Assembly: GCF_000812185.1 (NCBI RefSeq)
Contig: NZ_CP007026.1
Coordinates: 328,426 to 392,425 of the forward strand
DNA: 64,000 nucleotides
DNA from: Candidatus Nitrosopelagicus brevis
GTDB taxonomy: Archaea > Thermoproteota > Nitrososphaeria > Nitrososphaerales > Nitrosopumilaceae
Reading direction: 5' to 3'
How positions within the stretch are numbered: position 1 is the first letter of the stretch; each line of letters begins with the position of its first letter. The position numbers were made by a program, and so were the translations under genes. Positions 1-64,000 of the stretch are shown here, in pieces. Below the pieces are notes generated by a model. The model was not told where the DNA came from and made no database searches. It worked only from the letters and a program-made list of their open reading frames with translations.

Positions 1-1353
1 AATGAACCTTCATTAATTTACATTGATCGTCATCTTATCCATGAAGTAACATCTCCTCAGGCTTTTGATGGATTAAGAGTTAACAACCGAAAGGTAAGGC
101 GCCCTGATTTGACTGTGGCTACAATTGATCACAATGTTCCTACTACTGATAGGAGCTTACCAATGATTGACGAAACTTCATCAACACAAATCAAAACTTT
201 GGAAAAAAATTGTAAAGATTTTGGAATAAAGCTATTTGGAATTAATGATCCTAATCAAGGAATTGTACATGTAATAGGTCCACAATTAGGAATTACCTTA
301 CCTGGAAGTACAATTGTGTGTGGTGATAGTCATACTTCCACTCAAGGTGCATTTGGTGCATTTGCATTTGGAATTGGAACAAGTGAAGTTGAACATACAC
401 TTGCAACCCAAACACTTTGGTTAGAAAAACCAAAAACATTTGAAATTTTAGCTACCGGTAAACGTAAAAACTCATTTGCAGTGACATCTAAGGACATAAT
501 TCTAAGTATAATCAAACAGATTGGAACTGACGGAGGCACTGGTCACGTATTAGAATATCGTGGAGATGCAATAAGTGATTTATCCATGGAACAACGAATG
601 ACTATTTGCAATATGTCAATTGAAGCAGGTTCAAGAGCAGGTCTTATCGCACCTGATGAAAAAACATATGATTATCTCAATAATAGGGAATACACTCCAA
701 AAAATTATGATGAACTTGTTGATGAATGGAAAAACAATCTAATGTCTGATCCTAACTCAAAATTTGATAAAAGTTTTACAATTGATGTAGAACAAATTGA
801 ACCACAAGTAAGTTGGGGAACAAATCCTGCAATGGTATCTGATGTAACTGGAAAAATTCCTACTCCTGAAGATTTTGGTCAAAATAATGAAATACAAATT
901 GAAAGTGCAAAAAAGGCTTTGTCTTACATGGATTTGAAACCTGATACTGCTATCGTGGAAATTCCAATTGACAGAGTTTTCATTGGTTCATGTACAAACG
1001 CACGTTTAGAAGATTTGAAAGATGCTGCAGAAATTGTAAAAGGTAAAACAGTTAATTCAGATGTCAACGCAATGGTTGTTCCTGGTTCACAAATGGTAAA
1101 ACTTGAGGCTGAGAAGTTAGGATTAGACAAAATATTCAAAGATGCAAATTTTGAATGGAGAGAATCTGGTTGTAGTATGTGTCTTGGAATGAATCCTGAT
1201 ATCTTAAAACCGGGTGAACGATGTGCTAGTACCTCTAATAGAAATTTCGAAGGAAGACAGGGTTCTGGTGGACGAACTCATCTTGTTAGCCCTGTCATGG
1301 CAGCTGCATCTGCTATCGCTGGTCATTTTGTTGATGTGAGAGAATGGTGTTAA
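1..1353 (+). CDS. leuC: 3-isopropylmalate dehydratase large subunit (5' end cut by window)
   Basis: Large subunit of the LeuCD isomerase, which converts 2-isopropylmalate to 3-isopropylmalate in leucine synthesis. The reading frame is open from base 1 and already codes for the family's early [20 protein letters not shown] motif, so only a short N-terminal part lies outside the window. [20 protein letters not shown], the cluster cysteines in IGSCTNAR and [11 protein letters not shown], and the substrate-loop [10 protein letters not shown] are all present. Those cysteines hold a [4Fe-4S] cluster in the aconitase superfamily. The stop at 1353 is followed three bases later by leuD, so the two subunits are probably co-translated. 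The sequence looks like the long bacterial-type LeuC rather than the shorter archaeal homoaconitase-like form. Confidence 0.96.
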
Positions 1354-1356
1354 ATC

Positions 1357-1944
1357 TTGAAACCATTTTCTAAAATTAATAGTATCATCACTCCGTTTGA
1401 TAAAGCAAATGTAGATACAGATCAAATAATTCCAAAACAATTTCTTAAACTTATTACAAAATCTGGATTTGGAAAATTTCTTTTTTATGATTGGCGATTC
1501 AATCATGACGGAAAGGAAAAAGACGATTTCATTTTAAATGATTTACATTATCAGAATTCCCAAATACTTGTAACAAACGAAAACTTTGGTTGTGGTTCAT
1601 CAAGAGAACATGCAGTTTGGGCTTTGAAAGATTTTGGTTTTGATGTAATCATATCTCCTTCGTTTGCTGATATTTTCTATAGTAATTGCTTCAAAAATGG
1701 TGTTTTACCAATTATTTTAGATATTGAAAATATTAAAAAATTATTAAAATTCAAGGATAAAATTGAACTTGATTTACAGTCTCAAACAATCAATTTTGGT
1801 AGTGAATCGATAAATTTTCAAATTGATTCTCATAGAAAAACTAGATTGTTAGAAGGTCTAGATGATATCGATCTTACTCTCAAAGAAGATGGAAAAATAG
1901 AAAATTTCGAAAAAAATTCTTCTAGAATATCAATTTTTGAATAA
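1357..1944 (+). CDS. leuD: 3-isopropylmalate dehydratase small subunit
   Basis: Small (swivelling domain) subunit that completes the LeuCD active site. At 195 residues it has the bacterial-type opening ITPFDKANVDTDQIIPKQFL, then GFGKFLFYDWRF, and the central NFGCGSSREHAVWAL motif that binds substrate. Archaeal-type small subunits are usually near 165 residues and lack the DWR region, so a bacterial origin of the leuCD pair is plausible. The start is a TTG at 1357, three bases after the leuC stop; no ATG lies nearby in frame. The gene ends convergently 23 bases before the ribosomal protein S9 gene. Confidence 0.95.
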   Translation: MKPFSKINSIITPFDKANVDTDQIIPKQFLKLITKSGFGKFLFYDWRFNHDGKEKDDFILNDLHYQNSQILVTNENFGCGSSREHAVWALKDFGFDVIISPSFADIFYSNCFKNGVLPIILDIENIKKLLKFKDKIELDLQSQTINFGSESINFQIDSHRKTRLLEGLDDIDLTLKEDGKIENFEKNSSRISIFE

Positions 1945-1967
1945 ATACAAAAAATTTTCTGAAAAGA

Positions 1968-2417
1968 CTATCTGTATGATTTCTGTTTTCTTCTTCTTGC
2001 ACCAGGGCCGCCAAATTTCTTTGGTTCTTTTCTTCTTGCATCTCCACTGATCAAATATTTATCATAATCTGCAATTTTTTCTCTTAGTTGCTGACGTGTT
2101 GATTTGTTAAATGGATGATCTTTTGGTTCTTTTTTAGATTTTGTCCAACCAATTAAAGCTCTTGACATTGCAGTTGCAGATGCATATGCTTGTCCCATGA
2201 AACCTCCTCCTCTAACTCTGATTGAAATGTCAACTTTATCTCTAATTTCTTCACCAATGATTTCTAATGGTGCCAGAATTACTTCTCTTGAGGATTCAGG
2301 TTCAATCATTTCTAGTGGGATATTGTTAATTCTAATTTTTCCTACACCTTTTGTAATGAATACATGTGCACTAGATGTTTTTCTTGATGCATAGTAAATC
2401 TCTGTTTTAGGAATCAA
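1968..2417 (-). CDS. rpsI: 30S ribosomal protein S9 (uS9)
   Basis: Component of the small ribosomal subunit head whose basic C-terminal tail reaches the P-site tRNA. The 149-residue product contains YYASRKTSSAHVFI near the start, the family core VRGGGFMGQAYASATAMSRAL, and a C-terminal run ending in ARRRKQKSYR, the classic uS9 tail. It overlaps the end of rplM by four bases and is the last gene of the minus-strand run rpoD-rpl18e-rplM-rpsI. In many archaea rpoN and rpoK follow here; in this window the next gene is the convergent leuD, so those subunit genes lie elsewhere. Confidence 0.97.
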   Translation of the reverse strand: MIPKTEIYYASRKTSSAHVFITKGVGKIRINNIPLEMIEPESSREVILAPLEIIGEEIRDKVDISIRVRGGGFMGQAYASATAMSRALIGWTKSKKEPKDHPFNKSTRQQLREKIADYDKYLISGDARRKEPKKFGGPGARRRKQKSYR

Positions 2418-2908
2418 AAGTTGGTTCCTCCAATGTATCTACTAATCTCTGCCATTGTTGTGTATCGTGATGAATCTTTTGTTATTTTTGCTTTTTCAAA
2501 TTGAATTTTTTCCAAACCTTTTACTTCTTTTGGAACTCCAATGTAAGTTCTCAATCTAGCAAAATCAGTCTTACCTGATGGTTTGTCTTCAAATGGAAGC
2601 ATTCCTCTAATCATTCTTGAAATTATTGTATCTGGTCTTCTAGGATGTTTAGGTCCATGTTTGTAATTGATAATACTGTTAATTTTTAAAAATTCTTCAT
2701 ACTCTCCAATAATACTGAATTTTTTACCACTCATCATAATTTTATCACAATTAACAATTGTAACTCTGTTTCCTTTTCTCAATAACTTTGCAACATTTGA
2801 TGCAAGTCTGCCTGCAATCAAATGTGTACCATCAACTACTATTGGTTTACTTAAGTCAACTACTTGTTGCTGTTCAGGTTGAGACTTTCTGTTATTCCAT
2901 TTAGCCAA
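2414..2908 (-). CDS. rplM: 50S ribosomal protein L13 (uL13)
   Basis: Large-subunit protein uL13 of 164 residues, close to the usual archaeal length. Recognised from IVVDGTHLIAGRLASNVAKL at residues 23-42, VTIVNCDKIMMSGK, and the KHPRRPDTIISRMIRGMLP segment. The N-terminal 20 residues (MAKWNNRKSQPEQQQ) are a polar extension before the conserved core. The gene overlaps both neighbours by a few bases (rpl18e upstream, rpsI downstream), which is typical of translational coupling in this archaeal ribosomal operon. Confidence 0.97.
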   Translation of the reverse strand: MAKWNNRKSQPEQQQVVDLSKPIVVDGTHLIAGRLASNVAKLLRKGNRVTIVNCDKIMMSGKKFSIIGEYEEFLKINSIINYKHGPKHPRRPDTIISRMIRGMLPFEDKPSGKTDFARLRTYIGVPKEVKGLEKIQFEKAKITKDSSRYTTMAEISRYIGGTNF

Positions 2909-3248
2909 TTATTTTAACTCCTTTACCTGTTGGAAATTTTTCTATCATTTCTGAAAATTTTAAAACTTCTCCACCTGATTCTATGATTTTTTTTGCAGCA
3001 GCGTTAGAAATTGAAAATGATGAAACTGAAACTTTGTGTGAAATATTGCCTGTTCCCAGAATTTTACCAGTAATTACTACTGCATTTCCGTCTTCTGTTG
3101 TCTGATTAATTCTTGTCAGATTTACTATTTTTTGGTTAGATCTTGATTTTTGAACAAAATCTGCAACTTTGGCCCAAATTGGAGCATCATTTTCTTTAGA
3201 TGCTTTTTTCAAGATCTTCAGCGTATTTACTTTAGCTTGTGTTACCAT
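2901..3248 (-). CDS. rpl18e: 50S ribosomal protein L18e (eL18)
   Basis: Archaeal/eukaryotic large-subunit protein, 115 residues. Family signs are APIWAKVADFVQKSRSNQK, VNLTRINQTTEDGNAVVITG, and the VLGTGNISHKV-type segment (here KILGTGNISHKVSVSSFSIS). The start is the ATG at 3248, 44 bases after the rpoD stop. It overlaps the start of rplM by 8 bp. The order polymerase subunit D, L18e, L13, S9 is the conserved archaeal order. The usual upstream genes S13-S4-S11 are absent here. Confidence 0.95.
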   Translation of the reverse strand: MVTQAKVNTLKILKKASKENDAPIWAKVADFVQKSRSNQKIVNLTRINQTTEDGNAVVITGKILGTGNISHKVSVSSFSISNAAAKKIIESGGEVLKFSEMIEKFPTGKGVKIIG

Positions 3249-3292
3249 AAGTCAATTCGCCAATTTACCCAAATATAATAGAATATGTTCTC

Positions 3293-3895
3293 TTACTTAA
3301 TTTCCGATATTGTGGTCTTAAACTCGGATAATTTACTTGCTAATTGTTCTACACTTGATAAAATGATGTGTTTTGGATTCAACGCACCTGTAGATTCAAC
3401 TGTTAGAATTCTTTCATCATCTTTGTCAGATTCTGTTAGTGTGACAATATTTGCTGAATTCCATTTTGCATGCTCAGTTCCTTTACCTAATCTTGCATGT
3501 GCTTCGAATTTTATTGATTGACCTGGTGCAAGTGTAACTATAGGTATATCATCTGATGTAGGAACTACATTACTATCTTGAGACTTTAAATCTCCAGAAA
3601 GAATAGTTCTTGTCTCATCTGAAATTCCTGAATCTAATGTAAGCATAATTTTGTCATTTTCATTATCTGCCTTAGATGATTCCAAGTCTGTTTTCAAAGG
3701 AATTAAACCAACTCTATGAGCTACACCTTCATCTGCTAATACCGATGAATTTTCTAACATATCAACACTTTCAACAGCATAAATTGGAACTCCATTTAGA
3801 CAAATTCTTCTTAATGCATTGGCATATTGAAGTGGCACTCCTTTGATCTTTACAGATACTTTTTCTTCATTTTCATTAATAATTTCTAGAGACAA
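3293..3895 (-). CDS. rpoD: DNA-directed RNA polymerase subunit D (Rpo3)
   Basis: Archaeal counterpart of bacterial alpha and eukaryotic Rpb3/AC40; dimerises with Rpo11 to nucleate polymerase assembly. At 200 residues it is short for the family. It keeps the dimerisation core VPLQYANALRRICLNGVPIY and DEGVAHRVGLIPLKTD, and the closing IEARLGKG-like stretch (KFEAHARLGKGTEHAKW). The iron-sulfur insert domain present in some crenarchaeal subunits is missing, and I see only one cysteine. It heads the minus-strand ribosomal run and is divergent from the SBDS gene across an 86-bp promoter region. Confidence 0.95.
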   Translation of the reverse strand: MSLEIINENEEKVSVKIKGVPLQYANALRRICLNGVPIYAVESVDMLENSSVLADEGVAHRVGLIPLKTDLESSKADNENDKIMLTLDSGISDETRTILSGDLKSQDSNVVPTSDDIPIVTLAPGQSIKFEAHARLGKGTEHAKWNSANIVTLTESDKDDERILTVESTGALNPKHIILSSVEQLASKLSEFKTTISEIK

Positions 3896-3981
3896 ATCTT
3901 AATCAAAAAACAGGCTGTACTAATAAAAATGTAGACTTATTTCACCAGAAATAAATACGAATATGCTTTGATCCATACATT

Positions 3982-4668
3982 ATGGATAAAGTCACCGTTG
4001 TCAAATATAGTTATGAAACCGAAAAATTTGAAATCTTGGTAAAACCTGATCCTGCATTTGATTACAAATTAGGCAAAATTTCTGAAATATCAAAAATACT
4101 TGTATCTGACGAAATTTACACTAACTCTGGAAAAGGGACACGTGCATCTAATGAATTACTTCTCAAAGTCTTCAAAACTGATGACACAACAAAAATTGCT
4201 GAAATCATGATGCAAAAAGGAGAACTGAATCTTACTACTGAACAAAGAAAAAAAATGACTTCAGACAAGCGTAAACAAATTGTAACTTTCATTTCTAAAA
4301 CGTACGTAGATCCTAGAACACATCTTCCACATCCTCCACTAAGAATTGAACAAGCAATGACTGATGGTCGTGTATCTGTAGATCCTTTCAAAAATCCTGA
4401 TGAACAAATCAAAGATATTGTTGAAAAATTAAGACCTATCATTCCATTGAAGACTGAAAATCTAACTCTTGAAATATCTGTTCCAGCGCAGTATGTGGCA
4501 CAATCTTACACCGTACTAAAATCCACTGGAAGTCTAAAAAAAGAAGATTGGCAACCAAATGGCTCATTAAAAGCAATACTTGAAATACCCGCTGCCGCAA
4601 GACCAAACGTGATAGACAGACTAGGTGCAATTACAAAAGGTACTGCAAACGTTGAGGTACAAAAATGA
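3982..4668 (+). CDS. Ribosome maturation protein SDO1/SBDS homologue
   Basis: SBDS family protein of 228 residues. In eukaryotes SBDS works with EFL1 to release eIF6/Tif6 from the 60S subunit; the archaeal protein is thought to act in large-subunit maturation. The N-terminal FYSH domain (about residues 1-90) shows FEILVKPDPAFDYKLGK and the conserved WKDVQKGELQLT-like segment as MMQKGELNLTTEQRKKM. The middle domain has YVDPRTHLPHPPLRIEQAM and the C-terminal domain is ferredoxin-like. It leads the exosome operon with a four-base ATGA overlap into rrp4. SBDS-exosome linkage is a well-known archaeal arrangement. Confidence 0.95.
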   Translation: MDKVTVVKYSYETEKFEILVKPDPAFDYKLGKISEISKILVSDEIYTNSGKGTRASNELLLKVFKTDDTTKIAEIMMQKGELNLTTEQRKKMTSDKRKQIVTFISKTYVDPRTHLPHPPLRIEQAMTDGRVSVDPFKNPDEQIKDIVEKLRPIIPLKTENLTLEISVPAQYVAQSYTVLKSTGSLKKEDWQPNGSLKAILEIPAAARPNVIDRLGAITKGTANVEVQK

Positions 4669-5345
4669 GTAACGAAAGAAAACGTCATGTAATTCCTGGT
4701 GAAGTAATCACATCTGGTCCTTACAGAGCTGAACAAAACACCATTCAGGTCGGAGATAAAATCGTATCAACTATTGTTGGTTTATCTGATGTACATGATG
4801 GAAGTGTTAGAGTAATTCCACTTACTGGTGGTTACATTCCAAAAGATGATGATTTAGTAATTGGAAAAATCGCATCTCATTCCTCGTTATCTTGGACTGC
4901 AGACATTAATTCTTGTTATGTTGGAATGCTTCCAGCTAGTGATGTTTTCGGTAGAGATTATTCTTCAAGTTCTGATGATATGAATTCTAAATTAGCAAAA
5001 GGTGATTTAATTGCTGCAAGAATTGTCAATGCTGATATGACTCGTGATCCACTTATCACAATTAGTGGTCGTGAACTTGGTAAAATTGACTCAGGTGAGT
5101 TAGTAAAAATTTCTCCAAATAAAGTTCCTAGATTAATTGGCAAACGAGGCTCAATGATACAATTGATTGAGTCATCAACTAACAGTCAAGTTACTATTGG
5201 TCAAAATGGATTACTTGTTGTCTCATCTGAAGATTCAAATGGATTATTAAAGGCGATACAAGCAATTGAATTGATCGAAGAACAAGCACACGTTGCAAAT
5301 TTAACTGATCAAGTAAATGAAATGTTGGAATCAAAAAGTGAATAA
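4665..5345 (+). CDS. rrp4: Exosome RNA-binding cap protein Rrp4
   Basis: RNA-binding subunit that caps the archaeal exosome ring and guides RNA into the pore. The 226-residue protein has an N-terminal domain beginning with VIPGEVI (residues 9-15), an S1-like barrel over roughly residues 60-135 (AARIVNADMTRDPLITISGR), and a KH domain with its GxxG loop as GKRG at 159-162 (PRLIGKRGSMIQLIE). It starts within the SBDS stop and ends two bases before rrp41. Csl4 and DnaG, the other archaeal cap components, are not in this window. Confidence 0.95.
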   Translation: MSNERKRHVIPGEVITSGPYRAEQNTIQVGDKIVSTIVGLSDVHDGSVRVIPLTGGYIPKDDDLVIGKIASHSSLSWTADINSCYVGMLPASDVFGRDYSSSSDDMNSKLAKGDLIAARIVNADMTRDPLITISGRELGKIDSGELVKISPNKVPRLIGKRGSMIQLIESSTNSQVTIGQNGLLVVSSEDSNGLLKAIQAIELIEEQAHVANLTDQVNEMLESKSE

Positions 5346-5347
5346 AA

Positions 5348-6085
5348 ATGGGTGGAAGAGACACAGATATTGTATTATTAGATGAAAACGGAATTCGTTG
5401 TGACGGAAGAAAAGTCAACGAAACCCGAAAAGTTACCATTAAAGCTGGAGTTTTAAAAAATGCTAATGGTTCAGCATACATTGAATTTGGTGATAACAAA
5501 ATTCTTGTGGGCGTGTATGGTCCTAGAGATGTACATCCAAAACACATGTCTGATACTGACACGGGAATTTTACGTTGCAGATACCACATGGCTCCATTTT
5601 CTGTTGGTGAAAGAAAAAATCCTGCACCATCAAGAAGAGAAGTTGAAATTAGTAAAGTCATCAAAGAAGCATTGGAACCTGCAGTAATGTTAAAAGAATT
5701 TCCTAGAACTGCAGTTGATGTTTTCATGGAAGTCTTACAAGCAGATGGTGGTACAAGATGTGCTGCATTAACTGGTGCATCTGTTGCATTAGCTGATGCT
5801 GGAATTCCTATGCGTGATTTAGTTGCTGGATGTGCAGCAGGAAAAGCTGCTGATGCAGTAATATTGGATGTAAACAATGAAGAAGACCAAGCAGGTCAAG
5901 CAGATCTTCCAATTGGTTATATGCCAAATTTGAAAAAGATTACATTATTACAATTAGATGGCGTTTTGACTCCTGAAGAGTATAAACAATGTATTGAAAT
6001 TGGAATTGATGGCTGTAATCAGGTTTATGAAATACAGAAAAAAGCTTTACAAGACAAATTCTTTGCAAGTGGTGAAAAACAATGA
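5348..6085 (+). CDS. rrp41: Exosome 3'-5' exoribonuclease catalytic subunit Rrp41
   Basis: Catalytic RNase PH-fold subunit of the hexameric exosome ring; it degrades RNA phosphorolytically from the 3' end and can add tails in the reverse reaction. The 245 residues include LDENGIRCDGRKVNETRKV, YGPRDVHPKHMSD, the phosphate-site APSRREVEISKVIKEAL, and ADGGTRCAALTGASVALADA with QAGQADLPIGYMPN carrying the catalytic acidic residues. It pairs with Rrp42, whose gene overlaps its stop by four bases. The spacing of 2 bp from rrp4 indicates one transcript. Confidence 0.96.
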   Translation: MGGRDTDIVLLDENGIRCDGRKVNETRKVTIKAGVLKNANGSAYIEFGDNKILVGVYGPRDVHPKHMSDTDTGILRCRYHMAPFSVGERKNPAPSRREVEISKVIKEALEPAVMLKEFPRTAVDVFMEVLQADGGTRCAALTGASVALADAGIPMRDLVAGCAAGKAADAVILDVNNEEDQAGQADLPIGYMPNLKKITLLQLDGVLTPEEYKQCIEIGIDGCNQVYEIQKKALQDKFFASGEKQ

Positions 6086-6888
6086 GTGACGGCTTAATTA
6101 TTGATCAATTAAAGAAGAATCAAATTCTTGATTTACTTAAAGAAGGAAAACGTGTTGACGGTCGTCAATTTGATGAACCACGTAAATTAACTATAGATAT
6201 CGGAGTAATTCCAAAGGCTGAAGGGTCTGCACGTGCAAGATTAGGTGATACTGAAGTTGTAGCCGGTGTAAAAGTTCAACCTGAGCGTCCATTTCCAGAT
6301 ACAGGTGATAAAGGAATGCTAATTTGTACTGCAGAAATTTTACCAATTGCACATCCTTCTGCTGAAACTGGTCCTCCACAACCACCTGTTGTTGAATTGG
6401 CAAGAGTCACTGATAGAGGTATTAGAGAAAGTGGAATGTTAGACATGAAACAATTAGTTTTAGAAAAAGACAAATCAGTAATTGGTGTATTTTGTGATAA
6501 TGCTGTAACTGATCATGATGGTAATTTGTTTGATGCATGCTCATACGCATCTACCGCTGCAATCAATGCGTGTAAGATTCCTAAATATGAAATGCAAGAT
6601 GATGCTCCGGTTAAAATTGAAGGTGAATTTACTGAACCTCCTATTACAACATTACCTGTATCTGTAACAATGGCAAAAATTGATAATTTCATTATAGTTG
6701 ATCCTACTATTGAAGAATGGGCTATAATGGATGCACGAATTACAATTACAACAAATTCTGATGGTAATGTTGTTGCATTACAAAAAGGTGGTTCAGATGG
6801 ATTTACTCAGGAAGAACTGATCAAATGTTCTGAAATGTCAATCAAAGTAGGTTCCAAAATACGAGAGATTATAAAACAATCAAAATAA
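6082..6888 (+). CDS. rrp42: Exosome ring subunit Rrp42
   Basis: RNase PH-fold partner of Rrp41, catalytically inactive but needed for RNA binding and the shape of the active site. The 268-residue product shows KRVDGRQFDEPRKLTIDIGV, GSARARLGDTEVVAGVKVQP, VVELARVTDRGIRESGMLD and DHDGNLFDACSYASTAAI, all characteristic of archaeal Rrp42. It overlaps rrp41 by four bases and is followed 14 bp later by the L37Ae gene, as in many archaeal exosome superoperons. Confidence 0.96.
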   Translation: MSDGLIIDQLKKNQILDLLKEGKRVDGRQFDEPRKLTIDIGVIPKAEGSARARLGDTEVVAGVKVQPERPFPDTGDKGMLICTAEILPIAHPSAETGPPQPPVVELARVTDRGIRESGMLDMKQLVLEKDKSVIGVFCDNAVTDHDGNLFDACSYASTAAINACKIPKYEMQDDAPVKIEGEFTEPPITTLPVSVTMAKIDNFIIVDPTIEEWAIMDARITITTNSDGNVVALQKGGSDGFTQEELIKCSEMSIKVGSKIREIIKQSK

Positions 6889-6902
6889 AGTGGTAATTAG
6901 AT

Positions 6903-7112
6903 ATGGCAAAAAAACAAACTACACTAAAAGGACTTGGACCAAGATATGGAATTAAGATTCGTAAACAATTCACTCAAGTTCATCATTTGATGAAGCAGAA
7001 AAGAAAATGCCCTGAATGTGGAGGTCCCGTCATTCGTGAAGCAGTTGGAATTTGGGCTTGTAAAAAATGTGGACTAAAAATAGCTGGCACTGCATATGAC
7101 GTTAAGCTTTAG
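6903..7112 (+). CDS. rpl37ae: 50S ribosomal protein L37Ae (eL43)
   Basis: Small zinc-ribbon protein of the large subunit, 69 residues. It opens with the family pattern GLGPRYGIKIRKQF and carries two CxxC knuckles, CPECGGP and CKKCG, followed by AGTAYDV at the end. It sits directly after rrp42 and its 3' end overlaps the start of the Pcc1-like gene by 17 bases. That tight packing suggests translational coupling. Confidence 0.96.
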   Translation: MAKKQTTLKGLGPRYGIKIRKQFTQVHHLMKQKRKCPECGGPVIREAVGIWACKKCGLKIAGTAYDVKL

Positions 7113-7341
7113 TGCCAAAATTCAATTCTCTTCAGACAAAGAAAATTCTTCAATTTATCAATCAATAAACACTGATAATGAATTCTATCCTGAAAATCCT
7201 ACAAAAACAAAAATTTCTCTTGATAAAGAAATTATAATCGAACTAGAATCACACCATCTGCCTCATTTACGCGCAAATCTAAATTCCACATTACGCTTAT
7301 TGCAGGCATCATACGATACAATAAACTCTGTAAAGGTATAA
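7096..7341 (+). CDS. KEOPS complex Pcc1-like subunit
   Basis: Predicted 81-residue Pcc1/CTAG-family protein. Pcc1 is the dimerising subunit of KEOPS, which makes the universal t6A37 modification of tRNA together with Kae1, Bud32 and Cgi121. Supporting features are the small alpha/beta size, an early beta strand (LSFSAKIQF), and the C-terminal helix LRANLNSTLRLLQASYDTIN, which matches the usual ALRAxLNSxLRLxxxAxxV pattern. Its place between rpl37ae and prefoldin beta is the standard archaeal position of pcc1. The ATG at 7096 lies inside rpl37ae in another frame. Identification rests on context plus one helix, so it is less certain than its neighbours. Confidence 0.75.
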   Translation: MTLSFSAKIQFSSDKENSSIYQSINTDNEFYPENPTKTKISLDKEIIIELESHHLPHLRANLNSTLRLLQASYDTINSVKV

Positions 7342-7365
7342 TAGAAGAATAATAAATTCTAAATC

Positions 7366-7749
7366 ATGTCAGCAGGACAACAAATGCCACCATGGTTACA
7401 AGAACAAATTGGAAAAATGCAACAATCTCAACAAAACTTACAATCAATTCTAATGCAAAAACAACAAGTTGAGATGGAAAATGCAGAATCTGACAGAGCA
7501 CTAGAGGAATTAAAAAAAGCATCTGATGGTGATCAAGTTTTCAAATATGCTGGTTCAATCCTAATTAAATCTGATAAAAAATCTTTGATAGATGAATTAG
7601 AAGAAAAAAAAGAGCTATCTAAAACAAAATCTACTGTGTTGGCAAAACAAGAAGAACGACTTAAAACAAGTCTTCAAGAACAAGAACAAAAAATTCAAGA
7701 AATGTTGAAGAATCCAAATCCACCTAGTGCCGAAAAACCTTCATCATAA
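7366..7749 (+). CDS. pfdB: Prefoldin beta subunit
   Basis: Chaperone subunit that forms a hexameric jellyfish with prefoldin alpha and hands unfolded protein to the thermosome. The 127 residues form two long coiled-coil helices (about 10-55 and 78-118) around a short beta hairpin with KYAGSILIKSDKKSLIDELE, the standard beta-class centre. The C-terminal tail NPNPPSAEKPSS is polar. It is the last gene of the plus-strand run starting with SBDS, 24 bp after the Pcc1-like gene. Confidence 0.92.
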   Translation: MSAGQQMPPWLQEQIGKMQQSQQNLQSILMQKQQVEMENAESDRALEELKKASDGDQVFKYAGSILIKSDKKSLIDELEEKKELSKTKSTVLAKQEERLKTSLQEQEQKIQEMLKNPNPPSAEKPSS

Positions 7750-7788
7750 CACCTTAACAAATTTTAACATAGAATACGTTACATAATT

Positions 7789-8475
7789 GTGGAGATAGAA
7801 AAATTACGAATTATTGTTGACGAACGAGAAAAAAAGAGTGGTATTCCAAAACTTTTAGCTGCAATTGGTGTGAAAACTGAGATTAAAACACTTGTAATCG
7901 GTGATTATATTGTAGCTCCTGAAACAGTGGTCGAAAGAAAAACTATTGCTGATTTACTTTCTTCCATATTTGATGGTAGATTGTTTGATCAATGTAGTAG
8001 ATTAACTGAACATTACCAACATCCGATTTTGTTGGTTGAAGGAAATGTGGATGAAATTGAAGAATTAACAGATAATCCTTTGATATTTTATGGTGCATTA
8101 TCCACTGTCGCATTAGAATTTAAAATTCCAGTAATTCCTACTCCAAGTGCAACACATACTGCTAAACTCTTGGTGTCTCTTTCTACAAGAAAAGAGTTGA
8201 CAAAAGGACCTTTTCTTAAAAAAATTAAAAAATCAAACAATATTGAAAAACAACAACTTTCTGTTTTGTGCAGTCTTCCTGGAGTGGCTGAAAAATCTGC
8301 TATTCGTTTACTAGAAAAATTTGGAACTCCTCTTGATGTATTATGTGCGCCTGTAACTGAACTGGCAAAAACTCCTGGATTAGGTGAAGCAAAAGCAAAA
8401 AAAATTAAAAAAATGTTACAAAATAAGAATAAAAATTTTAAAAAATCAGGACAAAAAACATTACATGAATCTTAA
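7789..8475 (+). CDS. XPF/ERCC4-type structure-specific nuclease (short form)
   Basis: DNA repair nuclease of the XPF family without a helicase domain, like the crenarchaeal short form. The nuclease domain (about residues 1-140) has IIVDEREKKSGIP, then the metal-binding VERKTIADLLSSI core and FDGRLFDQCSRL. A tandem helix-hairpin-helix domain follows (about 160-212) with SLPGVAEKSAIRLLEKFG and TPGLGEAKAKKIKK. The C-terminus GQKTLHES begins like a PCNA-binding QxxL box but lacks the aromatic residues. The start is GTG at 7789; no ATG is available before the nuclease core. The 3' end overlaps nob1 by four bases, convergently. Confidence 0.9.
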   Translation: MEIEKLRIIVDEREKKSGIPKLLAAIGVKTEIKTLVIGDYIVAPETVVERKTIADLLSSIFDGRLFDQCSRLTEHYQHPILLVEGNVDEIEELTDNPLIFYGALSTVALEFKIPVIPTPSATHTAKLLVSLSTRKELTKGPFLKKIKKSNNIEKQQLSVLCSLPGVAEKSAIRLLEKFGTPLDVLCAPVTELAKTPGLGEAKAKKIKKMLQNKNKNFKKSGQKTLHES

Positions 8476-8957
8476 ATTGATTTTTTAATTAATTTTCTAT
8501 TTAATTTATTTCCACATATTGGGCATTCTTTTTCTTTTGAAAATTCTTTTCCACATATTGAGCAATAACTTATCCATTTTCCAACAGTTTTAATTCCTTT
8601 AGTCATTAACGGAGAAGTTTTAATTTTTAGCTGTTTTGCAACATTTGTAACTGCAAAATCATCTGTAATCAGTTCACAATCATTTTCTAATGCTAATGCA
8701 ATGATTGACATATCCTGTTTGGAAATTGTTGTGCTATCTCCTGTTTTTATTGATGCATCTTTGACAATGGCAATATTTTTTTCACTTGGATCTCTAATCT
8801 GAAGTCTGTTTGTTTGTTGTAACATCTCAAGTGCACCTTGTTTTGCTTTGATATGTTGAATTTCTTCATATACAATACTAGTTGTCATAAAAGAATCATT
8901 AGAAACAAATGGTATTCCTGCATAAAATGCAGTAGCATCTAAAATTTTAGAATCCAA
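8472..8957 (-). CDS. nob1: PIN-domain rRNA endonuclease Nob1 homologue
   Basis: Nob1 cleaves the 3' end of pre-16S/18S rRNA during small-subunit maturation. The 161-residue protein has a PIN domain starting with the acidic LDATAFYAGIPF, a central KQDMSIIALALENDCELITD acidic cluster, and DDFAVTNVAKQL, followed by a zinc ribbon CSICGKEF(x4)ECPICGNKL. PIN then zinc ribbon is the archaeal Nob1 order. The gene overlaps the 3' end of NAD kinase by 11 bp and appears to be its downstream operon partner. Confidence 0.9.
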   Translation of the reverse strand: MDSKILDATAFYAGIPFVSNDSFMTTSIVYEEIQHIKAKQGALEMLQQTNRLQIRDPSEKNIAIVKDASIKTGDSTTISKQDMSIIALALENDCELITDDFAVTNVAKQLKIKTSPLMTKGIKTVGKWISYCSICGKEFSKEKECPICGNKLNRKLIKKSI

Positions 8958-9762
8958 GTTTATTCATTTGTCTTAGACCTTTTTTCTTTAACCTAACAAA
9001 AACTGCTTGTTTTTTAAATTTCTTAATTGTAATTTTTTGATCAAATTCAGATGATTTTATCATTTGTGCATCCATTACTATGTTACAATCATGTGAACAG
9101 TTTATCTCAATTTTTTCATCTGGAACTACAATTGACGGTAATCTATGTACTGGAGCAACTGGTGTTATTATCAGAACATCTAAACTCTCATGCAATAATG
9201 GACCTCCAATTGAAAAAGAATGTCCTGTAGATCCACTAGGTGTTGAAATTATCACCCCATCCATTTTTTGTTTTACTGTATCATTTTGGAATTTAATTTC
9301 AAACTCTGCTGTTTTTGTTAGATTTTTGCGATTAACATAAATTTCATTTAATGCAGGTGAAAATTCTTCACCATTGCATGATGCTACAACTCTTGTTCTT
9401 TTATCCAACCAAATGTCATCTTTTCCAATTGCTGTAACTGCATCATCAAAATCATCTAGTGTTATCTCTGAAAGTATTCCACGATTTCCTCCAACATTTA
9501 TTGTTAAAATTGGAGTCTCATTTCGAAGATTTCTAAATGCTCTTAATGTAGTTCCATCTCCTCCTAAAGTCACCACTAAATCTAATTTAATTTTTGAAAA
9601 CTCTTCAAGTGATTCAACTTTTTCTGCTCCTGATACGCTGACTGGAGCAATTGTATAGACTTTGATCTTTTTTGCAATTAGCTTCTTTGAAATCATCTCT
9701 GCGGCATCTTCAGAAATCTTTGATCCAAATTTACTTACTATTGCAACTTTGTTTAGTTTCAA
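8947..9762 (-). CDS. nadK: NAD kinase
   Basis: Phosphorylates NAD to NADP. The 271-residue protein shows the diagnostic LVVTLGGDGTTLRAFRNL at about residues 82-99, NVGGNRGILSEI, and the catalytic-site DGVIISTPSGSTGHSFSIGG. The start at 9762 lies about 24 bases downstream of an AT-rich TTTAAAT box on the minus strand (around 9786-9792), consistent with a leaderless transcript. nob1 follows with an 11-bp overlap. The gene is divergent from the ferredoxin gene at 9893. Confidence 0.95.
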   Translation of the reverse strand: MKLNKVAIVSKFGSKISEDAAEMISKKLIAKKIKVYTIAPVSVSGAEKVESLEEFSKIKLDLVVTLGGDGTTLRAFRNLRNETPILTINVGGNRGILSEITLDDFDDAVTAIGKDDIWLDKRTRVVASCNGEEFSPALNEIYVNRKNLTKTAEFEIKFQNDTVKQKMDGVIISTPSGSTGHSFSIGGPLLHESLDVLIITPVAPVHRLPSIVVPDEKIEINCSHDCNIVMDAQMIKSSEFDQKITIKKFKKQAVFVRLKKKGLRQMNKLGF

Positions 9763-9813
9763 GCAGTCTCTTCACCTTATATCGTATTTAAAAATGATAT
9801 TGCCTTATTTACG

Positions 9814-9827
9814 AATGATTCATCATT
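9814..9827. promoter_or_regulatory. Inverted repeat between nadK and ferredoxin genes
   Basis: A perfect 6-bp inverted repeat, AATGAT then TC then ATCATT, lies in the 130-bp divergent promoter region. It is upstream of the minus-strand nadK TATA box and of the plus-strand TATA box at 9863. It could be an operator for either gene, but palindromes of this length occur by chance in AT-rich DNA. Confidence 0.25.
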
Positions 9828-9862
9828 TTTCATGAATATTTTTCACAATTATTCGATAACGT

Positions 9863-9869
9863 TTTTAAA
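9863..9869 (+). promoter_or_regulatory. TATA box of the ferredoxin gene
   Basis: TTTTAAA within GTTTTTAAAG, centred about 27 bases upstream of the ATG at 9893. That distance places the transcription start at or next to the start codon, so a leaderless mRNA is likely. The same TTTTTAAAG form recurs before 17444. Confidence 0.6.
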
Positions 9870-9892
9870 GAATTGAACTCGAATTAACATAA

Positions 9893-10846
9893 ATGTCTCT
9901 GTTACTCAAAGATCGAGTTTACACAATGGAATCTCAAACTGCAAAACGAGGTGTATATCCATTACATGGATTTAAACTGGGACTATATCGTTTGCCTTTC
10001 AAATTAGATGATCCACTTGAAATCAAATCTATTCATGATGGATTGAAAAAAGCATTTGAAATGGAAATCTATGCAGATAGAATATTTGCAACATATCATT
10101 GGTCTGAAGAAAACATGCCTGACCAATTTGCAAAAGATTATGAAAAAGTTGACTTGAATGTAACAGTTGAAATTGTAACAGGTGATGTTGTCGATATAAT
10201 TTATCAAATTTGGCCTATTGACAAATTTGGTGATCCACATTGGTTAAAAGATTATAGGAAAAAGGCTGACCACTTTGCAAAAATGGTTACTGATACTATT
10301 TTACGTAATACAATACTTGAAGAAAAATTCCGTGCTGCATTAATGAAAACTGAAAAAATTTCTGAAAAAGAATCTATCAAACGTTTGGAAGAATTAACAC
10401 CGTTGGCAATGATTGTTCTTAATGCAAAACCAAAACCAAAGGCTGCATCTGAAGAAGAAATTGAAGAAATTGATGATGCTAATGTTGAAGCACTAGATGG
10501 TGCAAAACCTGGACCAATTGATGTTGATTATAAATCAAAAATGAAACAATCTCCATCATTCGAAGCTGAAACCGGTCATGAGATTAAAACATGGGGTCGA
10601 GTTGGAACTGAAAATGCAATTATGGGTGTTTGGGGTGAGTTTGTTTCAGTTGATTTTGATATTTGTGTTGCAGATGGTGCATGCATCGATGCATGTCCTG
10701 TTGCTGTTTATGAATTTGTAGAATTCTCTGGAAATGCTGCTTCTGATAAGAAACCATTAATGTCAAAAGAACCAGATTGTATATTTTGTCTAGCATGTGA
10801 GGGCGTTTGTCCTCCAAAAGCCATTAAGATCTTTGAACAAAAGTAA
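9893..10846 (+). CDS. Ferredoxin-domain protein with long N-terminal domain
   Basis: Protein of 317 residues with a C-terminal two-cluster ferredoxin domain (about 245-317): CVADGACIDACPV and CIFCLACEGVCPPKAI. That tail resembles Sulfolobus-type ferredoxins, including the shared WG(x)VGTxxxxxGxWG lead-in and the VDFDICVADGACI stretch. Residues 1-150 form a separate, mostly alpha/beta region I do not recognise (YPLHGFKLGLYRLPF, AEENMPDQFAKDYEK-like). Residues 185-220 are acidic linker. It is a single gene with a strong leaderless promoter, consistent with high expression as an electron carrier. Partner and function of the N-terminal part are unknown. Confidence 0.8.
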   Translation: MSLLLKDRVYTMESQTAKRGVYPLHGFKLGLYRLPFKLDDPLEIKSIHDGLKKAFEMEIYADRIFATYHWSEENMPDQFAKDYEKVDLNVTVEIVTGDVVDIIYQIWPIDKFGDPHWLKDYRKKADHFAKMVTDTILRNTILEEKFRAALMKTEKISEKESIKRLEELTPLAMIVLNAKPKPKAASEEEIEEIDDANVEALDGAKPGPIDVDYKSKMKQSPSFEAETGHEIKTWGRVGTENAIMGVWGEFVSVDFDICVADGACIDACPVAVYEFVEFSGNAASDKKPLMSKEPDCIFCLACEGVCPPKAIKIFEQK

Positions 10847-10898
10847 TATCTCTGATTTCAGATATATAGCACCTATACAATTTTCAAAGTGATAGACA

Positions 10899-12917
10899 TT
10901 GGAAGGTAATCCATTCACTCAATTTGTATTTCAAATTTTCATATTTTGCGCAATTTTGATTATTGGATATACCTGTAACTTCTATTATTTGGCCTTTTTG
11001 TCCAGTCGTAGAAAGGAGAATGATTCCGTTATCGAGGTGGGTGAACCAACTATCACAATTCAACTTCCAATTTACAATGAAAAATATGTTGCAACAAGAT
11101 TAGTTGATGCTGTTTGCCAACAGGATTATCCAAAAGATAAGATGCGTATAATGGTCTTAGATGATTCTGACGATGATACTGTTGAAACAATGTCAAATAC
11201 TGTAAAAAAATATCAAAGTTTGGGATTTGATATTGAACATGTTCGTAGAGGAACGCGAACTGGATACAAGGCTGGTGCTTTAAAACATGCAATGAAATCT
11301 ACTGATAGTGAATTTGTTGCAATTTTTGATGCAGATTTTATTCCACCAACATGGTATCTGAAAAAAGCAATGCCACATTTTGCAAAATCAAACATTGGTC
11401 TCGTTCAATGTAGGTGGGGTCATATCAATGAAAATTATTCAGCTCTTACACAGGCTCAAGCATTAAATTTAGACTTTCATTTTTTGGTAGAGCAAAAAGC
11501 AAAAAGCAATTCTAAATTATTTATGAATTTTAATGGAACTGCTGGTATCTGGAGAAAAGAATGCATTGATGATGCTGGTGGTTGGCATACTGCTACCCTT
11601 GTTGAAGATTTAGATCTTAGTTATAGGGCACAAATGAAAGGTTGGAAATGTCTATTTTTACCTGACATAGTAGTTGATGCTGAACTTCCAGTTCAAATGA
11701 ATGGTGCAAAAAGGCAACAGTTCCGTTGGGCTAAAGGATCAATACAATGTGCCGTAAAACTACTTGGAGATATTCTAGTTAAAAGAAAAATAGCATTTGA
11801 TACTAAACTTCAAGCTTTCATCCAACTTACTAGACATATTGTTTTCCCATTAATGTTAATACAATTCATTACACTTCCAATACTTCTTGCATCTGAAGTT
11901 AATCTTTACATTGTTAGCTTTTTACCTGCATTAACTCTTGCAACATATCTTGCTATGGGACCTGGTGCATATCTTCTTGTTATTCATAAAATGTACAAAA
12001 ATGATTGGAAAGCAAAGGCCAAAGCATTACCATATCTACTTGTTTACTCAATTGGAATGTCTGTAAATAACACTGTAGCAGTATTTGATGGCGTGTTTGG
12101 AAAAAAGAATGAATTTCTTAGAACTCCAAAATATGGAATTGTTAAAAATGATGATGATTGGCGAGATAAAGCATACAATTTACCATTTTCAAAGACCACT
12201 TTACTGGAAATGTTCTTTGCCGTATACGGTATGCTCGGAATATTCATAGCAATATTTTCTAATAATCCAATATTTGTGCCTATAATTGCTTTACAGGCTC
12301 TTGGATTCTTTTACATTGCGTGGCTAAGCTTCTCTCATACAAGATATAAAAGACCACAATCCACAAAGCATCAATTAACAAAGGAAGAAAAAATGGCTAA
12401 TCGTTTCTATAAACTTGCACTCGGCGGAATATTCGCAATAATCATAATTGGTGGTTACATGGCATTCACTGGTTATGCTAACGATGTATATCCTCTTGAT
12501 CAATCTGTAGGTTTCTTAGATAGAATTGTAGCAACATCAGATCCTCAATCAATCATTGCTGATATTAATTCAATTAAAGCAAACTTACCTGAAACAGGTA
12601 ATCCTGTTTGGATCTTTCCAACAGACTCTACTAATTTTGTAAGAATACAAGCTGATCTTGATACAATGTTGATTAGTGCAGAAAAAATTGCTGCAGTACC
12701 AACTGACAGTGCTGCATATCATACTGGCATGTTAGATATCAACAGTCGTTCTGTACTTATTCAGGAAAATATTTCTGATGCCATTCCTTACATGTACGTT
12801 AGTTTTTCAAATATTATATTCAGTTCTATATGGATTGCAGCAATCTTGGGAATATTTGCTGTTCTCAATAAAAAGAAACAGAAAATGCAAGAATATGATG
12901 TATCACAAGATGTCTAA
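10899..12917 (+). CDS. Membrane glycosyltransferase, family 2 (cellulose-synthase-like)
   Basis: Processive-type GT2 enzyme of 672 residues. A TM helix at about residues 8-30 is followed by the cytosolic catalytic domain: PTITIQLPIYNEKYVATRLV, DDSDDDT, FDADFIPP (metal-binding DxD), VEDLDLSYRAQMKG, and RQQFRWAKGSIQ (QxxRW motif). Several TM helices follow (about 305-365, 395-470), then a further TM near 490-510. An extracytoplasmic segment of about 120 residues and a last TM near 630-650 end the protein. It probably builds or exports a surface polysaccharide or glycolipid; the substrate cannot be read from sequence. The start is TTG at 10899; no ATG precedes the first TM. It ends in a four-base convergent overlap with the coiled-coil gene. 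Confidence 0.88.
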   Translation: MEGNPFTQFVFQIFIFCAILIIGYTCNFYYLAFLSSRRKENDSVIEVGEPTITIQLPIYNEKYVATRLVDAVCQQDYPKDKMRIMVLDDSDDDTVETMSNTVKKYQSLGFDIEHVRRGTRTGYKAGALKHAMKSTDSEFVAIFDADFIPPTWYLKKAMPHFAKSNIGLVQCRWGHINENYSALTQAQALNLDFHFLVEQKAKSNSKLFMNFNGTAGIWRKECIDDAGGWHTATLVEDLDLSYRAQMKGWKCLFLPDIVVDAELPVQMNGAKRQQFRWAKGSIQCAVKLLGDILVKRKIAFDTKLQAFIQLTRHIVFPLMLIQFITLPILLASEVNLYIVSFLPALTLATYLAMGPGAYLLVIHKMYKNDWKAKAKALPYLLVYSIGMSVNNTVAVFDGVFGKKNEFLRTPKYGIVKNDDDWRDKAYNLPFSKTTLLEMFFAVYGMLGIFIAIFSNNPIFVPIIALQALGFFYIAWLSFSHTRYKRPQSTKHQLTKEEKMANRFYKLALGGIFAIIIIGGYMAFTGYANDVYPLDQSVGFLDRIVATSDPQSIIADINSIKANLPETGNPVWIFPTDSTNFVRIQADLDTMLISAEKIAAVPTDSAAYHTGMLDINSRSVLIQENISDAIPYMYVSFSNIIFSSIWIAAILGIFAVLNKKKQKMQEYDVSQDV

Positions 12918-14125
12918 GAAATACCTAATTCATTCCTAATTTCATCAACTGCACGAATTCCAAAAATGTCTCTAACTTGAGGAATTCTTATTGATTCTTT
13001 TAGTAATTCTTTTCCCAAGTTTTCTGCCATTACATTTAGTACTTCTGAAAATCGTAATTCCCATTTATCTGCACAATCAAGTATTTTTCCTACCGCCCAT
13101 TGTCTAACTTCATGTGGTAATGGAATTTTGTCATCTGTCTCAATTGAGAGTTTATCAAATAAATTAATTAGTTCAGTTGTTTGAGATGCCATTTTTTCCA
13201 CATCTTTAATATCTCCATATTTTGATTCTGCTTGCATCCTGATACTTGATTGATATTCATTAAGTTTCAGAATTGCCATCACTTCTTTTGAACTGTCATC
13301 TGAAGCCTTGTTTGTGACTCCTTTTACACCTTGTATTTCCTGCATAACTTTGTCTGTTTTTCGATGAAATTCTGAGGCAATTTGGTCTGAACGGTCAATC
13401 ATATTTGAAATATTTGATATTTTCTCTTCAATTTCAGATTTGAATGTCTTCATTCCATCTCCTATCAATGAAGAAATTTTTGGATTTGAAACTATTCCTC
13501 CAATCTCATTTTTGAGATTAGACATATCTTTTCCAATATCTCCTGTTCTGTTAGTAATTGATTTGATATTTTCTCTAAGCTCCTCAATTTGTGATGTGAG
13601 ATTTCCTTCTGTTTTAGTTGGAACTTTATCCATCTTCTCTTTTACTTCGTCTACTCTGTTTGCAATCTTCATAATCATCTTTGAATTATTTTGAATTGAT
13701 GCCTTGCTTTCTGCAATTGACTTGATTATTTCATTTGTTTTTGGACCTGTTTTCTGATTTTCATTTATTTTTGCAATTTTTTTATCAAATTCTTCTGTCT
13801 GTTTATTCAATTTTGAAATAAATTGTTCATGTACTTTTACCTGATTTAATCCTGCAAACAATCTTTGTGTATCTTCTTCAATTATGTCCATTTGTTTTGC
13901 TTGTTTTTGCATTTGAGACATTGCTAAATTTAATGATTGCATCATATCACTCATTGAGACTAAAACTTTCTGATTATCTTTGAAGATCTTAGCCATTCCT
14001 TTAATCTCTCTTGATAACGCCTTTGTTGACTCTGAAACTGTGTTTACTTTATTGAATAGTTGAGACGTATTTGGTTCTCTTTTTGGTTTGGCAGATTGTT
14101 TTTTTGATTTTTTTCTTTCTACCAT
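12914..14125 (-). CDS. Long coiled-coil protein of unknown function
   Basis: A 403-residue protein that I do not recognise. It opens with a basic segment (MVERKKSKKQSAKPKREPN). Residues 20-300 are mostly heptad-patterned helix with few prolines (for example SESTKALSREIKGMAKIF and EIEEKISNISNMIDR). A compact alpha-helical C-terminal domain at about 305-403 contains PHEVRQWAVGKILDCADKWE and PQVRDIFGIRAVDEIR. No signal peptide or TM helix is visible. The layout suggests a cytoplasmic structural, chromosome-associated or signalling scaffold, but this is only by analogy. It is a monocistronic gene convergent with the glycosyltransferase. Confidence 0.75.
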   Translation of the reverse strand: MVERKKSKKQSAKPKREPNTSQLFNKVNTVSESTKALSREIKGMAKIFKDNQKVLVSMSDMMQSLNLAMSQMQKQAKQMDIIEEDTQRLFAGLNQVKVHEQFISKLNKQTEEFDKKIAKINENQKTGPKTNEIIKSIAESKASIQNNSKMIMKIANRVDEVKEKMDKVPTKTEGNLTSQIEELRENIKSITNRTGDIGKDMSNLKNEIGGIVSNPKISSLIGDGMKTFKSEIEEKISNISNMIDRSDQIASEFHRKTDKVMQEIQGVKGVTNKASDDSSKEVMAILKLNEYQSSIRMQAESKYGDIKDVEKMASQTTELINLFDKLSIETDDKIPLPHEVRQWAVGKILDCADKWELRFSEVLNVMAENLGKELLKESIRIPQVRDIFGIRAVDEIRNELGIS

Positions 14126-14187
14126 GCAATCTAAAGTTACATTCCTAGTTTAAAAAGTGGGGTATAAAAAAAGAAAAACGAGGGGGA

Positions 14188-14295
14188 TTATTTGTTGATA
14201 ATCTCTGGGTCGTGTAACAACTGGTGAAATGTTTTCTCAGCCAATCCGTTTTGGCTTTCAGTAAAGCCTTTGTCACAATATTCGCATTGTATCAT
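14188..14295 (-). CDS. Tiny C2H2 zinc-finger-like protein (35 aa)
   Basis: ATG at 14295 to TAA at 14188-14190. The product begins MIQCEYCDKGFTESQNGLAE and continues to a basic/acidic tail; it carries C4-x2-C7-x16-H24-x3-H28, a C2H2-like ligand set with a longer loop than the classical x12. At 35 residues it would be a single free-standing finger. The ORF is preceded by a perfect palindrome and a TATA-like TATATA at the right distance for a leaderless transcript. Free-standing archaeal C2H2 microproteins are known to exist, but this one has no function assigned by me. It could also be chance, since 35 codons is short. Confidence 0.55.
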   Translation of the reverse strand: MIQCEYCDKGFTESQNGLAEKTFHQLLHDPEIINK

Positions 14296-14298
14296 GTA

Positions 14299-14315
14299 TA
14301 CCGTATAGTACGGTA
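14299..14315. promoter_or_regulatory. 17-bp palindrome upstream of tiny zinc-finger ORF
   Basis: Perfect inverted repeat TACCGTA-TAG-TACGGTA (7-bp arms, 3-nt spacer). It lies between a TATATA element (about 14321-14327 on the minus strand reading) and the ATG at 14295, covering the expected transcription start. A further ATACCG half-copy is at 14325-14330. The position fits a repressor operator. No regulator can be named from sequence. Confidence 0.5.
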
Positions 14316-14460
14316 CGATATATACCGAAGGTTCTATTAAAATAACCATTTCTGGTCAGATACCCCAGAGCTTATTTCTTCATTAATCAGACACTCTGAT
14401 CATCATCCCAGATATTATAGTGAAAAATTCCTTAAAATAAAGCCGTATCCTGAAAATCGT

Positions 14461-14467
14461 TTTAAAT
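14461..14467 (+). promoter_or_regulatory. TATA box of the Kef-type antiporter gene
   Basis: TTTAAAT about 27 bases before the ATG at 14491, in the context CGTTTTAAATTAACC. The spacing implies a transcription start at or within a few bases of the start codon. Confidence 0.55.
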
Positions 14468-14490
14468 TAACCAATACACTATATACATAG

Positions 14491-15813
14491 ATGCAAAATA
14501 TTTTCCTCCAGCTAGGTAGTGGAGAAAGCGAAAGTGCAATAGAAGGAGGTATCTGGACTTTACTTGATAAAATTAATCCATTACAGATGCCTCATGACAA
14601 CTTTGTTACTGATTTGGCAGTGATAATGATTCTTGCAGGAATTGTTACCCTTGCATTCTTTAAGATACGACAACCACTAATCATTGGATACCTTTTTGCA
14701 GGAATGTTGATTGGACCACTATCTCCAATTTGGACATCGTTTCTTCCCGAAAGTGGATCTGGTGATCATGGTGGTACTTCGGTAGGTATACTCTCTGATA
14801 TTGCTGCACTAAACGTCTTTGCAGAGATTGGTGTTATTTTACTATTGTTTGTAATAGGAATAGAATTTCCATTTGCAAAAATCCGTTCTATTGGAAAAGT
14901 AGCTATTGGTGTAGGAAGCTTGGGTCTATTTTTAACATTAATTGCTGTATTCTATGCATCAACTTTACTTGGATTAGGATTTATGGATGCATTATTCATA
15001 TCTGCTGCTTTGTCTATTAGCAGTACTGCAATAATTGTAAAAGTTTTAGAAGAAGCGGGGAAAATCAAAAAAGAATCTTCCATTCTTGTATTAGGCATAC
15101 TAATTGTTGAGGATGTTATAGCTGTAATCCTAATTGCATCATTAGAATCAATTGCATTGGCAGGAACTGTCTCTATTGAGGGTGCAGTTACCGTAGTAGT
15201 AGTTGCCACTATTTTGATTGTAGGTACATTTACGGTTGGTATACGTACGGTGCCAAAACTAGTAGATAAAGTTGCAAGTGCTGAGAATCGAGAAATTTTA
15301 CTACTTAGTGTTTTAGGTGTATGCTTTGGCTATGCTTTGCTTGCTAATGTTGTAGGCTTATCTGTAGCAATTGGAGCATTTCTTGCAGGTGTTCTTGTCG
15401 CTGAATCAAAATCTGCAGAAGTTTCAAAAATATTATCTAGTCCAATTAAAGACATGTTTGTTGCAATCTTCTTCGTATCTGTCGGTGCGCTGATGGATGT
15501 AAGTCAATTAGAAAATTATATTTTCATAGCTCTCGCTTTGATTGCAATTGCAATGGGAATGAAGTTTGGAGGAAATATGTTGGGAAATATACTAATGCGT
15601 CAACCGCGAGGAAAATCGCTTCGTTCAGCATTTACCCTTGGTGCTCCAAGAGGTGAATTCTCTATTGTTATAATCAAAGTTGGTGTGGATGCTGGAGTTG
15701 TTAGCGCATTTTTGTTCCCTTTGATAGGTATAATTTCCATTATCACTGCATTTATCACGCCATTTTTGGTAAAAGCAAGTGACTACGTGGTTCCAAAATT
15801 AACGAGGAAATAA
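14491..15813 (+). CDS. Kef-type monovalent cation:proton antiporter (CPA2)
   Basis: Membrane antiporter of 440 residues with about 12 TM helices. Recognised from FKIRQPLIIGYLFAGMLIGP, VIGIEFPFAKIRSIGK, SISSTAIIVKVLEE and ILIVEDVIAVILIASL, the last containing the ED pair expected in ion exchange. GAFLAGVLVAES and FFVSVGALMD are further Kef-family segments. There is no C-terminal TrkA/RCK nucleotide-binding domain, so regulation must come from elsewhere. The next gene starts one base after the stop and may encode a cytosolic partner. A likely role is K+ or Na+ homeostasis; which ion is carried cannot be told. Confidence 0.9.
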   Translation: MQNIFLQLGSGESESAIEGGIWTLLDKINPLQMPHDNFVTDLAVIMILAGIVTLAFFKIRQPLIIGYLFAGMLIGPLSPIWTSFLPESGSGDHGGTSVGILSDIAALNVFAEIGVILLLFVIGIEFPFAKIRSIGKVAIGVGSLGLFLTLIAVFYASTLLGLGFMDALFISAALSISSTAIIVKVLEEAGKIKKESSILVLGILIVEDVIAVILIASLESIALAGTVSIEGAVTVVVVATILIVGTFTVGIRTVPKLVDKVASAENREILLLSVLGVCFGYALLANVVGLSVAIGAFLAGVLVAESKSAEVSKILSSPIKDMFVAIFFVSVGALMDVSQLENYIFIALALIAIAMGMKFGGNMLGNILMRQPRGKSLRSAFTLGAPRGEFSIVIIKVGVDAGVVSAFLFPLIGIISIITAFITPFLVKASDYVVPKLTRK

Positions 15814-15814
15814 C

Positions 15815-16258
15815 ATGTCAAATAACGAATTAAATGAATTTTTGAAAAATTCTCATAAAGATCTGTCTGTAGAAGATTTTGAGGGAAAACAAGTTCCATG
15901 TATTGGATTTGAAGGACAAAAGTTTGATGACATGTTAAACAAGGTTGCAGGAAAACCACTTTCTGTAGATACTAATCTGAATATATTACAAGATGGTTTA
16001 GGCCATGTCTTTGTTGAAATGCTTTTGACATTTTCACATGGGGGAATAAATGAAAAAATCTTAGTTAATGCTAATGAACATCTTGAATTTTTTGAATCAC
16101 TTGCAAAAAATACTATGCTTGCCATAGCATCCGTAAACCATCCTGAAAAAATTTTCATGATTCAATTACCAAAACCTGAAAAAACCTATGAAGCATTAGA
16201 AATAATAAAAAATGGATTAGCAAACGATCATTCAAAATCACAAATTGAAAATTCTTAA
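15815..16258 (+). CDS. Uncharacterised protein downstream of antiporter
   Basis: A 147-residue soluble protein that I do not recognise. The ATG at 15815 comes one base after the antiporter stop, so it is in the same operon and probably translationally coupled. It is alpha/beta in pattern, with GLGHVFVEMLLTFSHGGINE and LVNANEHLEFFESLAKNTML, and no TM helix, cysteine motif or signal peptide; only Cys29 is present. A role as a regulatory or accessory subunit of the antiporter, which lacks its own regulatory domain, is an inference from position only. Confidence 0.7.
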   Translation: MSNNELNEFLKNSHKDLSVEDFEGKQVPCIGFEGQKFDDMLNKVAGKPLSVDTNLNILQDGLGHVFVEMLLTFSHGGINEKILVNANEHLEFFESLAKNTMLAIASVNHPEKIFMIQLPKPEKTYEALEIIKNGLANDHSKSQIENS

Positions 16259-16282
16259 ATCAACTAACCTATACCTTATTTT

Positions 16283-17029
16283 ATGAAGATAGTTCAGTTA
16301 TCTGATGTACATTTTGGGACCCAATTCCGAGATGATATTTTTAATCAAGTAATTGATGAAGTTAACGAGTTATCTCCTGATGCTGTAATAATTACTGGTG
16401 ATTTGACCAATGAAGGTCTTAAAGAAGAATATGAGGGATGCAAGGAACTCATCTCAAAAATCAATGTTAAAAAAGTAATTGCTGTAAGTGGAAATCATGA
16501 TTATAGAAATACTGGGTATCTTCATTTTAAGAAATATTTTCCATTTCAAACAATTAATGAACTAGATGATGATGTAGTGGTTGTTACTCTTGGTACTGCT
16601 AGGCCTGACCGTGATGAAGGTGAGGTTGGATATAGACAAACATTGTGGCTTGAAAGAACTATGAAAAAATTTGAGAATAAAGTAACAATTCTTGCAATGC
16701 ATCATCATTTGATAGGAATCCCTGATACTGGTTCTGATAGATTAACCATTATTGATGCTGGTGATGTTCTGCGTGCTACACTTGATGCAAAGGTAAATCT
16801 GGTTTTATGTGGGCACAAACATAGACCTTGGATGTGGGATTTCAGTAATTTACTAATTGCTAATGCTGGAACAACATCATCTAAACGTGTGAGAGGTTTC
16901 TTTGAAAATAGTTATAACATAATCACTGTTGAAAATAAAAAAATCCAGGTTGATCTTAAAGTTGTAGGTGGAAAAAGAACTCCCTTACAAGATATCACAA
17001 ATAATTATGCTCGATTTGAAGATGAATAA
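16283..17029 (+). CDS. Calcineurin-like metallophosphoesterase
   Basis: Binuclear-metal phosphoesterase of 248 residues related to the 3',5'-cAMP phosphodiesterase/CpdA group. The metal-ligand motifs occur in the standard order: DVHFG (residues 8-12), GDLTNEG, GNHDY, then AMHHHLIG and GHKHRPW. The substrate is unknown; archaeal members are often annotated only generically. It lies 24 bp after the antiporter partner gene, so it may share that transcript. The tRNA-Ser gene follows 73 bp downstream. Confidence 0.9.
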   Translation: MKIVQLSDVHFGTQFRDDIFNQVIDEVNELSPDAVIITGDLTNEGLKEEYEGCKELISKINVKKVIAVSGNHDYRNTGYLHFKKYFPFQTINELDDDVVVVTLGTARPDRDEGEVGYRQTLWLERTMKKFENKVTILAMHHHLIGIPDTGSDRLTIIDAGDVLRATLDAKVNLVLCGHKHRPWMWDFSNLLIANAGTTSSKRVRGFFENSYNIITVENKKIQVDLKVVGGKRTPLQDITNNYARFEDE

Positions 17030-17102
17030 TTTTTTCCACATATTTTCGTTCTAATTATATCTCAAGTTATACTAATTAACCAACATAATTCAATCAGTTT
17101 GA

Positions 17103-17189
17103 GCGGGGATCGCCTAGCCCGGTATGGCGTGGGATTGCTAATCCCATGTTCGCAAGAACTCGGGGGTTCAAGTCCCTCTCCCCGCGCCA
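17103..17189 (+). tRNA. tRNA-Ser (anticodon GCT)
   Basis: An 87-nt type II tRNA. Acceptor GCGGGGA pairs with TCCCCGC, the anticodon stem GGGAT/ATCCC encloses TTGCTAA with anticodon GCT, the long variable arm is GTTC-GCAA-GAAC, and the T arm contains GGTTCAAGTCC. The 3' CCA (17187-17189) is encoded in the DNA, unlike the other three tRNAs in this window. It reads serine codons AGC/AGU. No intron is visible. Confidence 0.95.
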
Positions 17190-17230
17190 GCTTTAATATT
17201 GACTTAATCATGATATAATTTAGAATCAAG

Positions 17231-17392
17231 ATGGGACGTCGTAAAAGTCAAAAAATAGTAAAAACAGGCCCAAAAAATGTTACAACTGGAATGTGCCCTT
17301 TATGCAAAACAATTGGTCGCATTTTCATTATAGGCAATGTTGGTGAAGAAAGAGCTAAATGTCCTGCATGTAATCAAGAATTTGATTTATAG
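17231..17392 (+). CDS. Small zinc-ribbon protein, Elf1-like
   Basis: A 53-residue protein. ATG at 17231 follows tRNA-Ser by 41 bp. It begins with the basic MGRRKSQK, then has two CxxC knuckles, CPLC at 22-25 and CPAC at 44-47, with about 18 residues between. The basic MGRRK opening and single zinc ribbon resemble archaeal transcription elongation factor Elf1, which binds RNA polymerase near the downstream DNA. The region is too short to exclude another small zinc ribbon such as a ribosomal or RNA-binding protein. Confidence 0.65.
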   Translation: MGRRKSQKIVKTGPKNVTTGMCPLCKTIGRIFIIGNVGEERAKCPACNQEFDL

Positions 17393-17415
17393 CTAGACTG
17401 GACATAACCATACCT

Positions 17416-17422
17416 TTTTAAA
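17416..17422 (+). promoter_or_regulatory. TATA box before the 57-residue coiled-coil gene
   Basis: TTTTAAA in CTTTTTAAAG, about 25 bases before the ATG at 17444. This gives independent support for the short gene that follows, and suggests a leaderless mRNA. Confidence 0.55.
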
Positions 17423-17443
17423 GAATTTTTTCAATATCAGATT

Positions 17444-17617
17444 ATGAGTTCTGAAGGAGAGGGAACAGTTTACGATAGAATCGAAAAACTAGAAGATGAA
17501 ATTGCAACTTTACGAAACGAAATTGATGTAATAAAAAATGCTTTTAGAAATGAACTTGCAAGACATGAAGTTAAGATGATCAAAAAAGGTCATGATGTTT
17601 CATCAATTATTGATTAA
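17444..17617 (+). CDS. Small coiled-coil protein (57 aa)
   Basis: ATG at 17444 to TAA at 17617. Residues 8-45 form a heptad-patterned helix (YDRIEKLEDEIATLRNEIDV) and the C-terminus is HDVSSIID. It has no cysteines or membrane segment. It has its own TATA box. The 3' end overlaps the convergent SirB1-family gene by 11 bp. I do not recognise a family; a small dimerising scaffold is all the sequence suggests. Confidence 0.65.
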   Translation: MSSEGEGTVYDRIEKLEDEIATLRNEIDVIKNAFRNELARHEVKMIKKGHDVSSIID

Positions 17618-18431
17618 TCTTTTCTCTAATTTCTCTAATTAATTCTAAAACAAAGTCAACATCTTCGGCATTTGGTTCCATTTCCAAATATTTGTTAAGA
17701 AATTCAAGTGCATTATCATAATTCTTTAATTTTTCTTCTAAAATTCCCATGTCTCGAATTTCATCTGCTGATTCAGGGAGTATTTCTAAAATCATTCTAT
17801 TACACATACTTGCCATTTCATATGCAAACGAATCTGTGTATGAATTTTTTAAATTTCTCAACATTCGAATTAGTATTTTTTCATCTGAAATCTGATTTAG
17901 ATACTCTGCTTGAAATTCTACAGAATCTCCATAATTTTGATACAAAATTTCTTGTAAATCTTCTAATTCTAATAAACGACCTCTGTTAAACGGATCTAAA
18001 ATCATCTCCTCCTCATATTTTACAATTACATGACTTGGGAATCCTACTATCTTTAAATCCAAATCTGCATATTTTGCAATTTCTGTATACAAAATACACA
18101 GTGTGATTGGTATGCCCGAACTTCTTTCTAAGACATAATTTAGAAAATTATTCTTAGGATTATAGTAATCATCTAAATCTCCTTGAAATTCTTCAACATC
18201 AAAAAGAAATTCATTTAAAAGTGAAATTAGATATGTGGGGTTTTTTGATTCTGTAATTCTATTTCTAAAATTTATTCCTATTTCTTTAATTCTTTCTAAT
18301 TCTTTTGAAATTGATAATTCTGGATATTCAAGAATTTGTGCCAATTTTAGACATTTTTCAATTAAACTGAAATTTTCATTACTGACAAAAGTGTTCCATT
18401 CTGAAACAAGTGAGATTTCTCTCTCATTCAT
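17607..18431 (-). CDS. SirB1-family transglutaminase-like/TPR protein
   Basis: A 274-residue protein of the SirB1 (transglutaminase-like) family. The diagnostic core is YYNPKNNFLNYVLERSSGIP followed by ITLCILYTEIAKYADLDLKI and GFPSHVIVKY. This mirrors bacterial SirB1 proteins (ERRxGIPITLxxxY ... VGFPGHFL) with Cys and His at the expected places. The C-terminal 70 residues look like a tetratricopeptide pair (ILEEKLKNYDNALEFLNKYL). Biochemical function in this family is poorly known; a protease-like or scaffold role is possible. Its start overlaps the stop of the gene upstream (18431), so the two minus-strand genes form an operon. Confidence 0.8.
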   Translation of the reverse strand: MNEREISLVSEWNTFVSNENFSLIEKCLKLAQILEYPELSISKELERIKEIGINFRNRITESKNPTYLISLLNEFLFDVEEFQGDLDDYYNPKNNFLNYVLERSSGIPITLCILYTEIAKYADLDLKIVGFPSHVIVKYEEEMILDPFNRGRLLELEDLQEILYQNYGDSVEFQAEYLNQISDEKILIRMLRNLKNSYTDSFAYEMASMCNRMILEILPESADEIRDMGILEEKLKNYDNALEFLNKYLEMEPNAEDVDFVLELIREIREKINQ

Positions 18432-19645
18432 TACATGTGTTTTGAACCGGTAGATAAATCCCTTTTCAGATATAGTTCTGGTTCTTTTAATTCTCTTGTA
18501 CTTGGTGGTTTCTCAATCAAAAATCTAAATGCATCTTTTCCAAATTTATTAAATACCTTTTCTGTAAGTTCTTTTCCCATATTCTTTCTAACTTTGTATG
18601 ATGAGAAATCAGTTCCCATGAAAGTTGTTAGATAATTTTGAAAATCATCGTCATCTTGTAATATGTTCTGTACTGCAAATTCTGCTATTCCTTCCATAGT
18701 AGAAAATGCGGCATGATGTGATTGAATTGGCAATAGCCATCTCTGATAAATTTCTGATAATTCCGGAACAATTTCTGAAATTTTTGGGTCAATTTCTACA
18801 TGTGAATAAGTCATAACGTCTGGTCCTAATTCATTCACTACAAAATTATCTGGATTCAACATGAAAAATAAATTTGCATGTTTGGCAATTGGGAAATTAT
18901 CTGGAACAGTTTGTAATTGTAAATATTCATAAAGATTTTTTGTAGAATCTTCATCTAAATTTAGAATTATTTTAGCCAATTCTTCATTAATAGAATTCAC
19001 ATTAATTGCAGCATTTTTGTTATCCTCTTGCAGATTATCTTGGGTTGAATGAACTATTTCTTCCACCATTGTCATTTTAAGAGCGCCTTTGTAACCTGAT
19101 TCGACCTGTTCTTTTCGTAAATCATAAGGCTGACCTTGTTTATAGAGAATAATTTTTGGATAACTTGATAAAATGAATTTATTCAAATACACACAAGAAT
19201 CCAAATAATCTCCGTATGTAGTTGAAATCTTTGAAATGTATGATTTGGCATAAGTAGAATAAACTAAAAATTTTTCTGTATCTTTTTGAATCAATTCTGC
19301 AATATTTTTGGTATCTAAATCTGCCACCGCTGAAAATAATTCATCTACAAAATTTCTTGATTGTTTTGTTGCAAACACTTTTTTTCCTTTTAATAATTTA
19401 AATTCTTTCAAATCTGGAAATTCTATTCTAAGATCCGATTTTATTGGAAATCCTGTAAACTCTTCAACTTTCTTACAAATATCTGGGAATATTTCTTTAG
19501 AAAATGATTCTAATCCTATGAATTGTTTAGGAAATTCTTTATCTTCATCAATTTTTTCTGATAATTTTGCAATCTCTTTTTCTTCATCAATCTCTACTGA
19601 AATTTGATCTAAAAGTGCTTCAGCAAACTCTTCAAATTCTCCCAT
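18431..19645 (-). CDS. Uncharacterised 404-residue protein
   Basis: Not recognised. Acidic N-terminus (residues 1-45), a central alpha-helical region and no signal peptide. Residues around 186-205 read KMTMVEEIVHSTQDNLQ, giving an EExxHxxQ pattern. A later helix reads HHAAFSTMEGIAEFAVQNIL, with two His and an EGxxE. Together these could form a metalloprotease-like site without the classical HExxH, but that is speculative. It is co-transcribed with the SirB1-family gene downstream (one-base overlap of start and stop). The upstream tRNA-Gly, also minus strand, ends 40 bp before it. Confidence 0.7.
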   Translation of the reverse strand: MGEFEEFAEALLDQISVEIDEEKEIAKLSEKIDEDKEFPKQFIGLESFSKEIFPDICKKVEEFTGFPIKSDLRIEFPDLKEFKLLKGKKVFATKQSRNFVDELFSAVADLDTKNIAELIQKDTEKFLVYSTYAKSYISKISTTYGDYLDSCVYLNKFILSSYPKIILYKQGQPYDLRKEQVESGYKGALKMTMVEEIVHSTQDNLQEDNKNAAINVNSINEELAKIILNLDEDSTKNLYEYLQLQTVPDNFPIAKHANLFFMLNPDNFVVNELGPDVMTYSHVEIDPKISEIVPELSEIYQRWLLPIQSHHAAFSTMEGIAEFAVQNILQDDDDFQNYLTTFMGTDFSSYKVRKNMGKELTEKVFNKFGKDAFRFLIEKPPSTRELKEPELYLKRDLSTGSKHM

Positions 19646-19685
19646 ATTGAAAATAAAATAAAAACTAATTTAATGCTATCTTAAA

Positions 19686-19759
19686 TGCAGTCACCGGGAT
19701 TTGAACCCGGGTCACTAACTTGGCAAGCTAGAATAATAACCAAACTATACTATGACTGC
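19686..19759 (-). tRNA. tRNA-Gly (anticodon GCC)
   Basis: A 74-nt cloverleaf on the minus strand: acceptor GCAGTCA/TGACTGC, discriminator A, anticodon stem CTAGC/GTTAG around TTGCCAA with anticodon GCC, and T arm CCGGGTTCAAATCCCGG. It reads GGC and GGU. No CCA is encoded and no intron is seen. Confidence 0.95.
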
Positions 19760-19841
19760 TCAAACGTTTAAGAAAAAGTTGCATATTAAAGCCTAATGAT
19801 TCAATATCAATTTTTTAATTCATCTAGTGTATTATCCATAC

Positions 19842-20084
19842 ATGGATGAAAGAATCATAAAAATTCTTGAAAAAAAAATTAGTGAGACAAAAACTGAAAA
19901 TAACAAAACTAAGGAAATTGTTGATAAATTCTCTAATTTTGATTCTATTTCATTTTCTTCAGGAATTCTAATTGGACGTTTATTAAATTCATTTTATTAT
20001 CAACATAGAAGGGTTCTAAAACGGGATCCTACTGATACTGAATTTACTGAATTTCTTGAATTTCTAAAAAAAGAATTTACGTAA
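19842..20084 (+). CDS. Small uncharacterised protein
   Basis: An 80-residue protein from the ATG at 19842; a GTG at 19827 would add five residues. It has a helical N-terminal half (ERIIKILEKKISETKTEN), then a middle segment FSSGILIGRLLNSFYYQHRR and an acidic C-terminus. No known domain, cysteine motif or TM helix is clear. The gene stands between tRNA-Gly and the convergent L10e gene with a 5-bp gap. Family unknown. Confidence 0.6.
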   Translation: MDERIIKILEKKISETKTENNKTKEIVDKFSNFDSISFSSGILIGRLLNSFYYQHRRVLKRDPTDTEFTEFLEFLKKEFT

Positions 20085-20089
20085 ATTCT

Positions 20090-20584
20090 CTAATTTTTGA
20101 AAAAGTTAATTGATGGGGTTCCAGGTAGCTTTACACAAGCTTTTCGTAATGCACTTTTTGCTGCTTCTAGATGTTCTTCATCTACATTCATTTCCATTAT
20201 GACTTGACCTTGTCTTGCTCTTACTGCAAGACTATTTGCTTTTCCAAATGCACGTCTCATGCCTTCTGAAAGTCTGTCTGCACCTGCTGCTGCAATAGTT
20301 TTATTCTCTCTTAATCTAACATGTGGGTAAACTCTCAAGCGTGAATTATATCCAGTTTCCCCTGTAGTCTTTTCTAGTGTCTTGTTCGCAGCCAATCTGG
20401 TTGATTCAAGAGCCATATGTCTAATCTGGACTTTTTCATTAATTTTTAATTGTACACAATACTCAAACTGTCTTTTTTTATTTCCACTGTTAAATTTTGC
20501 AATTTTAATTTGAGGTTTTCCTTTGATATGCCTTGTATTGGCATAAGGTTGTCCGTTTCCCTTTCTATAACAAGCACCATGCAT
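20090..20584 (-). CDS. rpl10e: 50S ribosomal protein L10e (uL16)
   Basis: Large-subunit protein uL16 of 164 residues, near the A-site tRNA. Family signs are the opening HGACYRKGNGQPYANTR, the central YNSRLRVYPHVRLRENKTIA, and ADRLSEGMRRAFGKA, followed by RARQGQVIMEMNVDEEHLEA. The ATG at 20584 has no RBS, in keeping with leaderless translation. It stands alone, as in many archaea. Confidence 0.96.
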   Translation of the reverse strand: MHGACYRKGNGQPYANTRHIKGKPQIKIAKFNSGNKKRQFEYCVQLKINEKVQIRHMALESTRLAANKTLEKTTGETGYNSRLRVYPHVRLRENKTIAAAGADRLSEGMRRAFGKANSLAVRARQGQVIMEMNVDEEHLEAAKSALRKACVKLPGTPSINFFKN

Positions 20585-20682
20585 ATCAAAGAAACTTCAA
20601 TAACCCTATTTTAACGATTAGCATAACATATGGAGATCTCGAGTAATTTTGAGTATATTATGCAGAATTATTATATCGCAAC

Positions 20683-20697
20683 ACCTCTAAACGAGGT
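20683..20697. promoter_or_regulatory. Inverted repeat at the start of endA
   Basis: ACCTC-TAAAC-GAGGT, a perfect 5-bp inverted repeat that ends on the base before the endA ATG. As RNA it would form a small hairpin against the start codon. The GAGGT arm also looks like a Shine-Dalgarno core but is too close to the ATG to act as one. Confidence 0.3.
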
Positions 20698-21273
20698 ATG
20701 TCATTTGATTTTGAAACAAAGATCTCAGCAAAATTCATAGATGAAAAAACCATTGTACTTAATCCAAAAATGCAGAATATTTTGACAGAACGAGGGTTTG
20801 GTGAACTACAAAATAATACATTGGTATTAGATTCATTTGAAACATTATATCTCTTGTATAACAATAAACTTGAATTAAAAAAAGTAAATAAAAATATCAT
20901 TTTTGATGAATTAATTCAAAAATACACCCAAAAGGATGATGATACTCTAACTAGATTTCTGCTTTATAGAGACTTACGAACTAAAGGTTATGTTGTGAAA
21001 GATGGTTTTGGATTTGATTCTGATTTTAGAGTATATGAAAAGGGGAATTATGGAAAAAAAGATGCTAAATTTCTTATTTTTGCATTCAATGAAGGTACTC
21101 AACAAAAAATTGGAAAATTGTATAAAAACATTCAAGAAATTACGCAAATGGGTAAGGAGCCTATTATTGCAGTAATTGAACGTCGTGGAGAAATAATATA
21201 TTATAAAATCAATAAAATGAATTTCTTAGAAAATCAATCTGAACTTGAAATGAAGGATTTTAATTTTAATTAG
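20698..21273 (+). CDS. endA: tRNA-splicing endonuclease subunit, catalytic His absent
   Basis: EndA-family subunit of 191 residues, which cuts bulge-helix-bulge motifs in pre-tRNA and pre-rRNA. The C-terminal nuclease domain shows LYRDLRTKGYVVKDGFGFDS, then FRVYEKG (Tyr113), and MGKEPIIAVIERRGEIIYY (Lys153). The expected HxKYLV histidine is Asp122 in KKDAKFLIF. The triad is therefore Tyr-Asp-Lys rather than Tyr-His-Lys. It may be the non-catalytic partner of a heteromeric enzyme, or an altered active subunit. Its 3' end overlaps the PLD-like gene by 8 bp, convergently. Confidence 0.88.
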   Translation: MSFDFETKISAKFIDEKTIVLNPKMQNILTERGFGELQNNTLVLDSFETLYLLYNNKLELKKVNKNIIFDELIQKYTQKDDDTLTRFLLYRDLRTKGYVVKDGFGFDSDFRVYEKGNYGKKDAKFLIFAFNEGTQQKIGKLYKNIQEITQMGKEPIIAVIERRGEIIYYKINKMNFLENQSELEMKDFNFN

Positions 21274-21928
21274 GATTTACAGCCCATTCTGAAGAATATT
21301 TCAATAAACTATTTCTTTCAGCAAATTCAAAATCATAGACCTTGACAGATGATGTTTCATCAAGCCATAATTTTTCAAAATCTTTAATTTTTGTTTCAAC
21401 TCTTGATTTATCATTCCATGATGTGAACACATCAATTGTTTCAAAATTCTTTGCTCTTCTGGCTAACATGACGCTTGATGTACCTGAAAAAACAACTGAG
21501 TCTCCATTTGCATCCCTGAAAATTCCCACCTTCTCAGAAAATGTACCATCAATATCTTCTGAACTTGGAATTCCAATCTTCAACATAAGATTTCCATCAT
21601 TAACCAATCTTCTAATTTGTTCTAACTTTACATCTCTGATTAACTCTGGATTAAAATTCTTCCAACTATTTCCGTTTTTTGAAAATAATTTTGTCATCAT
21701 ATTCAAATCTTTTATTCCAAATTGGTGCCCTGATATCAGTCTCATTCTTGCATTTGGCGTTGAATTATGAAATCCTAGCGATAATGTAGTTAAACCACTT
21801 AATGTCACATATTCGACTGCTCTATCATATTCGATACAATTATTCAAACAAGGAATTAAGAAATCTGAAACTATATCATCTTCATCTGATCTGTATTGTT
21901 CTTTTAATTTTAATTTTCTAAGTTCCAT
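21266..21928 (-). CDS. PLD-like nuclease-family protein with degenerate motif
   Basis: A 220-residue protein resembling the phospholipase-D-like domain found before some superfamily 2 helicases. The core reads GTFSEKVGIFRDANGDSVVF then SGTSSVMLARRAKNFETIDV and FTSW. In active members the first motif is HxKxGIF and the second GSxNxT; here the His is Ser and the Asn is Val. No helicase is fused or adjacent. It could be a decayed remnant or a binding protein. It is convergent with endA and upstream of nothing on its strand except tRNA-Glu. Confidence 0.65.
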   Translation of the reverse strand: MELRKLKLKEQYRSDEDDIVSDFLIPCLNNCIEYDRAVEYVTLSGLTTLSLGFHNSTPNARMRLISGHQFGIKDLNMMTKLFSKNGNSWKNFNPELIRDVKLEQIRRLVNDGNLMLKIGIPSSEDIDGTFSEKVGIFRDANGDSVVFSGTSSVMLARRAKNFETIDVFTSWNDKSRVETKIKDFEKLWLDETSSVKVYDFEFAERNSLLKYSSEWAVNPN

Positions 21929-21972
21929 AATATACTAAATATTGTTGAGAGTTAAAATCTTGTTATAATGGT

Positions 21973-22046
21973 GCTCCCATCGGGATTTGAACCCGAGTCA
22001 CTGCCTTGAGAGGGCAATATGCTTGGCCGGACTACACTATAGGAGC
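21973..22046 (-). tRNA. tRNA-Glu (anticodon CTC)
   Basis: A 74-nt cloverleaf on the minus strand: acceptor GCTCCTA/TGGGAGC, discriminator A, anticodon stem TTGCC/GGCAG around CTCTCAA with anticodon CTC, and T arm CTCGGGTTCAAATCCCGA. It reads GAG. CCA is not encoded; no intron is visible. Confidence 0.94.
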
Positions 22047-22051
22047 TGTTT

Positions 22052-22068
22052 TGACAAGAAATTTGTCA
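22052..22068. repeat. Inverted repeat upstream of tRNA-Glu
   Basis: TGACAA-GAAAT-TTGTCA, with 6-bp perfect arms, begins 6 bases upstream of the tRNA-Glu 5' end. It may be part of the tRNA promoter, a processing hairpin or chance. Confidence 0.25.
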
Positions 22069-22178
22069 TAATTAAACGAATCCGCATTATTTCTTCATCT
22101 AAAAAAATTCAATGATTATACATAATTGAAAAAAGTTTTCAATAATGGGAATAATTACTTGTTGAAGGAAAACTTATC

Positions 22179-23084
22179 ATGAACTTGGATGAAATTATTA
22201 AAATTATTGGTCCGACTAACTCTCCAATTGCAATAGGTGGATACAATTCTGATGATTTTGACACTGATTGCAACATCCACAATTTAGTTATCTTTGATGG
22301 AAAAGAAACATCTGATGAAATTATCAATCATGAATCAAAAATTCTAAAGATTTCCCACGGCAATCTATCAGAAACTAGCACTGAAAATTTAATTTATTAT
22401 GATAATCTAGAAATCATCCAAGATCCGGAATGGGAACTTAAGATGTTAGTATCTAAAATACAAGAAAAGAAAAACCAATTGTTTTCCACATCTTCAAAAA
22501 CTGCTCTTGTTGAATCTCAACTATCATTATCTAAGGCTAAAAATGCTCTAGAAAATGAGGATCCATTTGTTTCATGCTGGATAAAATGTGGCATAGTTTC
22601 TCTTATAGATTCAATTCTTTTACAAAATAATATTTTACCAAATCCAGTTCATGCGCTATCTTCTATACGAAGTTTGAAACAAAAAGATACAAGTCAATTT
22701 GTCGATAAAATCATCTCTGAAACAGGAATTGAAAGAGCAACTTCTTCATTATTGCCTAGAATGTTAAAATCAACTTGTGGTTTTTCTGACATGATTGAAA
22801 AAAATCAAAATTCCACTATTATTGAAACAAAGGCTAACTATCTAATTGAAAATTCTTTATTATCTGATTGTTACTTGTATCTAAATTTTCAAAACAAAAT
22901 TAACTTTTACAAAATTAAAAATTCATTGAATCTAAACTCAGATAAAATTCATGTTTTGAAAACTGCATTTGATCTTACACACACACCTTCTGAATTAACT
23001 TCCTCAATCGATTCAATGAATGAAATCATTGATAAATTATTAAGCATCAGTTTCAATGTTAATAAAAAATCAAAGAATCCTTAA
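22179..23084 (+). CDS. Uncharacterised 301-residue protein
   Basis: Not recognised. The N-terminal 70 residues (IGGYNSDDFDTDCNIHNLVI) have an alternating pattern with acidic residues after a Gly-rich loop, reminiscent of a nucleotidyltransferase-like fold, but the full GS(x)DxD motif is not present. Residues 90-245 are helical, with SLSKAKNALENEDPFVSCWI and IERATSSLLPRMLKSTCGF. No signal peptide or TM segment is visible. The nearest neighbour downstream is the cysteine-rich peptide gene 24 bases on, which has its own TATA-like box. Confidence 0.7.
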   Translation: MNLDEIIKIIGPTNSPIAIGGYNSDDFDTDCNIHNLVIFDGKETSDEIINHESKILKISHGNLSETSTENLIYYDNLEIIQDPEWELKMLVSKIQEKKNQLFSTSSKTALVESQLSLSKAKNALENEDPFVSCWIKCGIVSLIDSILLQNNILPNPVHALSSIRSLKQKDTSQFVDKIISETGIERATSSLLPRMLKSTCGFSDMIEKNQNSTIIETKANYLIENSLLSDCYLYLNFQNKINFYKIKNSLNLNSDKIHVLKTAFDLTHTPSELTSSIDSMNEIIDKLLSISFNVNKKSKNP

Positions 23085-23108
23085 AACCAAGTTCATAACT
23101 ATTAGAGC

Positions 23109-23258
23109 ATGACAGATCAAGCATGCGGATGCGAAGCAGCTACAGGCGATCCAGACTATGAATGTGATTGTGCAATGCAAGGAACTTGCCTTTGTGCTAA
23201 TGATTGCAAATGTACCGTGGATGTCTGCAAAGAAGCAGTATCTCAGCTAAACCCATAG
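23109..23258 (+). CDS. Metallothionein-like cysteine-rich peptide (49 aa)
   Basis: ATG at 23109 to TAG at 23258. Nine of 49 residues are cysteine (6, 8, 19, 21, 27, 29, 33, 35, 40), arranged as four CxC pairs plus one; only one aromatic residue is present (Tyr18). That density and the CxC spacing resemble metallothioneins, which bind Cu(I), Zn(II) or Cd(II) in thiolate clusters. A TTAAAA box lies at 23081-23086, the right distance for a leaderless start. No homologue is recalled by name. Copper binding would suit an ammonia oxidiser with many cupredoxins, but this is inference. Confidence 0.75.
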   Translation: MTDQACGCEAATGDPDYECDCAMQGTCLCANDCKCTVDVCKEAVSQLNP

Positions 23259-23347
23259 AAAAAATACAACTTTTTCTTCTTTTTTATTTTATTTTATCAT
23301 TGTAAAACCTATCAAACATTAAATATGCTCACAACAGTCTGAATTTT

Positions 23348-24853
23348 GTGAAACTACCAATCATTATTGCAACATTTTCACTACTATTGATAATTCCACT
23401 AGCATCTCAAAATTCATTTGCTCAAGTTAATTCAGGTGGATTTCAAGCAGGCGGTGTAAATGTTGATGGGTCTTGGTATGTTGGTGAAGGTCTCAAAGTC
23501 GGTGACTATTTCAGCTTTAACGTATGTCATGTAGATTATTTAGATTGTTCAGATTTTGACATGGCACTGTGGGTTCAAGAAGAAGTTCGTGTTGGAACTG
23601 AGGATAAATTTAGAATGCAAGTTTTGGTTTATGATGGTAGTAAAATTGTTAAAGGAGTAATGGATGTTGGTCAAGTTGCACCAGAACCTACTGGCGGAAC
23701 TGAAGAAATCTCTTCATATCGAAGTGTTTACAAGTCTTCTATTGCTTGGCTTTCTGCATTTGCAACAAAAGAAATAGAAGACGATGGAGTATACTTAACT
23801 GGAAAAGGCCCACGAGAATTTAGAGCAGCTTCTTGGGGAAAGATTGGAAATATTGGTGGTCAACAAATCTTGCCTTCTGCTGAACAAACTATTTCAGTTG
23901 GAGCTGGTCAATTTGATTCAATTCTACTTACTTGGAAGACAGGTGGTCAACAAAGTAAAGCTTGGATTGTAGATGAATTTCCATTTCCAATCAAAGCTAA
24001 AACTTTCATGCATGTTTCCCAAGGTATTCCTCCAGTAGAATATGATTTTGAACTATTAGATTACAAAGAAAATGTATCTTCCAATCCATTTGTAAATGTT
24101 GAAACTACAGCTGCAAAACAAGCTGCTGCAGGATGTCCTGCAGAGTATCAAAAGACAAAATTTAATGAATCTACAAATACATTTTCAATGATTGTTAAAG
24201 GTGTCATTGGTCCAAAAATTGTAAAACAAGGATGTGATATTGAGATGTTCATTGATTTCAAGCGAATGGTAAATCCTACTGAATTTGTAGACCAAGTACA
24301 TTATGATATTGTAGTATTTGGTGATACATCAAAACCTCCAATCAAAACAGTTTCTGCTGAAGAAGGAAGAGCTGAATTATACACCGCATCTGGTCAAACA
24401 TATAGATTCGTGTTGGCAGATCAGCCTCCTGGAATATACACATATGCAATAGTCGTTTATGGTACTGGTCCTGAACACATTCTAGGTGGTAATCCTGACA
24501 CATCTGGATTAATGACATTTGAAATTGAAGTCGTAAAAGGTGGAGACACATCATTTTCTGCACCTCCTAATGCATCAATCACTGATATTCCACAATGGGT
24601 AAAAAATAATGCCGAATGGTGGGCAGACGGACAAATTGATGATGCATCATTTGTTAGCGGCATACAATATTTGATTAATCAGGGAATAATGAAAATTCCT
24701 CAAACTGCACAAGGCAGCGGTTCTGGTTCTGATGGAATTCCAGAATGGATTAAAGGTAATGCAGAATGGTGGGCTGCAGGTCAAATAGACGATAATACAT
24801 TTGTTAGCGGCATACAGTGGTTAATTTCAAATGGAATTATGAGAATATCTTAA
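23348..24853 (+). CDS. Secreted protein with duplicated IPxWVKNNAxWW module
   Basis: A 501-residue exported protein. The start is a GTG at 23348, followed by a signal peptide (KLPIIIATFSLLLIIPLASQ) ending near NSFA. Residues 30-260 form a beta-rich domain of unknown type, and 265-395 a second beta domain. Two copies of a module of about 38 residues end the protein: IPQWVKNNAEWWADGQIDDA near 415 and IPEWIKGNAEWWAAGQIDDN near 464, each followed by FVSGIQ(Y/W)LI and (G)IM(K/R)I. The module is common in secreted thaumarchaeal proteins; it recurs at 63896. Function unknown, presumably at the cell surface. Confidence 0.85.
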   Translation: MKLPIIIATFSLLLIIPLASQNSFAQVNSGGFQAGGVNVDGSWYVGEGLKVGDYFSFNVCHVDYLDCSDFDMALWVQEEVRVGTEDKFRMQVLVYDGSKIVKGVMDVGQVAPEPTGGTEEISSYRSVYKSSIAWLSAFATKEIEDDGVYLTGKGPREFRAASWGKIGNIGGQQILPSAEQTISVGAGQFDSILLTWKTGGQQSKAWIVDEFPFPIKAKTFMHVSQGIPPVEYDFELLDYKENVSSNPFVNVETTAAKQAAAGCPAEYQKTKFNESTNTFSMIVKGVIGPKIVKQGCDIEMFIDFKRMVNPTEFVDQVHYDIVVFGDTSKPPIKTVSAEEGRAELYTASGQTYRFVLADQPPGIYTYAIVVYGTGPEHILGGNPDTSGLMTFEIEVVKGGDTSFSAPPNASITDIPQWVKNNAEWWADGQIDDASFVSGIQYLINQGIMKIPQTAQGSGSGSDGIPEWIKGNAEWWAAGQIDDNTFVSGIQWLISNGIMRIS

Positions 24854-24874
24854 AATTGGAATTGATGTGAAAAT

Positions 24875-25270
24875 ATGACCGGTCTATTTAGTTATCCAAA
24901 ACGAAAACTTCGAAAATTAATAACTCAAGGTGAATATGAAAAAGCTGAAGAATTCGGCCAGGAATTAGAAGCAAAATTTTCCAAGGATCCTGATTTTCTA
25001 TTCATCATGGGAAGTATGTATTATATGCTAAATGAGGAAGAAAAGACACTACATTACCTTGACAGGGTTTTGGAAATGAATCCATATGATGTTGAATCAT
25101 TGTCTTTAAAATTACGTGTTTATCAATTCCGAGCTGAAAACCAAGAAGATCAAGAATTAAAGCAAAATGAACTTAATGTTGTTATTGATTGCTGTAGAAA
25201 AATTCTAGATGAAACGCCAGATAATTTTCAAGTACGCGATCTCATTACCGAACTAGAATCTCAATCCTGA
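24875..25270 (+). CDS. Tetratricopeptide-repeat protein
   Basis: A 131-residue helical protein with TPR-like helix pairs: KLITQGEYEKAEEFGQELEA, then FLFIMGSMYYMLNEEEKTLH and DRVLEMNPYDVESLSLKLRV. It starts 21 bases after the secreted protein and probably shares its transcript. It lacks a signal peptide, so it would act in the cytoplasm as a protein-interaction module; the partner is unknown. The 3' end overlaps the next minus-strand gene by 10 bp. Confidence 0.8.
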   Translation: MTGLFSYPKRKLRKLITQGEYEKAEEFGQELEAKFSKDPDFLFIMGSMYYMLNEEEKTLHYLDRVLEMNPYDVESLSLKLRVYQFRAENQEDQELKQNELNVVIDCCRKILDETPDNFQVRDLITELESQS

Positions 25271-25749
25271 CTATTTTTCAATAGATACACATTTTCCAAA
25301 AGCCATTCACAAAATTCTATAACTGGTTGAGTGAATTCATACCAGATATGTAGTGAATGTGGAAGGATATCGATTTTATCTTGTATATTGCCATTAAAAA
25401 TTATTCTTACGCCTTCCTTGTCCTCATACATGTATGCGTCTTCTGTTTTGATATCTCCTAAAATTTCTAAAGCCTTTTCTTTAATTATTTCTCTGTCCAT
25501 AGGAAACCGTTTTTTTTCCATATCTATAATTAGACTAAGGTCTTGTTTTCCATACATCTCAAAGTTATCTATTTTTCCTTCATGTGGAAAATTAACTAAT
25601 AACTCAATATTGTATTTTTTACCAACTTTCTTGCCTATTTCACCAATTTCTTTGTAAGCCATCCCTGGATTTTTTTTTAATAGAAAACGTATTTGTGGTA
25701 AATTTGATTTTAATGTTTTTTGTAAATCCTCTGTAATTGTTTTAAACAT
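25261..25749 (-). CDS. Uncharacterised 162-residue protein
   Basis: Not recognised. A charged protein: helical N-terminus (TITEDLQKTLKSNLPQIRFL), a middle alpha/beta region with MYGKQDLSLIIDMEKKRFPM and DKEGVRIIFNGNIQDK, and a helical C-terminus (IWYEFTQPVIEFCEWLLENV). There is no signal peptide or cysteine motif. It stands alone on the minus strand between the TPR gene and a gene of opposite orientation. Confidence 0.65.
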   Translation of the reverse strand: MFKTITEDLQKTLKSNLPQIRFLLKKNPGMAYKEIGEIGKKVGKKYNIELLVNFPHEGKIDNFEMYGKQDLSLIIDMEKKRFPMDREIIKEKALEILGDIKTEDAYMYEDKEGVRIIFNGNIQDKIDILPHSLHIWYEFTQPVIEFCEWLLENVYLLKNSQD

Positions 25750-25813
25750 ATTCCATATTTGGATAATGCCATATTTAGATTAGTTTTTTTAGAATAGAAT
25801 ATCTGGAATAAAC

Positions 25814-26473
25814 ATGGCAATGCCCATGAATAATGATGAAATGGATCCTGATGAAGGAGGAGCCGAAAGAACATCAAATGTTACTGATTACAAAAGAACA
25901 TGTATTGATTTTATTGAAGACATATCCGGAAGTTATTTTGAATGGATAGATTACTATTCTAAGAATAAACAAATTGATGAAAATGAAGATAAGAAAAGAA
26001 GAACTGAAATTTCAGCTGTAGTAGAAAAAACAAACACTTGGCTAGCAAAAGTTCCTATGACTATCAAAGCTGTTGATGTTGTAATGAATGACGGAATACA
26101 AAAAATGGCCGAATCAACTGCAGGAAAACCATTCCAAATTGGAGTTTTTATTAATAAAATATCTGAATACACAATGGCAAAACCAGGAATAATTGACATT
26201 CATGTAAAAGCTTCGGGAAGAGATGGAAGAAACGTAAAGCTAGGTTCTCATGCTCAGGATGAGAGATTTAGAATTGAATCTACAGGAAAAGTATTTTTTG
26301 ATGAAGAAAATATTCCTAAAAATGAATTTGATACAATGGATATACATCTAAAACTTAATGCTAGTAAATGTGTTCAAAGAGATGTTATTTCATTTACCGT
26401 TATAGTCAGTGAAATGAAAGATGGAAATGAATATGACCGTAGAGGCTTATCTACTATAATCCATATTGTCTAA
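25814..26473 (+). CDS. Uncharacterised 219-residue protein
   Basis: Not recognised. It opens with an acidic Met-rich stretch (MAMPMNNDEMDPDEGGAERT); the in-frame ATGs at 25820, 25826 and 25841 make the exact start uncertain. Residues 25-100 are helical and 115-219 beta-rich, the latter with FDTMDIHLKLNASKCVQRDV and SFTVIVSEMKDGNEYDRRG. No signal peptide is present. It is convergent with the nitroreductase-like gene (4-bp overlap). Confidence 0.65.
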   Translation: MAMPMNNDEMDPDEGGAERTSNVTDYKRTCIDFIEDISGSYFEWIDYYSKNKQIDENEDKKRRTEISAVVEKTNTWLAKVPMTIKAVDVVMNDGIQKMAESTAGKPFQIGVFINKISEYTMAKPGIIDIHVKASGRDGRNVKLGSHAQDERFRIESTGKVFFDEENIPKNEFDTMDIHLKLNASKCVQRDVISFTVIVSEMKDGNEYDRRGLSTIIHIV

Positions 26474-26799
26474 CTATTATCCAATAATTTTATCTCTAGT
26501 ACTATTCTTGCTTCTTTTTGTCTACTTTCTTCTGTATACTTCAAATTTGAAATCTTCTGCGCAAGTTCATCTTCTTCAACTAGTCTAGCTAAACCTGAAA
26601 ATTCATTTCCGTCAAACTCCACTTTTACTTGCGGATGTGCAATAGCATTTTTTAACCAATCACTATTTGGATTTCGCCTAGAAAAATAAATCATATCGTT
26701 GTAAGTAACAGCTTTTGCCCACACTTTGTGTTCTTTTCCTGATTTCCTACCTTTAGTTTTTAGTATAGCTTTGAATGTTAAATTGTTAATAATTTTCAT
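26470..26799 (-). CDS. Deazaflavin/FMN-dependent nitroreductase-like protein
   Basis: A 109-residue split beta-barrel protein of the deazaflavin-dependent nitroreductase (DUF385) group. Recognisable parts are LKTKGRKSGKEHKVWAKAV near the start, then YFSRRNPNSDWLKNAIAHP and VKVEFDGNEFSGLARLVEE. Members bind F420 or FMN; thaumarchaea make F420, so that cofactor is plausible. The family is usually 110-150 residues, so this is a short form. A small membrane-peptide ORF lies three bases upstream on the same strand. Confidence 0.75.
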   Translation of the reverse strand: MKIINNLTFKAILKTKGRKSGKEHKVWAKAVTYNDMIYFSRRNPNSDWLKNAIAHPQVKVEFDGNEFSGLARLVEEDELAQKISNLKYTEESRQKEARIVLEIKLLDNS

Positions 26800-26801
26800 C
26801 T

Positions 26802-26888
26802 TTACCTAAATGCCATAACAAATCCAAACATTGCAATAACACATGAACCGCCAACGCCCACCAAATACATGATTTTGTTTCCTTGCAT
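26802..26888 (-). CDS. Possible 28-residue single-helix membrane peptide
   Basis: ATG at 26888 to TAA at 26802, two bases before the start of the nitroreductase-like gene. The sequence MQGNKIMYLVGVGGSCVIAM leads into a hydrophobic stretch ending in FR, i.e. one TM helix with a basic flank on each side. AT-rich promoter-like DNA lies upstream. So short an ORF could be chance, but the position and hydrophobicity are suggestive. Confidence 0.4.
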   Translation of the reverse strand: MQGNKIMYLVGVGGSCVIAMFGFVMAFR

Positions 26889-26971
26889 AAATTGAATTAT
26901 ATCATAGATTATTTAAAATATGTAGCATTTTCTTTAGGAAGTAAATTATATTCTCATTCTCAAAGTTAGTT

Positions 26972-27976
26972 ATGAACGCTATAGAGATTAATTCCTTAAC
27001 AAAAAATTTTAAAAATTCTACGGCTGTGGATAATATCTCTCTTAGTGTAGAAGAAGGTGAAATTTTTGGATTTCTAGGTCCAAATGGTGCTGGGAAGAGT
27101 ACTACGATGATGATTTTAACAACATTACTGAAACCTACATCTGGAAATGCATCTGTTTATGGGCATGATGTAATCACAAATCCTTCAAACGTTCGTAAGA
27201 ATATTGGATTTGTTCAACAAGAAATTGGAATTGATGAATATCTCACTGCTCGAGAAAATCTACAATTTCAATGCAAGATAAGTCAAATTCCTAAGGAACA
27301 AACCCAAAAACGAATAGAAGAGGTAATTGATTTAGTTGAATTAACTGAAAAACAAGATGAACAATCAATCACATTTTCTGGCGGAATGAGAAAAAGACTT
27401 GATATTGCTTGTGGTCTAATTCATAGACCGAAAGTCCTATTCTTGGATGAGCCTACGGTTGGGTTGGATATTCAAACACGAAGGAAAATTTGGGAATACA
27501 TACGAAAAATTCACAAAGAGTTTGGAATGACAATTTTTGTTTCAACACACTATATGGAAGAAGCAGATAGTTTGTGTGACAGAGTTGGTATTATTGATTA
27601 TGGGAAAATTCAGATAGTTGATACTCCTGAATCTATGAAAAATAAACTAGAAACTGACATGATTACATTTTCTATAATTCCTGATGAAAATAAACAAGAA
27701 CAATTCATAAATAAAATTAAATCATTTGAACTTACAAAAAATGTTGAGATTAACGGAAACAATATGGTCGTTCAATCTTCTAATTCAACTCAAGTGATAC
27801 CAAAAATCTTCCAAGCATCATCTGAATTTGGAATATCTATTGATTCATTCGTATTGAACAAACCAACGTTAGATGATGTTTTCATTTCACATACTGGACA
27901 TAATTTACGTGATGACACTACTGGTAAATTTAACAAAAGAAAGGAATTCAATCAATCAAGGAGACGTGCACTATGA
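26972..27976 (+). CDS. ABC transporter ATP-binding protein (DrrA/CcmA type)
   Basis: ATPase of an ABC-2 exporter, 334 residues. Walker A GPNGAGKST (about residues 35-43), Q loop GFVQQEIGID, signature FSGGMRKRLDIA, Walker B VLFLDEPTVGLD and the His switch FVSTHYMEEAD are all present. The C-terminal 100 residues are the usual DrrA-type extension. It overlaps the permease gene by four bases. Likely an exporter of a lipid, drug or surface-polymer; substrate not readable. Confidence 0.93.
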   Translation: MNAIEINSLTKNFKNSTAVDNISLSVEEGEIFGFLGPNGAGKSTTMMILTTLLKPTSGNASVYGHDVITNPSNVRKNIGFVQQEIGIDEYLTARENLQFQCKISQIPKEQTQKRIEEVIDLVELTEKQDEQSITFSGGMRKRLDIACGLIHRPKVLFLDEPTVGLDIQTRRKIWEYIRKIHKEFGMTIFVSTHYMEEADSLCDRVGIIDYGKIQIVDTPESMKNKLETDMITFSIIPDENKQEQFINKIKSFELTKNVEINGNNMVVQSSNSTQVIPKIFQASSEFGISIDSFVLNKPTLDDVFISHTGHNLRDDTTGKFNKRKEFNQSRRRAL

Positions 27977-28749
27977 TTATTCATGATACATATGCAATTT
28001 TTTGGCGTGAAATGAAACGTTATAGAAAATCAAAGAGTGGTGTAATAATTCGATTAATTCAACCTGCAATATGGATTGTAGTTATGGGAAATATCTTTGC
28101 TGGAACTCAACCGTTGATACAATCAGTTGGATTTGATGGTGAATATATTGAATTCATGGCTCCAGGAGTTTTGATTTTAACTGCAATATTCACTAGTATT
28201 TTTGGTGGTGTAAACACCTTATGGGACAGACGTTATGGTTTCATGAATAAAGCGCTAACATCTCCAATCTCACGCTCATCAATTGCATTAGGAAAAATGC
28301 TTGCAATATCTATGATTGCTGCATTTCAATCAAGTTTGATTCTTGGTATGGCGCTGGCACTTGGTGTTAGTATGCCTCATCTTTGGATGATTGCCCCAAT
28401 TATGGGAATTGTAATATTATTCTCAATTGGTTTTTCAGGAATTTCTGTTATGGTTGCAGCTGCTGCAAAATCCCAAGAAACATTCTGGGGAATAATTAAT
28501 TTTTTAGGAATGCCATTATTCTTGCTTAGTCCTGCATTATTCCCACTTGAATTAATGCCAGATTGGCTTGCATCTGTTGCAGCCTTTAATCCTGTTAGTT
28601 ATACTGTAATTCTTGTAAGAGAGATGATGTCTGGTTATGTCGATAGTCTGTCTGCAATGACTAGTATCGCTGTTTTAGGAATATTTAGTATCTTAATGAT
28701 TGGTCTTGCAAGTTATGTATTCACTCGTGACGTCAACAAGCCCTTTTAG
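27973..28749 (+). CDS. ABC-2 type transporter permease
   Basis: Membrane subunit of 258 residues with six TM helices. It matches the ABC-2 family: GVIIRLIQPAIWIVVMGNIF, the EFMAPGVLILTAIFTSIFGG segment, and FLLSPALFPLELMPDWLASV followed by NPVSYTVILVREMM. It forms one unit with the ATPase upstream. The C-terminus ends with FTRDVNKPF. A gap of 115 bp separates it from the large secreted protein. Confidence 0.93.
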   Translation: MIIHDTYAIFWREMKRYRKSKSGVIIRLIQPAIWIVVMGNIFAGTQPLIQSVGFDGEYIEFMAPGVLILTAIFTSIFGGVNTLWDRRYGFMNKALTSPISRSSIALGKMLAISMIAAFQSSLILGMALALGVSMPHLWMIAPIMGIVILFSIGFSGISVMVAAAAKSQETFWGIINFLGMPLFLLSPALFPLELMPDWLASVAAFNPVSYTVILVREMMSGYVDSLSAMTSIAVLGIFSILMIGLASYVFTRDVNKPF

Positions 28750-28864
28750 GTATAATTTCAAAGCAAATTCCCTCTTAAACACCGCAAAGTCACTCAATTT
28801 TTGACAAGAATTGTAAAAAATACTCACACGGTTGATCTTGAGGACATTTTTAGAGCATTTCTTG

Positions 28865-31800
28865 ATGCATCTACAGATATTCCTAGTCTTAGCATTGACT
28901 GTATCGTTAGCTGGTATTTCATATATTGAAAATGTTAATGCTGCAAGTGGTCATAATTTTGAATCTCAATGGGGGCAAGCAGGAATTTTCAAATCTGGAT
29001 TTTTCTTAAGCCCTCAACATTTGGCATTTGATTCAGAAAATAATGTCTATGTAACTGATCTTGGAAACTCGCGTGTTCAGAAATTTGATTCTACAGGAAA
29101 TTTTCTTATCGAGTGGGGAAATAGAGGAAGTAGTGATGGAGAATTTGGACATCCTACCGGAATTGCCGTTTCTGATGAATTTGTATTTGTAGTTGATAAC
29201 AAAAATCATAATATACAAAAATTTACTCTTGATGGAGAATTTATTTCAAAATGGGGTGGATTCGGAAAAGATAATGGATTTTTTAAATCTCCACGCGGAA
29301 TAATTGTTTCTGATTATGAATCTGTTTATGTTGTAGATTCTGGTAATGCAAGAATTCAAAAATTTACTCTTGACGGAGAATTCATTTCTGGTTTTGGACA
29401 AAGTGGGAAACGTGGAGGTAATTTTGTTAGCCCTGTAGATATTGCAATTAATTCTGATAAAATTTATGTAACTGATCCAAATCAAAATAAAATTATTGTC
29501 TTTGATTTAGAAGGTAATTTAGAGAATATATTCAATGACAGTATTGGTGGTAAACCAATTTATCCTGAAGGAATAATTTTTGATGAAGAAGATAATTTTT
29601 ACATTGTTGATTATAGGAATAATAGAATAATTCATTACAATGAATTTGGTGTTTCATTATCTATATTTGGCCAAATGGGAAATGATAACGGCCATTTCAA
29701 ATTTCCAAAAGATGTTGCTATATCAAATGATGGATATCTTTTCATCACTGACACACAAGGACATCGTATACAAAAATTTTCCACTCCTTTAGTTCAGAAT
29801 TCTCTAATAATTGAAGAAGAACAAAACCTGCAAACAGAAATTACTCCTGAATCTGAAAAAATTGAAGATGTCAAGACTCCATTACAACCTGTAATCCCTA
29901 TTCCAAATGATTTCCAAAAACCTGTAATTTTAGTTCCTGAAGATATTTTGGTGGAGGCAACTGGACCATTAACCTCCATAGATATTGGCGAGGCAATGGC
30001 AACTGATGAAAGTGGAATTTATTCTCTAACAAATAATGCTCCATCCTCATTTCCTCTAGGAATTAACACTATAATCTGGACTGCTGTTGATGGTGCTGGA
30101 AATATGGCCATTGCTTCTCAAACAGTCACAATCCAAGATTCCACTCCACCAAAAATTTCTGCCATAGATGATATTTCCCTAGAAGCAAAATCATCTAGTC
30201 AAAATCTGGTAACATTGACTATTCCTGAAATATATGATGAAGTAGGTGTAATGTCAACCACTAACGATGCACCAGAAGTATTCCCACTTGGTGAAACAAT
30301 CGTAACTTGGACTGCAACTGACGTTATAGGAAACATCTCAAATCTTAGCCAATCAATTATTTTGGTAGATTCAACTGCCCCTCGTATTGCATTTTCTGAA
30401 GATTTAATTATTGAAGCATCTAGTTTAGAAGAAAATATACTTGAATTAGTTATTCCCGAAACATCGGACGATGTTGAGGTCATATCAGTAACTAACGATG
30501 CACCTACAGTATTTCCACTTGGTGAAACAATCGTAACTTGGACTGCAACAGACTCTTCAGGCAATTCTTCATCACAATCTTATACAATTACATTCGTAGA
30601 TACAATTATTCCTGAAATTTTAACCTCTGACGAAACATTTGAAGCAACTATCTTTGGTGGGACAAACACACCATTAGAATTTCCAGAAATTATTGACATT
30701 CAAAATGCAGAATTAACTAACGATGCTCCTACAGTATTTCCACTTGGTGAAACAATCGTAACTTGGACTGCAACAGACTCTTCAGGCAACTCCGCCTCAG
30801 CAACTCAAACTATAATCGTAGTTGACACAACTTCTCCAATTCTCATTGCACCTGAAAATCTCACAATAGAAGCCGAGAGTACACTAACTCAAATTGAAAA
30901 TCTTGGTGAATTTGTTGCTGAGGATATATCTGGAATAACCACAGTCACTAACGATGCACCAGAAGTATTCCCACTTGGTGAAACAATCGTAACTTGGACT
31001 GCAACAGACGATTATGGTAATTCAATATCAAATACTCAATCAATCACTGTTTTAGATACAATTTCACCTGTAATTATGGCACCATCTGATTTCCAACTTG
31101 AGGCTAGTCATATTGAAAATAATGTCATTGATCTAATTGGCGTTAGAGCATCAGATGATGTTGAAGTTATATCCATCACTAACGATGCACCTACAGTATT
31201 TCCACTTGGTGAAACAATCGTAACTTGGACTGCAACAGACTCTTCAGGCAACTCAGCTTCAGATTCACAACAAATTTCAGTTATAGATACAACCATTCCA
31301 TCTATCATCGCTCCAAATGATATTCAAGTTGAGATATATGATAAATTAGGTGTGGAAATTGATACTGGTATTCCTACATCTGATGATGTTATCGATTCTC
31401 AACCTGTAATCACTAACGATGCTCCTACAGTATTTCCACTTGGTGAAACAATCGTAACTTGGACTGCAACAGACTCTTCAGGCAACTCCGCCTCAGCAAC
31501 TCAAACTATAACCGTAGTTGACACAACTTCTCCAATTCTCATTGCACCTGAATCAATAATACAAGAAGCAATTAATCATGAAGCAAATCCTGTAAGAATT
31601 GGAATTTCTGAATATACTGACATAATGGATATAACATCAATCACTAACGATGCACCAGAAGTATTTCCACTTGGTGAAACAATCGTAACTTGGACTGCAA
31701 CAGACTCTTCAGGCAACTCCGCCTCAGCAACTCAAACTATAACCGTAGTTGACACAACTTCTCCGGTAGTAGAAAATTTTGATTCATTAACATTTGAAGC

Positions 31801-33037
31801 AACAGCTCAAAATGCTAATTTGGTTGAAATACCTTTGATTACTGCATCTGATAATACTGAAATTATATCAATCACTAACGATGCACCTGTTTTATTTGAA
31901 TTTGGAACCACTATCATAAATTGGTCTGTTGTTGATATTATTGGCAATCAATCTGTTGTAGAACAACAAATTGACATAATCGACACAACTCTACCAACAA
32001 TCATATCTCCTGTTGATGTGGAAGTTGAAGCAACATCCATGGAAAACAATCTTGTTGAATTTGGATTCGCAGAAGCATCTGATCAGGTTGAAATATCAAC
32101 AATCACTAACGATGCACCTACCGTATTTCCACTTGGTGAAACAATCATAATCTGGACTGCAACAGACTCTTCAGGCAACTCCGCTTCAGCAACTCAAACC
32201 ATAACCGTAGTTGACACAACTGCCCCAGTCATAACTACTCCTGAGAATATAACATCAAATGCAACTTCAAAATTAAATAATATTGTAGAACTAGAACAAA
32301 TTTCGGTAATTGATTCTATCAGTACTGTTCAAATCACAAATAATGCTCCATCATACTATGAATTTGGTGAAACAATCGTAACTTGGACTGCAACAGACTC
32401 TTCAGGCAACTCCGCCTCAGCAACTCAAACTATAACCGTAGTTGACACAACTGCCCCAGTCATAACTACTCCTCAAAACATCATTGTAGATGCTGTAAAT
32501 ACTGAAACTCTCCTTGAAATTGGATCGGCAACTATAGATGATATTATTGATGATAGACCAATTATTACTAACGATTCACCTACAGTATTCCCACTTGGTG
32601 AAACAATCGTAACTTGGACTGCAACTGACAAATTTGGAAACACATCCTCATCCTTGCAAACAATTTCTGTCCAAACATGTGGGAATGATCCTTTATCATA
32701 CAATCTGATTGTCGGTTCTGAAGAAGATGATATACTAATTGGTACTGCATTATCTGACTTAATTTTTGCAAATGGTGGAGATGATATTATTTCTGGTGAT
32801 AAAGGAAATGATTGTATTCTTGCAGGTGATGGTGATGATATAATTTTTGGAAATCAAGGTAATGATCATATTTCTGGTCAAGGAGGTAATGACATCATTA
32901 AAGGTCAATCAGGTGAAGACTTTGTCTTTGGAGGTCTAGGATTAGACGTTATTGATGGTGGAGATGATATTGATACCTGTAAAGTAATTGATGAACAAAG
33001 TTATGATATTGTAATAAAGTGTGAGTCAAATGAATAA
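28865..33037 (+). CDS. Giant secreted NHL-HYR-RTX repeat protein
   Basis: About 1390 residues. A signal peptide from the ATG at 28865 (HLQIFLVLALTVSLAGISYI) ends near NAAS; a TTG at 28832 would add 11 residues. The N-terminal part (about residues 40-310) has five or six NHL-type blades, for example FDSTGNFLIEWGNRGSSDGE and FGHPTGIAVSDEFVFVVDN. Then come twelve HYR-type repeats of 77 residues (FPLGETIVTWTATDSSGNS). The end is an RTX-like block with NGGDDIISGDKGND and GGNDIIKGQSGED. It is probably a calcium-binding surface or adhesive protein. I see no C-terminal membrane anchor. Confidence 0.88.
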   Translation: MHLQIFLVLALTVSLAGISYIENVNAASGHNFESQWGQAGIFKSGFFLSPQHLAFDSENNVYVTDLGNSRVQKFDSTGNFLIEWGNRGSSDGEFGHPTGIAVSDEFVFVVDNKNHNIQKFTLDGEFISKWGGFGKDNGFFKSPRGIIVSDYESVYVVDSGNARIQKFTLDGEFISGFGQSGKRGGNFVSPVDIAINSDKIYVTDPNQNKIIVFDLEGNLENIFNDSIGGKPIYPEGIIFDEEDNFYIVDYRNNRIIHYNEFGVSLSIFGQMGNDNGHFKFPKDVAISNDGYLFITDTQGHRIQKFSTPLVQNSLIIEEEQNLQTEITPESEKIEDVKTPLQPVIPIPNDFQKPVILVPEDILVEATGPLTSIDIGEAMATDESGIYSLTNNAPSSFPLGINTIIWTAVDGAGNMAIASQTVTIQDSTPPKISAIDDISLEAKSSSQNLVTLTIPEIYDEVGVMSTTNDAPEVFPLGETIVTWTATDVIGNISNLSQSIILVDSTAPRIAFSEDLIIEASSLEENILELVIPETSDDVEVISVTNDAPTVFPLGETIVTWTATDSSGNSSSQSYTITFVDTIIPEILTSDETFEATIFGGTNTPLEFPEIIDIQNAELTNDAPTVFPLGETIVTWTATDSSGNSASATQTIIVVDTTSPILIAPENLTIEAESTLTQIENLGEFVAEDISGITTVTNDAPEVFPLGETIVTWTATDDYGNSISNTQSITVLDTISPVIMAPSDFQLEASHIENNVIDLIGVRASDDVEVISITNDAPTVFPLGETIVTWTATDSSGNSASDSQQISVIDTTIPSIIAPNDIQVEIYDKLGVEIDTGIPTSDDVIDSQPVITNDAPTVFPLGETIVTWTATDSSGNSASATQTITVVDTTSPILIAPESIIQEAINHEANPVRIGISEYTDIMDITSITNDAPEVFPLGETIVTWTATDSSGNSASATQTITVVDTTSPVVENFDSLTFEATAQNANLVEIPLITASDNTEIISITNDAPVLFEFGTTIINWSVVDIIGNQSVVEQQIDIIDTTLPTIISPVDVEVEATSMENNLVEFGFAEASDQVEISTITNDAPTVFPLGETIIIWTATDSSGNSASATQTITVVDTTAPVITTPENITSNATSKLNNIVELEQISVIDSISTVQITNNAPSYYEFGETIVTWTATDSSGNSASATQTITVVDTTAPVITTPQNIIVDAVNTETLLEIGSATIDDIIDDRPIITNDSPTVFPLGETIVTWTATDKFGNTSSSLQTISVQTCGNDPLSYNLIVGSEEDDILIGTALSDLIFANGGDDIISGDKGNDCILAGDGDDIIFGNQGNDHISGQGGNDIIKGQSGEDFVFGGLGLDVIDGGDDIDTCKVIDEQSYDIVIKCESNE
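29930..32680 (+). repeat. Twelve tandem HYR-type repeats, 231-bp period
   Basis: Copies of the core CTTGGTGAAACAATCGTAAC occur near 30287, 30518, 30743, 30974, 31205, 31439, 31670, 32132 and 32594, with variants near 30056, 31901 and 32363. Almost all spacings are 231 bp (77 codons); one is 225 and one 234. Cores are close to identical at DNA level while flanks differ, which suggests recent duplication or gene conversion. Confidence 0.9.
32740..32990 (+). repeat. RTX-like glycine/aspartate nonapeptide repeats
   Basis: The coding sequence gives about eight consecutive GGxGxDxxx-like units: GTALSDLIF, NGGDDIISG, KGNDCILAG, DGDDIIFGN, QGNDHISGQ, GGNDIIKGQ, SGEDFVFGG, DVIDGGDDI. In hemolysin-type proteins such units fold into a calcium-binding beta roll. 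They form the C-terminus of the large secreted protein. Confidence 0.85.
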
Positions 33038-33944
33038 AATTCTAATAATTCTTGCAACACTTGCAATAACAAGTGTACTTGTCTCATCTTCACTTCCTGA
33101 TTCTGAAGCAAAGTTATGGGATTTTTTAGTTGATATTGAATTTCTAAAAAGCCCAATCAATGAAGGAAAAAATCCAATACTAATTGGTACTGTAGTTGAT
33201 CATGCCTACCGTCCATTATCAAACATTGACGTAAAACTAACTATTGCAGGAGAGTCTCACATGTTGAAAACAGACGGAAATGGTGAGTTTGGTAAACAAA
33301 TTGATGTGAGTGAACTCAAACCTCGTACATACTCTATACTTGTTTTTGCTACTGATGAAAATGGAAAGAAGGGTATGGCACGTACAACCTTGGAAGTATC
33401 TGGTCATACAGAAAAATCTGCAAAATATGAAAGACAATTGGAATCTATGGAATTGGCAAATGACTTATCCAAACTTCGTCTAAATTCAAATGATCCGATA
33501 TCGGTAATCTTATATCAACATTATTTGAAATTACAAGAAAATGCAGCTCAAGCAAAATATGAAGAAAAATTGTTGGACCTTCCTCAACAAAAAATTCGTG
33601 ATGCTAGACAAATGATACATGAAAAATTGACGCAATCCATAGATGAACGCCCACTTATCACTCGAGCTTTTGACGATTCAACAAAATTAGGTAAATTTTT
33701 ACAAAACCTTGATGATGAAAAGCGAACACTCTTTGAGTTACAACTCAACTCTACAAAATTACGTTTTAGTGAAGCTCAAAATATAATGCAAGATATTTTG
33801 AAAAATGGAGGAACTACAAGTGATGCCAGAGCTGCATATTTTGATTATCTTTCTATAACTCAAGAAGAAATGAACTCATTCACACAAAATATTGAAAAAA
33901 CAGAAATTTCTTCTAAACCAATAACAAATTCCACAGAAAATTAA
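33030..33944 (+). CDS. Secreted protein with Ig-like/carboxypeptidase-regulatory domain
   Basis: A 304-residue exported protein. The ATG at 33030 begins a signal peptide (MNKILIILATLAITSVLVSS) and overlaps the end of the giant protein by 8 bp; a GTG at 33021 would add three residues. Residues 35-115 form a beta domain with VDHAYRPLSNIDVKLTIAGE and GNGEFGKQIDVSELKPRTY, like carboxypeptidase regulatory or Ig-like modules. The rest (about 120-290) is helical. Overlap with the giant gene suggests the two are made together and may interact at the surface. Confidence 0.75.
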   Translation: MNKILIILATLAITSVLVSSSLPDSEAKLWDFLVDIEFLKSPINEGKNPILIGTVVDHAYRPLSNIDVKLTIAGESHMLKTDGNGEFGKQIDVSELKPRTYSILVFATDENGKKGMARTTLEVSGHTEKSAKYERQLESMELANDLSKLRLNSNDPISVILYQHYLKLQENAAQAKYEEKLLDLPQQKIRDARQMIHEKLTQSIDERPLITRAFDDSTKLGKFLQNLDDEKRTLFELQLNSTKLRFSEAQNIMQDILKNGGTTSDARAAYFDYLSITQEEMNSFTQNIEKTEISSKPITNSTEN

Positions 33945-33991
33945 CCAAATTTCTGTTAGATTAATAATTCCCTAATCTATACAAAATCATA

Positions 33992-35269
33992 TTGAATAAT
34001 TCTAAAAAATTATTCTCAGATGCAAAAAAAGTAATTCCTTCTGGGGTAAATAGTCCTGTACGATATTTTGAACCATATCCATTCTTTGTAAAACGTTCAC
34101 AAGGTTCTTCTCTATGGGATGAGGATGGAAATCAGTTTGTTGATTTCTGTAATGGTTATGGCGCATTATTGTTAGGTCATACAAGAAAAGAAATCATTAC
34201 TGCAGTATCAAATCAAATGAAAAAAGGTACACTGTACACTACTCCTACGGCATTGGAAATAGAATTATCAAAATTAATCATAAACAATTTTCCTTCCATG
34301 AAAAAAGTAAGAACCATGAATACTGGTGCGGAAGCGACAATGACTGCAATTCGACTTGCAAGAGGTTTTACAAAAAAGAAAAAAATTATCAAGTTTGAAG
34401 GTTGTTATCATGGTGCATATGATACTGTTTTAGTTAAAGCAGGTTCTGGTTCTGCACATAATGGAATTTCCATTTCTGATGGTGGTCTAGATGAAGTTTC
34501 TCGTAATACTCTTGTCGTGCCTTACAACGATATTGATGAACTTGAAAAAACATTATCTAAAAATAAAGATGTGGCTGGATTGATTGTTGAACCTGTGCTA
34601 GCAAACATGGGTTTGGTCTTACCTGAAAAAAACTTCCTTAAGGATCTAAGAAAAATTACTAATCAATTTGACATTCCATTGATATTTGATGAAGTTGTAA
34701 ACGGTTTTAGAATTTCTGAAGGTGGCGCACAACAAAAATTCGGTATCAAGCCTGATATCACAACTTTAGGTAAAGCCTTAGGAAATGGTTTTACCATATC
34801 TGCTGTAGGAGGTAAAAATGAAATCATGAATCTATTATCTCCTGATGGAAAAGTTTACCAAGCAAGTACTTATGCAGGTAATCCGATATCTGTTGCCGCT
34901 GCAATAAGCTCAATCAAAACAATAAACAAAATAAAAAATAAACTATATCCTAAATTAGAGAGATATTGTAAAATTATGGTTGATGAAATAGATGATCTTG
35001 CAACTGATTATAAAATACCACATACAATCAATTCTATAGCATCCATGTTCCAAATCTTCTTTACAAATCAAAAAGTTATTGATTATAAAACATCAAAAAA
35101 ATCAAGTACAAAAAAATTCCATAAATTATTTACAAATTTACTAAAAAATGGAATATTCACTGCACCTTCACAATATGAAACTGTATTTTTATCTGATTCA
35201 CACACAGATCAAAATATTACAAAAGCATTAGGAGCTTATGGCTTGTCATTAAAAGCGGTGAAAAATTGA
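33992..35269 (+). CDS. hemL: Glutamate-1-semialdehyde 2,1-aminomutase
   Basis: PLP enzyme forming 5-aminolevulinate from glutamate-1-semialdehyde, second step of the C5 tetrapyrrole route. The 425 residues include IPSGVNSPVRYFEPYPFF, GYGALLLGHTRKEI, TGAEATMTAIRLARGFT, FEGCYHGAYDTVLV, and the PLP lysine in LGKALGNGFTISAVGGK. The start is TTG at 33992. Ends overlap hemC by four bases. The first enzyme, HemA, is encoded 17 kb away at 51175. Confidence 0.95.
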   Translation: MNNSKKLFSDAKKVIPSGVNSPVRYFEPYPFFVKRSQGSSLWDEDGNQFVDFCNGYGALLLGHTRKEIITAVSNQMKKGTLYTTPTALEIELSKLIINNFPSMKKVRTMNTGAEATMTAIRLARGFTKKKKIIKFEGCYHGAYDTVLVKAGSGSAHNGISISDGGLDEVSRNTLVVPYNDIDELEKTLSKNKDVAGLIVEPVLANMGLVLPEKNFLKDLRKITNQFDIPLIFDEVVNGFRISEGGAQQKFGIKPDITTLGKALGNGFTISAVGGKNEIMNLLSPDGKVYQASTYAGNPISVAAAISSIKTINKIKNKLYPKLERYCKIMVDEIDDLATDYKIPHTINSIASMFQIFFTNQKVIDYKTSKKSSTKKFHKLFTNLLKNGIFTAPSQYETVFLSDSHTDQNITKALGAYGLSLKAVKN

Positions 35270-36201
35270 GTATAAAATTAGGAACACGTGGAAGTCCGCT
35301 CTCTTTGGCACAAACTAGTTGGGTATTAGATGAATTGAAAAATACTAATCCTTCTTTGACGTTTGAAATCGAAAAAATTACAACTAAGGGTGACACTGAC
35401 ACACGACCGTTATTTGCAATGGAGCAAAAAGGAATATTCGAAAAAGAAATTGATCGTGCAGTATCTGAAAAACAAGTAGATTTTGCTGTTCATAGCATGA
35501 AAGATGTTCCTTCTGATTTAGATTCATCATTAACTATTGCATGTGTTCCAAAACGTGAGTCTGTTAATGATGTTTTAATTACAAATGATGGTTTTTCACT
35601 TGATTCAATTCCCTCAGGTTCAACAGTTGGAAGTAGTAGTCTACGACGTGCAGTTCAAATTTCAAGAAAACGTCCTGATCTAAATGTTAAACCAATTCGA
35701 GGAAATATTGAAACAAGAATTAACAAAGTCACTGAAAAGAAAATTGATGGTATTGTTCTTGCAAAAGCTGGAATTTCTAGACTAGGTGTAGATACAAAAC
35801 ATTCTCTTTTATCAAAAGATGAATTTCTTCCATCACCAGGTCAAGGAGCATTAGCCATTATCTGTAGAAGCGACGATTCAAAAACAATTGAAATGTTAAA
35901 AAAAATAGAAGATAAAAACTCAAGAATTGAAGTAGAAGCTGAACGTTCATTATCTGAACATATTGATTCAGGTTGTAGATTTCCTGTTGGTGCATATGCT
36001 TCTGTAAAGTCAGATTCATTAATTCTAAAGGTAGGTGTTTATTCTATGGATGGAAAAAAATCAATATTAATCGAAGAAAATGGGACAATCGATAATCCAT
36101 TTGAATTAGGTAAAAAAATTGGTAATGAATTAAAATCACAAGGTGTATCAGAGATTGCTTCTAATTGGAGAGAAAAACTGGAAGAGTGGAATAAACAATG
36201 A
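35266..36201 (+). CDS. hemC: Hydroxymethylbilane synthase (porphobilinogen deaminase)
   Basis: Condenses four porphobilinogens to hydroxymethylbilane. The 311 residues show KLGTRGSPLSLAQTSWVLDE near the start, FAVHSMKDVPSDL, SSLRRAVQISRKRPDL, RGNIETRINKV, and the cofactor-attachment Cys in DSGCRFPVGAYA. TTG start in the hemL stop, and ATGA overlap with the next gene: one operon hemL-hemC-sumT-hemD. Confidence 0.96.
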   Translation: MSIKLGTRGSPLSLAQTSWVLDELKNTNPSLTFEIEKITTKGDTDTRPLFAMEQKGIFEKEIDRAVSEKQVDFAVHSMKDVPSDLDSSLTIACVPKRESVNDVLITNDGFSLDSIPSGSTVGSSSLRRAVQISRKRPDLNVKPIRGNIETRINKVTEKKIDGIVLAKAGISRLGVDTKHSLLSKDEFLPSPGQGALAIICRSDDSKTIEMLKKIEDKNSRIEVEAERSLSEHIDSGCRFPVGAYASVKSDSLILKVGVYSMDGKKSILIEENGTIDNPFELGKKIGNELKSQGVSEIASNWREKLEEWNKQ

Positions 36202-36941
36202 CTGGAAAAGTATACTTAGTTGGAGCAGGACCTGGAGATCCAAAATTAATCACATTACGTGCAATTGAATTATTGAAAGAAGCTGATGTGGTGCTATATG
36301 ATAGATTGGTCAGCAAAAAAATAATTTCTATGATTCCAAAGCGTACAAAAGCTATCTATGTTGGCCGTGCTGTTGGTGATGATACAAGACATCAAGATGG
36401 AACAAATGAATTAATGGTCAAATATGCAAAATTAAACAAAAAAGTTGTTCGACTAAAAGGTGGTGATCCAATTATTTTTGGACGAGGCGGAGAAGAAGCT
36501 GAATTTCTTAAATCTTTCAAAGTAAAGTATGAAATTGTTCCTGGAATAACTTCTGGAATTGGTTCTGCAACATATGCTGGAATTCCGTTAACACATAGAA
36601 AATATGCTTCTTCTGCTGTATTTGTGACTGGTCATGAAGATCCAGAAAAGAATGAAGAAATTGTCAAATGGAAAAAACTTGCAAAATCAGTTGATACCAT
36701 TGTAATAATGATGGGACTCTCAAGAATTGGAATAATATCAAAACAACTCATTGCTGGCGGAATGAAAAAATCAACTCCTGTTGCGGTAATTCAAAATGGA
36801 ACAACTCCAAAACAAAAAATGATTGTTGGCACTTTAACTAGTATTGCTGGTAAAATTAAAAAAGAAAAAATGGCTCCTCCTGCAAATATAATTATAGGTG
36901 AGGTTGTTAAACTGCATAAAACTATTGGATGGAAAAAATGA
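36198..36941 (+). CDS. cobA: Uroporphyrinogen-III C-methyltransferase (SUMT)
   Basis: SAM-dependent enzyme that methylates uroporphyrinogen III twice to give precorrin-2, the branch point to siroheme, cobalamin and the alternative heme route. The 247-residue protein shows LVGAGPGDPKLITLRAIELL, YDRLVS, GGDPIIFGRGGEEAEFL and VPGITSGIGSATYAGIPLTH. It lies inside the hem operon; position before hemD, one base apart in overlap, fits a combined uro'gen pathway. The gene may be called sumT in other schemes. Confidence 0.95.
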   Translation: MTGKVYLVGAGPGDPKLITLRAIELLKEADVVLYDRLVSKKIISMIPKRTKAIYVGRAVGDDTRHQDGTNELMVKYAKLNKKVVRLKGGDPIIFGRGGEEAEFLKSFKVKYEIVPGITSGIGSATYAGIPLTHRKYASSAVFVTGHEDPEKNEEIVKWKKLAKSVDTIVIMMGLSRIGIISKQLIAGGMKKSTPVAVIQNGTTPKQKMIVGTLTSIAGKIKKEKMAPPANIIIGEVVKLHKTIGWKK

Positions 36942-37738
36942 GCCAAGAAAAAACTATTGCTATAACACGTTCAAAAGATGATTCTGAAGAGTTTATACAA
37001 TTAATCACTAAACATAATGCAACTCCTATAACACTTCCAACTATTGAACTTGTTAGTAAAGGTGAAAAAATAGTTGATGATTTTTTAACATCTGTTAAAA
37101 CTGAGAATCCTGACTATTCTGTATTCATGAGTTCTAAGGCTGTCAAACTATTAATCGAAAGTTCTAAAAAAATCTCAAAATTTGAAGAATTGAGATTGGC
37201 AATTACTAATACTATTGTTATTGCAGTTGGTCCTAAAACCAAAGAAGCATTAGAAAATGAAAACATTAGAGTCTCACACATGCCAACTAGATATTCCTCT
37301 GTTGGAGTTGGTGAAGTATTTACAAAATTGAACGCTGTTGGAAAAAAGGTAATTGTGCCTAGAAGCGGTGCATCCACTCCATTCTTAAAGGAACTTCTTG
37401 AAAAAATTGGACTTGAAATAATTGAATTATATCTTTATGATGTTTGTGCATTTCGAGATACCACACAATGGAATGAATTTCGTTCATTATTTTCAAAAAA
37501 TTCTGTTGATGGAATAATTTTTACAAGTGCATCATCTGTTAGAGCGTTTTTTGAAATAATGACAAAAGACTTTGAACATTCTCAACTTTTAGAAAATCTA
37601 CAAAAAACCAAAGTAATTGCTATAGGTCCATTTACCGCCGATGAACTCAAAAAATTTGACGTTCAAAACATTATTGCTGATGTCCACACTGTGGCTGGTT
37701 CAGTTGATGTAATGGTAAATGAACTCTCATTAGCTTAA
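36938..37738 (+). CDS. hemD: Uroporphyrinogen-III synthase
   Basis: Cyclises hydroxymethylbilane with ring-D inversion. About 266 residues from the ATG at 36938, which overlaps the previous stop (ATGA); an upstream ATG at 36929 adds three residues. The fold is low in sequence conservation; recognisable are ITRSKDDSEEFIQLI near the start, FMSSKAVKLLIESSKK, TIVIAVGPKTKEAL, VIVPRSGASTPFLKELLEK and IIFTSASSVRAFFEI. Operon position supports it. Last gene of the hem block; 60 bp separate it from sufB. Confidence 0.9.
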   Translation: MSQEKTIAITRSKDDSEEFIQLITKHNATPITLPTIELVSKGEKIVDDFLTSVKTENPDYSVFMSSKAVKLLIESSKKISKFEELRLAITNTIVIAVGPKTKEALENENIRVSHMPTRYSSVGVGEVFTKLNAVGKKVIVPRSGASTPFLKELLEKIGLEIIELYLYDVCAFRDTTQWNEFRSLFSKNSVDGIIFTSASSVRAFFEIMTKDFEHSQLLENLQKTKVIAIGPFTADELKKFDVQNIIADVHTVAGSVDVMVNELSLA

Positions 37739-37770
37739 CCTATTTAGCCTAGCCTAAATTTCCTCGGACT

Positions 37771-37777
37771 TTTATAA
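37771..37777 (+). promoter_or_regulatory. TATA box of the suf operon
   Basis: TTTATAA in CTTTTATAATAAC, 28 bases before the sufB ATG. The spacing fits a leaderless transcript that separates the suf genes from the hem operon upstream. Confidence 0.6.
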
Positions 37778-37798
37778 TAACAACGTTGTATTTACTGT

Positions 37799-39199
37799 AT
37801 GGCAACTGAAAATTTTGACATGGATTATTCCAAGTATGATTTCAAAGACTCTACTGAAATGTATGTCCATTTGAGTAAAAAAGGTCTTTCAAAAGACACC
37901 GTAATTGGAATAAGCAAAATGAAAGATGAGCCACAATGGATGCTTGATTTTAGATTAAGATCATATGAGGCATTTATGAAAAGACCAATGCCAAATTGGG
38001 GTGCAGATCTTAGCCATATTGATTTTCAAAATATTTACTATTACGCAAAAGCTTCTGAGAAGACTGAAAAAAACTGGGATGATGTTCCAGAAGATGTCAA
38101 AAATACATTTGATAAACTAGGTATTCCTGAAGCAGAAAAAAAATTCCTTGCAGGAGTTGGTGCACAATACGAATCAGAAGTAGTTTACCATAATCTCAGA
38201 GAAGATTTAGCAAAACAAGGTGTCTTATTTTTAGATACTGACAGTGCTCTAAAGGAACATCCAGAAATATTCAAAAAATACTTTGGAAAAATGATTCCTC
38301 CTGAAGATAATAAATTTGCAGCATTAAACAGTGCAGTATGGAGTGGAGGTTCATTCATCTACATTCCTCCTGGAGTTAAAGTTGACATGCCATTACAAGC
38401 ATACTTTAGAATTAACGCAGAAAACATTGGTCAATTTGAAAGAACTCTTATCATTGCAGATGAGGGTTCTGAAGTTCATTATATTGAAGGTTGTACTGCC
38501 CCAGTCTATTCATCAGAGTCATTACACTCTGCTGTAGTAGAACTTGTTGCACACAAAGATGCAAAATTAAGATATACCACAATTCAAAACTGGAGTAACG
38601 ATGTATACAATCTTGTCACTAAACGTGCTTATGCATATGAAGGAGCATCAGTTGAATGGATTGATGGTAACATTGGAAGTAAAATTACAATGAAATATCC
38701 TGGAATCTATTTGATGGGTCAAAAAGCCTATGGTGAGACTTTGTCTATTGCTTTTGCAGGAAAAGGTCAACACCAAGATACGGGTGCAAAGATGGTTCAT
38801 CTTGCACCTAATACAACATCTAAAGTTACTTCAAAATCTGTTAGTCGTTCTACTGGTCGTTCAACTTACAGAGGATTACTAAATGTTGCAAAAGGTGCAA
38901 CTAATGTGAAATCTACTGTTAGATGTGATGCATTACTTCTAGACGAAACATCAAAAACTGATACTTATCCATACATGGAAATTAACCAAGAAGATGCAAC
39001 TATAACTCATGAAGCAACAGTTGGAAAAATTGGTGATGATCAGATTTTCTACTTGATGACTCGTGGATTTTCTGAAGAAGAAGCATTAACTCTAATTGTT
39101 AATGGTTTCATGGAACCATTCACAAAAGAACTCCCAATGGAATATGCAGTAGAATTAAACCGACTCATCAAATTAGAGATGGATAATTCAGTCGGTTAG
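37799..39199 (+). CDS. sufB: Fe-S cluster assembly protein SufB
   Basis: Scaffold subunit of the SufBCD complex that builds iron-sulfur clusters. The 466 residues match Suf[94 protein letters not shown], and [20 protein letters not shown]. Normally SufB and SufD act with the ATPase SufC, whose gene is not present here. SufD follows 24 bp downstream, then a Rieske gene, sufS and sufU. Confidence 0.96.
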
Positions 39200-39223
39200 A
39201 ATTAATCTATCGTGTGGTAAATC

Positions 39224-40621
39224 ATGGAACAAACACTATCCTCAATTCAATCTTCTTTAGTTGAAGAAATTTCATCTTCAAAAAATGAACCTCAATGGCT
39301 TAAAGAATATAGAAAAAATTCACTTAGCATCTATAATGAATTGCCTGCTGAGGTATCTCCACTCTATGGAAAATATACTGATGCAAAACGTATGGATCCA
39401 GAAATGGTCTCATTATCTATAAACTCCAATTCAAAATTACCTGATTTCCTTTCAAAACGTGTTGAAGAAGTAAAAAAAGAAAATGGTCTGATACAAGTAG
39501 GAACTAATATTATTTCTACTAACTTGTCTGACGAATTAAAATCCAAGGGCGTTGTTATTTCATCTATTGATGATGCATTACAACAACATCAAGAACTAAT
39601 AGAGAAAACAATCAAATCTTCAAATTCTAATGAAGATAAGTATACTGCATTAAACAATGCCGCATTTAATTCTGGATTATTTGTTTACATTCCAAAAAAT
39701 CAAATCATAGATGAACCAATTCATCTATTTTCTTGCTTGTCTGATGATGGTTTATCAACAATATCTCGAAATATCATAATTGTTGAAGATAATGCTAAAG
39801 CAAATCTAGTTCAGGAATTATACTCCCCACAAAATGGAAAACAACAAGCCTATCTTGAATTATTGAATACTAGTATTGGCGCAAATAGTAGTCTTGATGT
39901 CACATCACTGCAAATGATGGATCAATCATCAATTAACTTCTCTACTCGAAGTTCACATCTTGCACAGGATTCAAAAATTAACTGGTATCTTGGACTCTTT
40001 GGCGCAATGTTGTCTAGATATAGAATTGATTATCATCTTAACGGAACTGGTGCTGTTGCAACTGATTCTGAAGTTGTTTTTGGAAATAATGAACAATCCT
40101 TTGATCTAAATACAATTGTAAATCATAATGAACAATCTACTGAAGGCAAAGTTGTAGAAAAATCAATTCTAAAAAATAAATCAAAATCTTTGTTTAAAGG
40201 AATGATCAAAATTAATGAAAATGCTGCACATTCAAACTCATTTCTCTCTGGGCGCTCCATCTTATTAGATAAAGATGCAAAATCTGACGCAATCCCTGGC
40301 TTAGAGATTCTCACAAATGATGTAAAAGCAACACATTCTGCATCTGTTGCACAAATGGATGAAGAACAACTTTTCTATTTAGGAACACGTTGTCTAAGCA
40401 AACCAGAAGCTGAGAGAATTATTGTAGAAGGATTTTTGGAACCAATGTCTCGTTCAATGTCTTACCAAGTGCGTGCCTGGATTGCCTATCTAATTGAATC
40501 AAAATGGGAAGGAAAGGAATTATCAATTAACAACGATGAACAATTGAAAGCATTAGTAGAAGTTGAGGAAACTCGCTATAATGAAAATGCTGAGATTGAA
40601 CAACATTACAAGTATAGGTGA
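39224..40621 (+). CDS. sufD: Fe-S cluster assembly protein SufD
   Basis: Second SufBD-family subunit, 465 residues, more divergent than SufB. Signature segments include NEPQWLKEYRKNSLSIYNEL, YTALNNAAFNSGLFVYIPKN, HLNGTGAVATDSEVVFG, and the closing LGTRCLSKPEAERIIVEGFL. It partners SufB on SufC. It lies 24 bp after sufB, and an AGGTGA sequence just before its stop can serve as the ribosome-binding site for the Rieske gene. Confidence 0.93.
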   Translation: MEQTLSSIQSSLVEEISSSKNEPQWLKEYRKNSLSIYNELPAEVSPLYGKYTDAKRMDPEMVSLSINSNSKLPDFLSKRVEEVKKENGLIQVGTNIISTNLSDELKSKGVVISSIDDALQQHQELIEKTIKSSNSNEDKYTALNNAAFNSGLFVYIPKNQIIDEPIHLFSCLSDDGLSTISRNIIIVEDNAKANLVQELYSPQNGKQQAYLELLNTSIGANSSLDVTSLQMMDQSSINFSTRSSHLAQDSKINWYLGLFGAMLSRYRIDYHLNGTGAVATDSEVVFGNNEQSFDLNTIVNHNEQSTEGKVVEKSILKNKSKSLFKGMIKINENAAHSNSFLSGRSILLDKDAKSDAIPGLEILTNDVKATHSASVAQMDEEQLFYLGTRCLSKPEAERIIVEGFLEPMSRSMSYQVRAWIAYLIESKWEGKELSINNDEQLKALVEVEETRYNENAEIEQHYKYR

Positions 40622-40626
40622 AATCA

Positions 40627-40935
40627 ATGACTGATTGGATTAAGGCATGTAGTACAGACAACTTAGGTCAAGGTGAAATGTTCAGTTTTGATCATAATGA
40701 GAAAAAATTACTATTAACAAATATGAATGGAAAAATATTTGCAACTGATAGAACTTGCACTCATGCAGATGCTGATCTATCTACTGGATTTTTAACCGAA
40801 AATGGACTAACTTGCCCATTACATCTATCTGTGTTTAACATGGATGATGGTAAACCTCAAAACCCTCCTGCTGAAAACTCATTACAAACTTACAGAACAA
40901 AAATACAAGATAATAATATCTTGATTGAGGTGTAA
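40627..40935 (+). CDS. Rieske-type [2Fe-2S] ferredoxin
   Basis: A 102-residue soluble Rieske protein. The cluster ligands are CTHADADL (C-x-H) and CPLHLSVF (C-x2-H), separated by about 16 residues. The ATG at 40627 has an AGGTGA seven bases upstream; a GTG at 40618 is less likely. It lies inside the suf operon, between sufD and sufS. Similar small Rieske proteins occur in suf operons of various microbes, probably as an electron donor for cluster assembly; that role is an inference. Confidence 0.92.
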   Translation: MTDWIKACSTDNLGQGEMFSFDHNEKKLLLTNMNGKIFATDRTCTHADADLSTGFLTENGLTCPLHLSVFNMDDGKPQNPPAENSLQTYRTKIQDNNILIEV

Positions 40936-40937
40936 TT

Positions 40938-42182
40938 ATGCAATCCACTACTGATTCCTTTGAAGATCTAAGAAAAGATTTTCCTGTCTTAAACAGACGC
41001 GTAAGAGATGATAAAAAATTAGTATACTTTGATAATGCCGCAACTACTCAAAAGCCTAATCAGGTTATAGATGCAATTTCCGATTATTATCAGAACCACA
41101 ATTCAAACATTCATCGTGCTGTACATGCGTTAGCTGAAGAGTCTACTGAGGCATTTGAAGATACTAGAGATATAGTAGCAAAATTTCTGAATATTGAAGA
41201 TTCTAGAGAAATTATATTTGTTAGAGGCACAACCGAAGGTATCAATTTAGTTGCATATGCATGGGGTCGTGATAATGTAAATGAAGGTGACATTATTGTT
41301 ACTACTGAATATGAACATCATTCTAACATTGTTCCATGGCAATTACTTACCCAAGAAAAAAAGGCACAACTCAAATACATTGACATTGACGACAATGGAG
41401 AATTGATGCTTGATCAATTGGATGATTATCTTTCAACTGGAAAAGTAAAATTAGTAACATTCAGTCACATGTCAAATGTTTTGGGAACTATATCTCCTGT
41501 AAAAGAAATTGTCTCTAAATGTAAAAATGCTGGAGTGAAAGTTTTGATTGACGCTGCACAATCTGTTCCGCACATGAAAGTTAATCTAAATGAAATTGGC
41601 TGTGATTTCTTTGTATTTTCTGGTCATAAGATGTTAGGTCCAACAGGCGTTGGTGTTTTATGGGCGAAAAAAGAAATTCTTGAAAAAATGAGTCCTTTCC
41701 TTGGAGGTGGTGATATGATTCGTGAAGTTCACAAATATGAAACAACTTGGAATGATTTGCCATACAAATTTGAGGCCGGAACTCCAAATATTGCTGATGT
41801 AATTGGATTTGCTGAAGCAATCAAATATCTTGAAAAGATTGGAATGGAGAATATTCGAAAACATGAATTAGAATTAACAAAATATGCTCTTGAAGAAATG
41901 AAAAAGATTCCAGGTATTACATTGTATGGTACAAAAGAACCTGAAAAAAGAGGTGGTGTAGTTTCATTTAATTTTAATAGTGTACATCCACACGATGTTG
42001 GAACTTTAATTGACAAAGAAGGTGTTGCCATTCGTTCTGGTCATCACTGTGCACAAGTCTTAATGGAAAAACTAAATGTTGCGGCCACAAATCGTGCAAG
42101 TTTCTACATATACAATACAAAAGAAGAAGTTGATGTATTAATTGCATCATTACAAAATGTAGCAAAGGTGTTCAAACTATGA
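40938..42182 (+). CDS. sufS: Cysteine desulfurase SufS
   Basis: PLP enzyme that supplies sulfur from cysteine for cluster building. The 414 residues carry YFDNAATTQKPNQVIDAI near the start, TEYEHHSNIVPWQ, the PLP lysine in SGHKMLGPTGVGVLW, and the catalytic-loop Cys in SGHHCAQVLMEKL. It is group II (SufS) by this loop. It starts two bases after the Rieske stop and overlaps sufU by four bases. Confidence 0.96.
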   Translation: MQSTTDSFEDLRKDFPVLNRRVRDDKKLVYFDNAATTQKPNQVIDAISDYYQNHNSNIHRAVHALAEESTEAFEDTRDIVAKFLNIEDSREIIFVRGTTEGINLVAYAWGRDNVNEGDIIVTTEYEHHSNIVPWQLLTQEKKAQLKYIDIDDNGELMLDQLDDYLSTGKVKLVTFSHMSNVLGTISPVKEIVSKCKNAGVKVLIDAAQSVPHMKVNLNEIGCDFFVFSGHKMLGPTGVGVLWAKKEILEKMSPFLGGGDMIREVHKYETTWNDLPYKFEAGTPNIADVIGFAEAIKYLEKIGMENIRKHELELTKYALEEMKKIPGITLYGTKEPEKRGGVVSFNFNSVHPHDVGTLIDKEGVAIRSGHHCAQVLMEKLNVAATNRASFYIYNTKEEVDVLIASLQNVAKVFKL

Positions 42183-42628
42183 GTGGAGATCCAATCTATA
42201 CTGAAATGATTATCGAGTATTCTCGCAATCCTTCTAACTTTGGAAAAATAGTTGATGCGCATATACATCAACATGATGCAAATCCATTATGTGGAGATAC
42301 TATAGATCTATATCTTAACATTGATGACAACAAGATTAGTGAAGTAAAATTTGATGGACACGGTTGTGCCATCTGTATGGCATGTTCTTCAGTACTTACT
42401 GAAATGATTAAAGGAAAAAGTCTTGAAGACGTTAAGAAGTTTGATAAAGACGAATTACTATCTGAACTTGGTTTAGAACACCTCGTCAAAACAAGTCCTG
42501 TTCGAATAAAATGTGCATTATTGTCTCTTAAGAGCTTGAAATATGGAATATATTCATATTTTGCTGATAAGCTAAATGATTCTGAATCTGCAGGAAACTT
42601 AAAAGAAGAGGCAGCTAATCTATACTAG
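42179..42628 (+). CDS. sufU: SufU/IscU-type sulfur-transfer or scaffold protein
   Basis: Protein of 149 residues in the IscU/SufU fold. The three zinc- or cluster-binding cysteines are in NPLCGDTIDLYL, GHGCAICMACSS and RIKCALLSLKSL. Gram-positive SufU accepts sulfur from SufS; the presence of a long insert compared with IscU and the suf context favour SufU. It overlaps sufS by four bases. Confidence 0.93.
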   Translation: MSGDPIYTEMIIEYSRNPSNFGKIVDAHIHQHDANPLCGDTIDLYLNIDDNKISEVKFDGHGCAICMACSSVLTEMIKGKSLEDVKKFDKDELLSELGLEHLVKTSPVRIKCALLSLKSLKYGIYSYFADKLNDSESAGNLKEEAANLY

Positions 42629-42961
42629 TTGACAAATTCTAACGTACTTCAAATAAGAAAAATAATTTTCGAAAACTTTAATGAAATTGACTTACGTTTT
42701 AGCAATGATGAAATTTATGAATTTTTGAACAAAAATGATGACTTTGATAAATCACAAACCATTGATGATCTAGTAAATGATTTTAAAAAAATTGAAGATG
42801 ATGGGCTAGTTCGTTGCATCGCACAAAATTTCACCACTCAGTGGTTTAAGATATTTGATGATGTTGAAAAAATCAATTGTACTTCTTGCCACTCTGATGT
42901 CTATCTAGGAAAAGAAGAGTCTAGAATTTGTCCAAATTCAGACTGTAATGCTACGCTTTAG
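42629..42961 (+). CDS. Uncharacterised zinc-ribbon protein at end of suf operon
   Basis: A 110-residue protein starting with TTG at the base after the sufU stop. The N-terminal 70 residues are helical (FSNDEIYEFLNKNDDFDK), and look like a winged-helix or simple helical domain. The C-terminus is a zinc ribbon with CTSC and CPNSDC. It could be a regulator or partner of the suf genes. It overlaps the 3' end of pgk by 11 bp, convergently. The function is unknown. Confidence 0.7.
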   Translation: MTNSNVLQIRKIIFENFNEIDLRFSNDEIYEFLNKNDDFDKSQTIDDLVNDFKKIEDDGLVRCIAQNFTTQWFKIFDDVEKINCTSCHSDVYLGKEESRICPNSDCNATL

Positions 42962-44159
42962 CGTGTCTTTCTGCAGCATCTTCCAAGCATTTTATCATAG
43001 GTAATTTCTGACCTGTAAGATATCTAACCAATGCTCCTCCGGCAGTACTGATGTGACTGACTTTCTCAGTCAAATTGAATTGTCTCAAGGCCGATGTTAG
43101 ATGTCCTCCACTAATTATTGAGGTTGCCATGGAATCTGCTATTGATTCCAGCATAGATTTAGTCCCAAACTGAAAATTCTCTTTTTCAAAAAATCCTGCA
43201 GGTCCGCTCATGAATACTGTTCCTGCACTAGATATTATTTTTGAATAATGTTCCAATGTCTTCGTACCTATGTCAAATATTTCATCATCTTTTGCTAAAT
43301 CTCTAACATCTATCTCGACTCTCTTTCCATCTTTATTTACTGCAATATCAACTGGTGTTGAAAATACATCTGGATGATCGCCGATTAAAGAATGAGCACT
43401 TGCTACCATCTCATCTTCATCTTTAATGTTTAATGGAAATTTTATTCTACCTTGAGCACGTAGGAAAACATTACCAATAACTCCTGTTAATAGTACGTGA
43501 TCAGCTCGTTCTTTTTTAATTAATAATTTTATTGCTTTTAATCTATCATCAACTTTTGATCCTCCTAACACAACTGTAAAAGGAGATTTTGCAACAGTTA
43601 GTATATTGTCTAATTGTTTTACTTCTTTTTCCAATAAGCGTCCTGCACATGTTGGTAATACTTGTGCAAACCCTACAAGGGATGGATGTGTTCTGTGTGC
43701 ACTTGGGAATGAATCTAAAATAAATAAATCAAATAAATCCTTCAATCGTTGAACCATAATTGTTCTTGCACTTTCCTCTAAAGAAAACTCATAGTTTTCC
43801 TCTGCACATAATCTAAGATTATCAAGTAAAATTATTTCATCATTTTTCATTTCCTTGATCTCTTTTTGAGCTAATGATCCAATCACATCTGCAACATATC
43901 GGACTTTTTTATTTGAAAATTTTTCTAATTGTTTTGCATGTTCTTCCATTCCAACAAAATCATCTCTACCAACTCTTCCTTGATGAGATATGACAACAAT
44001 TTTTGCTCCATCTAATGCATTTATTGTCTCTACCACCTCTTCGATTCTTTTTGTACCCAAAATTTCACATGTATCTGGATGAATAGGACAATTCATGTCA
44101 ACACGAAGTAACACTGTTTTGTCTTTAACATCAAAATTGTCTAATGTTAGTATGCCCAC
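42951..44159 (-). CDS. pgk: Phosphoglycerate kinase
   Basis: Interconverts 1,3-bisphosphoglycerate and 3-phosphoglycerate. The 402 residues contain LLRVDMNCPIHPDT at the start, VVISHQGRVGRDDF, FILDSFPSAHRTHPSLVGFA, VVLGGSKVDDRLKAIKLL and MSGPAGFFEKENFQFGT; the domain linker and archaeal length fit. In ammonia oxidisers it serves gluconeogenesis and the distribution of fixed carbon. The minus-strand promoter is in the 101-bp gap to the PAP2 gene. Confidence 0.95.
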   Translation of the reverse strand: MGILTLDNFDVKDKTVLLRVDMNCPIHPDTCEILGTKRIEEVVETINALDGAKIVVISHQGRVGRDDFVGMEEHAKQLEKFSNKKVRYVADVIGSLAQKEIKEMKNDEIILLDNLRLCAEENYEFSLEESARTIMVQRLKDLFDLFILDSFPSAHRTHPSLVGFAQVLPTCAGRLLEKEVKQLDNILTVAKSPFTVVLGGSKVDDRLKAIKLLIKKERADHVLLTGVIGNVFLRAQGRIKFPLNIKDEDEMVASAHSLIGDHPDVFSTPVDIAVNKDGKRVEIDVRDLAKDDEIFDIGTKTLEHYSKIISSAGTVFMSGPAGFFEKENFQFGTKSMLESIADSMATSIISGGHLTSALRQFNLTEKVSHISTAGGALVRYLTGQKLPMIKCLEDAAERHAKA

Positions 44160-44260
44160 ACACAGAATTCATTATTCCGGTTAAAATTCGTTTATCCGAT
44201 CACGTCATTAATGATGGTAAATGACATATTATCGTCAGTTATTGATAAAATGAGAAATAA

Positions 44261-44932
44261 TTGCAAAATATTCTATTCGGGATTAGATCACGAACATTTT
44301 TCATACTTTTGACCATATTCCTCATTTGTACTTTCATTGCAATGTCACAATCAACAATGGATTCAGAGAAACAATTTATGACTAGTGTTCAAGAATCTGC
44401 TGGAAATCCATCAATTGATTACGGCGTATGGCTTCTAACTGAATCAGGTAATGTCTTTGTGATGCTACCCTTCAGCATCATACTTTTGATTATTAGAAAA
44501 ACACGAAAAATTGGAATGATTTTACTCATTTTGCTTGTTTTATCTTCACTCCTAACTGGCTATATCAAATGTGGTGTAGACAGGGATAGACCGTTTTTGG
44601 ATTGGCTTGGAAGTGAACTTCCTTTTGAAGTGGAACCTGATAGTTTTTCACTTTTCTGTGAAGGAAGAAGTTGGACTGCTGGATTCCCTTCAGGTCATGC
44701 TGCACGTTCTGCAATGTTTGCATTTGTGATGGTGTATGTATTATCTGAAAAATTCCCTAGAGGTGTCCATTTGATTTGGATCTATCCAATACTAATGTCA
44801 TTTAGTAGAATCTATGTTTTACAACACTATCCTTTGGATGTAATTGGTGGATTTGTTTTAGGAGTGCTTTTAGCTGGGTATGTCTCAAAAAGATTAAAAC
44901 TCTATGATATATTCCTACCACGAAAAATCTAA
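44261..44932 (+). CDS. PAP2-family membrane phosphatase
   Basis: Integral membrane lipid phosphatase of 223 residues with about six TM helices. The three-part active-site motif is seen: KCGVDRDRPF (KxxxxxxRP-type), FPSGHAARS (PSGH), and SRIYVLQHYPLDVIGG (SRxxxxxHxxxD). Likely substrates are phosphatidic acid or isoprenoid diphosphates such as dolichyl/undecaprenyl-type carriers. TTG start at 44261 precedes the first TM. The end overlaps the next gene by 18 bp, convergently. Confidence 0.9.
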   Translation: MQNILFGIRSRTFFILLTIFLICTFIAMSQSTMDSEKQFMTSVQESAGNPSIDYGVWLLTESGNVFVMLPFSIILLIIRKTRKIGMILLILLVLSSLLTGYIKCGVDRDRPFLDWLGSELPFEVEPDSFSLFCEGRSWTAGFPSGHAARSAMFAFVMVYVLSEKFPRGVHLIWIYPILMSFSRIYVLQHYPLDVIGGFVLGVLLAGYVSKRLKLYDIFLPRKI

Positions 44933-45235
44933 TTTCTCTAAAACTTTAGAGCTGACAAAAACTATTGCATAGTTATCCTTGTCTTCATGAAATGTCCAAT
45001 ATCTAACATCTCTTTCTTGCTTGGTTTTTCTTAATGCATATGTTACAGTTGTAGTTACAGTATAACCGATCCGTTTTGCAATTTTTTCATTTTCCTTTGA
45101 CATCAATACCTTGAATCCTTTATCCTCTTTCTCAAAACCGATCATAACCATCTCATGTGCAGCTTCTGTTGCTTGTTTTTCATCTTTTACGTCAAATGTT
45201 TTGGAAATAGGGATCTTGGAGGGATGAAATTCCAT
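44915..45235 (-). CDS. Uncharacterised 106-residue protein
   Basis: Not recognised. A small alpha/beta protein: PISKTFDVKDEKQATEAAHE at the N-terminus, then FKVLMSKENEKIAKRIGYTV and VRYWTFHEDKDNYAIVFVSS. No TM, signal or cysteine. It is convergent with PAP2. Thaumarchaeal hypothetical proteins of this sort are frequent, but I cannot place it in a named family. Confidence 0.6.
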   Translation of the reverse strand: MEFHPSKIPISKTFDVKDEKQATEAAHEMVMIGFEKEDKGFKVLMSKENEKIAKRIGYTVTTTVTYALRKTKQERDVRYWTFHEDKDNYAIVFVSSKVLEKLDFSW

Positions 45236-45355
45236 ATTTCAGGTTATCTTATACCTAAAAAAATTTTTTGAATTAAATTATGTTAATTTTATTCACAGAT
45301 AAGTCAAAACCTCACATTCTAAATAACTTAAGCCATAACAATTCTGGATTATTTC

Positions 45356-46108
45356 ATGGCAGGACTAAAAAATAAATTAAAACAATTAACATCACAGAAA
45401 TCTGAGATTAGTAAGATCCGACGAAAAGGTGAAACTGAATATAAAAAAGTCAAATCTATATCTAGAAAATACTCATCATCTCTCAAATCAACTCAAAAGC
45501 GAATTGATACATTCAAACAAACTGCTGAAGATGTTAACGAAATACTTAGTCAGAAAATTGCACAGATGGAAAGTATTCAAAGACTCAAATCTGCTGCCCA
45601 AGAGAGGTTAACCCTAGAGACTCAAAATAAGGAACAAGTTGAGAGTGAGATTGATTTCTCTGACACTCCTGAGGAAAAACAGAGTCTTCAGTATAGGTTG
45701 GACTCGATAATTTCTACCATCGAAGAAATCAAGAATGAAATCAAACAACGAACCTCCATGGAGAAAAAATTTTCTCAGGCGATAGATGAAATTGAGAAAA
45801 AGAAGAATTCTGTAAGTAAAACTATCAAGAAAAATATAGAATCAAAACCCGAACTTGCAAAATTAGCAAAAACTGCACAACAAAAATTAGATTCTGCATC
45901 CAAAAAATTCGAATCAGCAAAAAAACGTGAATCGTCTGTCACTGCTCAACTTTCTAAAGTAAAGGCTGCAATCCCAAAACCTAAACCTAAAACAAGAAAA
46001 ATAAAAGCTAAACCTAAAACAAGAAAAATAAAAGCTAAACCTAAAACAAGAAAAATAAAAGCTAAACCTAAAACAAGAAAAATAAAAAAGAAAAAGTCTC
46101 GAAGATAG
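45356..46108 (+). CDS. Coiled-coil protein with lysine-rich repeat tail
   Basis: A 250-residue protein. Residues 1-205 are almost continuous coiled coil (SSLKSTQKRIDTFKQTAEDV, EIKQRTSMEKKFSQAIDEIE). Residues 207-250 are a basic tail of four KPKTRKIKA-type nonapeptide repeats ending KKKKSRR. Such histone-H1-like tails bind nucleic acid non-specifically, so a chromatin or RNA-associated role is possible. There is no TM or signal peptide. Family not recognised. Confidence 0.7.
   Translation: MAGLKNKLKQLTSQKSEISKIRRKGETEYKKVKSISRKYSSSLKSTQKRIDTFKQTAEDVNEILSQKIAQMESIQRLKSAAQERLTLETQNKEQVESEIDFSDTPEEKQSLQYRLDSIISTIEEIKNEIKQRTSMEKKFSQAIDEIEKKKNSVSKTIKKNIESKPELAKLAKTAQQKLDSASKKFESAKKRESSVTAQLSKVKAAIPKPKPKTRKIKAKPKTRKIKAKPKTRKIKAKPKTRKIKKKKSRR
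45985..46092 (+). repeat. Four 27-bp coding repeats (lysine-rich tail)
   Basis: Tandem copies of a 27-bp unit beginning CCTAAAACAAGAAAAATAAA, encoding KPKTRKIKA repeats. The DNA copies are virtually identical, suggesting recent expansion by slippage or unequal exchange; copy number may vary between strains. Confidence 0.85.
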
Positions 46109-46129
46109 TTAAAATATTAAAATTTTAAT

Positions 46130-46420
46130 CTAGATTTTCTCAAGCTTTCCGAATTTACCTTTTCCGAGTTGGACTTCTCCTTTGAACTCGTTTGTATATC
46201 CGTTCTCAATTTTTATTTTGTCGCCATTTTGAATATTGTTTGCATCTTCTGCCCACAATGTAATTTTAATTTCCATTCCATTGTCTACAAGCATTGCGTT
46301 TGCAACATCAACTGTTGAACCAGCTTTCGTATTTACAGTTCTAATTTCTTCTTTACGTTCGACTGTACCTTCAACATTGATTCCTGATCTCATATTCTTG
46401 GCTTCATCAATTGTTGTCAT
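46130..46420 (-). CDS. Small OB-fold single-strand nucleic-acid-binding protein
   Basis: A 96-residue OB-fold protein related to RPA/SSB-type domains of archaea. The pattern GINVEGTVERKEEIRTVNTK, then GSTVDVANAMLVDNGMEIKI, TLWAEDANNIQNGDKIKIEN and a C-terminal GKGKFGKLEKI matches the archaeal one-OB-fold form. It may bind single-strand DNA, or RNA; no zinc finger or acidic tail is present. It has its own promoter region of about 100 bp shared with the tRNA-Leu gene on the other strand. Confidence 0.8.
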   Translation of the reverse strand: MTTIDEAKNMRSGINVEGTVERKEEIRTVNTKAGSTVDVANAMLVDNGMEIKITLWAEDANNIQNGDKIKIENGYTNEFKGEVQLGKGKFGKLEKI

Positions 46421-46532
46421 GTTTTGAAAACCCTTAAAATGATTATAAACTTTGTTTTCAAATTATTTTTTCATATGAAAATACATTCACTATTGAAGAA
46501 GTTATATGTTAAAATCAATAATATCATTTGTT

Positions 46533-46632
46533 GGAGGGGTATCGAAGCCTGGTCAACCGAGAAGGACTCAAGATCATCGTATAAGATATCCTTTCTCTTA
46601 GGAGTTCGTGGGTTCGAATCCCACCCCCTCCA
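46533..46632 (+). tRNA. tRNA-Leu (anticodon CAA) with intron
   Basis: A type II tRNA. Acceptor GGAGGGG/CCCCTCC with discriminator A; anticodon stem AAGGA/TCCTT; anticodon CAA at 46569-46571 in loop CTCAAGA; variable arm CTC-TTA-GAG type; T arm GTGGG-TTCGAAT-CCCAC. A 15-nt insertion between positions 37 and 38 breaks the loop, so the gene has a canonical-position intron. CCA is not encoded. It reads UUG. Confidence 0.93.
46573..46587 (+). other. tRNA-Leu intron (15 nt)
   Basis: The 15-nt segment ATCATCGTATAAGAT must be removed to give a 7-nt anticodon loop CTCAAGA between AAGGA and TCCTT. It lies after G37. The folded junction gives a relaxed bulge-helix-bulge: three of four expected pairs between CTCA and TAAG. 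Boundaries could shift by one A. Confidence 0.8.
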
Positions 46633-46645
46633 CATCTTTTCAAAA

Positions 46646-46807
46646 TTATGCAATCAATGATTTTGTTTCTGTAATGTCATGACTAGTTAGTTCTTTGTGA
46701 ATTTTTGCAAGTTCTTCATTCTTGAAATATAGATTGCATCTAAAACATTTCATCGTTTTACTAGGCATGGAACATATGGTATCTTTTTTGATATAAACTT
46801 CGTGCAT
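46646..46807 (-). CDS. Small C2H2 zinc-finger protein
   Basis: A 53-residue product from the ATG at 46807. The start is uncertain: ATG at 46768 or TTG at 46834 are possible. C21-x2-C24-x12-H37-x5-H43 (MKCFRCNLYFKNEELAKIHK then ELTSH) is the classical C2H2 spacing with an aromatic and a Leu at the usual core places. Single-finger proteins like this may bind DNA or protein. It overlaps nothing on its strand and sits between tRNA-Leu and a DedA-like gene. A TATA-like TTAAAATA lies at about 46848-46855. Confidence 0.7.
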   Translation of the reverse strand: MHEVYIKKDTICSMPSKTMKCFRCNLYFKNEELAKIHKELTSHDITETKSLIA

Positions 46808-46861
46808 CACTGATTCATATTTTATTGCTAACAACCAATGATTTAGATATTTTAAGATACG

Positions 46862-47491
46862 ATGGGACTTATGGTTGATATTTTTGAATCTGTGTTGGAA
46901 TTTTCTTATATTGGAATTTTTTTCTTATTAATTCTTGTAAATGCTGCTCCACTTTTGATGCCACCAACTTGGATTGTACTTGCATCATTTTATGCCATAG
47001 ATGCATCATACGATCCCCTAGTTTTGGCATTAGTTGGTGCAACAGGTGCAACAATTGGAAGATTTATTCTAAAAAAAGTCGCTACATTATTTAGAAAATT
47101 TGTTCAAAAAGAACAAAAATCTAATCTTGATGCAATTGGAAACTTTCTAAATAAGAAAAGATTTGGTTACATTCTCACTTCTTTCCTTTTTGCTGCAACT
47201 CCTCTACCAAGTAATATGTTATTTGTCACATATGGTCTTCTTAAGGCAAAAAGTATTGGCTTGTATGTTGGCTTTTGGGCTGGCCGTGTCGCATCATATT
47301 ATCTAATGATCTCAATTAGTAATATTGTTCTGACACCTTTTGTAGAGTTATTCGAAGAACGATATATTGGAATTTTAATTGCTGATGCACTTGGAATATC
47401 TGTCATTGTTCTCTTTACATGTATAAATTGGACTCTATTATTGACCAAAAGAAAATTCAAATTAACAAGACCAAAACTATGGAAATTATGA
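46862..47491 (+). CDS. VTT/DedA-like membrane protein
   Basis: A 209-residue integral membrane protein with about five TM segments. Recognisable VTT-domain elements are FAATPLPSNMLFVTYGLLKA (proline-containing loop) and IGLYVGFWAGRVASYYLMIS. The first helix is FSYIGIFFLLILVNAAPLLM. VTT/DedA proteins include lipid scramblases and flippases. The start may be the ATG at 46862 or 46871. It overlaps the HD gene by four bases, so they form an operon. Confidence 0.75.
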   Translation: MGLMVDIFESVLEFSYIGIFFLLILVNAAPLLMPPTWIVLASFYAIDASYDPLVLALVGATGATIGRFILKKVATLFRKFVQKEQKSNLDAIGNFLNKKRFGYILTSFLFAATPLPSNMLFVTYGLLKAKSIGLYVGFWAGRVASYYLMISISNIVLTPFVELFEERYIGILIADALGISVIVLFTCINWTLLLTKRKFKLTRPKLWKL

Positions 47492-48099
47492 ATCAACTTG
47501 AAAATTTAAAAAAAATAGCTAAAATCAAACTTGCAAAAAATGATCCTGCACATGATTTTGAACATGTAATGAGAGTATACCGAAATGCTGAAAAAATATG
47601 TAAAACTGAAAGTGGAAACAAGAAATTAATTTTATCTGCTGTATTACTTCATGATATAATAAAAACAAAAAATTGTAAGGATTCAGCTCTAAAAAGTGCG
47701 AAACTTTCTGAAAAAATTTTAAAAGAAAATAATTTTCATGATGATGAAATCAAAATAATCTCTAACGCAATCAAACAACATAGTTTTTCAAAAGGTAAAA
47801 TTCCCTCAACGATTGAAGGAAAAATTCTACAAGATTCTGATAGATTGGATGCTATTGGCGCTATCGGTTTAGCACGAGTTTTTTCATTTAGTGGGTCAAA
47901 TAATAGACCTTTTTATGATCCAAATGACCCTTTTTCAAAGAATAGAGTTCTTAATGATAATAGATGGGCTTTAGACCATTTTTATGAGAAATTGCTCACA
48001 TTAGAAAAAAAAATGAACACAAAGACTGGTAAAAATCTTGCAAAAAAACGTACAAAAATTTTAAAAAATTTTCTTAAAGAACTTAAAAATGAGATTTAA
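47488..48099 (+). CDS. HD-domain metal-dependent phosphohydrolase
   Basis: A 203-residue HD-superfamily protein. Ligands are in DPAHDFEHVMRVYRNAEKIC (His), LLHDIIKT (HD pair), and the downstream IKQHSFSKGKIPSTIEGKIL with QDSDRLDAIGAIGLARVFSF (His and Asp). This order matches the YedJ/YpgQ-like group. The chosen ATG at 47488 overlaps the preceding stop (ATGA), giving a sensible N-terminus. Substrate, probably a nucleotide, is unknown. It ends convergently with the next gene (4-bp overlap). Confidence 0.88.
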   Translation: MNQLENLKKIAKIKLAKNDPAHDFEHVMRVYRNAEKICKTESGNKKLILSAVLLHDIIKTKNCKDSALKSAKLSEKILKENNFHDDEIKIISNAIKQHSFSKGKIPSTIEGKILQDSDRLDAIGAIGLARVFSFSGSNNRPFYDPNDPFSKNRVLNDNRWALDHFYEKLLTLEKKMNTKTGKNLAKKRTKILKNFLKELKNEI

Positions 48100-48407
48100 C
48101 CATAATCGAGGTAACGTTGATATCTTTTTTCAACTTCACTATTGTCCCCGCTCATGATTAATTTTTTCTCTTCCTCGAATCTATTTTTCATGTAATGGTT
48201 GATATCCTCAAATTCTTTTTTACCTTCGAATGATTCTAGTAGTGGCACAATTTTACTAAAATATTCAACGGTTTTTTCTCTAAACTCATCTTTTGAAGGA
48301 TTCTTTACTCCATTTACTCGAAACCATAACATTGCCCAACTTGCACCTGAAATATGTGGTAATAGATCTAGCGCTCTTATAATTTCAAATTTTTCGTCGT
48401 CTCTCAT
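48096..48407 (-). CDS. Uncharacterised 103-residue protein
   Basis: Not recognised. An all-helical, charged protein: EKFEIIRALDLLPHISGASW, AMLWFRVNGVKNPSKDEFRE, then EFEDINHYMKNRFEEEKKLI. It contains no TM or cysteine motif. It starts 8 bp after the hemB stop on the same strand, so it may be co-transcribed with hemB; no functional link is evident. Confidence 0.65.
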   Translation of the reverse strand: MRDDEKFEIIRALDLLPHISGASWAMLWFRVNGVKNPSKDEFREKTVEYFSKIVPLLESFEGKKEFEDINHYMKNRFEEEKKLIMSGDNSEVEKRYQRYLDYG

Positions 48408-48415
48408 TTACGATC

Positions 48416-49390
48416 TTACAACTTTTCTGCTATATGTTTTGCAAAATATGTAACAATCATATCAGCACCTGCACGCTTTATTGAATACAATATTTCCTTT
48501 GTCATTTCATCTTCATCTATCCATCCTTGCATTGCTGCACCTTTGACAAGTGCATATTCACCTGAAACACTGTATGCTGCAACTGGAACATTGAATCGTC
48601 TTCTAGTCTCTGAAATCAAATCTAAATATGTCAATGCAGGTTTAATCATCACAATATCTACTCCTTCATTCACATCTGTTTCAACTTCTCTCATTGCTTC
48701 TCTTGGATTTGTAAATGGAACTTGATATGTACGTCTATCACTAAATTGTGGTGCACATTCTGCTGCATCTCTAAATGGTGAGTAGAAGTTTGATCTATGT
48801 TTTGCTGAGTGTGACATAATTGCCACATCTGTAAATCCTTCATCATCTAGCGCTTTTCTAATTGCCTTTACTTGTCCATCCATCATTGCTGAAGGTGAAA
48901 CGACATCTACTCCTGCTTTTGCTTGACTTACTGCAATTTTTCCTAATGTAATTAGACTAGAATCGTTATCAATCTTATTGTCATGAATATGTCCACAATG
49001 TCCTGATGTTGTATACTGACAAAGACAAACATCTGCCATTATGACAATTTTATCACCAAAATTTTTACGGACCTCTGATATTGCTTTTTGAACTATTCCA
49101 TGTTCTACAAATGCTGATGTTCCTTCATCATCTTTTTCACTTGGAATTCCAAATAACATGATTGCAGGAATCCCTAATTCTGAAATAGTATTGACTTCGT
49201 TAACTACCTCTGATAATGGAAGTCTTTCCATTGCCGGCATTGAGTTGATTTGTTTTTTTGCTTCAATTCCTTCTTCAACAAAAACTGGGCAGATCAAATC
49301 TTTTGGTGAAATTGAGACTTCTTGAACTAAATCTCTCATTTTTTGATTTGTTCTCAATCTTCGTAATCTTGTTTCAGGAAAATTTGCCAT
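48416..49390 (-). CDS. hemB: Porphobilinogen synthase (ALA dehydratase)
   Basis: Condenses two 5-aminolevulinates to porphobilinogen. The 324-residue enzyme has FPETRLRRLRTNQKMRDLVQ at the start, IMADVCLCQYTTSGHCGH with the zinc-binding cysteines, SPSAMMDGQVKAIRKAL, the Schiff-base lysines in AIMSHSAKHRSNFYSPFRDA and DIVMIKPALTYLDLI. The Cys-rich loop indicates the zinc-dependent type. It follows the siroheme decarboxylase gene by 30 bp on the minus strand. Confidence 0.96.
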   Translation of the reverse strand: MANFPETRLRRLRTNQKMRDLVQEVSISPKDLICPVFVEEGIEAKKQINSMPAMERLPLSEVVNEVNTISELGIPAIMLFGIPSEKDDEGTSAFVEHGIVQKAISEVRKNFGDKIVIMADVCLCQYTTSGHCGHIHDNKIDNDSSLITLGKIAVSQAKAGVDVVSPSAMMDGQVKAIRKALDDEGFTDVAIMSHSAKHRSNFYSPFRDAAECAPQFSDRRTYQVPFTNPREAMREVETDVNEGVDIVMIKPALTYLDLISETRRRFNVPVAAYSVSGEYALVKGAAMQGWIDEDEMTKEILYSIKRAGADMIVTYFAKHIAEKL

Positions 49391-49420
49391 ATCTACTATG
49401 TACTCTAATTGAATATATTC

Positions 49421-50443
49421 TTAAGCCGGAATTGATTCTTCAATGTTAAATTCATGCTCAACAAAATACTCGACTCTTGTCTTTTTGAATTCTCTTGAAC
49501 TGAATAGAATTTTGTATTCTTCAACGTTGATTTGTTCTTGAATATCGCTTGCTACTTGGTTTGCTTCAGAAATTGATTTACAATGTATCATAGAAAATAC
49601 ATTGTATGGCCAGTCAGGATATACTGGTCTTTCATAACAATGACTAACTTGTGGAAAAGCACCTAATTTTTCTCCTACTTTACTAATTCTATCTTCTGGA
49701 ACTTTCCATACAATCATTCCATTTGCTGTAAATCCTGCTTCTCTATGTCGAAGAATAGCTGCAAATCTTCGCATGACTCCAATCTTTTCGTAGTGTCTTA
49801 ATCTTTCAAAAACCTCTTCTTCTGTAATTCCTAATTCATTTGCAGCATTTAGAAATGGTCTATCTACAATTTCAAAATCTTTTTGTAATTGTCTAATGAA
49901 TTCTTTATCTTCTTCTGTTGCGACAAAATCAACTTTTTTAATTTCTTTTTTCACTTCTGAAGGTTTTACATCATGCTTTTTTGTTTCTACCATATCCAAT
50001 TTTACTCCAATTTTAAATAATTGCAAAGTTGGTAGCATTCTAACTTTTTTAATCCCATCTAATTTTGAAAATTTATCTAATTCATATTTTAAATCTGAAC
50101 CTGGTGGAACAGCCAATGTAAACCACAGATTGAATTGATGTTTTCTTTCATAGTTATGACTTACACCTGGATGTTTATTGATAATCAATGCAACTTGTTC
50201 TAATTTGGAATTATCAATTTCCATGGCAACAAGTGAACTCGTATATCCTAATTTTCTTGTATCAAATATTGCACTAAGCTGTCTTAAGACGCCTTTTTCT
50301 TTCATCTTTTTTAATCTGCTTTTTACTTCATCTGGTGAAATACTGAATTTTTTTGCAATTTCATCAAATGGTCTTGGTACTAGCGGGAAAGTCCATTGAA
50401 TTTCATTTAATATCTCATTATCAATTTCTTCCATATTTGACAT
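49421..50443 (-). CDS. Siroheme decarboxylase, AhbA-AhbB-type fusion
   Basis: A 340-residue protein containing two AsnC/Lrp-like siroheme-decarboxylase halves. First half about 1-150 (PFDEIAKKFSISPDEVKSRL; RQLSAIFDTRKLGYTSSLVA; HPGVSHNYERKHQFNLWFTL), second half about 178-330 (FLNAANELGITEEEVFERLR; RRFAAILRHREAGFTANGM; VSHCYERPVYPDWPYNVFSM). Separate AhbA and AhbB proteins remove the acetate carboxyls of siroheme to give 12,18-didecarboxysiroheme in the alternative heme pathway. Heme d1 NirDLHG proteins are related. The hemB neighbourhood supports a tetrapyrrole role. It is divergent from the precorrin-2 dehydrogenase gene. Confidence 0.9.
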   Translation of the reverse strand: MSNMEEIDNEILNEIQWTFPLVPRPFDEIAKKFSISPDEVKSRLKKMKEKGVLRQLSAIFDTRKLGYTSSLVAMEIDNSKLEQVALIINKHPGVSHNYERKHQFNLWFTLAVPPGSDLKYELDKFSKLDGIKKVRMLPTLQLFKIGVKLDMVETKKHDVKPSEVKKEIKKVDFVATEEDKEFIRQLQKDFEIVDRPFLNAANELGITEEEVFERLRHYEKIGVMRRFAAILRHREAGFTANGMIVWKVPEDRISKVGEKLGAFPQVSHCYERPVYPDWPYNVFSMIHCKSISEANQVASDIQEQINVEEYKILFSSREFKKTRVEYFVEHEFNIEESIPA

Positions 50444-50524
50444 ATAATCAAAATCTATGATGTCAATTAAAAAATGTAACGTGTATTCTTGAATCTATAA
50501 ATTACATTTTACTAGTGACAGATC

Positions 50525-51178
50525 GTGATAATTGATCTTCATCTAAATGAAAAAACTGTAATCATTATTGGTGCTGGTAATGAAGCCTTGAAACGGATAA
50601 AATTACTTGAATCTGAGGGCTGTAAAATTATTGTAATTGGTGAAAAACCAAATTCTGAAATAACAAAACTCTCTCAAAAAAAGAAAATTACATTAAAAAA
50701 AACTAAAATAACTTCAATGCTTTTTTTAAAAAAATATAAACCATTTTTGGTAATTGCATCCACAACTGACTCATCTTTGAATCAAAAAATAGTTCAAACT
50801 GCTAAAAAAATGAAAATTCTTTCATATGCTTCTGATTCTCCTGATTCAAGTGATATCTCATATCTTTCTCTAATTGATATCAAAAAAACAATCAAAGTTG
50901 GAATTTCTACTAGTGGCAGTAGTCCTATCATGGCAAAAAAAATCAAATCAAAAACAGAAAAATGTCTACAAAAAAATATTTCTGATCAGGATATTGAATT
51001 AATTAAAATTCAAAAATTTGCACGGACTGAATCGAAAAAACACATCTTGACCCAAACTGAAAGAAAAAAATTTCTTTATGAGTTGATGAACGATAAACGT
51101 GTTAAAGAGTTATTAAAAGATGGAAAATACAAGGCAATACAGACGACAATTAAAAAAATGGTGAAAGATTGGAAATGA
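50525..51178 (+). CDS. Precorrin-2 dehydrogenase/sirohydrochlorin ferrochelatase family
   Basis: A 217-residue Met8p/SirC-type enzyme that oxidises precorrin-2 to sirohydrochlorin with NAD; some members also insert iron. The Rossmann core is VIIGAGNEALKRIKLLESEG. The middle holds FLVIASTTDSSLNQKIVQ and the conserved KVGISTSGSSPIMAKKIKSK. No methyltransferase domain is fused, so SUMT at 36198 does that step. The start is GTG at 50525. It overlaps hemA (ATGA). Confidence 0.92.
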   Translation: MIIDLHLNEKTVIIIGAGNEALKRIKLLESEGCKIIVIGEKPNSEITKLSQKKKITLKKTKITSMLFLKKYKPFLVIASTTDSSLNQKIVQTAKKMKILSYASDSPDSSDISYLSLIDIKKTIKVGISTSGSSPIMAKKIKSKTEKCLQKNISDQDIELIKIQKFARTESKKHILTQTERKKFLYELMNDKRVKELLKDGKYKAIQTTIKKMVKDWK

Positions 51179-52434
51179 CAAAAAATATCATAAATGCAAG
51201 AGTTACTTTCAAAAAATCACCGATCCATGTACTTGAAAGATTCTCTTTGGGAGATTCAGAAAATGCTTACAAATCTTTCAAAGATCACACCGGTTTATCT
51301 GAATGTGTAATATTACAAACATGTAATCGTGTAGAAATATTTGGTTCCGGTAATAATTTTGACAGAGAAGAAATTAAAAAAACTTGGGCATCCTTATCTG
51401 GTCTAGAAGAAAATAGCTTTAATGATAATTTAGAATGGTCACAAAATTCTGATGTGTATGAACATTTATTGAAATTAACTTCTGGTTTAGATTCTATGGT
51501 TGTAGGTGAAGAACAAATTATGACACAAATAAAAGATTCAATCCAATCTGCCAAAAAACTAAAAGTTTCTGGTGAATCTCTAAACACATTATTTGATAAA
51601 GCTATTCGTGTTGGTACTAGAGTAAGAACTTCTACTGGCATAAGTAAAGGAAGTATTTCTGTTGGCTCAATGGCAGTTAAACTTGCAGAAGAAAACGTGG
51701 ATGAGATGAAATCTAAAAAAATTCTTTTAATTGGAACTGGCGAAGCTGCAACACTTGTCGCAAAATCTTTGAAAAAACGTGGATATCCATTTTTCATATC
51801 AAGTAGAACTGTTGAGCGCTCAACCTCATTTTCTAAAACGGTTGGTGGTGAACCTGTTGATTTCAATTCAATTTTAACTGGATTTGAAAATTATGATATT
51901 GTATTTGTAGCCACCACTGCACCTTACTTTTTGGTAACTTTTGAAAGAATACAAAAAGCTCTAGAAACCAAACATTCGGGCATGATGATATTGGATCTCT
52001 CTAATCCTAGGACTGTTGATGAAAAGGTTGCTGAACTTCGAGGAATAAAACTAATGAATATTGATCAAATTGCCGAAATGGTAGATAAGAATATGAGAAG
52101 TAGAATTGGTCAGAAAAACTCTGCAGAAGAAATTATTAAAGAAGAATTGCCAGTACTAGAAGCCACTATGAAAAGATTAGAAGCTGAACCTATCGTAAAA
52201 GATGTTTTCAAAAGTACTGATGCGATTAGAGTGAAGGAACTTGAAAAGGCATTTAGTATGTTAGGTGAACTAAATGACTCTCAGAAAAAAATAATTGAAG
52301 AATTAACTAAATCTGTTGCTGAAAACATAATGTCAACTCCTATGAATAATCTTAGAAAAGAGACTGAGCATGGAAATTCTGATGTTATTAATGCAGCATC
52401 AAAATTATTTAATTTTAAAAAAGAAGAGAATTAG
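51175..52434 (+). CDS. hemA: Glutamyl-tRNA reductase
   Basis: Reduces glutamyl-tRNA to glutamate-1-semialdehyde, the first committed step of tetrapyrrole synthesis. The 419 residues from the ATG at 51175 (a TTG at 51169 is possible) show the catalytic Cys in VILQTCNRVEIFGSG, SGLDSMVVGEEQIMTQIKDS, SVGSMAVKLAEE, the NADPH site ILLIGTGEAATLVAKSL and a C-terminal dimerisation helix. It overlaps the precorrin-2 dehydrogenase gene. Its partner HemL is encoded 16 kb upstream. Confidence 0.96.
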   Translation: MTKNIINARVTFKKSPIHVLERFSLGDSENAYKSFKDHTGLSECVILQTCNRVEIFGSGNNFDREEIKKTWASLSGLEENSFNDNLEWSQNSDVYEHLLKLTSGLDSMVVGEEQIMTQIKDSIQSAKKLKVSGESLNTLFDKAIRVGTRVRTSTGISKGSISVGSMAVKLAEENVDEMKSKKILLIGTGEAATLVAKSLKKRGYPFFISSRTVERSTSFSKTVGGEPVDFNSILTGFENYDIVFVATTAPYFLVTFERIQKALETKHSGMMILDLSNPRTVDEKVAELRGIKLMNIDQIAEMVDKNMRSRIGQKNSAEEIIKEELPVLEATMKRLEAEPIVKDVFKSTDAIRVKELEKAFSMLGELNDSQKKIIEELTKSVAENIMSTPMNNLRKETEHGNSDVINAASKLFNFKKEEN

Positions 52435-52865
52435 TGATTATATCTCATCTGATTTGATTCTTGTTTGAAACCAATTCTTTCATAAAATGGAATTAATTCT
52501 TTTTTACAATCTAAAATTGTTTTATAACAATTCATTGCTTCTGCTTTTTCTAATAATGAGACAACGAGTTTCATACCTATTCCTCTTCCTTCAAATTCCT
52601 TTGAAACAACTACATCCTCAATATGACCTACCTTGCCACCATCATGAATAAATTTTTGCTCAACAAATAATGTTGTTGAACCTACAATTTTTCCCTCAAT
52701 TTCTGCAATGTGTATTATGTGATCAGGATTACCAATAATTTTTTTCAGAATATCTAGAGCAGTCTTTCTATCAAGATTACTTGCAGGTTTTAAACTATCC
52801 AAACTTTCTAGAAAGCCATTCTCAATATCGGATTCAATTATATCTCTAATTTTAATATCTGACAT
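52431..52865 (-). CDS. GNAT acetyltransferase, GNA1-like
   Basis: A 144-residue GCN5-related N-acetyltransferase. The acetyl-CoA site is VVVSKEFEGRGIGMKLVVSL, preceded by VGHIEDVVVS and followed by CYKTILDCKKELIPFYERIG. This set of motifs (HIEDVVV, YKxILDC, FYExxGF) is specific for glucosamine-6-phosphate acetyltransferase (GNA1). The next gene on the strand upstream is a sugar nucleotidyltransferase 13 bp away, so the pair may belong to UDP-sugar synthesis. Substrate not proven. Confidence 0.82.
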   Translation of the reverse strand: MSDIKIRDIIESDIENGFLESLDSLKPASNLDRKTALDILKKIIGNPDHIIHIAEIEGKIVGSTTLFVEQKFIHDGGKVGHIEDVVVSKEFEGRGIGMKLVVSLLEKAEAMNCYKTILDCKKELIPFYERIGFKQESNQMRYNH

Positions 52866-52877
52866 TTTTACATCACT

Positions 52878-53567
52878 CTACTTTTTACTATATTCTTCAT
52901 TTGTTTTTTCATAGGTTTCTTTATCTCCTATGTCGATAAATCCTTTCTTGGAAATCACACTTCCTACTTTCTTTTTCTTTGCAAGTGTTTTTCGTATTAC
53001 ATCATCCATCCCATATTGTCTGTTTTTTGGAATTAATTGGAATACTTCTGGTTCCATAACATAACAACCAATGTTAATTTTTGCTGAATATTCTGGTTTT
53101 TCATCCCATGAAGTCACTTTACCATTATTTTTTGTATTAATTACACCATATTTCAAATTAAATTTGTAATCATACAGGCTCATAGTAATATTCGATTTTG
53201 ATTTTTTATGATATGATATCATATTTCTCAAACTAAAATTATAGATTGAATCGCCATACAGACAAACAAATGTATCATCAATAAATTTTTCAGCAGTTTT
53301 TAGCTGACCTGCTGTTGCAAGTGGTTTGCTTGAAATAGCATATTCAATTTTCATACCAAATTTACTTCCGTCACCAAAATAATTTTCAATTTTCTTTCGC
53401 AAGTAACTAACACAAACTACAATTTCTTTTATTCCATTTTTCTTCAGCCATTCTATTTCATATTCTAAAATTGGTTTTCCACCTAGTGGAAGCATTGGTT
53501 TTGGAAGTGTTTTTGTGTACGGTCTAAGTCTAGTACCAAGTCCTCCTGCTAAAATTACTGCCTTCAT
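52878..53567 (-). CDS. Sugar-phosphate nucleotidyltransferase
   Basis: A 229-residue NTP transferase. The signature AVILAGGLGTRLRPYTKTLP and KPMLPLGGKPILEYEIEWLK opens the protein, with VCLYGDSIYNFSL for the metal-binding Asp and a final IDIGDKETYEKTNEEY. It is of the single-domain class that makes NDP-mannose or NDP-glucose; no left-handed helix domain follows. Together with the GNA1-like gene it probably serves cell-surface sugar synthesis. Confidence 0.9.
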   Translation of the reverse strand: MKAVILAGGLGTRLRPYTKTLPKPMLPLGGKPILEYEIEWLKKNGIKEIVVCVSYLRKKIENYFGDGSKFGMKIEYAISSKPLATAGQLKTAEKFIDDTFVCLYGDSIYNFSLRNMISYHKKSKSNITMSLYDYKFNLKYGVINTKNNGKVTSWDEKPEYSAKINIGCYVMEPEVFQLIPKNRQYGMDDVIRKTLAKKKKVGSVISKKGFIDIGDKETYEKTNEEYSKK

Positions 53568-53622
53568 GAGTTTGTATGCACTTTTGAGTTCTATTTATGT
53601 CCAATTACACAATGTTTACTGT

Positions 53623-54900
53623 TCATTGTATCATCTTGATCTTCTTTACAACTTCTGTAGGAGTTGCACCAAATACTATGATCATTGGTTCTTTACCAAA
53701 ATCACCTTTATGATAAATTATATCTGGAGTATCTGATTTCAAACAACTAGAAATCCCCCATGATATTGAAGAATTTTCTTTTAATTTTGAATTTTTAGAT
53801 TCATCTTTTCTATTATAACTCAAAACTAACATTTTGTGTTTTTTTGCGTTAGTAATTATTTTTGGTTCATATTTTATGTTAATAGCTGAACGAATGTTGG
53901 AAAATTTTTTTGATACTTCGATTACCGCTGTTGCAACATGTTGTGAACCCCCAAAAACTAATTCTCCTGCTTGAACAACATTATTTCCAGATTTAACTAG
54001 TCTTCCAGATATACCTAAAACATTTTTCACAGTTTTTGGTTTATTTTTTGAAAAAACAAAATTTGTTTGACATTCAGGAATTAATTTTGATACATTCTTA
54101 ATATTTTGAAAATCTATTATTGAATGTGATAATTCTTTTTGAATCTGTGGAACTTCTTTATGAGTTATCTTAACACCCTTTCCTAAATTTTTAGATTTTT
54201 TTATTGACTGATAGACATACTCTTTTGCGATAATTGTTGCTTCATAAATTGATTTTTTACTAGCAAGTGATGCAGTTATTGATGCTGAATAATTACAGCC
54301 GCTTCCATGATTTATTATTTTGATTTTTTTGCCCTTCAAAATGTAATTGTTACCGGCTTCCATCACAAAATCTTCGATCTCATTTTTAGATTCTCTAAAT
54401 CCAGTTATTATGACATTTTTTGCACCTAATCTTTGTATTTCTTTGGCAGCATCTTCCATCTTACTATATCCTGAAAGAATTTTAGCTTCTTTCTTGTTAG
54501 GTGTAATTATAGTAGCTAACGGTATTATCATTTTTTTATAATCACTTAATGCAGATTTTTTTAGTAAAATTTTTTTTGTAGTTGATTCAATTATCGGGTC
54601 AACAATAATTGGACATTTTTGATTTTTGATTACTGTGTTTATTGTTTTGATAATTGAGGCATCATACACCATTCCAATTTTAATTGCGTCAATTTGAAAA
54701 TCTGTTAAGATAGATTCTAACTGTGATTTGATGTTTTTTGCAGAAATTGGCATAATTTCTGAAATTTTCTTTGTATTTTGGCTGGTGATTGCAGTAATTA
54801 CTGTAAATCCATAAACATTATGATTTTCAAATGTTTTGATATCACTCTGAATTCCTGCTCCTGATGATGGGTCTGAACCTCCAATCGAAAGAACATTCAT
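53623..54900 (-). CDS. thiDN: HMP-(phosphate) kinase fused to ThiN thiamin-phosphate synthase
   Basis: A 425-residue bifunctional enzyme. The ThiD ribokinase-fold domain (about 1-255) has LSIGGSDPSSGAGIQSDIKT, then VDPIIESTTKKILLKKSALS and a late HGSGCNYSASITASLASKKS nucleotide-site motif. The C-terminal 170 residues are ThiN-like: VVQAGELVFGGSQHVATAVI and IRSAINIKYEPKIITNAKK. ThiN makes thiamin phosphate in archaea lacking ThiE. It is divergent from thiC across 52 bp that holds an inverted repeat. Confidence 0.93.
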   Translation of the reverse strand: MNVLSIGGSDPSSGAGIQSDIKTFENHNVYGFTVITAITSQNTKKISEIMPISAKNIKSQLESILTDFQIDAIKIGMVYDASIIKTINTVIKNQKCPIIVDPIIESTTKKILLKKSALSDYKKMIIPLATIITPNKKEAKILSGYSKMEDAAKEIQRLGAKNVIITGFRESKNEIEDFVMEAGNNYILKGKKIKIINHGSGCNYSASITASLASKKSIYEATIIAKEYVYQSIKKSKNLGKGVKITHKEVPQIQKELSHSIIDFQNIKNVSKLIPECQTNFVFSKNKPKTVKNVLGISGRLVKSGNNVVQAGELVFGGSQHVATAVIEVSKKFSNIRSAINIKYEPKIITNAKKHKMLVLSYNRKDESKNSKLKENSSISWGISSCLKSDTPDIIYHKGDFGKEPMIIVFGATPTEVVKKIKMIQ

Positions 54901-54904
54901 GATG

Positions 54905-54921
54905 ATCGTAAAATATACGAT
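54905..54921. promoter_or_regulatory. Inverted repeat in thiD/thiC divergent promoter
   Basis: Perfect inverted repeat ATCGTA-AAATA-TACGAT (6-bp arms, 5-nt spacer) four bases upstream of the thiDN start (54900) and 32 bases from thiC. It lies where a repressor would block both genes, next to a TTTAAAT (about 54924-54930) that could be the TATA box of thiC. Archaeal ThiR regulators, which carry a ThiN ligand domain with an HTH, bind palindromes near thiamin genes; whether this is such a site is unproven. Confidence 0.45.
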
Positions 54922-54952
54922 TGTTTAAATCCACCATTTGACAATTTGAAAT

Positions 54953-56281
54953 ATGGCAACTCAAATGACTTCTGCACGTAGAGGTGTGGCTACTGATGAA
55001 ATGAAACAGATAGCAAAAGACGAAGACGTTACGCTTGATTGGTTAATTCCTAAAATTGCCAGTGGCTCAATAATCATACCAAGTAACAATGTACGTAAAG
55101 AAAAAATCCATAATGTTGCAATTGGTAAAGGTACCAAAACTAAAGTCAATGTGAATATTGGTACTTCCACTTTGAATGTCAACATTGATGAAGAAATTGA
55201 AAAAGCCAAAGTTGCAGTAAAATATCATGCAGATACAATTATGGATTTGAGTGATGGTGGTGATGTTGGAATTGTTAGAAGAAAGCTTTTGGAAGCAGCA
55301 CCAATTACTTTTGGAACTGTTCCAATTTATGAAGCATACAATTTTGGAGTTGAGAAACACAAAAACCCGTTAGATATAACCGAAGACGACTTTCTTAAAG
55401 CATTTGAAAATAACATTAAAGACGGTGTTGACTATACAACAATTCATTCTGGAATAACAAAAGAAATTGCAAAAAGAATACTAAAAGTTGAACGTTACGC
55501 GGGAGTTGTTAGTAAAGGTGGAACAATTACTGCTGCATGGATGTTAAAATATGATAAAGAAAATCCTTACATTACTCATTATGACTATATGATGGAATTA
55601 GCTCAAAAATATGATGTAACCTTTAGTTTGGGTGATGCATTAAGACCTGGTTCAATTCTTGATTCACACGATGAACTACAAGTTCAAGAAATGATCAACA
55701 TTTCAAGATTAGCTAAAAGAGCAAATGAAAAAGATGTTCAAGTTATGATTGAAGGTCCTGGACATGTTCCATTAAATGAAGTTGCAGCAAATGTAAGATT
55801 GGCAAAATCACTGATTGGAGATGTCCCTTACTATGTTTTGGGACCTTTAGTGACTGATATTGCATCTGGACATGACCACATCGCAAGTGCTATTGGCGCT
55901 GCAGTTTCTGCTAGTGAGGGAGTTGATCTTTTGTGTTATCTAACTCCGTCTGAACATCTTGCTTTACCTAATGCTGAGGAAGTTAAAGCAGGTCTAATTG
56001 CATATCGTATAGCTGCTCATGCAGGTGATTTAGTAAAACTTAGAGAAAAATCCATCAAATGGGATATGAAAATGACTGAAGCTAGAAGAACTTTGGATTG
56101 GGAAAAACAATTAGCGTTATCAATTGATCCTGAAAATGCTGCTAAAATTCATGGAAGAACTGGTCAACACCCTGGAAACAATGTGCCTTGCACAATGTGT
56201 GGCGGCGCATGTGTTTACCTAATGTTGCCTCAACAAAGAAAGTATGAAAAAGCTCCTGAAAAATTAGAACAATCTAGTTAG
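54953..56281 (+). CDS. thiC: Phosphomethylpyrimidine synthase
   Basis: Radical-SAM-type enzyme that rearranges aminoimidazole ribotide to HMP phosphate. The 442 residues show TVPIYEAYNFGVEKHKNPLD, DYTTIHSGITKEIAKRILKV, SLGDALRPGSILDSHDELQ, MIEGPGHVPLNEV, PLVTDIASGHDHIASAIGAA and the C-terminal cluster motif NVPCTMCGGACVYLML with three Cys. The cysteine spacing is Cx2Cx3C, one residue shorter than the Cx2Cx4C of the E. coli enzyme; archaeal forms vary here. Convergent with the NUDIX gene (18-bp overlap). Confidence 0.96.
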   Translation: MATQMTSARRGVATDEMKQIAKDEDVTLDWLIPKIASGSIIIPSNNVRKEKIHNVAIGKGTKTKVNVNIGTSTLNVNIDEEIEKAKVAVKYHADTIMDLSDGGDVGIVRRKLLEAAPITFGTVPIYEAYNFGVEKHKNPLDITEDDFLKAFENNIKDGVDYTTIHSGITKEIAKRILKVERYAGVVSKGGTITAAWMLKYDKENPYITHYDYMMELAQKYDVTFSLGDALRPGSILDSHDELQVQEMINISRLAKRANEKDVQVMIEGPGHVPLNEVAANVRLAKSLIGDVPYYVLGPLVTDIASGHDHIASAIGAAVSASEGVDLLCYLTPSEHLALPNAEEVKAGLIAYRIAAHAGDLVKLREKSIKWDMKMTEARRTLDWEKQLALSIDPENAAKIHGRTGQHPGNNVPCTMCGGACVYLMLPQQRKYEKAPEKLEQSS

Positions 56282-56668
56282 CACTTTCTCAAGACTTGGT
56301 ACTGTTGTAAAATCATTAATTGCTTCAACATCAATCCATTGTGCATCTGAATTTTCCCAATTCAACTTAATCTCTTTATGATTACAAGAAAATAGAAATG
56401 GATAAACTTCCCATTGATGATTTTCATATTGTGGGGATTCAATCATGATTACGTCTCCTTCCTTAACCAATTTTACCTCTGATTTTTTCATTCCAACCTC
56501 TTCAAATATTTCAATTATTGCACGGTTGAGTGGTTTTTCATCATTTTCTATAATCCCACTAATTCCTGCCCAAAGATTTTTCATAGTTTTTACTTTCTGA
56601 CTCCTCTTTAAGAGTAAAATTTTTCCTGAATTTGTTAAAAATGTAGTAACAATTTTTGTCTTATGCAT
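56264..56668 (-). CDS. NUDIX hydrolase
   Basis: A 134-residue NUDIX-fold protein. The NUDIX box is recognisable but not perfect: GIIENDEKPLNRAIIEIFEE then VGMKKSEV, matching Gx5Ex7REUxEEx with Ala-Ile-Ile in place of the canonical REU. That loss of Arg may alter metal binding. N-terminal strands are IVTTFLTNSGKILLLKRSQK. The substrate is likely a nucleoside or other diphosphate. It follows tyrA by one overlapping base, so it is the last gene of the aroC-CM/AT-tyrA operon. Confidence 0.8.
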   Translation of the reverse strand: MHKTKIVTTFLTNSGKILLLKRSQKVKTMKNLWAGISGIIENDEKPLNRAIIEIFEEVGMKKSEVKLVKEGDVIMIESPQYENHQWEVYPFLFSCNHKEIKLNWENSDAQWIDVEAINDFTTVPSLEKVLTRLF

Positions 56669-57519
56669 TATTTATCAATTGTATTGACCATCTTTGTTAA
56701 TTTCTTGTAGGACTTTTCTAGGTCAACATTTTGAGAAATTTTTTCTTTATTCGTATTGATGTAATCAATAATCTCCTCACCTTTTCCTTCTTGAGCAGAT
56801 GCTAACAATCTTCCTACATCCTTCCAGAATTCTTCTGCAACTTTTCTAATTTCTGGATTTGATATTATAGTTTCAATTAATTCTGGTGATTCTGTCATTA
56901 TACTTTCTGCTAATATCTTCTGAGCTTTGAATGTTGTTCCAGCCATTTTTTCAGTAAGTGATATCTTATCATCTTTTGCTAAAATATTTGCAAATGCAAT
57001 ATTGATTAAATGAGTTAATCCTAGAATCATTGCAATTTTTTTATCATGTTCTGTTGAGTCTATTGTGACAAAATTACCATCTGGGAACAGAGTTTTTGCA
57101 ACATTTAGTTCCTTTTTTCCATCCTTAATTGGTATTAAAACGATATTATGATTTTTTAGATTTTTTGCACCTGGACCAAACATTGGATGTATGCAAATTG
57201 GTGAAACCTTTGCAGGAATTTTTCCTAATGCTGTTGCTGTTTTTGATTTTTGGGAAGTAATGTCTATGAGATATGATTCTCTTTTCATCTCTTTTGCAAT
57301 TAATCTGATTATTTCTGGTGTTTTCTTAGTTGGTGTTGATAATAAAACATAATCAACATTCAAAATTGCACTAATGAGTGATTGTGCTTTTTTAATATTT
57401 TTTGCAACTGGATTTGTATTATCAAAACCGGTAACCTCGAATCCTTTTTTTGAAAAATACTCTGAGAACCATTTACCCATTGCTCCTCCCGCACCAATTA
57501 TTGCAATTGTCTTAGCCAT
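56668..57519 (-). CDS. tyrA: Prephenate dehydrogenase
   Basis: NAD(P)-dependent enzyme for tyrosine synthesis. The 283-residue protein has the Rossmann motif IAIIGAGGAMGKWFSEYFSK, then VLLSTPTKKTPEIIRLIAKE, SPICIHPMFGPGAKNLKNHN and GLTHLINIAFANILAKDD. The HPMFGP motif marks the family. It follows the chorismate mutase/aminotransferase fusion by 7 bp, matching its pathway order. Confidence 0.93.
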   Translation of the reverse strand: MAKTIAIIGAGGAMGKWFSEYFSKKGFEVTGFDNTNPVAKNIKKAQSLISAILNVDYVLLSTPTKKTPEIIRLIAKEMKRESYLIDITSQKSKTATALGKIPAKVSPICIHPMFGPGAKNLKNHNIVLIPIKDGKKELNVAKTLFPDGNFVTIDSTEHDKKIAMILGLTHLINIAFANILAKDDKISLTEKMAGTTFKAQKILAESIMTESPELIETIISNPEIRKVAEEFWKDVGRLLASAQEGKGEEIIDYINTNKEKISQNVDLEKSYKKLTKMVNTIDK

Positions 57520-57526
57520 TCTAGAT

Positions 57527-58888
57527 CTATAACCTTGTTTTTATTATATCCATGCCTTCAATTAGTGTTTTTATGTCCAAACATGCAGATATTCTAAAAA
57601 ATTCATTATAATCTCCAAATCCTATTCCTGGTGCTATGGCGACCCCATGATTTAGTAATTCTTCTGATAAATCTGATGTATTGATTGGGTTCTTAGTACG
57701 TGCAAAAATGTACATTGCGCCATCAGGTTTTACAAACTCTAATTCCATTTCTTTGCATATTTCTTCTAATTTTGTTAATCTTTCATTCATAATTTCTGTA
57801 TTTTTTGTTACATCATCACCTAATGAATTCATGGCTGTATACTGAATTGGCTCTGAAACATTTGTTAAACAAAGTGCTTGCAATTTTGTTAATTTCTCGA
57901 TAATATCTTTACTAGACACCAGATAACCAATTCTATAACCTGTCATGGAATGTGATTTTGAAAAAGATTGTGTGACAATTGATTTTTCATAATTATATGA
58001 TAAAATACTGCTCCATTCTCCATTCGAATAATTACTGTAAATCTCATCACTTAGAATATACAGATTATTTTCTTTAGCAATATTGACAATCTGATCTTGT
58101 AATGTTTTAGGTAAAATTTTTCCAGTAGGATTATTTGGATAATTGAGAACAATCATCTTTGTATTTTCGTTAATACATGATGAAATTTCATCAAGATCTG
58201 GTTCCCATTTGTTTTCTAATTTTGTTTTAATACTTCTTACTTTGATACCTGAATTTATTGCACATTGTCTATATGCTGGCCATGCAGGCTCAATGACTAT
58301 AATTTCATCACTTGGATCTAACAATGTTGTAATTGCAAGAAAAACACCAAATCTGGCACCTGGTGTAACCATGACATTTTCCAAATTCACTCCTGCGTCA
58401 AAATTATTATTTGCAAATTCTGCCAATTTTGTTCTGAATTCGGGTAATCCTTTTGCTGGACCATATTTTCCAAATCCTTTATCATACACTTCTGATAATG
58501 ATTTCTTCACATTTAATGGAGGTTGAAAATCTGGTTCTCCTACTTCTAAGTGAATAATTTTCTTACCCTGTTGTTCTAGCTCTTTTGCTTTAAGAAAAAT
58601 TGCTAAATGTGTGTTTGATGTTGAAGATTGAACCTTAATTGATTCATTTAGTAAAAAATTTAAAAATTTTAATGCAGTATTTGAATCAAAATTAATTTCC
58701 TGACATGTTTTTTTTACTAATTCTCTGAGCTCATCTTCTCTTGATTCGTTAGAAACACTCATGCCTTGTTGATTTTTTATTTTGCCAATTTCTTGTGCAA
58801 TCTCTGTTCTTGTTTTTAATAGAGATAACATTTCAATTGTAATTACTTCTATTTTTTTTCTTAATTCTTCTATTTCAGTCATTTTCAC
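57527..58888 (-). CDS. Chorismate mutase fused to class I aminotransferase
   Basis: A 453-residue fusion. The N-terminal AroQ-type chorismate mutase (about 1-90) reads TEIEELRKKIEVITIEMLSL and RTEIAQEIGKIKNQQGM. The aminotransferase (about 95-453) shows LEVGEPDFQPPLNVKKSLSE, GKYGPAKGLPEFRTKLAEF, LNYPNNPTGKI, and SFSKSHSMTGYRIGYLVSS with the PLP lysine. It likely makes prephenate and transaminates prephenate/phenylpyruvate. The start GTG at 58888 overlaps the aroC stop; ATG at 58882 is an alternative. Confidence 0.93.
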   Translation of the reverse strand: MKMTEIEELRKKIEVITIEMLSLLKTRTEIAQEIGKIKNQQGMSVSNESREDELRELVKKTCQEINFDSNTALKFLNFLLNESIKVQSSTSNTHLAIFLKAKELEQQGKKIIHLEVGEPDFQPPLNVKKSLSEVYDKGFGKYGPAKGLPEFRTKLAEFANNNFDAGVNLENVMVTPGARFGVFLAITTLLDPSDEIIVIEPAWPAYRQCAINSGIKVRSIKTKLENKWEPDLDEISSCINENTKMIVLNYPNNPTGKILPKTLQDQIVNIAKENNLYILSDEIYSNYSNGEWSSILSYNYEKSIVTQSFSKSHSMTGYRIGYLVSSKDIIEKLTKLQALCLTNVSEPIQYTAMNSLGDDVTKNTEIMNERLTKLEEICKEMELEFVKPDGAMYIFARTKNPINTSDLSEELLNHGVAIAPGIGFGDYNEFFRISACLDIKTLIEGMDIIKTRL

Positions 58889-59982
58889 AATGTTGGTTTT
58901 ATAGTACCACTAAGTAATGCGTGATCAGCTATTGTTAATGCAACCAACGAATCAACTACTGGTGGTGCACGTGGAACTACACATGGATCATGTCTTCCTC
59001 CTACTTGTAGTTTTATTGATTTTTTCTTTTTTATATCCACACTCTGTTGAATTTGAGAAATTGACGATGCAGGTTTGAATGCAATTCTGATTGTAATTGG
59101 CATGCCATTAGAAATACCTCCTAAAATCCCTCCTGAGTTGTTGGATTTTGTTGAAACTTTTCCTCCTTTCATTACGTATGCATCATTGTTCTCTGAACCA
59201 AATTTTTCAGAACCTGCAAAACCTGAACCAAACTCTATTCCTTTTACTGCTGGAATTGAAAAAATTGCTTTACTGATGTCTGATTCTAATGAACCAAAAA
59301 TTGGTTCACCTAAACCTACAGGTAAATTAGTGGTAATGGATTCTATTATTCCTCCTAATGAATCTCCCTTCTTTCTTGCATCTAGTATAACACTCTTCAT
59401 TTTTTGTGCTGTATTTTTTTCAGGACATCTTACCTCGTTTGTATAGATAGATCTGAATTCTTTCTTTGCTGCTGCTTTTTTCATTTTTATTTTTCCAATT
59501 TGTGTTGTGTATGAATTTGTTTCAACTCCAATTGTATCTTTTAATAATTTTCTAGCAATTGCACCGCCCATGACGTGCGTTGCAGTTAATCTACCTGAAA
59601 ATCTACCGCCGCCTCTATGATCATTGAATTTTTTATATTTCATATATGCTGGATAATCTGAATGCCCTGGGCGCATTTCAGTTCTTAATTTTTCATATGC
59701 TATTGATTTCTGATCTTTATTCCAAATCACCATTGTAATTGGAGCTCCTGTTGTGTATCCTCTGAATGTACCTGTGAGAATTTCTACAACATCTCCTTCC
59801 TTTCTCTGTGTGGATACAAGAGATTGTCCTGGTTTTCTTAAATCTAACATTTTTTGAATGTCTTTTTCTTCTAATTCCAACCCAGCAGGGCAACCATCTA
59901 AAACTGCTCCAATACATTTGCCATGACTTTCACCAAAACTAGTCAGAACTAGTCTTCTACCAATTGAATTACCGCTCAACAA
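58885..59982 (-). CDS. aroC: Chorismate synthase
   Basis: Converts EPSP to chorismate using reduced FMN. The 365-residue protein shows SFGESHGKCIGAVLDGCPAG near the start, MRPGHSDYPAYMKYKKFNDH, RGGGRFSGRLTATHVMGGAI, and the closing GRHDPCVVPRAPPVVDSLVA. It is the first gene of the minus-strand operon aroC-CM/AT-tyrA-NUDIX. The promoter lies in the 79-bp gap upstream, which also contains the opposite-strand start of the aspartate dehydrogenase gene. Confidence 0.96.
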   Translation of the reverse strand: MLSGNSIGRRLVLTSFGESHGKCIGAVLDGCPAGLELEEKDIQKMLDLRKPGQSLVSTQRKEGDVVEILTGTFRGYTTGAPITMVIWNKDQKSIAYEKLRTEMRPGHSDYPAYMKYKKFNDHRGGGRFSGRLTATHVMGGAIARKLLKDTIGVETNSYTTQIGKIKMKKAAAKKEFRSIYTNEVRCPEKNTAQKMKSVILDARKKGDSLGGIIESITTNLPVGLGEPIFGSLESDISKAIFSIPAVKGIEFGSGFAGSEKFGSENNDAYVMKGGKVSTKSNNSGGILGGISNGMPITIRIAFKPASSISQIQQSVDIKKKKSIKLQVGGRHDPCVVPRAPPVVDSLVALTIADHALLSGTIKPTL

Positions 59983-60061
59983 TCAAAGATCGTCTATGAT
60001 GCTTATAATCGTTCTACGCATAAACTTAGAGTTTATTTACAAAATTTCATTAAAAAATATC

Positions 60062-60880
60062 ATGAAACGTATTGGTCTACTTGGTTGTGGCTCTATTGGA
60101 ACACAAATTGCAATTGCAATTGATACTGGCATAATCCCCGCAAAACTAACTCATATTTTTGATGAGGATAAAGAAAAATCTGTATCTCTTGCTAGTAAAT
60201 TAAAAAACAAACCTGAAATTGTAGAAAATGTCCATCTTTTATCTTCCAATCCTGTTGATTTGGTAGTTGAAGCTGCATCCCAAGATGCAGTTAGTGACAA
60301 TGCATTGAGTATTCTCCAAAATAGAAAGGATCTTGTAATAATGAGTAGTGGTGCTCTTCTAGATGAATCTGTATTTGAAATAATTTCTGATGCTTGTAAA
60401 GAATTAAAGAAAACGGTTTATCTTCCATCTGGGGCAATATCTGGAATCGATGCAATAAAATCTGTCAAAAATGAACTTGATTCCGTTGTTTTGACTACCA
60501 CAAAACATCCTAATTCATTAAAGGGTGCAAAATTTTTTGATGATTTTAAAATCAATCTTGATGAGATTAATGAACCCTCAACAATCTTTGAAGGAACTGC
60601 CAGTGAAGCTGTAAGGTTATTCCCAAAAAACATCAATGTTTCTGCTTTACTTAGTATCTCTGGATTAGGAAGTCATGAAACCATTGTGAAAATTATAGCT
60701 GATCCAAATACTACAAAAAACACTCATGAGATTACAGCTCGTGGTAAATTTGGTCAAATTACAACAAAAATTGAAAATGTACCTGATTCCGACAATCCTC
60801 GTACAAGTAGACTTGCAATTCTATCCGCCATTGAAACAATTAGATCTATTTGTACTTCTGATATTAAAATTGGAACATAA
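60062..60880 (+). CDS. nadX: L-aspartate dehydrogenase
   Basis: Oxidises aspartate to iminoaspartate for NAD synthesis. About 272 residues from the ATG at 60062 (an upstream ATG at 59996 would give a non-conserved 22-residue extension). Motifs: MKRIGLLGCGSIGTQIAIAI, YLPSGAISGIDAIKSVKNEL, and the catalytic-His loop ISGLGSHETIVKIIADPNT. It is on the plus strand between two minus-strand aro operons, ending 3 bp before aroA convergently. It complements quinolinate synthase elsewhere in the genome, by inference. Confidence 0.94.
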   Translation: MKRIGLLGCGSIGTQIAIAIDTGIIPAKLTHIFDEDKEKSVSLASKLKNKPEIVENVHLLSSNPVDLVVEAASQDAVSDNALSILQNRKDLVIMSSGALLDESVFEIISDACKELKKTVYLPSGAISGIDAIKSVKNELDSVVLTTTKHPNSLKGAKFFDDFKINLDEINEPSTIFEGTASEAVRLFPKNINVSALLSISGLGSHETIVKIIADPNTTKNTHEITARGKFGQITTKIENVPDSDNPRTSRLAILSAIETIRSICTSDIKIGT

Positions 60881-60882
60881 TT

Positions 60883-62151
60883 TTATTTGAAATCTGCACC
60901 AACACTTTTCAAATCTGAAATAAATTCTGGATAAGAAACTTTTACTGAATCTGGATCTGAAACTGTACAATCCCCAACAAACATTCCTACTATCGATAAT
61001 GCCATGAATAATCTATGATCACTTTCTGAATCAAGTTCTGCAGAATGCACTTCTTCAGGCTTCTTCAAAATCATTCCATCTTCTTTTTCTTCTACGTGTA
61101 ATCCAATTTTCTTAAGTTCTCTTGATAATATTGCAATTCTATCTGTTTCTTTGTATCTTGCATGTTTGACATTAAACAACTCAATTGGTTTTTCAGATTT
61201 TAATGCTAGAATTGCTACGGCAGGTAATAGATCTGGCGTGTCTGATAAATCAAATTTTCCGCCTTTTAATAACGATGGAGATTCGGTTGTTATGATGTCA
61301 TCTTCAAGTGTTACATTTACTCCTAATTTCTCTAAAATATCTACAATTGCTTCGTCACCTTGCGGCATATCGCCTAAATTTATCTCAATTGTGAGTCCAT
61401 CTCCTAACAAAACATTTGCTGCCAAAAGTAATGCCAAATTGGAAAAATCTGATGGAATTGAAAATGTAGTTGGTTTGTAAATCTGATGTCTAATTAGATA
61501 TTTTTTATACTCTTCTTCAATTTTTACATCTACGCCAAATTTCTTCATAATTGCGATTGTTAAATCGACATATGGTTTTGATACTAGTTCCCCTTCAACA
61601 TTTATTGTTAATCCGTCTGGTAACCTTGGTCCAATTATCATTAATGCAGAAATGAACTGACTTGAAATATCTCCTTTAATGCTAATTTCATTTCCCTCAA
61701 TTTTACCATTGATATGTACTGGTGGTTTACCGTCATCTGATTCCGTTTCTACGCCCATTGTTTCTAAGGAATCTAATATTGGCTGCATTGGTCTTTTTCT
61801 TAAACTCTCATCTCCTGTAAGTTTTGTATTTCCTCCTGATAGTCCTGCGATGGCAATTGCAATTCTAATTGTTGTTCCTGAATTTCCAGCATCTATCATT
61901 GAATTTTCTACAGTTGAATCAATTGTATTGTTAATTGTTACTTTATCTTCTACCTCTTCTACTTCTACACCAAACCCTCTACATGCATTAATTGTAGACA
62001 TTGTATCATTCGAACGTAAAATTTTTTTCACTATACTCTTTCCATCTGATAGTGCAGCAAGAAATATTGCTCTATGTGTATAGCTCTTATTAGATGGACA
62101 TGTTATTCTACCATTTAATTTAGATTTTTGAATTTTACAGTTCATGAACAT
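60883..62151 (-). CDS. aroA: 3-phosphoshikimate 1-carboxyvinyltransferase (EPSP synthase)
   Basis: Joins shikimate-3-phosphate and PEP. The 422 residues show ITCPSNKSYTHRAIFLAALS (catalytic Lys-Ser), GNSGTTIRIAIAIAGLSGGN, LRKRPMQPILDSLETMGVE, VEGELVSKPYVDLTIAIMKK and RYKETDRIAILSREL. The start is ATG at 62151 or 62145, both inside the 3' end of the shikimate kinase gene. It is the third gene of the aroE-aroK-aroA run. Confidence 0.96.
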   Translation of the reverse strand: MFMNCKIQKSKLNGRITCPSNKSYTHRAIFLAALSDGKSIVKKILRSNDTMSTINACRGFGVEVEEVEDKVTINNTIDSTVENSMIDAGNSGTTIRIAIAIAGLSGGNTKLTGDESLRKRPMQPILDSLETMGVETESDDGKPPVHINGKIEGNEISIKGDISSQFISALMIIGPRLPDGLTINVEGELVSKPYVDLTIAIMKKFGVDVKIEEEYKKYLIRHQIYKPTTFSIPSDFSNLALLLAANVLLGDGLTIEINLGDMPQGDEAIVDILEKLGVNVTLEDDIITTESPSLLKGGKFDLSDTPDLLPAVAILALKSEKPIELFNVKHARYKETDRIAILSRELKKIGLHVEEKEDGMILKKPEEVHSAELDSESDHRLFMALSIVGMFVGDCTVSDPDSVKVSYPEFISDLKSVGADFK

Positions 62152-62989
62152 ATGCCTTTTTGTTATTGATATTAGATATCATTATTTTTCCGTCTAATCC
62201 TGAAAATTCTTTTTGAACTCTAGATTTATTCTTTCTATCGGCAATTGCCATTATTGATGGGCCATTTCCTGAAATTGTTGCACACAGTGCACCTTTTTCC
62301 ATCAATCGCATGATCAGGTTTGGTTCTGAATTCAAAATTGATGTTGTCGCAATTCCGTTTAATACGGCGGCATTCCAATAATCTGAGTTTCTTGCTAATT
62401 GCCATGATTGCTCAAAAGCATTTTTGAACTCTTTTAATTTTCTTAAATTTCCTCTCTTTCTTGATTTTGGTAAAAATATTATTGCCTGTAATTCTTTTGG
62501 GGCTAACTCTCTATGTAATAATTTCATCTTTAGATTATCTGTCACATTAAAACCTCCAAAATGACAGGCACATGCATCATCGTAAGCCCCTGTTATGCTA
62601 ACTTTTGTCTGGATTGACGTTTTTGCACCTAATTTCAAAATTTCTTCATCACTCATAGTTTTTCCAAAGGCTTTTGCACATGATAGCACGACTGCTGATG
62701 AAATTGCACTAGAGCTCTTCAACCCATACCCTGTTGGTATGTTTGATTTAAAATCTAGTTCTAGTTTGGTATTATCTAAAATTTTCTTTGGAATCATATT
62801 TTCAATTAATTTATTTATTAAGCGTGAACTAATTGTCTTATTCTCTGATGTAATGTGAATTCCTTTGCCCTCTTTTTTTGTCAATGTTGTTTCCACAAAT
62901 GTATCAATTCCTAATGTTGATCCTTTTCCTACAGCAATTGCATTCACTATGGAAACTGCACCGTATACCTTTGCTACTACCTGTGTCAT
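62135..62989 (-). CDS. aroK: Shikimate kinase, GHMP type
   Basis: Archaeal shikimate kinase of the GHMP superfamily, unrelated to bacterial AroK. The 284 residues have NIPTGYGLKSSSAISSAVVL (ATP-binding P-x-G-x-G-x-SSSA motif), TGAYDDACACHFGGFNVTDN and a final SGNGPSIMAIADRK. The order aroE, aroK, aroA with 1-bp and 17-bp overlaps makes the assignment firm. Confidence 0.94.
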   Translation of the reverse strand: MTQVVAKVYGAVSIVNAIAVGKGSTLGIDTFVETTLTKKEGKGIHITSENKTISSRLINKLIENMIPKKILDNTKLELDFKSNIPTGYGLKSSSAISSAVVLSCAKAFGKTMSDEEILKLGAKTSIQTKVSITGAYDDACACHFGGFNVTDNLKMKLLHRELAPKELQAIIFLPKSRKRGNLRKLKEFKNAFEQSWQLARNSDYWNAAVLNGIATTSILNSEPNLIMRLMEKGALCATISGNGPSIMAIADRKNKSRVQKEFSGLDGKIMISNINNKKAYVHEL

Positions 62990-63810
62990 TAGAAACCTCC
63001 TAGAATAGATCTTTTCATTACATCATATGGAGCTTTTCTATCTAACCAAATTTCAAATGAACGTATTGCTTGTCCAAGTAACATTTCATAACCAAAAATT
63101 ATTTTACAATTCTTTTCCTTTGCTTTGTTTATCAAGTCTGTTTTTACTGGTTTGTAAACTATATCATAAATTATTGTTTTTTCATCAAATAATTTTTCAG
63201 GTATTATATTATTTTCATTTTTTAATCCTAACGATGATGCATTAACTATAAAATCAAAATTTGAATCAAATGAATTCATATCTTCAATTGTTTGTGATGT
63301 TGCATTTAATCCCAATTTATTTGAAAATTGTGCTAATTCATCACCATTGGTTTTTGTTCTATTGACGATTGTAATCTCTCTTGCATTTTCTTTTTGAAAT
63401 CCTGCTACAATTGCTCTTGATGCTCCTCCTGCACCGAGCAAAAGAATTTTGGAATTTTTTATTTCAAGTTCTTTTCTTTTTATTGGCTCTAGGAATCCAT
63501 CCATATCTGTATTAAATCCTCTTAGTATTCCATCATCATTAAGAACAGTATTCACTGCTCCAATTTTTTTACAATTATCATCTACATTATCTAAATAATT
63601 CATCATCTCAATTTTATGAGGTATTGTTACATTAAATCCTGAAATTTTGATTTTTTTTAAGGATTCTATGCCTGTGGCCAAATCTCCTTGAGCCACTCTA
63701 TATGCAATGTATGTGCATTCTAGCTGTAATTCTCTGTATGCTGCGTTATGAATTGTTGGGGATAATGAATGCTCAATTGGGTCTCCAATCACCGCATATG
63801 TCTTCAACAT
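62989..63810 (-). CDS. aroE: Shikimate dehydrogenase
   Basis: NADP-dependent enzyme that reduces 3-dehydroshikimate. The 273 residues contain VIGDPIEHSLSPTIHNAAYR at the start, SGFNVTIPHKIEMMNYLDNV, the Rossmann LLGAGGASRAIVAGFQKENA, VNASSLGLKNEN and GYEMLLGQAIRSFEIW. It leads the minus-strand aro operon. A TTATAT-like box about 24-30 bases before the ATG (63834-63842) fits a leaderless transcript. Earlier steps (AroB/AroD types) are not in this window. Confidence 0.95.
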   Translation of the reverse strand: MLKTYAVIGDPIEHSLSPTIHNAAYRELQLECTYIAYRVAQGDLATGIESLKKIKISGFNVTIPHKIEMMNYLDNVDDNCKKIGAVNTVLNDDGILRGFNTDMDGFLEPIKRKELEIKNSKILLLGAGGASRAIVAGFQKENAREITIVNRTKTNGDELAQFSNKLGLNATSQTIEDMNSFDSNFDFIVNASSLGLKNENNIIPEKLFDEKTIIYDIVYKPVKTDLINKAKEKNCKIIFGYEMLLGQAIRSFEIWLDRKAPYDVMKRSILGGF

Positions 63811-63895
63811 ATCTTCAATTCAATTTAGATTGATATAACCTATTCATTGGTAAAAAAAATTTTCATAGTAAAAATTAATTCTAGCAAATAGAAGA

Positions 63896-64000
63896 ATGGA
63901 TATGCATAAAATTCCTTTTTTGATTATTTTATTAATCGGAATTTCCCTTATCCCCTTCTCGTTTTCTGAAGGCATTCCTGAATGGGTGAAGAATAATGCT
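63896..64000 (+). CDS. Start of secreted protein with IPxWVKNNA motif (3' end cut)
   Basis: ATG at 63896 opens a frame running off the window. Its first 35 codons give a signal peptide (HKIPFLIILLIGISLIPFSF) and then SEGIPEWVKNNA. That motif matches the start of the two C-terminal modules of the protein at 23348-24853. Here the module follows directly after the signal peptide. Its total length and function cannot be told. Confidence 0.7.
   Translation, partial: MDMHKIPFLIILLIGISLIPFSFSEGIPEWVKNNA

Follow-up and report, generated by a model that had tools for sequence, protein, structure and literature searches.

A conserved nine-cysteine small protein of the Nitrosopumilaceae as a candidate cytosolic metal-thiolate module

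What is the role of a 49-amino-acid open reading frame (ORF) with nine cysteines in the genome of an ammonia-oxidising archaeon? The frame is located at positions 23109-23258 (+) of a stretch of 64,000 nucleotides from Candidatus Nitrosopelagicus brevis (hereafter the window), and a preliminary description had presented its product as a metallothionein-like peptide. Ammonia-oxidising archaea (AOA) are among the most abundant cells of the ocean, and copper is needed for ammonia oxidation. A search of the open literature revealed no AOA metallothionein, no matching Nmar_ locus, and no earlier description of the protein, here called Cys9, which apparently is an undescribed small protein present family-wide.

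The translation of the ORF, MTDQACGCEAATGDPDYECDCAMQGTCLCANDCKCTVDVCKEAVSQLNP, contains cysteines at residues 6, 8, 19, 21, 27, 29, 33, 35, and 40, arranged in four CxC pairs (CGC, CDC, CLC, and CKC) with the ninth Cys unpaired. Y17 is the sole aromatic residue and His is absent. The nine cysteines in 49 residues, the four pairs, and the single aromatic residue of the preliminary description were all recovered in this translation. Among the 471 stop-to-stop frames of at least 40 aa in the window, that of Cys9 alone carries more than two CxC pairs, and not one such ORF was obtained among the 14,636 of 100 random windows made with a first-order Markov model. The median dN/dS over 1,965 pairs of Cys9 sequences is 0.10, and values of 0.10-0.21 were obtained when the Cys9 of the window was compared with its close relatives; as judged from these ratios, Cys9 is under purifying selection.

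When 400 genomes of the class were searched, matches to Cys9 were found in 202, every one of them within the Nitrosopumilaceae. Within this family, the gene is present in 202 of the 221 genomes sampled (the matching plus the listed non-matching Nitrosopumilaceae of the class search) and in 127 of the 131 that are at least 90 % complete. Of the four good genomes that gave no match, three have a contig end at the site expected for the gene, and G166 is the only one lacking Cys9 at the locus itself. The carriers include, by their record titles, Nitrosopelagicus, Nitrosopumilus, Nitrosotenuis, Nitrosarchaeum, and Cenarchaeum, in agreement with the ammonia-oxidising host proposed earlier. Beyond the Nitrosopumilaceae, no convincing Cys9 was obtained when 398 genomes of the phylum were searched with a profile (best match E = 0.007 over 23 residues). 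Viral carriage was rejected, as Cys9 was not found among the viral contigs searched.

Exactly nine cysteines with the spacing 2-(10/11)-2-6-2-4-2-5 are present in all 109 distinct copies, 91 of which are stand-alone proteins and 18 of which form the tail of a larger protein, discussed below. Among the outcomes that the preliminary description had named as speaking against it was a Cys pattern not kept by the relatives; the pattern proved to be invariant. The same holds for A5, G7, and D20 (109/109), while A10, M23, Q24, G25, and K41 are each found in 108 copies and E42, adjoining K41, is also nearly invariant. Several other non-Cys positions are freely variable.

The promoter-like box that had been assigned to the gene was substantiated by comparison with relatives. 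A TATA-box promoter element, aatccttaaaaccaagt, spans positions 23076-23092 (+) and is found at a conserved distance in the upstream regions of the relatives, which have ACTAACCTTTTAAAACAAGT in common. The box, with its core TTAAAA at 23081-23086, coincides with the site of strongest conservation upstream of the gene, where A is found at -25 in 100 % and T at -28 in 98 %. This core is located 23-28 bp 5' of the ATG of Cys9, a distance at which the TATA box of a leaderless archaeal transcript is expected; its position suggests that the Cys9 transcript is probably leaderless and made from the gene's own promoter. The stop codon of the preceding gene in the window, c2, falls within this box.

This c2 gene (22179-23084 (+), 301 aa) and the downstream gene c0 (23348-24853 (+)), which encodes a predicted secreted protein of 501 aa, are the syntenic neighbours of Cys9. 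The order c2-CYS-c0-c4-c1-c3, in which CYS stands for the Cys9 gene, is kept in nearly all single-contig genomes of the family that were examined, each of which encodes Cys9. Homologues of c2 and c0, those of c2 being distant, are also located close together in three other AOA families (f2, f3, and f5), with no nine-Cys gene between them; on this basis, Cys9 looks like an addition that arose in the Nitrosopumilaceae. None of the neighbours of Cys9 could be recognised as a metal gene using Pfam and NCBIfam, and c0 is given here as context, no role as a partner being claimed for it. A Pfam match was not found for c0, at the C-terminus of which a repeat like IPxWIKxNAxWWAxGQIDDxxFVSGIQxLIxxGIM occurs twice; in several Nitrosopumilaceae genomes, c0 matches 15-21 places, mostly via this C-terminal part. 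Positions 21266-21928 (-) of the window encode a protein of 220 aa that is part of the conserved upstream neighbourhood of the relatives, and the weak NCBIfam match of this protein to a phospholipase D-like anti-phage protein (E = 1.7e-4) is far below the cut-off. The biofilm adhesins Nmar_0455-0459 (PMC12448741) are distinct from Cys9 and are probably encoded ~9-17 kb upstream in the relative genome G044, a position deduced from a 2,799-aa frame in that genome.

A chance ORF, or conservation of a non-coding nature, could be considered for 23109-23258 in view of the small size of Cys9 and its belonging to no annotated family of Pfam or NCBIfam. Such an explanation is contradicted by a dN/dS of ~0.1, by cysteines that are invariant in 109 copies, by the conserved promoter and synteny, and by the random windows, 100 in number, that contained nothing alike; it was rejected as having practically no likelihood. 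The Cys9 ORF is a genuine gene.

Two features of metallothioneins, a small size with a high content of Cys, largely as CxC, and few or no aromatic residues, are seen in Cys9 (49 aa, 18 % Cys, four CxC, one Tyr). The score of Cys9 against the metallothionein model PF00131 is, however, 15.6 bits, with model positions 5-29 aligned, and the cut-off is 23. In a control, 3 of 30 shuffled sequences in which only the cysteines were kept in place matched the model with a best E value of 0.0025, and 15 of 37 real Cys9 members did so with a best E value of 0.0078. Because the shuffled sequences also match, and with the better best E value, the likeness is one of analogy and not of homology, and membership of PF00131 was rejected. 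PF02069 gave no match in the Cys9 members searched or anywhere in the N. brevis genome. From the metallothionein-like peptide of the preliminary description, thiolate metal binding is retained as the best reading of this candidate, in line with the invariant cysteines, and membership of a metallothionein family is not claimed.

It is rather probable, in our estimation, that Cys9 is a cytosolic metal-thiolate module that buffers or shuttles a soft metal, either Cu(I) or Zn(II); metal binding, the identity of the metal, and the choice between buffering and delivery are points that we infer. The protein would fold in the cytosol around a metal-thiolate cluster, to which the four CxC pairs and the lone Cys would contribute some nine thiolates. 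By analogy with the beta domain of vertebrate metallothionein, this could be an M(II)3Cys9 or a multi-Cu(I) cluster. The occurrence of invariant cysteines amid several non-Cys positions that are free to vary argues for the metal-thiolate reading. AlphaFold modelling of Cys9 yielded a pLDDT of 49 and no confident fold without metal, and a C-terminal helix at residues 38-47 was predicted with low confidence; the poor model is compatible with metal-dependent folding, of which it would be a weak indication.

The near-invariant residues A5, G7, D20, M23-Q24-G25, and K41-E42 suggest that Cys9 has a specific fold or partner and is not a pure metal sponge. The conservation of these and other non-Cys residues, close to that of the cysteines and complete for three of them in all 109 copies, would also be in keeping with a structural zinc interaction module, in which one or two Zn hold a rigid mini-fold whose surface (ACGC, CDCxMQGxC, and CKEAV) docks a partner and whose tail form recruits this partner to the membrane. 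The reuse of the domain as a cytosolic tail after a flexible linker and the helix predicted, at low confidence, near its end could be explained in the same way. Structural Zn sites are usually CxxC knuckles, however, and nine cysteines that are mostly in CxC pairs are unusual for them. Moreover, zinc-finger families of Pfam and NCBIfam were not matched by Cys9, and a sequence search of the PDB returned weak matches only, to metallothionein fusions and to a UBR-box (E = 0.045). A structural zinc module is therefore considered rather unlikely.

The tail form is a second architecture, found in many genera, in which the Cys9 domain is the C-terminus of a membrane protein of ~450-490 aa. This protein consists of a signal peptide, an outer region of ~300 aa, and one transmembrane segment (residues 350-369 of the tailed protein) with basic residues, after which follow a conserved inner segment, GGYxTNRGEA, a Pro-rich linker, and finally Cys9. 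According to the positive-inside rule, the basic flank of a transmembrane segment marks its cytosolic side. Because basic residues follow the transmembrane segment, the Cys9 tail is predicted to reside in the reducing cytosol, at the inner face of the membrane. The AlphaFold model of the membrane protein has a pLDDT of 37; like the model of Cys9, it is of insufficient quality for searching by fold. The single-pass surface protein family (L136:5648-7021 (-), with relatives L031-L041), located beside cofD/cofC-like genes, occurs through much of the AOA order and has no convincing match in Pfam or NCBIfam. Its tail is a Cys9 of type A, a Cys9 of type B, or absent, and varies between genera; in other AOA families the membrane protein is present without a Cys tail, and the N. 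brevis ortholog, which adjoins cofD/cofC-like genes, ends without Cys. In the many relatives with the tail form, N. brevis not being one of them, metal might be bound by the soluble protein as well as by the membrane-tethered one.

Type A tails retain the start Met of the stand-alone protein (...PTMVDQACGC...) and nest among the stand-alone Cys9 genes in a DNA tree. A stand-alone Cys9 gene and the tail present in the same genome are, in one case, 97 % identical in DNA. A tree of the ectodomain has the type A tails in two places, with moderate support. The simplest account of these sequences is that an in-frame copy of the stand-alone ORF overwrote the tail of the membrane protein, probably more than once.

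The domain is fused to a surface-exposed membrane protein that itself occurs in much of the AOA order and that, depending on the genus, has the tail, a divergent one, or none; this might also be expected of a sensor. In such a sensor, the cytosolic metal or redox state would be reported by the Cys domain and coupled to the cell surface by the tethered copy. Cys9 is not accompanied by a DNA-binding, kinase, or other output domain, though, and the stand-alone form is near-universal in the family whereas the fusion is not, the Cys-less N. brevis ortholog being a case in point. A sensor is consequently deemed improbable.

With respect to copper, the metal-thiolate reading has to be considered together with the genes available for handling this metal. 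The HMA domain of CopZ/Atx1 chaperones (PF00403) was not matched anywhere in the N. brevis genome; this genome and that of the relative G044 have neither an HMA domain nor a P-type ATPase of any kind, and the same searches detected both in 14 of 14 control genomes. Cys9 is a concrete and synthesizable candidate for cytosolic copper handling where HMA chaperones and P-type exporters are missing. For a soil AOA, Nitrososphaera viennensis, CopZ, CopA1/A2, and Csp were described as serving cytosolic copper, Csp, with 18 Cys (15.3 %, from which a length of ~118 aa follows), being proposed to hold it (PMC7785015). Cys9 might be a metallothionein invented by the Nitrosopumilaceae, a Cu(I) buffer that replaces the missing CopZ/CopA in streamlined marine lineages and that was repeatedly copied as a membrane-tethered metal-handling tail. 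We offer this scenario tentatively and hold it to be doubtful as a whole. A simple replacement of CopZ/CopA is weakened because the absence of the ATPase does not track Cys9: a P-type ATPase is present in 40 genomes of the Nitrosopumilaceae, a family in which Cys9 is nearly universal. Among 120 good genomes sampled, those listed without the ATPase (at least 20) are all Nitrosopumilaceae. The sequence of Cys9 fits zinc as well as it fits copper.

Compared with known systems, Cys9 resembles SmtA/BmtA (PF02069) in being a small Cys-rich prokaryotic protein, and differs from it by the lack of a PF02069 match and, in the protein of the window, of His. It shares with Csp of N. viennensis that it is a Cys-rich AOA protein. 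The fold of Csp, a protein of ~118 aa, is a helical bundle, whereas Cys9 has 49 aa with CxC pairs and belongs to a different archaeal family. The beta domain of vertebrate metallothionein (PF00131), in which four CxC pairs are followed by a lone Cys and an M3Cys9 cluster is formed, is like Cys9 in the order and number of its cysteines, its small size, its acidic character, and its few aromatic residues; in Cys9, the first spacing is longer and conserved non-Cys motifs are present. Relative to the entire vertebrate metallothionein, Cys9 has one cluster's worth of cysteines. The pair of a soluble and a membrane-tethered form was not seen in the metallothionein families compared. If the metal-thiolate reading is true, Cys9 would constitute a metallothionein-like family in archaea.
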